Of a stretch of 26,094 nt of DNA, positions 1 to 26,094 are shown piece after piece. The notes below the pieces were generated by a model. It was not told where the DNA came from, did not search any database, and saw only the letters and a list, made by a program, of their open reading frames with translations. A program made the position numbers and the translations under genes. The stretch spans positions 1-26,094 of IMG/VR virus record IMGVR_UViG_3300006030_000095. The stretch is one strand, 5' to 3'. The DNA is from a virus. The stretch's first letter is position 1, and each line of letters starts with the position of its first letter.

Positions 1-709
1 ATACATCAAAAAGATTGTAGGCAGATTGTGGCGAACGAGGAATGTTAAATACTGTTCCTGTTTTTGAACCACCAGTTCCTCCGTTTCCGCCAGAACCCGC
101 AGCACTAACCCCGTAAGAACCTCCCCCGCCACCACCAGAACCAGCACTTCCAGCAACTCCAAGAGATTTAGCGGCGGCTGCTCCATTGTTTCCATTAGAC
201 CCGTTTGCTGCACTACCAGAAGAGTCTCCTCCTTCTGCTCCTATAAGTCCCGCTTGTCCAATGAGTGTTCCAGAAATAGTTCCGTCTGCTTGTGCTGCTG
301 CACCAGCAGCTCCAGCCGTTCCTCCAGCACCACCTCCGTTTACTCCAGCAGTTGCGGTTGCTCCAGCTCCACCAGCACCACCTGCCCCACCAGTACTTCC
401 GATTGTTCCATTGTTTATTAAATCATTTGAACAAAACACACGAAAGCCATTTGTATCTAATGTAGCCCCGTTATTTACTGTTAGGTTTTCATAAAAAACA
501 TCTGCGGAAAGAGTTGTTGTTCCAGTTACAACCACATCACCTGTAGACCCGTCACCAAATATATTTTGTCTTGTTGCGTCTCGTAAATCTTTTGTACGAA
601 TACCACCGAGGTTTCTTGGGTTCAAGCCAGAAATAGCGTTCTCTAAATCAAGAACTTTTTTCTTTAGCGCTTCTTGGTCGTCTTGTCCAAAAATATCTTC
701 TGGTTCCAT
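1..709 (-). CDS. Glycine-rich tail fibre-like protein, 3' end cut off
   Basis: The reading frame opens at the ATG at 709 and runs off the left edge without a stop, so 236 residues are visible. Residues 1-35 hold a short heptad-like segment (EALKKKVLDLENAISGL) of the kind that trimerises fibre stems. Residues about 55-105 look beta-rich, and from about 105 on the protein is very rich in Gly, Ala, Ser and Asn (GGAGGAGGAG-type runs), as in collagen-like or glycine-rich fibre domains. The ATG directly follows the TAA of the upstream gene (710-712), which suggests translational coupling. Glycine-rich sandwiches are known in phage adhesins and fibres, where they present receptor-binding loops. The fibre role is inferred from composition and position; the C-terminal domain that would settle it is missing. 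Confidence 0.7.
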   Translation of the reverse strand, partial: MEPEDIFGQDDQEALKKKVLDLENAISGLNPRNLGGIRTKDLRDATRQNIFGDGSTGDVVVTGTTTLSADVFYENLTVNNGATLDTNGFRVFCSNDLINNGTIGSTGGAGGAGGAGATATAGVNGGGAGGTAGAAGAAAQADGTISGTLIGQAGLIGAEGGDSSGSAANGSNGNNGAAAAKSLGVAGSAGSGGGGGGSYGVSAAGSGGNGGTGGSKTGTVFNIPRSPQSAYNLFDV

Positions 710-2290
710 TTATTTATACGCAGATGCGTCGTTAATAACCAACTTAAATCCTATAGAAGTAATTTTTGGACTAGAGGTTGTGCTTGAAGTAAGAACTAAT
801 TTTATTCGGAATACTTTTTTATTTGCAAATGCTTTTGTTTTAAATGCTCCGATAGTTCCGCCCGTTGTATTGAAAGAGGTGCCGTCTCCACGGAAAACTT
901 CTGCATAACTTCCATAATCTCCCGCAACAAAACAATCAACATCAGTGCTTGCCACCATTGGATATGTTGTTACGAAAACGTCTGGTAGGTTTTTCATTGT
1001 AAGAGGATTGTTGTCGTCTAGGATAATTGTTTCGTATGTTGCAGACGAACTTCTTGATGGGGAGTTGTTCCCCTCACATCTACAGTGGTCGGCTGTTCCG
1101 TTATCGTAAAATGCTCCGTAGAAGTTTGGTCCCTGAACCATCACTGCGGTTGGTGCGTGTGTTGCATAACTTGTAGTATCAAACCTCTTCGAAAGAACCA
1201 GTGCCATCGGCTTGTCTTGGTCTAGTTGTCCTAATCCATAAATACCCGTCTTATCTGTTTTGTATAGTCCGAAATAAAGGACGTTGTTTTTTCCAGAAAG
1301 CATCTTTGCTGAGGAGATTGGCTGTGTTGATGTTTCTGTTCCAACGTTTGTGATAAGTAGTCCAGGAATTTCAATTGGAACTGCACCAGGGAACGCCCCA
1401 GTGAGTTGGAAAATTCGTGCTTGTCCATTTATAGCACACAAGATTTTAATAGTTTCTCTGTCGTTTACAATCCATTGTGGACCACCCATTGAGATGTTAA
1501 ATGAGTCATCAACCTGTGTTGATTCAGTTAAGTCCCACCAAAAACCCTTAGAAAGATTACTTAGTCTATTTATATTTCGTGCGAGGATAATAGAAACATC
1601 TGAAACGGGAATGATGTCCACCGCCTCCCAGTCTTTTGGTAGAGTAAATGCGTTGTTTGTAAATACTCCGTCTTTGTCTATTTTCGCAATATAGTTACCA
1701 TTACAAATATAAAGTTCCCCAAACATTACTTTCATGGTTGGTCGCATAAACGAACCATTAAGCCCTGTTAGTTGTGAGTTTGAGTCTAGTGAGCCTGATG
1801 CAGACCACGCAGAGCCAGTCCAGCGTTGTTCTGCCGCAGCACCAATGTTATAGCGAGCTACATACCAAGTTGTTGAAGTTCCTTTAATGTAATATAAACT
1901 GTTTGGGTTTGAAGCCTCCGTTGTTCTGAAGTATTGAATAGGAGAAACTACTGTTGCGAGATTGGTTGAGTCTGATGATGTTACGAGTGTCGCAAAAGAA
2001 CCAGGATTATCTGCTCCACCAGAGGCAACAGAAACTATTCTGACCTTACTTGCGGCGGTTTCTTTTCCATAACCATAGACAACATCACTACTATCTGCTG
2101 TATAGGCGTATATTTCCGTAGATGCTGGCATTGAGTCGGTAGAAACGATTTGTTCTGCTTGTATGTAGTCAGCGTTTGAAAAAATATCAATCTCCTCTAT
2201 GTTGTATGCTGCACCAACAACCTTAGACTTATCGTCTCGGACAATTCCGCCATAAAACTTATTTTGGATTTTGATTTTTTCTTGTGCCAT
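710..2290 (-). CDS. Beta-rich phage tail/neck structural protein (526 aa)
   Basis: The 526-residue product is rich in Ser, Thr, Gly and short beta-strand segments, has no membrane segment or signal peptide, and begins with a 'KFYGGI' element followed by alternating hydrophobic strands. Long beta-propeller-like proteins that start in this way occur in short-tailed phages as tail-tube or DNA-stabilising proteins; I infer that kind of role, not a specific homologue. The TAA-t-ATG junction with the upstream gene places an AGGA Shine-Dalgarno-like site in that gene's last codons, about seven bases from this ATG. It lies between small virion-protein genes and the fibre gene, which fits a tail or neck component. 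A receptor-binding or cargo protein remains possible. Confidence 0.6.
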   Translation of the reverse strand: MAQEKIKIQNKFYGGIVRDDKSKVVGAAYNIEEIDIFSNADYIQAEQIVSTDSMPASTEIYAYTADSSDVVYGYGKETAASKVRIVSVASGGADNPGSFATLVTSSDSTNLATVVSPIQYFRTTEASNPNSLYYIKGTSTTWYVARYNIGAAAEQRWTGSAWSASGSLDSNSQLTGLNGSFMRPTMKVMFGELYICNGNYIAKIDKDGVFTNNAFTLPKDWEAVDIIPVSDVSIILARNINRLSNLSKGFWWDLTESTQVDDSFNISMGGPQWIVNDRETIKILCAINGQARIFQLTGAFPGAVPIEIPGLLITNVGTETSTQPISSAKMLSGKNNVLYFGLYKTDKTGIYGLGQLDQDKPMALVLSKRFDTTSYATHAPTAVMVQGPNFYGAFYDNGTADHCRCEGNNSPSRSSSATYETIILDDNNPLTMKNLPDVFVTTYPMVASTDVDCFVAGDYGSYAEVFRGDGTSFNTTGGTIGAFKTKAFANKKVFRIKLVLTSSTTSSPKITSIGFKLVINDASAYK

Positions 2291-2291
2291 A

Positions 2292-2963
2292 TTACATTCC
2301 TACTCCCATTAAACTTAATAGTGGTGTTGCGGCTGGGGGAGAACCTCCTGCTGGCTTAAAAGAAACCATAATAGTACTGAAGTTTGAACTTCCGTCTCCT
2401 GTTACTTGCATTGATTTATTTCCTGCGGGTGTAACTGCCCCGTTGCTATCATAAATAGATGGTGAGTTAAGAATACCAGATGGTCCGTTTACAAATGTTG
2501 AACCCGTACCCGCAGCATCAGTACCATCGTCTGCGTGTGCGAAAAGAATAGTCCAACAATTATCTGCTATGGTTGTTACAGAGGTCGTAAGATTTGCCCC
2601 AGCTCCCGTGTTGGTTGTGTTTGCATCTGGTATTCCAGTAGTCGAAGCGTCTGTGTAAGAAACAGAAGCTCCACCGATTCGTGCGGAGCTACCACTTCGG
2701 GTAAGTACAACATTATTTGTTCCTGTTGCTGGAGAAGCTAAATACCAAACGGTTGTATAAGTACCGTCTGCGTTCAATACCGAAGAACCGACTTTTGTTC
2801 CGTTTGTCCCGTTAAAAGCGGCACTTGTGAAGTTGTCTGAACCAGAGTTTGAATACGCAGACATCCACATAATGTTTCCTGCGACATTATTATGAGCAAA
2901 AGTAAGGGAGGTTACTCCTGCTCCAGACTGTGCTTGTGCTGATGAGTCTCTTGCTATTGCCAT
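2292..2963 (-). CDS. Beta-sandwich, lectin-like virion protein (223 aa)
   Basis: This 223-residue protein consists almost wholly of Ser/Thr/Asn/Gly-rich beta strands (for example TVWYLASPATGTNNVVLT and STIMVSFKPAGG), a pattern typical of jelly-roll or concanavalin-like domains in phage fibres and bacterial surface proteins. It has no signal peptide. The last ten residues (LLSLMGVGM) form a short hydrophobic tail that could pack against a partner. Its start overlaps the end of the upstream gene by ten bases. A decoration or adhesin role is inferred from fold-like composition and from its place between structural genes; no catalytic residues can be recognised. Confidence 0.55.
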   Translation of the reverse strand: MAIARDSSAQAQSGAGVTSLTFAHNNVAGNIMWMSAYSNSGSDNFTSAAFNGTNGTKVGSSVLNADGTYTTVWYLASPATGTNNVVLTRSGSSARIGGASVSYTDASTTGIPDANTTNTGAGANLTTSVTTIADNCWTILFAHADDGTDAAGTGSTFVNGPSGILNSPSIYDSNGAVTPAGNKSMQVTGDGSSNFSTIMVSFKPAGGSPPAATPLLSLMGVGM

Positions 2964-3346
2964 AGGATTTTATTCTTAAATGCCTTATTTATGTCCACAA
3001 CTCCAGTTTCAGTAATCGTGTCGTTTACGATATTCTCTTTTTTAAGTTCTACTGTTTCAAGGGGGTCTGGTGAGTCTATTTTAATTACTGCATCTCCCTC
3101 GATTATCATATATTCATTTTCTCCCAAAAATCCTGATGGGGTATTTACTTTTGGATAGTCTGATGAGTGAAGCCATATGTAGCCTTCTTTTTGTGGTTGT
3201 CCTGCTCCCTGTTTCCCTAAATCTTTATATTCTTTTTCTGAGATTACTTGAACAAAAATAGAACCATCAACAAGAGACTGGAAAGTATGAATATACTGAG
3301 TTCCAACAATATCTCGTTTGGTCAGTTTTTTGTTAAGCGATTTCAT
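2954..3346 (-). CDS. Unknown small virion-region protein (130 aa)
   Basis: I do not recognise this 130-residue protein. It has a basic N-terminus (MKSLNKKLTKRD), a central mixed alpha/beta region with several Trp and Tyr residues, and an acidic stretch around residues 85-105. It has no membrane segment, cysteine pair or known motif. The ATG follows the TAA of the 454-residue gene by one base (TAATATG), so its translation is probably coupled. Its position among structural genes suggests a minor virion or assembly protein. Confidence 0.6.
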   Translation of the reverse strand: MKSLNKKLTKRDIVGTQYIHTFQSLVDGSIFVQVISEKEYKDLGKQGAGQPQKEGYIWLHSSDYPKVNTPSGFLGENEYMIIEGDAVIKIDSPDPLETVELKKENIVNDTITETGVVDINKAFKNKILWQ

Positions 3347-3347
3347 A

Positions 3348-4712
3348 TTAGTCTATAAATCCTGTAATTGTGAGTGAGTGTGTTGTTACTGTTGTTGATG
3401 TGATACAGAGAGCTGTGTTGTCTGTAAGTTTAATTGGATTTTTAAAATTAACAGAAGCTCCTCCGTTTATTGCTGGGTAACACTCCCACTTGACTGTTCC
3501 ACCCGACCCGTCTAGTAAGGTAACATTTCCCGCGGTTGCTCCGTTTGACAAGAAAATATCCGTAATATAAATTGCCACACCCGCTCCTGGTGCAGCCTTA
3601 ATTGAAGCATTGGTTTGGGCTGAGGCATAGTCTACTGAAACATCGAAGAAGCGTGGGTGTTCTGTTGCTACAAATTGTCTTCCCACAAGGTCAGAGATAG
3701 CATTTACTCGGTCTGCTTCTGCTACTGCGGTTTGCGGTGCTGTTCCGTCAAGTTCGTATGCTTTCATACCAATCTTTACTGGATTACCAGAATCTACTGA
3801 GTCGTTTGGTGTTGCTCCACCGATAGCTAAAGCATCAACAGCACTTGAACCAGTTTCGTCTACGAGAGATGAGTCAAGCGTTCCGTCTGTGAGGCGTACT
3901 TTTCCAATATTATTTGTACCCGCTGCTATGGTTAAGATGTCTACCTGTAGGTTTCCGTCTGTATCTGTTTTAATTGTCTGTGCGTTCGTTCCGTCTTGTC
4001 CAGCGATTAAGATACCTTTTGTTGGGGTTGCTGCTCCGTCTGTTGCAACTGTGTCATCAATTAACTGAAGTGCTGTGAGTACTGCTCCGTTTTCTTGAAC
4101 GACAAAAGTTCCGTTATTATCTACTGTTACTGAACCACCCCCGTCTGATATTGTTACCGAGGTTGATGCTGCTGCGATGTCTACTTGTAAGTGTCCTGAA
4201 GCGTCTACATCTGCTCGATTTGCGTCTGTTGCGCCTACGAGCCTTACGAGCTGTCTGCGAGAGGTGTCAATACGAGCCGCACCAGCGTCTCCTTCGTCAA
4301 TCGTATCTGTTCCTGTTTCGTCTGCAACATATCCTTGCATTATTACTTTATCCGTAGCTGGAGTGAATGCTGCATCGTCTGTTTTTACTGTATCGTCAAT
4401 AAGTTCTACTGCGGTTTCAATATCCGTAGTGTCTCCTGCGATAGTTGCGAGGTGGGTTGTTTGTGATTGCTGTTCCGCGAGAGTTGATGCTCCTGTTGGG
4501 AGTGGGAGAGAGGCTGCGGTTACTGCCAAAGATGCGTCAGAAGCAAGAGCAACGGGAATACTGTTTGCTGTTGTTTGCTGCCCACGAACTAGTGGGGATG
4601 CAGCCCCGTCTGCACCGAGGTCTACCTTAATTCTCTGATACTGTACACCAGAAACATCGTCTGTTGCTACGCTTACTCCCGAACCTTCTGTTATTTCTAT
4701 ATTGTCTGCCAT
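3348..4712 (-). CDS. Repetitive phage structural protein (454 aa)
   Basis: The protein starts MADNIEITEGSG, an opening I associate with virion-region proteins of many uncultured tailed phages. It is acidic, very rich in Ala, Thr, Asp and Val, and carries degenerate internal repeats: 'LIDDTV' occurs near residues 103 and 217, each followed by an Asp/Thr-rich stretch, and 'LQVDI' occurs twice. The last 90 residues look like a separate beta domain (GAGVAIYITDIFLSNGATAG onward). This layout suits an extended, repeat-built collar, whisker or decoration protein ending in a globular domain. It lies between a small hydrophobic-centred protein and an unknown protein in the structural operon. The exact function is unknown. 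Confidence 0.65.
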   Translation of the reverse strand: MADNIEITEGSGVSVATDDVSGVQYQRIKVDLGADGAASPLVRGQQTTANSIPVALASDASLAVTAASLPLPTGASTLAEQQSQTTHLATIAGDTTDIETAVELIDDTVKTDDAAFTPATDKVIMQGYVADETGTDTIDEGDAGAARIDTSRRQLVRLVGATDANRADVDASGHLQVDIAAASTSVTISDGGGSVTVDNNGTFVVQENGAVLTALQLIDDTVATDGAATPTKGILIAGQDGTNAQTIKTDTDGNLQVDILTIAAGTNNIGKVRLTDGTLDSSLVDETGSSAVDALAIGGATPNDSVDSGNPVKIGMKAYELDGTAPQTAVAEADRVNAISDLVGRQFVATEHPRFFDVSVDYASAQTNASIKAAPGAGVAIYITDIFLSNGATAGNVTLLDGSGGTVKWECYPAINGGASVNFKNPIKLTDNTALCITSTTVTTHSLTITGFID

Positions 4713-4715
4713 GTT

Positions 4716-4904
4716 TTAATTTTTAGTTATGTTATTATATGTTGCCGTATTCTTTGTTAAAGTTGTATATAGTGTTGAAATGATTGTTGATGAGTATGTA
4801 AGAGCGAGAAGTAGTCCTATTGGCATACCCGCAACAATAAGTCCGTTGTTTTGAACGGTTGTGTAGGTTGCGGTATTTTTAGTTTGTGGTGTCCAGGTTG
4901 CCAT
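4716..4904 (-). CDS. Small protein with KNTATY repeats and a hydrophobic core (62 aa)
   Basis: This 62-residue protein has two copies of the hexapeptide KNTATY (residues 9-14 and 52-57) flanking a hydrophobic segment (about residues 22-46, GLIVAGMPIGLLLALTYSST) long enough to span a membrane. The symmetric layout, with similar Thr/Asn-rich arms on both sides of one hydrophobic stretch, is unusual. A GGAG Shine-Dalgarno-like site precedes the start by about nine bases, and the ATG overlaps the A of the upstream TAA. The hydrophobic segment could be a transmembrane helix or buried virion beta structure. Small genes beside connectors in other phages often encode minor head or tail parts, but no function can be given here. 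Confidence 0.55.
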   Translation of the reverse strand: MATWTPQTKNTATYTTVQNNGLIVAGMPIGLLLALTYSSTIISTLYTTLTKNTATYNNITKN

Positions 4905-5602
4905 TATATATAATCTCCAGTTCTGTGTGCTGGCATTACTGATAATTTAACCGCCTTATTCTTGTCTCCAAAGAAATCGTAAAGCTCTAGTTTTAGGGCC
5001 TCAATTTCACTTCTAATGCGGTCAATCTTTCCAGATGTGTCGTTCACAAACAACCAGTCGTGGGCTGCACCAAGAGAGAGTATTCTGTGAAAGTTTTCTG
5101 CAAAGCCTGGTTCTTGTGTCGTGTCACCAACAACAAATTCGTCAAGCTCTCTTGCGAAGTATAATTTTAATCCTGCGGTTGTGGTTACGCTTGCTGTTGC
5201 GGGTGCTGGTTCAAGCCAAATTGAATTACCAAAAACATAGGCGTATTTTGGCATACCACTTGCTGTTTCTGCGTCTGTTATAGTTCCTTTGATTTGGTCT
5301 CGGTCTACGATTTGTATACGCTTTGAGTTTCCGCCACTATCCTTAACTTCTACGGCGTGTAGCTGGAGAACTCCAGTTGGGAGTGTGTAGTCGTTTTGTC
5401 CGTCTACGAGTGTGGTTGTTGCTATTGGGAGGTCTGTCTGGTTTGAGTCATCAAACTGCCATGCCTTGCTTGCTTTCCAAACCCAAGTTGCCGCCTTGTA
5501 ATACCAGCGGTTCATGTTGCGAGTTAAGTCCGCATTTGAATATGCGGTTGAGTCTGTTCCACAGAGGAAGTGTGTGTCTGATTTAAGGTCGCTATATGTC
5601 AT
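4904..5602 (-). CDS. Probable head-tail connector/adaptor protein
   Basis: This 232-residue protein starts with a helical, Trp-rich region (residues 1-48, RWYYKAATWVWKASKAW), followed by a beta region (VDGQNDYTLP, residues about 67-76) and a C-terminal helical region with alternating charges (residues 180-220). The 'W...W...dg..dY.LP' architecture is common in phage neck or tail-accessory proteins that dock on the portal. It is the first gene after the glycan cassette and is served by its own promoter at 5636-5664, which gives a leader of about 25 bases with no clear Shine-Dalgarno site. The connector role is inferred from layout and gene order; a minor tail protein is the main alternative. 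Confidence 0.6.
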   Translation of the reverse strand: MTYSDLKSDTHFLCGTDSTAYSNADLTRNMNRWYYKAATWVWKASKAWQFDDSNQTDLPIATTTLVDGQNDYTLPTGVLQLHAVEVKDSGGNSKRIQIVDRDQIKGTITDAETASGMPKYAYVFGNSIWLEPAPATASVTTTAGLKLYFARELDEFVVGDTTQEPGFAENFHRILSLGAAHDWLFVNDTSGKIDRIRSEIEALKLELYDFFGDKNKAVKLSVMPAHRTGDYI

Positions 5603-5635
5603 ATCTAGCGGCGTTCAAGACACTCGTTTGTTATA

Positions 5636-5664
5636 ATAATACCAAACTTTCCTGTTTTCGTCAA
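5636..5664 (-). promoter_or_regulatory. Sigma70-like promoter restarting the structural module
   Basis: On the minus strand, TTGACG (5664-5659) and TATTAT (5641-5636) are separated by 17 bases, and TGG before the -10 makes it an extended -10. Each hexamer differs from consensus by one base. It begins directly after the stop codon of the Com-like gene and points at the connector gene starting at 5602. It would let the tail genes be expressed independently of the glycan cassette. Confidence 0.75.
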
Positions 5665-5781
5665 TTAAAAAGAGTTGATGTGCTTACATCTGGGGCACTT
5701 GATTTTAACCTTCCCCTCTCGTGGCCCATCACCCTCAGCGAGTTTCTTGCCACATTTTTTGCATTTTAAATCAACTGGCAT
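5665..5781 (-). CDS. Com-like zinc-ribbon protein (38 aa)
   Basis: This short gene encodes MPVDLKCKKCGKKLAEGDG and continues to a second cysteine pair: C7/C10 and C29/C32 (CPRCKHIN). The pattern CKCGKxLAEG...IKCPRCKxxN is that of the Com family; phage Mu Com is a zinc-binding mRNA-binding protein that activates translation of the mom DNA-modification gene. A good Shine-Dalgarno sequence (GAGG) lies about ten bases before the ATG. The gene overlaps the 3' end of the aminotransferase by 16 bases and closes the glycan cassette. No mom-like gene is visible nearby, so its target here is unknown. Family assignment is confident from the cysteine pattern; the regulatory role is by analogy only. Confidence 0.75.
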   Translation of the reverse strand: MPVDLKCKKCGKKLAEGDGPREGKVKIKCPRCKHINSF

Positions 5782-6665
5782 AGTTTTTCCGCCTCCTCAG
5801 GGCTTATATTAACGGGGAAATAATATCCTTTTGGATAATCTTTTGTTGCCCCACCATACATAGGAAAGGTGGATAGTGGCTTGAACCATTGGCGGACACC
5901 ATACTCAAACAAGTGGTCGTAGTTCTTTTCTGTTGGGAAATCATATACCCACACAACCTCGCTTGGGATTCTTTTTATCTTTTCTGAGTAAATGAGTGCT
6001 ATCTTTTCTCTATTTAAGAGTTCTTTGTTTATTTCCTTTAGGCTCTTGATTGCGAGCTTTGCCTGCGAATCAGTCATGCGATAATTAAAACCAATTTCTT
6101 TATGAAAGTAGTTGTGGTCTTTTCCGAAAGCCATACTTTTAAGGTTGTTTAATCTCTCGGTGAGTTCTGTGTCGTTTGTGGTAATAATTCCACCCTCTTC
6201 CGCGTGAACTATTTTGTTTTTATATAAAGAAAAAACACCAACATCATAAGAGCCCACCTTCTTACCATTCCATTCTGCTCCGTGAGCCTCTGAACAATCT
6301 TCAATCACCCGAAGATTATACTTCTCTGCAATCTCCATTATCTTTCCCATATTACACACCCGCCCGTAAATATGAACCGCCATAATTACTTTTGTTTTTG
6401 GGGTGATGTATTGCTCTATTTTTTCTTCGTCTATATTGAGGTCATCTCTCCAAGGCACAAATACAGGAGTTGCCCCAGTGTATGATACCGCAAAACCACA
6501 CGCTGCCATTGTAAAATCAGGAACGATTACCTCGTCTCCCTTACCAACACCAAGTCCAACAAGTGCAAGGTGTAGTCCCGCAGTCCCAGTATTAACCGAG
6601 ACAGCGTGCTTTGTTCCTATATATTCTGCGAAAAGATTCTCAAGCTCTTTAAAATACCCAACCAT
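5766..6665 (-). CDS. DegT/DnrJ/EryC1/StrS-family sugar aminotransferase
   Basis: This is a PLP-dependent aminotransferase of the type that converts NDP-4-keto-6-deoxy sugars to 4-amino sugars (perosamine-synthase-like). Visible motifs are the cofactor-binding NTGTAGLHLAL (residues 25-35), IEDCSEAHGA (121-130, with D123 expected to hold the pyridine nitrogen), and VFSLYKNKIVHAEEGG, where K151 matches the Schiff-base lysine. The RMTDSQAKL motif typical of the family follows. At 299 residues it is shorter than the usual 360-390: it lacks about 25 N-terminal residues and has a compact C-terminal domain, so activity should be checked. Its start overlaps the end of the dehydratase gene by 17 bases, and the pair is the classic dehydratase-aminotransferase module. 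The amino sugar made is inferred; other 3- or 4-keto substrates are possible. Confidence 0.88.
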   Translation of the reverse strand: MVGYFKELENLFAEYIGTKHAVSVNTGTAGLHLALVGLGVGKGDEVIVPDFTMAACGFAVSYTGATPVFVPWRDDLNIDEEKIEQYITPKTKVIMAVHIYGRVCNMGKIMEIAEKYNLRVIEDCSEAHGAEWNGKKVGSYDVGVFSLYKNKIVHAEEGGIITTNDTELTERLNNLKSMAFGKDHNYFHKEIGFNYRMTDSQAKLAIKSLKEINKELLNREKIALIYSEKIKRIPSEVVWVYDFPTEKNYDHLFEYGVRQWFKPLSTFPMYGGATKDYPKGYYFPVNISPEEAEKLCQLI

Positions 6666-7596
6666 TTTTTTGGTAATCTTTAATCGTTTTTTCTAACGCT
6701 TCTTGAAAAGAGACTTTTGGGCGTACCATAATCGTGCTGTATAGTTTTGTATTATCTGATTGCAGGTGCCAGATTTCCCATGGGCGTACTCTCGCTTCGT
6801 CTACTTCAATAGTAATTTCTTTTCCCATAATCTTGCCAACAAGTTTAGCGATGTCGTATATCTTTATTCCCTCTTCTGAACCCATGTTGTATACTTCTCC
6901 AAATTTACCTCGCTCTAAAAGGTCTACTGCCATACGAACTGCATCCCCCGCGTACTGGAAATCTCTGAATGAATTATTCCCAAGGCGAACAACATTTGAT
7001 TTTGCTACCTGTTGGATGATTTCTGGGATAACGTATGGGTGGGTTTCTCTTTCGCCTAAACAATTGAACTGTCTCATGGCGATAACAGGAGTCCCCGCTT
7101 CCTTGTATCTACATTGTACGAGTGAGTCAATTGCTAATTTTGCTGCCCCGTAAGTAGAGTGTGGAACCGCTGGATATTCTTCGTTTATTTTATGTTCTGG
7201 TGCATCTCCATATATTTCTGCTGAAGACACCTGAAGAATACCCTTAACACCAGCCTCTTGTGCTGCGTTCATAACCAATAACGCACCGCGAGCGTTTATA
7301 TCAAATACGTGGAGTGGTCTTTCAAAAGAAACTGGTATGTATGGTTCTGCTGCGTAATTAAAAACGTAGTCTATCTTATGTTCAAGGAAAATCTTACGAA
7401 GCTGTTCTTCTGAGTGCGTAATATCACACCACATAAACTTTGCCTTTGGATTAACAAATTCCTTTTTCCCAGTTATTAAATTGTCTAGCACGAGCACATT
7501 ACATTGAAAAGAGTTTATCAAATAGTCTACTAGGTGAGAACCCAAGAAACCTGCTCCACCGATAACGCAAACGTTTGATTGTGCTATTTTTCGCAT
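6649..7596 (-). CDS. Extended SDR NDP-sugar dehydratase/epimerase
   Basis: This 315-residue NAD(P)-dependent sugar-nucleotide enzyme has the Rossmann motif GGAGFLGS (residues 13-20), catalytic Y149 and K153 in YGAAK, and SSAEIYG (124-130). A Ser/Thr-x-Glu before the tyrosine loop is typical of 4,6-dehydratases rather than 4-epimerases. The C-terminal RPWEIWHLQSDNTKL resembles the substrate-binding 'RPxEvxxLxxDxsKa' of the GDP-mannose 4,6-dehydratase group. It probably makes the 4-keto-6-deoxy sugar that the overlapping aminotransferase uses. With the phosphomannomutase-like and isomerase-like genes at 19.3-20.7 kb, a GDP- or other NDP-mannose substrate is plausible. UDP-GlcNAc- or dTDP-glucose-type activity cannot be excluded from sequence alone. 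Confidence 0.85.
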   Translation of the reverse strand: MRKIAQSNVCVIGGAGFLGSHLVDYLINSFQCNVLVLDNLITGKKEFVNPKAKFMWCDITHSEEQLRKIFLEHKIDYVFNYAAEPYIPVSFERPLHVFDINARGALLVMNAAQEAGVKGILQVSSAEIYGDAPEHKINEEYPAVPHSTYGAAKLAIDSLVQCRYKEAGTPVIAMRQFNCLGERETHPYVIPEIIQQVAKSNVVRLGNNSFRDFQYAGDAVRMAVDLLERGKFGEVYNMGSEEGIKIYDIAKLVGKIMGKEITIEVDEARVRPWEIWHLQSDNTKLYSTIMVRPKVSFQEALEKTIKDYQKNGWVF

Positions 7597-8510
7597 ATCT
7601 TTTTGTATGTCTTTTTAAGGTTTTTCCACGAATGTTTCGCCCCCCACACCTTTCCTAATCGTGAATATTCTGTTATGTCTTTATCATACCACATATCTAT
7701 GGTTTTTGCAATATCTTCTGGTGTAATAACTGCTGATAAGAAGGGTCTTGCGATAGCTTCTTTTTTGTAACCACTAACGGGAATGAGTAATTCTTTTGGC
7801 AACCAGCTGTTCATTGGAAATCTGTCTGCTGCCATAACTGCCATACCAGAAGCAAAGGCTTCTTGTAGGGGAAGTGATAGACCATTAAACTTCTCTGGGA
7901 AAATAAACACGTCTCCCTCTGACCAAATATCATCAAAGTGCCCTATTCTATATTCAATTCTTGGGTCGTCAATTTGCTTCATCGGGATTTGGCTTCTGAC
8001 GATTAGTTTTATGGGTGACTTTACGTGTTGCATGGCGAGTAGTAGTTCTCTGGTTCCATTTCTACCACCAAGTCCACCATTCCCCGCGTTATGAACAAAG
8101 ACACGAGCCCGTTCTCTTAGTTTCCACTTCACATCAACTGGAATGGGTATGTACTCACTGTTCGGGAAGAATTGTTGGTCTAATTCTGATGGACTAATAA
8201 TAAGGTCTGGTTCGTATGGTAATGGATTTGGTGTGCACTCATACATTGGGATTAAAATAGTTTTTATTCCACGCTCTCTCGCACGCACAATTATTTTCCA
8301 ATCAAAAGCAGACTCAAAAAAGATAAGGGTTGAGCACTGTTCCAAGAGTTCTTCTGTTGATACGTGCTTGTCGTACCACTCATAGTGGTTTTCCCGTGAG
8401 CTATGTGCTCTTATTGACACGAGGTCAATTATTCCATTATCGTAAAATGCCTTAGCTAAATAGCCAAGACCTTGGTCTGTAGCCAAAACAATAGAGCCTA
8501 CTTTTCCCAT
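7584..8510 (-). CDS. GT4-like glycosyltransferase (GT-B fold)
   Basis: This 308-residue retaining-type glycosyltransferase has a C-terminal donor-binding domain with the segment GDVFIFPEKFNGLSLPLQEA followed by FASGMAVMA, which matches the GT4 nucleotide-sugar site (acidic residue, Gly-Leu-Ser-Leu-Pro, then Glu and a small-residue loop). The N-terminal domain (residues 1-130) shows alternating beta strands and helices, and VFVHNAGNGGLGGRNG (about 138-153) is the glycine-rich start of the donor domain. Its start overlaps the GT-D gene by 13 bases, and its end overlaps the dehydratase gene by 13. It probably adds one sugar to a phage-specified glycan. Donor and acceptor are unknown. Confidence 0.83.
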   Translation of the reverse strand: MGKVGSIVLATDQGLGYLAKAFYDNGIIDLVSIRAHSSRENHYEWYDKHVSTEELLEQCSTLIFFESAFDWKIIVRARERGIKTILIPMYECTPNPLPYEPDLIISPSELDQQFFPNSEYIPIPVDVKWKLRERARVFVHNAGNGGLGGRNGTRELLLAMQHVKSPIKLIVRSQIPMKQIDDPRIEYRIGHFDDIWSEGDVFIFPEKFNGLSLPLQEAFASGMAVMAADRFPMNSWLPKELLIPVSGYKKEAIARPFLSAVITPEDIAKTIDMWYDKDITEYSRLGKVWGAKHSWKNLKKTYKKICEK

Positions 8511-9151
8511 AGATTTTTGTCTATGTCCTCTTTAGTTTTTCCCTCTAGGTCGCAACGAGACATATTCCCCACAAACGGGTCCCAGATATGACCAACGTCA
8601 ATAAGCCATCGGTTTCCTGAACCGTGAAATTGAGAAATAAAAGCATTTGCCGCCATGCCACACGAGAATAAATAGACACGATTATCCATCATTAAAAATG
8701 GCGGTGGCGTGTCGAATGCGTTTGATGCTGGAACTTCTATAAACTGAGCGCCAGGAAACTCTTTTGCAACAAACGGCCGAATAGACGCATTTGCAATAAA
8801 GGTAAGCGGCATCTTTTTTAATTGTTCTATAAATGGATACAGCTCACCGCTGGCCACCGCCTCTCCTAAAAACTCGCTGTCGTGCCAATCAACATCTGGG
8901 TACTCATTTTCCATACGAGTTCTGTCTTGTGGTAATACCCTCTGCATACCATAAATAAACGTTGGGTCGTTTTTGTGTTTCATTGAGTCTAGTAATCCAG
9001 CTCGTAACTCTGGAGAATATCTACACCCGTTAGAGTTTCCACCACGTTTCCCCCACATACAATACATTTCCCCGTCCCCATAACGAGCAAAACTAAATGT
9101 TTCCCCACGCTTTAGTTTATCCACATAGTGTTGTAATTTATATGATTTCAT
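8498..9151 (-). CDS. GT-D-fold glycosyltransferase (DUF1792-like)
   Basis: Residues 19-30 read FSFARYGDGEMY, matching the conserved 'R.GDGE' site of the GT-D fold (DUF1792), in which the acidic D-x-E pair (here D26 and E28) coordinates the metal and sugar nucleotide. The C-terminal WLIDVGHIWDPF matches the family's 'DxGhxxD' signature. The founding members extend glycans on streptococcal serine-rich surface adhesins. At 217 residues it is a single compact domain. It sits between a methyltransferase and a GT4-like enzyme in the cassette, with 13-14 base overlaps on both sides. GT-D enzymes are far less common in phages than GT-A or GT-B enzymes. Acceptor and donor are unknown. Confidence 0.75.
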   Translation of the reverse strand: MKSYKLQHYVDKLKRGETFSFARYGDGEMYCMWGKRGGNSNGCRYSPELRAGLLDSMKHKNDPTFIYGMQRVLPQDRTRMENEYPDVDWHDSEFLGEAVASGELYPFIEQLKKMPLTFIANASIRPFVAKEFPGAQFIEVPASNAFDTPPPFLMMDNRVYLFSCGMAANAFISQFHGSGNRWLIDVGHIWDPFVGNMSRCDLEGKTKEDIDKNLWEK

Positions 9152-9611
9152 ATTCCGTTGGGTTTTCGTATTCTAAAATAAGAACCTTCTTTGCAACTCT
9201 CTTTAGCTCTTTTTGCATCTTCTTCCACTCTTCCTCGCCGAGATTGTCTATAACCATCTTTTTAATAGAAACACAGAACGCCCAATCAAACTGCTTTTTT
9301 CCAAACGGGAGACTTTTTAGGTTTCCTTGAATGAAGGTTTTCTTTGGGTATTTTCCTTGTGCCTTTTTTATAAACTCTGGAGAAAAATCAACGCCCGTGT
9401 AGTTTTCAAATTCAGAAGACCATCTCCCGTAACCACAGCCTGCGTCTAAAACCTGCGAGTCTTTTGGTATGTGAGTTTTGAGTAGTTCCTTGTGTGCTTT
9501 ATTTATTACACTCCACCCAGCGTCATGTATAACATACACAGAGAAGTGCTCTTGCACCGCGGTTTTAATTCTTTCTGCCCAGAACTCTAATTTGTCTATA
9601 GGTTTTGACAT
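9138..9611 (-). CDS. Class I SAM-dependent methyltransferase
   Basis: This 157-residue protein has the SAM-binding motif VLDAGCGYG (residues 54-62), an acidic residue at the end of strand two (GVDFS, D75) and the later FDWAFCVS segment (motif IV region). It resembles small Methyltransf_11/25-type enzymes that methylate sugars or other small molecules. The N-terminal 50 residues are helical, as usual for the cap. Within the glycan cassette it most plausibly O- or N-methylates a sugar, as in capped glycan chains, but DNA or protein targets cannot be excluded. Its ends overlap the neighbouring GNAT and GT-D genes by 16 and 14 bases, so the three genes are probably translated as a coupled set. 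Confidence 0.8.
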   Translation of the reverse strand: MSKPIDKLEFWAERIKTAVQEHFSVYVIHDAGWSVINKAHKELLKTHIPKDSQVLDAGCGYGRWSSEFENYTGVDFSPEFIKKAQGKYPKKTFIQGNLKSLPFGKKQFDWAFCVSIKKMVIDNLGEEEWKKMQKELKRVAKKVLILEYENPTEYEII

Positions 9612-9949
9612 AGTTTTTTATATGAAGCAACGCCTAATACCGCATCTCCGCCCGCATATAGATTTGGAACAACCCTCTCCTTGAATCCTATCTTTCTATA
9701 AAACTTTCCCGCGGATACGTTGGAACGAAGCCTAAAAACAAAAACAGAATGATATGGTTCTATGAAGTCTAGCATCTCGGAGACTAATTTTGTTGCGTGT
9801 CCTTTTCCTTTATGCCGAACCTCAATAAAAAGTATCTCTACGTTGTCCCCCGTTCCCAATCTCCACACAATATAACCAAGCGGATTATAAATATAAGAAC
9901 AGTCTGTGTACCCACTTATTCTTTTTAGGAGCTCTTTCTTTGTTCGCAT
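9596..9949 (-). CDS. GNAT-family N-acetyltransferase
   Basis: This 117-residue protein has the acetyl-CoA pyrophosphate-binding loop at VRHKGKGHATKLV (residues 44-56, R-x-x-G-x-G), preceded by strand EILFIEV, and ends with the 'FYRKIGFKE' motif typical of GNAT enzymes (about 87-95). It is shorter than most GNATs, so the N-terminal substrate part is reduced. In the glycan cassette it could acylate the 4-amino group made by the aminotransferase, as the GNAT enzyme WecD does for dTDP-Fuc4N. The start overlaps the upstream glycosyltransferase by 25 bases. Amino-sugar acetylation is inferred from context; a protein or small-molecule acceptor is possible. Confidence 0.82.
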   Translation of the reverse strand: MRTKKELLKRISGYTDCSYIYNPLGYIVWRLGTGDNVEILFIEVRHKGKGHATKLVSEMLDFIEPYHSVFVFRLRSNVSAGKFYRKIGFKERVVPNLYAGGDAVLGVASYKKLCQNL

Positions 9950-10788
9950 GCGTTCTTAATACCATTATACAATCCACGAGCCATTTCGTCAAAAGAATAC
10001 TTCTCCACATGTGTTCTCGCAATAGTCCTGTCGAAATCTTTTCCGCCCCACATTTCTAATATCTTTTCTTTTAAATCTTCGTAGTTATCGTATTGGAAAT
10101 ACGCACCCAGTTCCCGTAGGTAGTCGCTCGCCCCCATATACGGAGAATTTGAAACAAGTGAACGCTTGCCATTGAATAGCCCCTCCATAAGTGTAAGTCC
10201 GCCCGTAGATGCCTCTCTATACCCACAAGTCATAAAGGAGCATTCTGACACCAGTTTCCGAAACTCCTCTTTTGAATAGCCATGTTCTGTGTGCACGTAG
10301 GGGATATTGAGTTCCTCGCAAGCTCTCTTTACCCAACCAAGGTTCTCCTCTGGATAATCCCGCACTGGGTCAAGAACATACCCACCATTCTTGGTGTCGT
10401 GGTCGTATGTGAGAATGCCTGTGTGTACAACAATAGACTGAACATCAAGTAGTTCTTTAAGTCTTTTTTGTTGTCCTGACGATGGCACAAATACAACGTC
10501 TGACTTTTTTAAAACTCCAGCATAAAATGGCCAATTATATCCAGGACTCCTTCCTTCGTGTGCCCACAAATAATAATCCCAGCAATATGTTACTAGTGGT
10601 TTTTTATATATTGCGCTCAGTTGTTCGGCACGTTCACTCATGATAATGGAGGCACAGTATATTGCCTCTGCTTCTTCTGGTGGAACAAAATCAAAGTAAT
10701 TCTTCATAGCCTCGAGTTGTTCGTCCTTATCGCCCTCGGTGAAGTTTTCTACGAAGTGAAGTTTAATTTTTGTATCAACTCTTTGCAT
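9925..10788 (-). CDS. GT-B-type glycosyltransferase
   Basis: This 287-residue protein has a GT-B layout: an N-terminal Rossmann-like part (residues 1-95, including KSDVVFVPSSGQQKRL) and a C-terminal donor-binding part in which YREASTGGLTLMEGLFNGKR (about 192-211) matches the E-x-x-GG-xxxxE donor loop of GT4-like enzymes. The segment at 200-225 continues with SLVSNSPYMGASDYL, as in 'pVvas....g..dyi' of that family. The product ends in a basic tail. The start overlaps the CgeB-like gene by 40 bases, one of the larger overlaps here, so a slightly later start is possible. It probably transfers a hexose-type sugar within the cassette; specificity is unknown. Confidence 0.78.
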   Translation of the reverse strand: MQRVDTKIKLHFVENFTEGDKDEQLEAMKNYFDFVPPEEAEAIYCASIIMSERAEQLSAIYKKPLVTYCWDYYLWAHEGRSPGYNWPFYAGVLKKSDVVFVPSSGQQKRLKELLDVQSIVVHTGILTYDHDTKNGGYVLDPVRDYPEENLGWVKRACEELNIPYVHTEHGYSKEEFRKLVSECSFMTCGYREASTGGLTLMEGLFNGKRSLVSNSPYMGASDYLRELGAYFQYDNYEDLKEKILEMWGGKDFDRTIARTHVEKYSFDEMARGLYNGIKNACEQRKSS

Positions 10789-11642
10789 TTTTTATCCATT
10801 GTGTAATTATCTCGTACCCACTCAAAGTTTTTCTTGACTATCTCCTCCCGCTCTTCTTCGTTCTTTAAATAGTACTTTATCTTTTTTAAGAGGTCCTTGG
10901 TGTCCCCCCTCTTGTAGGTGACTATGTGGGGATATTCTTCTTTTAATCCAGGTACGTCTTGGTGTATCAAAAATCCCCCACGACCAAGGGTTTCAACAAC
11001 CCTATTAGACCAGTAGTGTGGTGAATACACGCTATCCCCAACAACAACGCCAGTTTTTGCATAAACTTTATTTAGGTCTGTCCCGCGAAGTTCGTCTGTA
11101 TTACCGTATCCAAACCATTTAAATTTAAAATTTTCCTTTACTTCTGCGAGCGCGCTTATTCTTTCGGTGTTCGCTGGATTATGAGACCCAACAAAAATAA
11201 CGTCATGTTCCCGTGGTTGTTTGGGGTACAGAAAGCACTCTTCTTTATAGATACCTTGTCTAACAAGCTGGTGATTTATTCCCAGCTTTTCAAATTTTTT
11301 TTGATTTCCACCGTCTGTTGTGAAAACATAGTCTGCTTTAAAAAATCCCTGAATAGAAACCTGTGGCTCGCGCACATAACCAAAATATAAATCAAAAATC
11401 CAACATACGGTTTTCATGCCACGCTCCCTATGTTTTTCTATTGTTTTTATACTTTCTGGTGGTGGGTTCCATTTACTAAAAATAAGTATCTCTGGCTTAG
11501 TCTTGTCTAGTGTGTTATTTAAATCAAACCACCCAATATGTCTTGGGATACGGGTGACCTCGTGGCCAATAGACTCAAAAGACCGAGCAATATATTCTTC
11601 GTCATGGAATTTATGAAAGTTTCCGATAAGACCTATTTTCAT
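10749..11642 (-). CDS. CgeB-like glycosyltransferase (GT-B)
   Basis: This 297-residue protein resembles the CgeB/DUF3880 group, which in Bacillus contributes to spore-coat glycosylation. Features are the N-terminal MKIGLIGNFHKFHDEEYIAR, the central VIFVGSHNPANTERIS (strand and loop opening the second domain, about 149-164) and the C-terminal SPHYWSNRVVETLGRGGFL, which is the typical nucleotide-sugar site 'R.fE.la.G.f.l'. It is followed by a C-terminal helical hairpin. It overlaps the GT2-like gene by four bases (ATGA). In this cassette it is one of five transferases that together could build an oligosaccharide of up to about five sugars. Confidence 0.8.
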   Translation of the reverse strand: MKIGLIGNFHKFHDEEYIARSFESIGHEVTRIPRHIGWFDLNNTLDKTKPEILIFSKWNPPPESIKTIEKHRERGMKTVCWIFDLYFGYVREPQVSIQGFFKADYVFTTDGGNQKKFEKLGINHQLVRQGIYKEECFLYPKQPREHDVIFVGSHNPANTERISALAEVKENFKFKWFGYGNTDELRGTDLNKVYAKTGVVVGDSVYSPHYWSNRVVETLGRGGFLIHQDVPGLKEEYPHIVTYKRGDTKDLLKKIKYYLKNEEEREEIVKKNFEWVRDNYTMDKKCKELIQKLNFTS

Positions 11643-12397
11643 TTTGGTAGTGCTGGTGTTTTTCTTGGCTGTGTTTCTGGAGACTCTCGTAGTTTATTTA
11701 AAAGACCTTGTGTGTCGAGTTGTATCATCTTTAACTCTCTTCCTAAATCATCATAATACGCCCCAGCTTTCCACCTTTTCATTGGGTCATATTTTTTATA
11801 TCTTTCTATTTTTCTTTGCCTGTCTTCTTTCTTCATAAGTCCATAATGAAGGAGGTAGTATGGTGCGTGCCAACCATATTTATAAACTATTGGTGGCCCT
11901 AGACCGCAGTGTACATTTTTCTTTTGAAACTGTAAGCCGTATTCTGGAAGGAACTTATAAAATCGTATGTTCCAAAATCTCTGTATCCCAGCATCGTGTG
12001 CGAAGTGGTGTTCGTCATTATATAAATTAACAACAAGGAAGTTATATCCTATCTCTGTTGTTCTTGCGAGGCGTTCTGCCTCTTCTCTTGTGAATTCTGG
12101 AGCAAACACCTCATCCATATCTAGGGCAATAATCCAGTCTGGGTTTAATTCCCCTGCCTTAGTAAGGAGCTCTGTTTTTATATTTGGTTGGTCAATTCCC
12201 CATTCTCTATTGTCTTCGTACTGCATGAACCCGTACTTCTTTATGAGTTTCTTTTCCTTGAGGGTCGCGTTGTTTGTTACGATAATAACTTCATCGCAAA
12301 GACGCTTGAACTCACGCATGGTTTTATCCATGTATCGAGAGGCTTCGTTCGGACCACAAACTCCTATTCCAACGATTTTAACTGAGCCTTCAGCCAT
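11639..12397 (-). CDS. GT2-like glycosyltransferase (GT-A fold)
   Basis: This 252-residue protein begins KIVGIGVCGPNEASRYMDKT, an unusual variant of the GT2 start, and has DWIIALDMDEVF (residues 87-98) with the metal-binding D93-x-D95 of GT-A enzymes. It is related to the Glyco_tranf_2_4 type of short transferases often found in phages and surface-glycan loci. The central region is rich in His, Trp and Tyr (FAHDAGIQRFWNIRFYKFLP). The last 25 residues are polar and probably disordered. It is the first transferase of the cassette, overlapping a small helical gene by 34 bases. Donor and acceptor are unknown; it might add the first sugar to a virion protein, but nothing in the sequence shows this. 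Confidence 0.82.
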   Translation of the reverse strand: MAEGSVKIVGIGVCGPNEASRYMDKTMREFKRLCDEVIIVTNNATLKEKKLIKKYGFMQYEDNREWGIDQPNIKTELLTKAGELNPDWIIALDMDEVFAPEFTREEAERLARTTEIGYNFLVVNLYNDEHHFAHDAGIQRFWNIRFYKFLPEYGLQFQKKNVHCGLGPPIVYKYGWHAPYYLLHYGLMKKEDRQRKIERYKKYDPMKRWKAGAYYDDLGRELKMIQLDTQGLLNKLRESPETQPRKTPALPK

Positions 12398-12576
12398 ACA
12401 AGTTTTTTATCAATATCTTCGTTTGCGTGTATGCAGGAATCTACTATCTTTTTTGCCTCCGCTGTTTCTGCTCGTTCTGGTTCTTTATTCCACAACATAG
12501 CAACCTCGTTAGTGGCCTTCTTCATTTCCAACTCCTCGATATACTCCTTAATGTGTTTTGTTTTAAACTTGTTCAT
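12364..12576 (-). CDS. Small helical protein, unknown (70 aa)
   Basis: I do not recognise this 70-residue protein. It is highly charged and should be almost wholly alpha-helical (EYIEELEMKKATNEVAMLW and DIDKKLVWLKAQLKSLE), with heptad-like leucines that suggest a helical hairpin or coiled coil. It has one cysteine and no membrane segment. The start overlaps the upstream gene by 14 bases, and the end overlaps the GT2-like gene by 34. It belongs to the cassette by spacing and direction, but a link to glycosylation is not shown. Confidence 0.55.
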   Translation of the reverse strand: MNKFKTKHIKEYIEELEMKKATNEVAMLWNKEPERAETAEAKKIVDSCIHANEDIDKKLVWLKAQLKSLE

Positions 12577-12907
12577 TTTTTAATACTTTTTTAAGCTGTG
12601 CTTTGTTTGGTAATCGCCCCTCTTTGATGGCTTTGTTTATTTTCCTTGAAACAATCTGTTTTATGAGGGTTGTTTTCTTCTTGTCCTCAACAACTCTTTT
12701 TTTACTAAACACCCCATCTTCCTTTAGGGTTTGGAGCTTTCGTTTAAGCTCTGGGTTTGCTGTATCCGATTCGAGAAGTTTGTCTACAATGAATTCTATT
12801 GTCGGACTTGCTGGCACCTCGCGTACTGCGTGTTCCCGTATTTCCCTCGGTATACTCTCTTGTATTTCTCTCAGAACTTTATTTATAGATTCTTGTGTCC
12901 AACTCAT
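12563..12907 (-). CDS. Unknown charged helical protein (114 aa)
   Basis: This 114-residue protein is not recognised. It has an N-terminal helix with alternating charge (INKVLREIQESIPREIREHA), a middle helix (IEFIVDKLLESD) and a strongly basic C-terminal third (KKRVVEDKKKTTLIKQIVSRKINKAIKEGR), which could bind nucleic acid or an acidic partner. No cysteines or membrane segments are present. It overlaps the preceding gene by four bases and the following one by 14. It is the second gene after the terminator-promoter junction that follows the capsid gene, so it may be a capsid-associated minor protein rather than part of sugar synthesis. Confidence 0.55.
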   Translation of the reverse strand: MSWTQESINKVLREIQESIPREIREHAVREVPASPTIEFIVDKLLESDTANPELKRKLQTLKEDGVFSKKRVVEDKKKTTLIKQIVSRKINKAIKEGRLPNKAQLKKVLKNEQV

Positions 12908-13260
12908 CTTAGTTTTGTTATGTCTAATTGGTTCCCGCTTCTGTCCATGTAGTCGTGATTAGGAGGTATTTCTGGGTGTTTCTTTGCCTCCTCTATTTCA
13001 TCTTCCATTCCTTTTAAAAACCTTACTCTCGCTTCTTCTTTTTTTCCTTCCCTCGCGAGCGTCTCTGCTTCCCTTTTTGCTTTTTCCATAATTGTTCCAT
13101 CAGAGGTTCCAATGAGTTTTGGTTTTGGTCTTACTATAAGTCCTTTTGGTGGGTTGGAGTATAGTCCCCACGCATCTCGAGCGTTTGCTGATATAATTGT
13201 TCCGTCAAACCTTTCAAAGAAATACCACTTATTGTTTGCTGGGTGTAATGAGTCAGACAT
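12904..13260 (-). CDS. Unknown first gene of the cassette operon (118 aa)
   Basis: This 118-residue protein has an N-terminal beta-like part (NKWYFFERFDGTIISANARD, residues 9-28) followed by a Pro-rich turn region (YSNPPKGLIVRPKPKLIG), then a long charged helix (about 57-95, EKAKREAETLAREGKKEEAR) and a short polar tail. No known family is recognised. The ATG lies only seven bases after a TATAAT -10 box, so its transcript probably starts at or beside the ATG; I see no Shine-Dalgarno site. It follows the capsid terminator. It could be a minor capsid or head-decoration protein, since genes at this spot in other phages often are, but that is only positional. Confidence 0.6.
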   Translation of the reverse strand: MSDSLHPANNKWYFFERFDGTIISANARDAWGLYSNPPKGLIVRPKPKLIGTSDGTIMEKAKREAETLAREGKKEEARVRFLKGMEDEIEEAKKHPEIPPNHDYMDRSGNQLDITKLR

Positions 13261-13267
13261 TTTACAT

Positions 13268-13295
13268 ATTATACATTATTGTGTAAAAAATACAA
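13268..13295 (-). promoter_or_regulatory. Promoter for the glycan cassette, likely leaderless
   Basis: On the minus strand TTGTAT (13295-13290), a 16-base spacer and a perfect TATAAT (13273-13268) precede the ATG at 13260 by seven bases. The expected start site therefore falls on or next to that ATG. The -35 overlaps the T-run of the terminator after the capsid gene, so termination and restart are fused in one compact junction. The -35 is weak (three of six consensus bases) but matches the style of other promoters in the window. Confidence 0.6.
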
Positions 13296-13350
13296 GTGAT
13301 TGCTTCCAGAATTTGGGGGACTTCTTCTGGTTATCCCCCAAACAATCACT
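13285..13350 (-). terminator. Intrinsic terminator after the capsid gene
   Basis: Read on the minus strand, AGTGATTG TTTGGGGGA (13350-13334) pairs with TCCCCCAAA (13320-13312) and CAATCACT (13302-13295), giving a 9-bp GC-rich inner stem and an 8-bp outer stem separated by a one-sided nine-base bulge. A T6 run (13290-13285) follows. It starts five bases after the capsid stop codon. A short alternative pairing (CCAGAA/TTCTGG) involves the loop and the bulge and would compete with part of this fold. Confidence 0.8.
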
Positions 13351-13355
13351 AAAGA

Positions 13356-14285
13356 TTATGAACCAAGGAATGCTGATGATGCGTTGATAACTACGCCAGC
13401 TGGTTCACGAAGAACCTTAACTCCGTAGAGAATATCAACTACAGCGAGAGTACCGAGGTTTCGAACCTGGTTCTCCATCTGTACACGAATGCGGTTTCCA
13501 CCACGTGTTTGAACTGCGAATCCAAGACAACTCTTGTGTAAGAGGAGGTTTCGGTAAGTCTGTAAACCTGAAACAATGTTTGAGGTTGTGTAAACTGGGA
13601 TTCCGAAGAGAACTCCCTTTGAGTTGAGTGCGTATCCTGAGCCACTGAAGTTACCAGTTCGTACCATTCCTGCTTCGTTTGCAGGACCTACAGAATACTG
13701 TTGGTAGAACTTAGCAACTGCGTGAATCTGATTCCAGTATACGTATGGGTGGAAGAAGAATGCACATTCTGAAAGACGATACTTTGCAGTTTCGAGCTTT
13801 TCAATTGATTGACGAATTTCTGAATCAGTTACCACAGTTGCGGTGTCTCCAACAACGTTAGTTGAAAGAGATGACCACAATGCTGCGATGTCTGCTTCGA
13901 GTGCTTCTGCCAAGAGGTTTCGTGCCTCACGTGCATAAATTTCCATTACACCATATCGAGACGCAATCTGTTGGAGGTCTTTGTCTCCAATAATCCATGC
14001 AACATACTTATGTGTGTCGATAGTAAGAGTTGTGTCTACTGTGTCTGGTGATGCGGTTGTGATTTCTGCTCCTTGTGTTGATTGTGATGAAACTGTCAAT
14101 GCGTTGGTGTAGAAATCTGGAACGTGAAAGATGTCTGCTCCTTCCGTTGCGAAACTTGAGAGGTCAGTACAAAAATTAGCGAGAACTGTGTCGTTGAATG
14201 TTTTTTCATTCACGATACGTGTCCACTCTTCATTGATGACTGCCACCAAATTGGTCCCTGTGAATGGGTCTGATATTACTGCCAT
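13356..14285 (-). CDS. Major capsid protein
   Basis: This 309-residue protein is the probable HK97-fold coat protein. It lies directly downstream of a scaffold-like gene and upstream of a strong terminator. The N-terminal region has conserved-looking helices (residues 10-45, VINEEWTRIVNEKTFNDTVL), followed by the spine-helix region with acidic and Ala-rich character (AREARNLLAEALEADIAALW, about 118-137), and late beta strands (KGVLFGIPVYTTSNI and GTLAVVDILYGVKVLREPAG) typical of the A and P domains. No protease gene is visible next to it, so a T7/P22-like scaffold without proteolysis is likely. A hairpin-forming sequence lies in the 36-base gap before its ATG. Confidence rests on gene order plus fold-like features. 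Confidence 0.85.
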   Translation of the reverse strand: MAVISDPFTGTNLVAVINEEWTRIVNEKTFNDTVLANFCTDLSSFATEGADIFHVPDFYTNALTVSSQSTQGAEITTASPDTVDTTLTIDTHKYVAWIIGDKDLQQIASRYGVMEIYAREARNLLAEALEADIAALWSSLSTNVVGDTATVVTDSEIRQSIEKLETAKYRLSECAFFFHPYVYWNQIHAVAKFYQQYSVGPANEAGMVRTGNFSGSGYALNSKGVLFGIPVYTTSNIVSGLQTYRNLLLHKSCLGFAVQTRGGNRIRVQMENQVRNLGTLAVVDILYGVKVLREPAGVVINASSAFLGS

Positions 14286-14299
14286 GATTTATTGTGGCA

Positions 14300-14326
14300 A
14301 GTAATACCTGTTGTTAAGGTACTACT
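14300..14326 (-). other. Hairpin between scaffold and capsid genes
   Basis: The plus-strand sequence AGTAATACCT (14300-14309) and AGGTACTACT (14317-14326) form 10-base arms with one mismatch and a seven-base loop. In the mRNA this hairpin includes the scaffold stop codon (14322-14324) and ends about 15 bases before the capsid ATG. It could protect or process the capsid message, or affect its initiation. The stem is visible; any role is inferred. Confidence 0.4.
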
Positions 14327-14852
14327 CTGCCTGATTAGCTCCACCCCCCTTTAAACGCATTTCCCAAGCCTTCTGCTTTTCATCTGCTGAAACGGTTTCG
14401 TCTCGGAAAATATCATTTATTGGTTTTCCATTGTACGTTCGTACTTTGTTTGATGGAGTTGGTGTAGCCTCGGAAGATTTTTCTTCTTCTCTCATCTTAC
14501 TAACTGCTGCTGAAACAAAAGGACTTTTAGCTGCTTCTGGGAGAGAAATACCTTTTGCACGGGCGTATGCAGCGATTTCGCTGATAACCTCGGGCTTGTA
14601 TCCCTGCATTCGTAGCTCTACTCGTTCTTCTACTTCACGGAATTTGTCGTCTGATGATGCTACATCCTTTTTTGGTAATTGAGCCAATTCCTTTACTTTT
14701 AGCTCTGCTTTCTTTGCCCGTTCGAACAATCTTCGATTCTGCTCTTTAAGAGCTTCTTCTGCTGATTGACTTGAAGTATCTTCTACCAGTGCTTCAAGAC
14801 TTTCTTCTGGCTCAGGTGTTTGAGAGTCCTGAAACTCATTATTATTTTCCAT
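14322..14852 (-). CDS. Scaffolding protein
   Basis: This 176-residue protein has the hallmarks of a capsid scaffold: acidic and Gln/Ser-rich N-terminus (residues 1-30), a long charged helix with coiled-coil character (about 31-80, EEALKEQNRRLFERAKKAEL), a middle helical part and a short C-terminal domain containing NDIFRDETVSADEKQKAWEM. It has no cysteines. It sits directly upstream of the capsid gene, the usual order portal-(small gene)-scaffold-capsid. It would form the core on which capsid protein assembles and then leave. A head-fibre or decoration role is unlikely from composition. The protein has no recognisable protease motif. Confidence 0.78.
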   Translation of the reverse strand: MENNNEFQDSQTPEPEESLEALVEDTSSQSAEEALKEQNRRLFERAKKAELKVKELAQLPKKDVASSDDKFREVEERVELRMQGYKPEVISEIAAYARAKGISLPEAAKSPFVSAAVSKMREEEKSSEATPTPSNKVRTYNGKPINDIFRDETVSADEKQKAWEMRLKGGGANQAE

Positions 14853-14909
14853 TTTTAGAGATGGTTACTCTGATAATCTGTGTTTAAAGGATGCACAGCC
14901 CCCTTGGTT

Positions 14910-15146
14910 TTATTCGTAACTTGTTCCCGATGTCTTCTGCATTTGACCCTGAAACTTAATCTTGTTGATTACTTCTTCAATGGCCTTAGATGCTCTTACT
15001 GACGACTCCCTCGTTTCTTCTTTGTCCCAGTTACGCGAGTCGCACGTGTAGGCTTGGAGTCTTTCGAGGTAACTGATGAGGGATTTCCCAATATCAGATT
15101 TATGTAGTGTCTTAAAAAGTTGTATATCTTGTTCATTTATCTTCAT
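14910..15146 (-). CDS. Small protein between portal and scaffold (78 aa)
   Basis: This 78-residue protein is unrecognised. It looks helical (INEQDIQLFKTLHKSDIGKS and ASKAIEEVINKIKFQG) and has a single cysteine in AYTCDSRNW. The start overlaps the portal gene by four bases (ATGA), which couples their translation. Small genes at this place in other phages may encode portal- or scaffold-associated factors. The 57 bases between its stop and the scaffold ATG hold a run of G (CCAAGGGGGCTG) but no clear promoter or terminator. Confidence 0.6.
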   Translation of the reverse strand: MKINEQDIQLFKTLHKSDIGKSLISYLERLQAYTCDSRNWDKEETRESSVRASKAIEEVINKIKFQGQMQKTSGTSYE

Positions 15147-16873
15147 ACTTGATTAGTTACTGGTAATGTTCCGACCTGTCCCTGCCCTGGCTGAGAGAGC
15201 GAGCCCCCTTGGGGTAACGGGTTTGCGTCTAGGTCATCGGAAACCACATTTAAATCAATAGGGGATAGTCCCGCCATTGAGAGGAGCTTGAAGTAGAGTG
15301 TTCTCGTTCCTTTGTTTTGCATAATCGCTGGATTTCCTGAGAGTGTCTGGAGTGCGAGGTTTATTGATTGTGACATCGCTCCTGTATCAAACTGTTCTCC
15401 TGTCGTGTTCACGTCAATTGTATACTTTGCATCTCGGTAATAGTTCTCTGGAACTTTCACATAGCGATTCTTTTGCTTTTTGAGAACTTCCTGTGCTCGT
15501 ATTTTTGCATCCAACACCTGTGCTCGTGAAGGGAAAAATCCTGTCTTGTTGGCGTGTTTCATTATTGCATTACCAACATACGCATCGATAATTGTCTTGT
15601 CTAATTTATCCAATTCCTCATCACTTCCTAAGAAGGTAAGTATGTGCTCCTTTGAGTTTTGGTTTTGGAATGATGGGATAACATCTTCTCGAATAAGTTC
15701 TGTTACGAAGATACCGAACTGTTCTCTCTTGAGTTCAAAGTATGAGGTAACCATTCCCGCAGAAATGTTTGCAACACCCAATGGTGTTCGGGAAGGAAGA
15801 TTTTCCCCACGAGAGATGTCAAACGAGAATGTCTTTCGGTCTCCGTTCTGGTCCCATCGGCCTCGTGTTGCATTAAATGCAGCAAGGTTACGTTGCTCTG
15901 TTGCAATCGGGGTGATTTCTGTTTCTGATTTAATTATGTCTCCGTTCTCTGCGTCCGTAAGGATGTTTGAACCCCCAACTGAATCATCTCGTGTCTGGAG
16001 AAGTTGGAGTGCGGAGAGGGCAAGACCCTTTCGTTCAAGGTTCTCTGCTTCGTTTGTAGCAATCTGGTTGTCTTCGAGATATTCTACAAAACCAAGACCG
16101 AGCCATCTTCCTGGAACATTTTCCCACTTGAGTTCTCGATAGGGGAGTTCCTTAACTGTGTCTGTATGTATAGTAAGTGGTTGTGCATAATCTGCCTCTT
16201 CGTTTATAAGTGCCTCAACTGAGCGGTTGGTATATTTACCACCTTTTTGTTTTGCAAACACGTCAGCTTGAATTGTTCGCTTCCACTTCTTGCCTGATTT
16301 TTCGTAACATTCGTATACGAGATATTCGGAATCCTCTCCGCGGGCATAAAGCTCGGTTGTATCCCACCCCATGTCATCGATTTCTTTTGGAGACATCACG
16401 TGAAGTTCATACACAAAAGAAGAATCCTCCATACACTCAACTGTTGGGTCAAGGCGAATGTTGTGTAGATTTACTTTCTTAACATCATCCCCAACGATTT
16501 TAACAACAACGTGTCCGTACTTAGGATAGTCGTGTGCAATTTGATTAAGAATCTTTCCAAAGCCCTCATCTTTCATCCACTGCTTTAGCTTTCGTTGCAT
16601 GAGCCACACCTTTAACTCATCTCCACTTCTGTCGGAGTGAAGAATCACGTCTTTGGTGTCTAGGTCAATGAACTTGGTCGCAACATCACACGGTGGCTTG
16701 ACTACATTGAAGAAAAACTTTCTTCGGCCACGAGAATCAAACGCTCCCGTCTTGAACTTGCCGTTATAATACAGGTCAATCGTCTTGAGTGTGTTGATAT
16801 GGTCAAACGAATACCCCCCTGGCATTTCGATAGGGTCGTAGAAGAGTTGAATGTTCGCGCGAGTATTCGACAT
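15143..16873 (-). CDS. Portal protein
   Basis: This 576-residue protein follows the large terminase and has portal-like content: an alpha/beta wing region (residues 1-150, with DLDTKDVILHSDRSGDE), a central region with many aromatic and acidic residues, a long helical stretch near 260-300 (YLEDNQIATNEAENLERKGL) that matches the portal stem and crown helices, and a Gln/Gly/Pro-rich tail (GGSLSQPGQGQVG) from about residue 550. Portal proteins form the dodecameric DNA channel at the unique capsid vertex and bind terminase. It follows TerL by 24 bases and overlaps the next small gene by four. The size fits the larger portal types of short- or long-tailed phages. I see no broken motif. Confidence 0.88.
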   Translation of the reverse strand: MSNTRANIQLFYDPIEMPGGYSFDHINTLKTIDLYYNGKFKTGAFDSRGRRKFFFNVVKPPCDVATKFIDLDTKDVILHSDRSGDELKVWLMQRKLKQWMKDEGFGKILNQIAHDYPKYGHVVVKIVGDDVKKVNLHNIRLDPTVECMEDSSFVYELHVMSPKEIDDMGWDTTELYARGEDSEYLVYECYEKSGKKWKRTIQADVFAKQKGGKYTNRSVEALINEEADYAQPLTIHTDTVKELPYRELKWENVPGRWLGLGFVEYLEDNQIATNEAENLERKGLALSALQLLQTRDDSVGGSNILTDAENGDIIKSETEITPIATEQRNLAAFNATRGRWDQNGDRKTFSFDISRGENLPSRTPLGVANISAGMVTSYFELKREQFGIFVTELIREDVIPSFQNQNSKEHILTFLGSDEELDKLDKTIIDAYVGNAIMKHANKTGFFPSRAQVLDAKIRAQEVLKKQKNRYVKVPENYYRDAKYTIDVNTTGEQFDTGAMSQSINLALQTLSGNPAIMQNKGTRTLYFKLLSMAGLSPIDLNVVSDDLDANPLPQGGSLSQPGQGQVGTLPVTNQV

Positions 16874-16897
16874 AATACACAGGTTCTCGCGGAACTC

Positions 16898-18337
16898 TTA
16901 TTGGTAGATATATTTTATCACACGTTTCCTTTCTTGTCTAGTAACGCGCTCTAAAAGATTTTTTTCTCTGAGTGTTGGTGCGGTGATTCCCCAGTACGCA
17001 AGCATCATAGACATGATTTTATCGTCGTGGTATCCGTTCTGTGCCCCAGCACCCTTCATCCTCGCCTCATCAGAATATATAAATGTTTTAAGTTCGTCGT
17101 GGGTTTGCTTGTCTCGAACTTTTGCGAACTTCTTCTGGAATAGGTTCTTCATATTTTCTATTAACTGCACCTTGGTTGCGTAGTTGGTAAAGAAACCGAG
17201 CTTTTTCGTGGTTTTCTTCTCTCGTTGATTAAATATCTCTCGTTCATAAATACGGGCGTACTTCTTTTTGAGGTCTTCTACCACCGCCTGCCCCCCTCCT
17301 TGGACTTCTGGGATTACCAAGGGTTTGCTTTTAAGTGAATACATATAGGCAAGCTGGAGGATTTTATCGGTAATAACGTTTAAAGGAACGAATTGGGAAT
17401 AAGTCGCTACAATCTCTCCGCTATCCTTACTTACGACCGTAATCGAACAAGGGTCTACGGCTCCTTCTGAGGGGTCTACGCCGATTTGGTAATCCTCAGC
17501 ACGAGGTTCTTGGTAAATCTTAATACCATCAAACTCTCGTAATGGTGCTTTCACATGAAACGCCTGGTCTTTAACATAATCCTCAGCAAACACACCACCC
17601 TGAACCATCGAATCAGGACTCCACTCCCCGTGGACATATCGCATAACATACTGCTTTGGTTGATTTAACTGAGATTCAATGTAATCAGGTGGGAGGTTCT
17701 CCTTATTATCCATCATTGAAGTCTCAATGAGTTTCGTATTTTTTCTAGGATTTGCTTTAAAGTAGTCATATCCCCAGAAGTTTGCTGGGTTGGTCGTCAT
17801 GTTTATCTGCCGAAAGGGTACATTCCTGCGCAAACGTCCATCTAGGGCTTCTAGGATTCTCTGCTCAATTTCCTCAAGCTGGTCAATAAACACTCCCCCA
17901 AGGTTAAGGGACTTTAAATCCTGTTCGGCTTTTTTAATATCCTGCCCAGACCCCGCCTGAAGAGCATCCAGTCCCCATAGGATAATCTGACTTCCATTAC
18001 CAAATTCAATAATCCCCTTTCCTACATGATGCTCGTATATCCCCTGAGGGCAAATATCAAAAAAATCAGGAAGGGTAGCCTTTTCCACCAACTGCCTAGT
18101 CTTACGCCCAAGGAGGATACGATTGCCAGGGAACCATAAACACAAAAGAATCAACTTCATAATAAACGCGGTAGTCTTACCAGAAGCAAATCCGCCAGAG
18201 ACTAGGGTAAATCGTTCTTTAGAATTTATAAACTCCTTTTGCTTTGCATTTAGCTTGATTCCATTGAACTCCTCAATCTCAATATCCCCGCTTAGCCAAC
18301 GTAGCCCCATTTCTTCGTATGATTTATATTGCAACAT
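16898..18337 (-). CDS. terL: Terminase large subunit
   Basis: This 479-residue DNA-packaging ATPase-nuclease has a Walker A motif SGGFASGKTT (residues 47-56), a Walker B motif GGVFIDQLEE (147-156, with D152 and E155/E156), and a coupling motif near TTNPANF (181-187). The C-terminal RNase H-like nuclease shows IGVDPSEG (D288), IPEVQGG (E344) and YHDDK (D438/D439), so all expected acidic residues are present. It is full length. A TATAAT hexamer touches its ATG, but no suitable -35 lies 15-18 bases upstream, so it probably shares the TerS transcript. It would cut and pump phage DNA into proheads through the portal encoded next. Confidence 0.95.
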   Translation of the reverse strand: MLQYKSYEEMGLRWLSGDIEIEEFNGIKLNAKQKEFINSKERFTLVSGGFASGKTTAFIMKLILLCLWFPGNRILLGRKTRQLVEKATLPDFFDICPQGIYEHHVGKGIIEFGNGSQIILWGLDALQAGSGQDIKKAEQDLKSLNLGGVFIDQLEEIEQRILEALDGRLRRNVPFRQINMTTNPANFWGYDYFKANPRKNTKLIETSMMDNKENLPPDYIESQLNQPKQYVMRYVHGEWSPDSMVQGGVFAEDYVKDQAFHVKAPLREFDGIKIYQEPRAEDYQIGVDPSEGAVDPCSITVVSKDSGEIVATYSQFVPLNVITDKILQLAYMYSLKSKPLVIPEVQGGGQAVVEDLKKKYARIYEREIFNQREKKTTKKLGFFTNYATKVQLIENMKNLFQKKFAKVRDKQTHDELKTFIYSDEARMKGAGAQNGYHDDKIMSMMLAYWGITAPTLREKNLLERVTRQERKRVIKYIYQ

Positions 18338-18476
18338 ATTATAGGATTTGTCAATAGTTAGTATTTAGAAATTTTATAGGGAGGACAGTCTGGGACTCTA
18401 TCTTATCCATCGTCGCTGGTGCTATCCCTACCCCCACACCACACATCGTCCCACCTGTCAATGAGTCGCACAATCT
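18338..18476 (-). other. TerS-TerL gap with in-frame extension beyond an amber stop
   Basis: This 139-base gap has no clear terminator. In the TerS frame the TAG (18477-18479) is followed by 41 sense codons to a TGA at 18351, thirteen bases before the TerL ATG. Within it an ATG at 18446 begins a 31-residue frame (MCGVGVGIAPATMDKIESQT...) preceded by AGGTGG, a possible ribosome site. It might be a tiny gene, a read-through extension of TerS, or chance. Confidence 0.3.
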
Positions 18477-18947
18477 CTATTCTCCGACACTTGGCTGTGG
18501 GTCTTCTACTATATGGCTTGGTTGGGCCTTTTCTTTGACGACTACATTAAGGATAGGCACAGTTACCTGCTTGTTATCTCCCGTTACATCAATGCCGATG
18601 TCTTTCATGAGTGGCACGAGAGCTTTCAGCTTTGTACTGAGGTCTTTGTCTTGTGAGACTATCTTCATATACTGCTCAACCGCAAAATCTCTAGTCACCC
18701 CAAGCGTTCCTAACACACTCATAGCACTAGCCTGCGATTCTCCTTTGCCTGTAATTGCTCTCTGTAGTGCTCTTTCCTTTGTTATCTCTATAGCAGTCTC
18801 TAGTAGCTTTTTACCTTGTTTTTCTGAGGTTTTATCTGTGAAGCCAGCCTCTTTCGCCGCGGGCGCTATCTTATAGTTATGCTTCGGAAGATTCTCTAAG
18901 AGTTTGGTATGCCTGTCTCGTATCGGTACTTTAGTAGGTTTCCCCAT
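18477..18947 (-). CDS. terS: Probable terminase small subunit
   Basis: This 156-residue protein lies directly upstream of TerL. Residues near 20-45 (NLPKHNYKIAPAAKEAGFTD) resemble the helix-turn-helix that opens many TerS proteins ('n..kAa..aGys.kta'), followed by long helices (AIEITKERALQRAI, LSTKLKALVPLMKDIG) suited to ring assembly and a beta/tail region. I choose the ATG at 18947 instead of the one at 19010 because a strong promoter (TAGACA-17-TATACT, 18982-18954) lies inside the longer reading frame, six bases before this ATG. The start is probably leaderless. It would recognise the packaging site and direct TerL. A different DNA-binding adaptor is possible, but gene order supports TerS. 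Confidence 0.7.
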   Translation of the reverse strand: MGKPTKVPIRDRHTKLLENLPKHNYKIAPAAKEAGFTDKTSEKQGKKLLETAIEITKERALQRAITGKGESQASAMSVLGTLGVTRDFAVEQYMKIVSQDKDLSTKLKALVPLMKDIGIDVTGDNKQVTVPILNVVVKEKAQPSHIVEDPQPSVGE

Positions 18948-18953
18948 TGAGAT

Positions 18954-18982
18954 AGTATACCATACGGGACGAATTCTGTCTA
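18954..18982 (-). promoter_or_regulatory. Strong promoter for the packaging operon
   Basis: TAGACA (18982-18977) and TATACT (18959-18954) are 17 bases apart on the minus strand, with TGG before the -10 as an extended element. The ATG of TerS starts six bases after the -10, so the start site should fall on the ATG. The -10 overlaps one arm of the inverted repeat GTATACCATA/TATGGTATAC. Confidence 0.72.
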
Positions 18983-19034
18983 TGTACTGAAACCCCCGTT
19001 GATTTGACACTATTCAATAGACATTATGGTATAC
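18955..19034. repeat. 10-bp inverted repeat over the TerS promoter
   Basis: GTATACCATA (18955-18964) and its exact reverse complement TATGGTATAC (19025-19034) flank 60 bases that contain the TerS -35 element. Each arm contains the palindrome GTATAC, and one arm covers the promoter's -10. This geometry suits a regulator that binds both arms, for example a late-gene switch. The binding role is inferred. Confidence 0.4.
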
Positions 19035-19193
19035 AGCTTGTCGGGCTCGGGGCCTTTGTTGTTTATAGATTACGCCATGTCTGGCCGAATCTGCGGTGGG
19101 GGTGAACCGCCTGTATGTTTGTTACATTATAGCATATGCCCATTACTTGACACAATGCTCGATTCTGTGTCCTTGTGTAAACTAAGGTTTGAC
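19035..19193 (-). promoter_or_regulatory. Non-coding control region upstream of TerS
   Basis: This gap has no minus-strand gene. It holds a second promoter-like element: TTGTGT (19155-19150), an 18-base spacer and TGC-TATAAT (-10 at 19131-19126), an extended -10. Downstream lies a GC-rich hairpin GCGGT/ACCGC (19093-19110). A transcript from here would have a leader of about 170 bases before TerS. A packaging (cos or pac) site beside TerS would also be expected in such a region, but no known cos sequence is recognisable. Confidence 0.45.
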
Positions 19194-19307
19194 TTACCGC
19201 GTGGGAATATGGCACATCAGACTTTTATAATCTATTTGTTCCTGGGGTTTTTCTTGCCACAGGAAGAGGAGGACTAAAACAAGGGTGGTGCCAATTATAA
19301 TTTTCAT
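19194..19307 (-). CDS. Small single-pass membrane protein (37 aa)
   Basis: The ATG (19307) overlaps the TGA of the HAD gene in an ATGA junction, the usual mark of coupled translation in this genome. The 37-residue product has one hydrophobic segment (MKIIIGTTLVLLLFLW, residues 1-16) followed by a polar tail (QEKPQEQIDYKSLMCHIPTR). It could be a small inner-membrane protein or a signal-anchored peptide; a short lysis helper such as a spanin-like or holin-like factor is conceivable but not supported by motif. It is the last gene before the TerS control region. Confidence 0.55.
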   Translation of the reverse strand: MKIIIGTTLVLVLLFLWQEKPQEQIDYKSLMCHIPTR

Positions 19308-19945
19308 AATATATTTTTAAGAATAGTTAGGGTTTCTTTTGGGTTCTTTACCTTTATTGTCTTTATAATTCCAATAACACTTTCATCATTCCCGTTTTTA
19401 TATAGGGCATCTCCGAAGTACACACAATCTTTTGGGTTTATTCCATACTCTTTGAGGAATCTTTTTATGTTGCTTCCCTTGTTCTTTCCTTTCTGTGAGT
19501 AGTCTATGTTCGTTGTCCCACCAATTCTCATCTCAACCCCCTTTATCTTAGAGAGTAGCTTACGGCGGATATTACCCTTTGGGTCGAAAGACTTCTTCAG
19601 TTCTTGTGGTGCGTTGTGGCCAATGAGGGAATATGAAATCTGCCCACCCCTATCCTCTACTTGGTCCTGGGTGTACTCAGGGTTGAGTGCTCTTATGTGG
19701 CGATAGATTGCTCTGCGTGTATTAAAAGGAAGTTTGTCCCGCCAAATATATTCTCCATTCCAAAGCTCATTTCCACTAATGGGCATCAAGAACCTGTCCC
19801 CCACTTGCTTTCTCATTTGTGAAAGTGTTGCCCCAGAGATAATCACATGGGGGATTTTGTCTAGAAGCGTAGCCATTTCGGGCGAAATCCTCTGTCGAGA
19901 CTCCGTTATTGTCCCGTCCATATCAAAGAAAAAGTATTTAGCCAT
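19304..19945 (-). CDS. Phosphomannomutase-like HAD-family protein
   Basis: This HAD phosphatase-fold protein (213 residues from the chosen ATG) starts with FFFDMDGT, the DxDGT motif carrying the nucleophile and acid/base aspartates. Further segments track the eukaryotic-type phosphomannomutase family closely: RQRISPEM after the first motif, GGQISYSLIGHNAP, GNIRRK, MRIGGTTNIDY and YFGDALYKNGND (as in PMM 'sIGGqisfDv' and 'fFGDkt.pGGND'). Such enzymes convert mannose-6-phosphate to mannose-1-phosphate. I chose the ATG at 19945, which starts just before the first beta strand and overlaps the upstream gene by eight bases; an ATG at 19969 also exists. It neighbours an isomerase-like/nucleotidyltransferase fusion, which supports mannose activation. 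Plain phosphatase activity is the alternative. Confidence 0.75.
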   Translation of the reverse strand: MAKYFFFDMDGTITESRQRISPEMATLLDKIPHVIISGATLSQMRKQVGDRFLMPISGNELWNGEYIWRDKLPFNTRRAIYRHIRALNPEYTQDQVEDRGGQISYSLIGHNAPQELKKSFDPKGNIRRKLLSKIKGVEMRIGGTTNIDYSQKGKNKGSNIKRFLKEYGINPKDCVYFGDALYKNGNDESVIGIIKTIKVKNPKETLTILKNIL

Positions 19946-20651
19946 AGCGTTGTATATCATTCTCATCATATTCCCCGACCATAACTTCTATTAACTCGCC
20001 CCCAAAACGAGAGAATATCTGGTGTCTTTCTCCCCGCTTGTTTTCCATTCTCCCTGTGAGGGACTGAATATCTCCTTTAATAGGAAACCAATACTCGTCT
20101 CGGTGTTCGTGAGTTTGTAGCGATGTTGAACCGCCTGGGTTAAATACCAACCTCTTAACTGTAATTGTGGGTGAAGTAAACAGTATCTCATAAAATCCCC
20201 AGGGGCGTTCGTATCTCAATCGCTTTTCTTTTAACCAAGATGAGCTTTGTACTTTATCCCCACCAATTCCCCATACTTGTTCTATCCCCAACTCTCGGCA
20301 TACTTCATTCTCTGGGGTGTTGTCTGCTTTCCTATCCCCACCATTGGCAAAAATATCAGGCTTGATAAGTCTTAGGGTTTCGCAAACTGTTGTGTCGGTG
20401 TCTATTGAAATAACAACTTCGTCTACTGCTTTTAGATTTCTTATAATGGTCGCTCGTTCTTCTTCGGACATAAAAGGCACGCTTCCTTTGAGCTTCTGTT
20501 GTTTGTCGTTGTTTACTATCACCACTAATTTATTTCCGAGCCTGCTTGCCTCGTTTATCATATCGAGATGTCCCGAATGTAGTGGGTTAAAGTGTCCACT
20601 TACACAGACAACTGTATGTTTGAATAGTGGTATATGTGAGTTTTCTGCCAT
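19938..20651 (-). CDS. Cytidylyltransferase-like / mannose-isomerase-type cupin fusion
   Basis: Residues 12-140 form a HIGH-type nucleotidyltransferase: GHFNPLHSGHLDMI (H25-x-G-H28), then DIFANGGDR (99-107), and VQSSSWL, a layout like the adenylyltransferase part of HldE, which acts on manno-heptose-1-phosphate. Residues 149-237 form a cupin of the type II mannose-6-phosphate isomerase group (C-terminal half of ManC): RPWGFYEIL, VKRLVFNPGGSTSLQTHEHRDEYW, with Q179, H181, H183 and E186 as candidate metal ligands. In usual ManC proteins the partner domain is a GT-A-like guanylyltransferase, so this pairing is odd. The protein may make mannose-6-phosphate and activate mannose-1-phosphate, with the HAD protein next door between the two steps. 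Nucleotide used and activity are unknown. Confidence 0.82.
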   Translation of the reverse strand: MAENSHIPLFKHTVVCVSGHFNPLHSGHLDMINEASRLGNKLVVIVNNDKQQKLKGSVPFMSEEERATIIRNLKAVDEVVISIDTDTTVCETLRLIKPDIFANGGDRKADNTPENEVCRELGIEQVWGIGGDKVQSSSWLKEKRLRYERPWGFYEILFTSPTITVKRLVFNPGGSTSLQTHEHRDEYWFPIKGDIQSLTGRMENKRGERHQIFSRFGGELIEVMVGEYDENDIQRYG

Positions 20652-20654
20652 ATT

Positions 20655-20936
20655 CTATATTTTTAATTTCGTTAGTGGTTCATATCCTAAATCAATTTGT
20701 GCTTTTTGTTCGAGGATAGTCTTCTTGTCGTAATCCGACCCGCGAAGTTCCTCGTTCTCCTCTAGGGTCTTTCTCCACTGTCGGTCTAAGGACAGCACTT
20801 CCCCCACTATGTCTTGCATTGTTTCTCGTGAAACCTGTATGCCATAGGTTTCGAGGATAAGATTACCAATAGCACGGTTTTTGTTTGCCCGTTCTCTTGC
20901 TCTTGGTTCTTTTATTAGGTAGTCTTTTATGTTCAT
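20655..20936 (-). CDS. Unknown helical protein (93 aa)
   Basis: This 93-residue protein is not recognised. It is charged and probably helical throughout (IKEPRARERANKNRAIGNLI and QWRKTLEENEELRGSDYDKK), with no cysteines or membrane segment. Its ATG overlaps the TGA of the preceding 37-residue gene (ATGA), and its stop lies three bases before the sugar-nucleotide fusion gene. Small helical proteins in this part of phage genomes often act in replication or regulation, but I see no motif that supports a specific role. Confidence 0.58.
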   Translation of the reverse strand: MNIKDYLIKEPRARERANKNRAIGNLILETYGIQVSRETMQDIVGEVLSLDRQWRKTLEENEELRGSDYDKKTILEQKAQIDLGYEPLTKLKI

Positions 20937-21046
20937 TTGGATTTTTTATTCCCAGCCCGTTTTTTCTTCATCCATAATTTATTTCGTCTGTTAATTTTCG
21001 TTCGGTTTTTCTTTCGGTATTCTCTGAAGTATTCTGTTCTGTTCAT
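20933..21046 (-). CDS. Very basic small protein (37 aa)
   Basis: The 37-residue product (MNRTEYFREYRKKNRTKIN, then a Lys/Arg-rich tail) has about 18 Lys or Arg residues and three aromatic residues near its start. The 'YFREYRKKNRTKINRRNK' stretch resembles the basic helical linker next to zinc fingers in phage HNH nucleases, but no HNH or cysteine motif is present, so it may be a detached nucleic-acid-binding piece. It is joined to the next gene by an ATGA overlap, and starts three bases after the stop of the upstream zinc-finger gene. Confidence 0.55.
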   Translation of the reverse strand: MNRTEYFREYRKKNRTKINRRNKLWMKKKRAGNKKSK

Positions 21047-21049
21047 TGA

Positions 21050-21244
21050 TTATTTCTTAGTTTCCATTAAATCTATGCCCCGATAATACCAATGCCCACA
21101 CCCAAAACAATTTAGTACATCAACTTTTTTTAGGTGTTCATGTGCCCCATTACAATTCCAACAAGACCTCATAGCAAACTCACCCTTTTGGATAAGTTTT
21201 CGTGCAATTTTTTGAGCTTGTTTCTTTGTAAGTTTCTTGTTCAT
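21050..21244 (-). CDS. Small zinc-finger protein (64 aa)
   Basis: This 64-residue protein has a basic N-terminal helix (NKKLTKKQAQKIARKLIQKG) and a four-cysteine zinc site: C28-W-N-C31 and C46-F-G-C49. The spacing suits a zinc ribbon. It overlaps the NinG-like gene by four bases (ATGA). Its charge and zinc site suggest nucleic-acid binding, perhaps as a transcription or recombination accessory factor. No family name can be assigned. Confidence 0.62.
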   Translation of the reverse strand: MNKKLTKKQAQKIARKLIQKGEFAMRSCWNCNGAHEHLKKVDVLNCFGCGHWYYRGIDLMETKK

Positions 21245-21606
21245 AGGTTTTTGAACTTATTTATAATCTCTTTCCAGTCCTTAACGGGGTTTACAAACTT
21301 TCCTTTCACTTGGCGGTCAAACTCTGCGACTACCTTCTCTCCGTGTTCACTGACTAGACCCTTGCGGAATTGTACTTGCATACCCTGTCCTGCTCCGTTA
21401 CACCTACCACATTGAGCACGGATAAATCTTTCATCCCAAGCGAGGGCGTTGTTTGAGCCTACAAGAGCGACGGGTTGGTAATGACCACTTTGAAAGTTAT
21501 AGCTTTCTAGGTCTGTTGCACCACAAGTATAACAATCTCGATAGGTTCTTCTTATCCACTTTTTCACTTCTTGCCACGCTTTCTCTTTTTCTCCCTTATA
21601 TCTCAT
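21241..21606 (-). CDS. ninG: NinG/Rap-like recombination nuclease
   Basis: This 121-residue protein matches the NinG (Rap) family of lambdoid phages, structure-specific nucleases that resolve recombination intermediates. Visible features are a zinc-binding CYTCGATD (C25, C28), SGHYQPVA with H42, the 'RFIRAQCGRCN' segment (C66, C69), and the C-terminal helix LVSEHGEKVVAEFDRQ. Lambda NinG is longer, so this is a compact form lacking part of the N-terminus. It sits in the early region with a Rad52-like annealase and an SSB-like protein, which makes a phage recombination set. The ATG lies four bases from the stop of the DUF6745-like gene. Confidence 0.8.
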   Translation of the reverse strand: MRYKGEKEKAWQEVKKWIRRTYRDCYTCGATDLESYNFQSGHYQPVALVGSNNALAWDERFIRAQCGRCNGAGQGMQVQFRKGLVSEHGEKVVAEFDRQVKGKFVNPVKDWKEIINKFKNL

Positions 21607-21610
21607 GCTA

Positions 21611-22699
21611 CTAGCTTTCCATTTTCATTGAATAATACTCGCTTGGTGTAAGCCCACAAAGAAGTGCTTGCATATCTGTTGCGTTTGGATTTTTCTTTGC
21701 TTCTTCTGGTGGTACTCCCTCAATGAACACTCTCCCCGTGGGACATAACATTTTAAGGAAGTACATTTGTGGTTCTCCGAGGTCTGTGTTTATTTCCTTG
21801 CCTTCAATGAGGTAAAGTTCATTGTTCCTGTCGTCTTTGTGGACTAGCGTTGCGTTCTCGTTGATGAGTGCGAGGGGGTTGTATTTAAGTGCGACTGTTC
21901 TCTGGTCTGCTATTTCAATCGCCATTATTTCCTTGAATGTCATCTTTTGAGATACTACTTTTTCCCAAGTTTCTTTCTCAAAATGAACCCCGTCAAGATA
22001 GTAGAATCCAGTTCCGTCTTTCCAAGAAATTGCGGGCTTTTGGTCGTTTGACAACATTCCATTATCCCAAAGAACTTGTGGGCGTTCGCATATAAACACG
22101 ACATTCCCCACGAATATATTTATCGCAAAAGACCCTAAAATCCTTTCAAATAAATCAAGTGTTTCTTCGGTAAACTTCACGCCTATATATTTGGCGTATT
22201 GGTAAAATCCAAGCCACACAATCCACCAAGTAGTGTCATAAAAGTCGTACGAGAGGTTTTCTTTTTCAAGTTGTGAGCCGAGTTGTGAGTAAAGTTGTGA
22301 GTGAAGTTGTGAGCCGAGTTGTGAGTGAAGTTGTGAGCTAAGTTGTGAGTGAAGTTGTGAGCCGAGTTGTGAGTCAAGTTGTGAGTCAAGTTGTGAGATA
22401 AGTTGTGAGTGAAGTTGTGAGTAAAGTTGTGAGCTAAGTTGTGAGTGAAGTTGTGAGTAAAGTTGTGAGTCAAGTTGTGAGCCTTTTCTTTCTATTTTTG
22501 CACCATTTGTTGCAAACTTAATTAAATCAATGGTGTTTTGTATAGACTCTCCAACTATAACAATCTTCTCCTCTCCCCAAATCGTCTTGGAAAGTTCTCG
22601 TAAGTTGCTCCTGTCTATTGGCTCGCTTCCTTTAGCTACATACTTCTCAATATATTCAGGGATTTTTAACTCCTGTTCCTGTGTAAGTTTTTTAATCAT
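21611..22699 (-). CDS. DUF6745-like protein with SQLx tandem repeats
   Basis: This 362-residue protein has three parts. Residues 1-73 are a helical start. Residues 74-145 are 18 tandem copies of the tetrapeptide S-Q-L-x. Residues about 146-362 resemble DUF6745: YDTTWWIVWLGFYQYAKYIG, then the signature NVVFICERPQVLW, PAISWKDGTGFYYLDGVHF, and a late LKMLCPTGRVFIEGVP. The family is widespread in bacteria and phages, often with variable SQL-like repeats, and has no known function. The gene is followed, in the reading direction upstream, by a protein of a type that I associate with DUF6745 genes. The ATG sits one base after that gene's TAA (TAATATG). Function is not known; a repeat-based structural or binding role is possible. 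Confidence 0.8.
   Translation of the reverse strand: MIKKLTQEQELKIPEYIEKYVAKGSEPIDRSNLRELSKTIWGEEKIVIVGESIQNTIDLIKFATNGAKIERKGSQLDSQLYSQLHSQLSSQLYSQLHSQLISQLDSQLDSQLGSQLHSQLSSQLHSQLGSQLHSQLYSQLGSQLEKENLSYDFYDTTWWIVWLGFYQYAKYIGVKFTEETLDLFERILGSFAINIFVGNVVFICERPQVLWDNGMLSNDQKPAISWKDGTGFYYLDGVHFEKETWEKVVSQKMTFKEIMAIEIADQRTVALKYNPLALINENATLVHKDDRNNELYLIEGKEINTDLGEPQMYFLKMLCPTGRVFIEGVPPEEAKKNPNATDMQALLCGLTPSEYYSMKMES
22265..22480 (-). repeat. 12-bp tandem repeat coding for 18 SQLx units
   Basis: Eighteen in-frame copies of a 12-base unit encode S-Q-L-x. TCA CAA CTT/CTC is nearly constant, and in 17 copies the fourth codon has the form NNC: GAC, TAC, CAC, AGC, ATC or GGC (D, Y, H, S, I, G). The last unit has GAA. 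No stop appears in the alternative frame, which reads THNx repeats. Copy number is likely unstable by slippage or recombination. Confidence 0.95.
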
Positions 22700-22700
22700 A

Positions 22701-23033
22701 TTAGTCTCGTACCTGACTCATCTTTTTTGCGAAGTAGTCGTAGTGCTTTTTAATTACTACCTTATAAACTGAGGGGGCTATTTTGTGTGGTGTGTGCACA
22801 TCTTTTCCAGTTTTCTCGTGGAGAAGATTACCCATTTCAGGAAGTTCAATATAGGTTTCTCCGTTCCAAGAATACACCTTGAAGTCTTTTGTGGACTCTA
22901 GTGTGTGGTGATGTCCTGTTTCTGAGTGGGCAACAATATATTTTTTGTTTTCTGCTTTTAATACTGCACCCGTTGGTAATTTTGATGGCTTTAAGATAAC
23001 TTCTCCGTGTCGCACAATTTGTGGTTTGTTCAT
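22701..23033 (-). CDS. Small beta protein paired with DUF6745 (110 aa)
   Basis: This 110-residue protein has a beta-rich pattern with VRHGEVILKPSKLPTGAVL near the start and IVAHSETGHHHTLE (residues 33-46), a His-rich turn that could bind metal, followed by HEKTGKDVHTPHKIAPSVYK and a C-terminal helix. I recognise this 'GD(E)V....lP.g......HSETGH.H' layout as one found beside DUF6745 genes in other genomes, but no function is known. Translation is probably coupled to the downstream DUF6745-like gene by the TAATATG junction. It starts one base after the stop of a small zinc-site gene. Confidence 0.65.
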   Translation of the reverse strand: MNKPQIVRHGEVILKPSKLPTGAVLKAENKKYIVAHSETGHHHTLESTKDFKVYSWNGETYIELPEMGNLLHEKTGKDVHTPHKIAPSVYKVVIKKHYDYFAKKMSQVRD

Positions 23034-23034
23034 G

Positions 23035-23238
23035 TTATTTACTTAAACCTAAGAACTCTGATAATTTTTCTAGGGAGGTGTAGTTTCTAATTTTTTTTGT
23101 TAAAAAACTTCTCAAAAACTTCTTTAAACAATGCTCACCACAAACCCCCCGTACTGTTATTTTTCCACAAACAAGGCAAGGCTCTTTTCTTAATTTAATT
23201 TTCTTTGTTTTCTTTTTGTTGTTCTTGTCCTTTCCCAT
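23035..23238 (-). CDS. Small basic zinc-site protein (67 aa)
   Basis: This 67-residue protein begins with a Lys-rich stretch (MGKDKNNKKKTKKIKLRK) followed by four cysteines (C21, C24, C33, C37) that could form a zinc finger, then a helical C-terminus (FLRSFLTKKIRNYTSLEKLS). It probably binds nucleic acid or a protein partner. No family is recognised. The gap to the upstream 59-residue gene is 13 bases. Confidence 0.58.
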   Translation of the reverse strand: MGKDKNNKKKTKKIKLRKEPCLVCGKITVRGVCGEHCLKKFLRSFLTKKIRNYTSLEKLSEFLGLSK

Positions 23239-23251
23239 AATTTATTTCTCG

Positions 23252-23431
23252 TTAAGTTAGTATTCTTTCTAAACCACACTTATCACATTTCAAGGCTGAA
23301 TATGTTATAGTTGCGTGATATGTTCTCCATTCGTGCGTACACTCATAAACGCATTCATGTTCCCCTAAATAATCTTGGTCGCACTTTGAGCAATGTTTGA
23401 TTTCGCCTTCGGAAATATATTCGTCTGTCAT
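23252..23431 (-). CDS. Small zinc-ribbon-like protein (59 aa)
   Basis: This 59-residue protein has six cysteines in three pairs: C14-x-x-C17, C27/C31 and C49-x-x-C52 (CDKCGLERIL), plus histidines between them. This pattern suggests one or two zinc sites. It is acidic at the start. The ATG lies two bases after the TAA of the small membrane-protein gene upstream. Compact Cys-rich proteins recur in this early operon, possibly as transcription or translation modulators; no specific family is recognised. Confidence 0.62.
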   Translation of the reverse strand: MTDEYISEGEIKHCSKCDQDYLGEHECVYECTHEWRTYHATITYSALKCDKCGLERILT

Positions 23432-23433
23432 AT

Positions 23434-23577
23434 TTATAGTAAGCTAGTGAGTAATACTATCGTGAGAAATGTAACAGCTAAAATCGTATATGCTTTCTTG
23501 AACACATCTAACATCTCTCCCCCTGTTTTCTTTAAGTCCTCTATGAACCACTTTCGTTCTAAATGTTTTATTTTCAT
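23434..23577 (-). CDS. Small C-terminally anchored membrane protein (47 aa)
   Basis: This 47-residue protein has a charged N-terminal half (MKIKHLERKWFIEDLKKTGG) and a hydrophobic C-terminal segment (YTILAVTFLTIVLLTSLL, residues 30-47) that forms one membrane span ending at the C-terminus, a tail-anchored layout. It is the first gene of the operon served by the promoter module at 23585-23653, with a leader of about 20 bases. A membrane-targeting host-takeover or superinfection-related factor is conceivable, but no motif supports a role. Confidence 0.6.
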   Translation of the reverse strand: MKIKHLERKWFIEDLKKTGGEMLDVFKKAYTILAVTFLTIVLLTSLL

Positions 23578-23584
23578 ATATATC

Positions 23585-23653
23585 GGTTATCTTTTAATAC
23601 TCTTACTATAGCATAGCGTGGATAACACACAAGTCCTACCTGTGGATAACTAA
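23585..23653 (-). promoter_or_regulatory. DnaA-box promoter module B
   Basis: Minus strand, in order: TTAGTTATCCACAG (23653-23640, holding a perfect DnaA box TTATCCACA), TTGTGT (23632-23627), a 16-base spacer with a second near-perfect box TTATCCACG (23625-23617), TATAGT (23610-23605) with TGC before it, five bases, then TATTAAAAGATAACC (23599-23585). The same order and nearly the same spacing occur in module A at 25890-25957. It follows a terminator-like hairpin and drives the 47-residue gene. Confidence 0.65.
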
Positions 23654-23675
23654 AATACCGCTTTTATGCGGTATT
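23654..23675 (-). terminator. Hairpin terminator spanning a stop codon
   Basis: On the minus strand AATACCGC (23675-23668) and GCGGTATT (23661-23654) form an 8-bp stem with a six-base loop, followed by TTAGTT. The TAA of the 107-residue gene (23666-23664) lies in the loop. It separates two early operons, but the T-run is short, so termination may be partial. Confidence 0.55.
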
Positions 23676-23987
23676 CCTTATCTCTATTTCCTTCATTCGT
23701 AGTTGTGATTTTGCGGAAGAAATCATTTTTTCACAGCTTTTCATTTCCCTCTTTAGAAAGGCGAGTCGTTTCCCCTTATCTGTAACTCTCCACGCCATTT
23801 CGGTTGCTTTCACGGAATTATATTTATCGTGATTTGTAACATACCACTCTGCGTACTCATCTTCAAGAGTACCAGCTTCTTCTGACATACGAGAAAATAA
23901 ACCTGATAGTTGCAGTTGATATTCTGCTAAGGTGTGTGGGTTTAGATTACCCGTGAGTATTCTCTGTTTTAATTCCGTCAAGTTCAT
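23664..23987 (-). CDS. Unknown helical protein (107 aa)
   Basis: This 107-residue protein is highly charged and helical (EDEYAEWYVTNHDKYNSVKA and KGKRLAFLKREMKSCEKMIS), with no recognised domain; proteins of this pattern occur near single-strand annealing genes in other phages. It has a GGAG Shine-Dalgarno-like site seven bases before its ATG, and its start overlaps the upstream gene by 41 bases. The overlap could mean a slightly different start. It closes the first early operon, with its stop codon inside a terminator-like hairpin. Confidence 0.6.
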   Translation of the reverse strand: MNLTELKQRILTGNLNPHTLAEYQLQLSGLFSRMSEEAGTLEDEYAEWYVTNHDKYNSVKATEMAWRVTDKGKRLAFLKREMKSCEKMISSAKSQLRMKEIEIRNTA

Positions 23988-24195
23988 TTAATTCTCCTTC
24001 AGTATCTGTTTCGGGAACAGCGTCAAAGTGTTTTTTTCTTAAAAAACCCAATTCTTCAAACCAAGACTCAATAAAATAATCGGTTTTTGTTTCTCTAATT
24101 CCGTCAGGAAGACCTCTCGTACCAGCGCAAAGAAGGAACAACTGGTCTTTCTCTTTACTTGTGGGTTTGCGAACTAAATGTTTATGTTGTTTCAT
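23947..24195 (-). CDS. Unknown small protein (82 aa)
   Basis: This 82-residue protein is not recognised. It has a basic N-terminus (MKQHKHLVRKPTSKEKDQ), a middle part with aromatic residues (TDYFIESWFEELGFLRKK) and an acidic C-terminal third (VPETDTEGELNELD). It has one cysteine. It overlaps the upstream gene by four bases (ATGA) and the next by 41 bases. Position in the early replication and recombination region is the only hint of function. Confidence 0.55.
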   Translation of the reverse strand: MKQHKHLVRKPTSKEKDQLFLLCAGTRGLPDGIRETKTDYFIESWFEELGFLRKKHFDAVPETDTEGELNELDGIKTENTHG

Positions 24196-24491
24196 TTTTC
24201 TATTGGTTTTGTCAGTCCAAAAAATGTTTTGCCAAAGTTTTTTGACTTATCACATTCTTTCTTTAGGTGGTGTAGGTCTTCTGTTGTCAGTGGAGAGAGC
24301 CTGACTCCAATATAAATCACAGAAAAGTTATATCCTAAATCTTTTAAGTTATTAAAGAAATACCCTATGAGTGCCGACCTCTCGCTAACCCGCTTATTAA
24401 GTTTTGTGTTCTTGGGTGGTACACGCAAAAATTGAGATATGGAGTTTACTTTTGTTGGCACACCTTCATCATAAAGTTCCATTTGTTGCAT
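24192..24491 (-). CDS. Unknown protein (99 aa), start five bases after a -10 box
   Basis: This 99-residue protein shows a mixed alpha/beta pattern with basic patches (RVPPKNTKLNKRVSERSALI), a strand-rich centre (YNFSVIYIGVRLSPLTTEDL) and a Lys-rich C-terminus. No family is recognised. The ATG lies five bases from the TATAAT of the promoter at 24497-24525, so the mRNA would begin at or just inside the start codon; a second in-frame ATG lies three codons later (24482) and is an alternative start. The previous gene ends just before the promoter. Confidence 0.58.
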   Translation of the reverse strand: MQQMELYDEGVPTKVNSISQFLRVPPKNTKLNKRVSERSALIGYFFNNLKDLGYNFSVIYIGVRLSPLTTEDLHHLKKECDKSKNFGKTFFGLTKPIEK

Positions 24492-24496
24492 ACTCT

Positions 24497-24525
24497 ATTA
24501 TACCTTAAAAGGGGGTTTCTTTCAA
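24497..24525 (-). promoter_or_regulatory. Near-consensus promoter, likely leaderless
   Basis: TTGAAA (24525-24520), a 17-base spacer and a perfect TATAAT (24502-24497) lie on the minus strand. The ATG at 24491 follows the -10 by five bases, so the start site would fall on the A of the ATG. The -35 begins one base after the TAG of the SSB-like gene. Confidence 0.75.
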
Positions 24526-24526
24526 A

Positions 24527-24820
24527 CTAGAATGGAATATCGTCTGAGTTAATGTCTTCTTTTGGGCGTTCTATTCGTTCGGTTTCTATTTTAACCGCTT
24601 CTTTCTTTAGTGTTTCGTCTGCGACAATCGCTGGATTGGTAATTGTTAGGACATAATTTTTATCTATCTTACAGGAGAGGTATGCCCCAGAAGTTCCTGT
24701 TTTCTTCCAGCAAGCACCGATTTCTTCATATCCAGTGTCGCTCTTAAAAGAAATCTTGTAGTCTGGTTGTTTATCCTTTTCTTTCTTGTTTGGAAAGATA
24801 TTAAAGTATTCTATTTTCAT
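24527..24820 (-). CDS. DUF736-like protein with SSB-type DDIPF tail
   Basis: This 97-residue protein has a small beta domain (PDYKISFKSDTGYEEIGACWKKTG...YLSCKID) that resembles DUF736, followed by an acidic linker and the C-terminal residues SDDIPF. DDIPF is the tip of bacterial single-stranded DNA-binding protein that recruits replication and repair enzymes. The protein could act as a compact phage SSB or mimic the SSB tail. It is one base downstream of the Rad52-like gene, so the two are probably coupled in translation and in function. SSB activity is inferred from the tail and from context. Confidence 0.65.
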   Translation of the reverse strand: MKIEYFNIFPNKKEKDKQPDYKISFKSDTGYEEIGACWKKTGTSGAYLSCKIDKNYVLTITNPAIVADETLKKEAVKIETERIERPKEDINSDDIPF

Positions 24821-24821
24821 A

Positions 24822-25289
24822 TTAGTTTAAAAAATCATCTTTAGTAATAACGCCCGTTTCTTTGCGTGAACCCTTCTTAACATTACCATTTCCCTTATAT
24901 ATTTCTGCACCTATCCCCAAGTATGAGGCTATTTTTGTGAGTGCGTCTGTACCACCACCCTTCAGTGCGTCTCCCTTGTCATCGTTCGTACTTCCACCAT
25001 ACTGCTCTAATAATATATTCAGTTCTTTTATTTCTAATCTCCCGTGTACCGCAGACACATAAACACCCCTTGTGCCGCCATCTTTCAGTTTCTGCTCCTC
25101 TTTTTCGCAAGAGATGAAGTGCGTTGTGAACTGCCAACCGCCTATACCAAAGACTTCGTTTAGTCTGTCTATCACCGCCATCGGGTGTATTACGGACAAG
25201 TTTTTTCTCGTTGGATGTTGCTTGATTGCCCAACCTGGCAGTTCCTTTCCTAAGAGTTCTTGTGTCTTTTCGTCTATCGTATTTTTCAT
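24822..25289 (-). CDS. Rad52-family single-strand annealing protein
   Basis: This 155-residue protein matches phage Rad52-like (Sak-type) annealases: HPMAVIDRLNEVFGIGGWQF (residues 35-54) and the signature GSTNDDKGDALKGGGTDALT (99-118) followed by KIASYLGIGAEIYKG. These proteins form rings that anneal complementary single strands during recombination-dependent replication. It is near the start of the early operon from module A, one base upstream of the DUF736-like SSB candidate, and upstream of a NinG-like nuclease. It lies 14 bases after the stop of the 108-residue gene. The glycine-rich loop is slightly unusual (GGG for the usual GA/GAV) but all recognisable elements are intact. Confidence 0.88.
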   Translation of the reverse strand: MKNTIDEKTQELLGKELPGWAIKQHPTRKNLSVIHPMAVIDRLNEVFGIGGWQFTTHFISCEKEEQKLKDGGTRGVYVSAVHGRLEIKELNILLEQYGGSTNDDKGDALKGGGTDALTKIASYLGIGAEIYKGNGNVKKGSRKETGVITKDDFLN

Positions 25290-25303
25290 ATTAGTTTATT
25301 GTT

Positions 25304-25630
25304 TTATAATTTGTCCCAATTTACTGGTGGCTCTCCGTCATCGTATCCGTTCTGGTGGTCTTTGTCATATCCGTATGTGTGTTCTAGTTTCAATGTGGCA
25401 TATTTCTTTTGCCCAGAGCTTCCGTTACTATACATCCAGAACAGGCTTTTAATTTCTTTGATTTCTTTGGTGCAGATACGACAATCGGTGTGTAGGTCAT
25501 TGTGTGTCTGGTGTTTTTTTACCTCGTCTTCGCTGTAGATTTCTTTCTGCTTCTTCTTGGGTGAGGTAGCCCGTGAGGACTTTGAGCGGTTCGTTGTTGC
25601 AGTCGGTACAATAGTTTCCTTTTTGTTCAT
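25304..25630 (-). CDS. Unknown protein (108 aa) overlapping a zinc-ribbon gene
   Basis: This 108-residue protein has a basic, low-complexity start (TNRSKSSRATSPKKKQKEIY), a central His/Cys cluster (H40, H43, H47, C50, C53) that could bind zinc, and a Tyr/Gly/Asp-rich C-terminus. Its first 45 codons overlap the 74-residue zinc-ribbon gene in another frame by 134 bases. No earlier internal ATG near the His/Cys cluster would avoid the overlap, so either a long overlap or an undetected alternative start is real. The Rad52-like gene begins 14 bases after its stop. Function unknown. Confidence 0.5.
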   Translation of the reverse strand: MNKKETIVPTATTNRSKSSRATSPKKKQKEIYSEDEVKKHQTHNDLHTDCRICTKEIKEIKSLFWMYSNGSSGQKKYATLKLEHTYGYDKDHQNGYDDGEPPVNWDKL

Positions 25631-25721
25631 ATTGATATGGGTTAATTATTGTCTGGCAACTCACACACCTCGTCTTCGCGTTCGTTGATAAGATTGTCTT
25701 CTCGTATTTCTTTTTCGTCAT
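25497..25721 (-). CDS. Small zinc-ribbon protein (74 aa)
   Basis: This 74-residue protein has a clear four-cysteine zinc ribbon: C19-V-S-C22 and C38-T-D-C41, with a basic N-terminus (MTKKKYEKTIL) and a basic helical tail (GYLTQEEAERNLQRRRGKK). It may bind nucleic acid. It overlaps the upstream 60-residue gene by 80 bases and the downstream 108-residue gene by 134 bases, so nearly all its length is shared with other frames. The cysteine pattern favours it as the best-supported of the three overlapping genes. Confidence 0.6.
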   Translation of the reverse strand: MTKKKYEKTILSTNAKTRCVSCQTIINPYQYEQKGNYCTDCNNEPLKVLTGYLTQEEAERNLQRRRGKKTPDTQ

Positions 25722-25824
25722 ATTTTTTAAACTCTATCTTCGCTATCTCTGCACTTAATCTTTCTGCTGCGGTTTCCTCTCTCCATATCGGTTCTCCGTC
25801 CCATTCGCCCGTTATTTTTTTCAT
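25642..25824 (-). CDS. Small acidic protein (60 aa)
   Basis: This 60-residue protein is acidic and mostly helical (AAERLSAEIAKIEFKKYDEK, then EREDEVCELPDNN). It is the first gene after promoter module A, with a leader of about 75-85 bases. Its last 26 codons overlap the zinc-ribbon gene. No family is recognised. Confidence 0.5.
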   Translation of the reverse strand: MKKITGEWDGEPIWREETAAERLSAEIAKIEFKKYDEKEIREDNLINEREDEVCELPDNN

Positions 25825-25837
25825 ATTATTTCGCTCT

Positions 25838-25897
25838 GTGTTAGAGATAAGCCGAGATAACCAAAACGACTTTTCTCCAACACGGAACGGGTTATCT
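25838..25897 (-). other. Leader with two interlocking inverted repeats
   Basis: In the leader of the first early gene, AGATAACC/GGTTATCT (25855-25862 and 25890-25897) and GTGTTAGAGA/TCTCCAACAC (25838-25847 and 25874-25883, one G-U pair possible) can each form a stem. Their order is interleaved, so they form either a pseudoknot or two alternative hairpins. This could be a leader switch acting on the early operon. Confidence 0.4.
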
Positions 25898-25957
25898 GTT
25901 AATAGATATATTATAGTGTATCTTTTACATAATGCAAGCCCGTCTGTGGATAACTAA
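25890..25957 (-). promoter_or_regulatory. DnaA-box promoter module A (first early promoter)
   Basis: Minus strand, in order: TTAGTTATCCACAG (25957-25944, with a perfect DnaA box), TTGCAT (25937-25932), a 16-base spacer, TATAAT (25915-25910), five bases, then TATTAACAGATAACC (25904-25890). It begins directly in the stop codon of the cut-off membrane gene and drives the early operon. The order and spacing match module B except for one base between box and -35. Confidence 0.68.
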
Positions 25958-26094
25958 TGGTACTTATCTAGTATAGAAAACCCAGCACCGATTACAACGC
26001 AGAGGATGGCAATCCACCCGTAGATACTTAAGTGTTCCCCTGCGAGGCTTATGTTTATTGGGCGTGTTCCTTGATTTATAAGCGTGAAGATTAC
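25954..26094 (-). CDS. C-terminal part of a membrane protein, 5' end cut off
   Basis: The frame enters from the right edge and ends in TAG at 25954-25956, giving the last 46 residues. They contain one clear hydrophobic span (YGWIAILCVVIGAGFSIL, about 18 residues) ending just before a short polar tail (DKYH), preceded by a partly polar strand (LINQGTRPINISLAGEH). It would be an integral membrane protein with its C-terminus shortly after the last helix. The stop codon lies in the conserved start of promoter module A. No family is recognisable from this fragment. Confidence 0.55.
   Translation of the reverse strand, partial: VIFTLINQGTRPINISLAGEHLSIYGWIAILCVVIGAGFSILDKYH

Follow-up and report, generated by a model that had tools for sequence, protein, structure and literature searches.

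What do nine consecutive glycan-enzyme genes do between the major capsid and adaptor genes of an uncultivated phage, and do they belong to this place or are they a passing cargo? We addressed this question in a whole IMG/VR record of 26,094 bases (the window), all recognised genes of which lie on the minus strand. In order of transcription, these are TerS (19010-18477), TerL, portal, scaffold, major capsid protein (MCP), three small genes, the nine enzyme genes, a zinc-ribbon ORF, the adaptor and tail-like genes. No sequence match was returned for the core glycosyltransferase against 50,697 phage records, nor for the MCP or, in a nucleotide search, for the 15-kb core against phage records; the only genome match was a 4.9-kb contig in a Spirochaetia MAG, which is too weak for naming a host. 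Relatives were sought among viral contigs by MCP-, GT-A- and adaptor-anchored scans, yielding ~80 distinct related loci. The adaptor-anchored scan used a 7-sequence alignment, the 22-sequence adaptor alignment being too divergent for scanning.

Enzymes of the block and their putative acceptor

The genes between the MCP and the SU10-type adaptor, together with two genes outside this interval, are as follows.

19938..20651, minus strand: nucleotidyltransferase (RfaE domain II-like)-cupin fusion, probable sugar gene outside the block (domain matches)
19304..19969, minus strand: HAD-IIB phosphatase adjoining the previous gene (domain matches)
13356..14285, minus strand: MCP (PHROG 267/283 'major head protein', E=2e-14; family alignment)
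12904..13260, minus strand: small conserved protein directly after the MCP (homologues in >40 loci; AlphaFold pLDDT 85.8)
12563..12907, minus strand: small conserved protein (homologues after the MCP in most relatives)
12364..12576, minus strand: small conserved protein (homologues in closer relatives)
11639..12397, minus strand: GT-A glycosyltransferase, first enzyme and core gene of the locus (GmaR profile; AlphaFold; invariant DxDE)
10749..11642, minus strand: GT-B glycosyltransferase (Pfam Glyco_trans_1_2, E=7e-16)
9925..10788, minus strand: GT-B-like (GT4-like) glycosyltransferase (Pfam Glyco_transf_4, E=8e-6, under the cut-off)
9596..9949, minus strand: GNAT acetyltransferase (Pfam, E=3e-8)
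9138..9611, minus strand: SAM methyltransferase (Pfam, E=3e-14)
8498..9151, minus strand: GT-D glycosyltransferase, DUF1792-like (family profile against GalT1, E=9e-4; TIGR03728, E=0.003, weak)
7584..8510, minus strand: GT-B glycosyltransferase (PHROG 2170 glycosyltransferase, E=1e-5)
6649..7596, minus strand: nucleotide-sugar SDR dehydratase/epimerase, LegB-like (Pfam Epimerase, E=3e-48 to 1e-47; LegB, E=3e-47)
5766..6665, minus strand: DegT-type aminotransferase, LegC-like, with a short N terminus (Pfam, E=1e-78; LegC, E=5e-59)
5665..5781, minus strand: 38-aa zinc-ribbon ORF overlapping the aminotransferase end (sequence; weak zinc-ribbon/Com matches)
4904..5602, minus strand: SU10-type adaptor, the connector of the preliminary description (PF24175, E=1e-12)

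The nine enzyme genes are consecutive (12397-5766), and the five glycosyltransferases among them (one GT-A, three GT-B-like and one GT-D) are those that had been proposed from the letters of the DNA, as now confirmed by family profiles and by the GT-A model; likewise, Pfam matches bear out the methyltransferase, the GNAT, the dehydratase and the aminotransferase. The enzymes do lie between the MCP and the connector, as described, but they share this interval with the three small genes (13260-12364) and the 38-aa ORF (5781-5665). Family support is modest for two of the transferases, 9925 and 7584. The GT-D assignment comes from a family profile that matches GalT1 (4PHR/4PFX) with E=9e-4 over profile positions 16-207. 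LegB and LegC were the best-scoring models for the dehydratase and the aminotransferase, yet both score far under the models' own cut-offs, and the two proteins are assigned at superfamily level only. The model of the small protein 12904-13260 gave no Foldseek match in the PDB and no known fold.

The block had also been called self-contained. However, two probable sugar-metabolism genes, those of the nucleotidyltransferase-cupin fusion and the HAD phosphatase, lie at 20651-19304, ahead of the terminase genes in transcription order. The fusion gene has homologues within the block in loci L011, L030, L050, L056 and L061.

The first enzyme of the block, 11639-12397, was modelled with AlphaFold at a pLDDT of 94.6 and has both a GT-A fold and a DxD motif. 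Its best Foldseek matches (E=7e-8) are the peptide S-glycosyltransferases SunS and ThuS, and its sequence profile matches GmaR (E=9e-9), a flagellin O-GlcNAc transferase (PMC3150276). The DxDE motif (D93, D95, E96) is invariant among 34 GT-A homologues. Moreover, the aminotransferase retains its PLP lysine, and GGAGFLG and YxxxK can be read from the dehydratase sequence. Catalytic signs are thus intact in the three genes inspected, indicating that these enzymes are not obvious relics.

Divergence of the GT-A follows that of the MCP, with a Spearman coefficient of 0.77 over 630 pairs, which are not independent of each other and which linkage alone could bring into line; both points limit the argument from tracking. 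The coefficients with MCP divergence are 0.38 for the portal, 0.37 for the scaffold, -0.13 for the adaptor, and -0.09 to 0.29 for the remaining cassette genes. When the GT-A was used as the anchor, the MCP was found upstream in all newly fetched loci but one, a contig that starts just after the MCP. Three small genes sit between the MCP and the GT-A, and the two of them that were measured track the MCP less (0.56 and 0.40).

Given that the GT-A resembles polypeptide glycosyltransferases, that it tracks the MCP and that the block is without membrane proteins, the acceptor is most likely a virion protein, and the MCP is the most likely one. Both the acceptor and the sugar are deduced here from sequence comparison and models. 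Phages are known to carry genes that remodel the surface polysaccharide of their host, and several enzymes of the block do resemble capsule/LPS biosynthesis proteins, e.g., CapJ and LegB/LegC; serotype conversion or superinfection exclusion by such remodelling is nevertheless improbable. The block shows no membrane transferase, flippase or polymerase, and membrane-like segments are found in none of its proteins in the window and in just one of the 202 proteins from the blocks of relatives, a near absence that argues against the making or export of surface polysaccharide. The core enzyme, furthermore, is polypeptide-glycosyltransferase-like, sits in the structural cluster and tracks the MCP. 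Thus, of the two targets first suggested, decoration of the virion is the better supported, and host surface sugars are less so.

The interval between capsid and adaptor genes in related phages

The block had been described as an inserted, modular cargo with a promoter of its own and a terminator closing it upstream, and related phages with and without it were to be compared. In all 27 MCP-anchored loci that span both flanks, the MCP-to-adaptor interval measures 2.2-9.2 kb and contains glycan genes; even the shortest intervals (L053, L057) hold a glycosyltransferase and a methyltransferase. No near relative without the block was found among these 27 loci, so that absence from the site in close relatives, by which optional cargo (a moron) would be recognised, is not seen. 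Near-empty sites occur in remote relatives only: in L147 the MCP-adaptor gap is 58 nt and transferases stand before TerL and behind the adaptor, and in the database phage MW202577 the site consists of 0.9 kb with two small ORFs only. In L091 and L098, the block lies behind tail-like genes instead. The modular content, on the other hand, holds true, as the enzymes are reshuffled between related loci.

An optional cargo inserted between structural genes would accord with the two near-empty sites, with the displaced block of L091 and L098 and with the reshuffled contents. It is very unlikely all the same, since the site is filled in every one of the 27 nearer loci, the core glycosyltransferase tracks the MCP, and the proposed downstream promoter is not conserved. 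This promoter candidate (5664-5636), described as near-consensus, matches 10 of 12 consensus positions; 23 such sites were found where 20.7 are expected by chance. In 18 of 22 relatives, the gene before the adaptor overlaps it or ends ≤66 nt from it, and a junction this tight indicates that an independent downstream promoter is not a general feature. Of the cassette's own signals, then, an upstream -10 with leaderless spacing is present, and the downstream match does not rise above chance.

An interval that is never empty in the nearer loci has long been a favoured site of glycan genes, and its content is not a recent insertion in this phage. The glycan locus is long established and fixed between the MCP and the adaptor in this uncultivated phage family.

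The RNA element behind the capsid gene

The upstream border of the block had been described as a terminator followed by a promoter (13350-13268). A T-run and a -10 are indeed present, but most of this stretch is a covarying RNA element and not merely a terminator. The features are as follows.

13295..13350, minus strand: interleaved-stem RNA element (P1 13350-13343/13302-13295; stem A 13342-13334/13320-13312; stem B 13330-13325/13311-13306)
13268..13290, minus strand: T-run (13290-13285) and -10 TATAAT (13273-13268), a leaderless-type promoter 7 nt before the AUG at 13260 (sequence)

An outer stem, P1, encloses the arrangement A-B-A'-B', where A pairs with A', and B, which lies in the loop of A, pairs with B'. 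The region 13362-13280 folds with a z of -3.6, and under a fixed scoring the element of the window reaches 55.5, compared with a shuffle maximum of 35.9. With a threshold of 45, the element was called in 24 of 48 non-redundant loci and in 0 of 384 shuffles, and also in 7 of 21 further loci that were fetched by different queries once the pattern was known, giving 31 of 69 loci in total. The 30 loci other than the window share an identical layout with different letters. A scan of ~0.72 Mb returned 22 matches within 200 nt after the MCP and 4 elsewhere; one of these 4 is the displaced element of L006. L030, L048 and L093 are atypical members of the 31.

Several Watson-Crick pair types occur at nearly every position of the element, and both interleaved stems covary. 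Pairing was itself the criterion by which members were chosen, so the evidence that counts most comes from the shuffles, the independent loci, the element's location and a strand test. In this test, GU pairs outnumber AC mismatches (31 vs 7, p=1e-4) when both are equally allowed, indicating that the element acts as sense RNA and speaking against a cruciform at the DNA level, which we disfavour for this reason. Two further candidates were set aside: read-through of the MCP stop codon, because the stop lies anywhere from 2 to 47 nt away from P1, and a ribozyme or riboswitch, judged unlikely because the linkers are short and differ in their letters. The element matched no Rfam family at the gathering threshold, and no report of RNA elements beside phage capsid genes was found in a literature search of incomplete coverage. 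This border RNA is an undescribed element, conserved in shape and not in sequence, and it is the most surprising part of the locus.

Stem A has ~10 bp and stem B ~8 bp, with linkers of 0-3 nt in most cases: 0-2 nt separate A' from B', and 0-3 nt precede P1'. By general RNA geometry, stems with linkers this short cannot all form fully at once, which leaves a bistable element, a partial knot or pairing between molecules as possible structures.

The element and the intrinsic terminator replace one another at this border. Among the 69 loci, 31 have the element alone, 16 a terminator alone and none both (p=2e-5); the other 22 have neither signal by the criteria used, and some of these carry hairpins and T-runs that narrowly miss the criteria. 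On the MCP tree, the two were interchanged at least 8 times. A leaderless-type promoter, defined as a -10 hexamer whose end lies 5-8 nt ahead of the following AUG, accompanies 11 of 16 terminators compared with 4 of 31 elements (p=2e-4), a difference that is only suggestive on phylogenetically independent pairs (median p 0.06). The window is one of four hybrids that have both the element and a leaderless promoter. Shine-Dalgarno sequences are not enriched in the genes of these phages (50 of 441, 49 expected), and about 14 of 23 element loci place the AUG between -2 and +5 nt relative to P1.

In our view, the two types of border share one function, which is to insulate MCP expression from the operon downstream: the RNA would set the expression of the MCP apart from that of the genes behind it, and a terminator with a leaderless promoter would do the same job in other relatives. 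A bistable switch, in which stem A or stem B forms and regulates translation or processing of the downstream mRNA instead of insulating it, is possible, but we lean against it. Covariation of two stems whose linkers are too short for both to form fully would suit such a switch, as would the AUG beside P1 and the lack of Shine-Dalgarno enrichment. Stem A is, however, predicted to be clearly more stable in most members, the element has neither a ligand nor a conserved unpaired core, and its positional swaps with terminators fit insulation as well. Rather doubtful, and put forward tentatively, is the more specific proposal of a new class of phage element that replaces terminator plus leaderless promoter, where processing at the 3' edge or switching between A and B would allow Shine-Dalgarno-free translation from the AUG at its foot.

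That the element is merely an unusual intrinsic terminator is unlikely. The T-run at 13290-13285 follows it in the window, and relatives have terminators at the same place; yet most members are without a T-run and abut the AUG with no promoter between, and the second stem would be superfluous in a terminator. Moreover, an intrinsic terminator is a GC-rich, short-looped hairpin with a U-tract right behind it, and by the test for one all 31 element loci fail; the element has an asymmetric bulge and a long loop, and the T-run of the window starts 4 nt after P1. Having been swapped with terminator plus promoter so many times, the border RNA constitutes a natural experiment on how capsid-gene expression is separated from that of an operon.

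Proposed role and comparison with known systems

Overall, we judge it probable that this is a long-established locus fixed between MCP and adaptor, which most likely serves the cytoplasmic glycosylation of a virion protein, probably the MCP, and whose border RNA separates MCP expression from the downstream genes. Against this reading, the remote relatives L147 and MW202577 are without the block at this site, and the tracking might come from the close linkage of GT-A and MCP; for the RNA, the short linkers, the 22 loci with neither signal, the three atypical members and the merely suggestive pair test for the promoter also count against it. In the proposed pathway, the dehydratase and the aminotransferase would supply an amino-deoxy sugar nucleotide, the GT-A (12397-11639) would most likely place the first sugar on the protein, and the remaining transferases, the methyltransferase and the GNAT would extend and trim the glycan. 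The first enzyme would stay with its capsid and the other enzymes would be swapped between phages, so that glycans would differ among related phages. Phage glycosyltransferases can also modify DNA bases, and the window shows just 26 kb of the genome, but T4-type hypermodification of the phage DNA is extremely improbable, as the window yielded no recognisable base-hydroxymethylating enzyme and the core enzyme resembles protein glycosyltransferases.

To our knowledge, few phages are known to glycosylate their virions with enzymes of their own. An MCP-adjacent locus in a large uncultivated family, with one transferase tracking the capsid and the others turning over, makes both the acceptor and the diversity of the glycans testable.

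In phage T7, a terminator (Tphi) follows the capsid gene. Both systems place an element that separates expression behind this gene, and nearly half of the loci examined here have the interleaved-stem RNA in place of a terminator. Like H-type pseudoknots, this RNA has two interleaved covarying helices, and a loop pairs with a strand 3' of the stem; unlike them, its linkers are too short (L3 median 0 nt for a 10-bp stem).

As for the enzymes, the GT-A shares the glycosyltransferase-domain profile of GmaR (PDB 22ao; E=9e-9) without its TPR and antirepressor parts. The glycocin S-glycosyltransferases SunS and ThuS are its best structural matches, with a TM of only ~0.5 and an identity of 12-16%. 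The protein 8498-9151 matches the profile of the GT-D enzyme GalT1 (DUF1792, 4PHR/4PFX), from which it differs in partners and acceptor. Phage-encoded glycosyltransferases have been proposed or shown to glycosylate the capsid proteins of mycobacteriophages (Freeman et al. 2023, as cited in PMC12691614). Those systems and the present locus have phage-encoded glycosyltransferases in common, and the difference lies in the multi-enzyme locus fixed here beside the MCP, with a transferase that tracks it.

Possible interruptions of the capsid and terminase genes

In six of the related viral loci (L029, L046, L057, L075, L118 and L131), the frame of the major capsid protein (MCP) is broken up, or an ORF of ~150–200 aa precedes it, and in L057 and L131 this ORF is LAGLIDADG-like. 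Together, these features suggest that these capsid genes carry introns with homing endonucleases. The large terminase of L057 (3962-6226) is 754 aa long, with an intein-like insert behind its N-terminal stretch; that of its close relative L053 measures 405 aa.

Translation start signals

The 441 genes annotated in the related loci show no enrichment of Shine-Dalgarno sequences (50 observed against 49 expected), while -10 hexamers often lie directly 5' of the AUG that follows the MCP gene. Both observations hint that the host translates leaderless mRNAs.

Other features of the window and its relatives

In L008, at 5601-6007, a 93-aa virion-like ORF lies immediately behind MCP in place of the usual small genes, and the contig stops too soon afterwards to reveal either loss or displacement of the glycan block. 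A second, high-scoring candidate (61.8) for the interleaved-stem RNA, the border element found after MCP, lies far upstream of MCP in L030, near 3525.

The protein encoded at 21611-22699 of the window contains numerous SQLxSQL repeats, and a similar repeat protein is found at the start of L058. At the block end, a 38-aa zinc-ribbon ORF (window 5665-5781) overlaps the end of the aminotransferase gene and weakly resembles Mu Com (PF10122, E=0.003).
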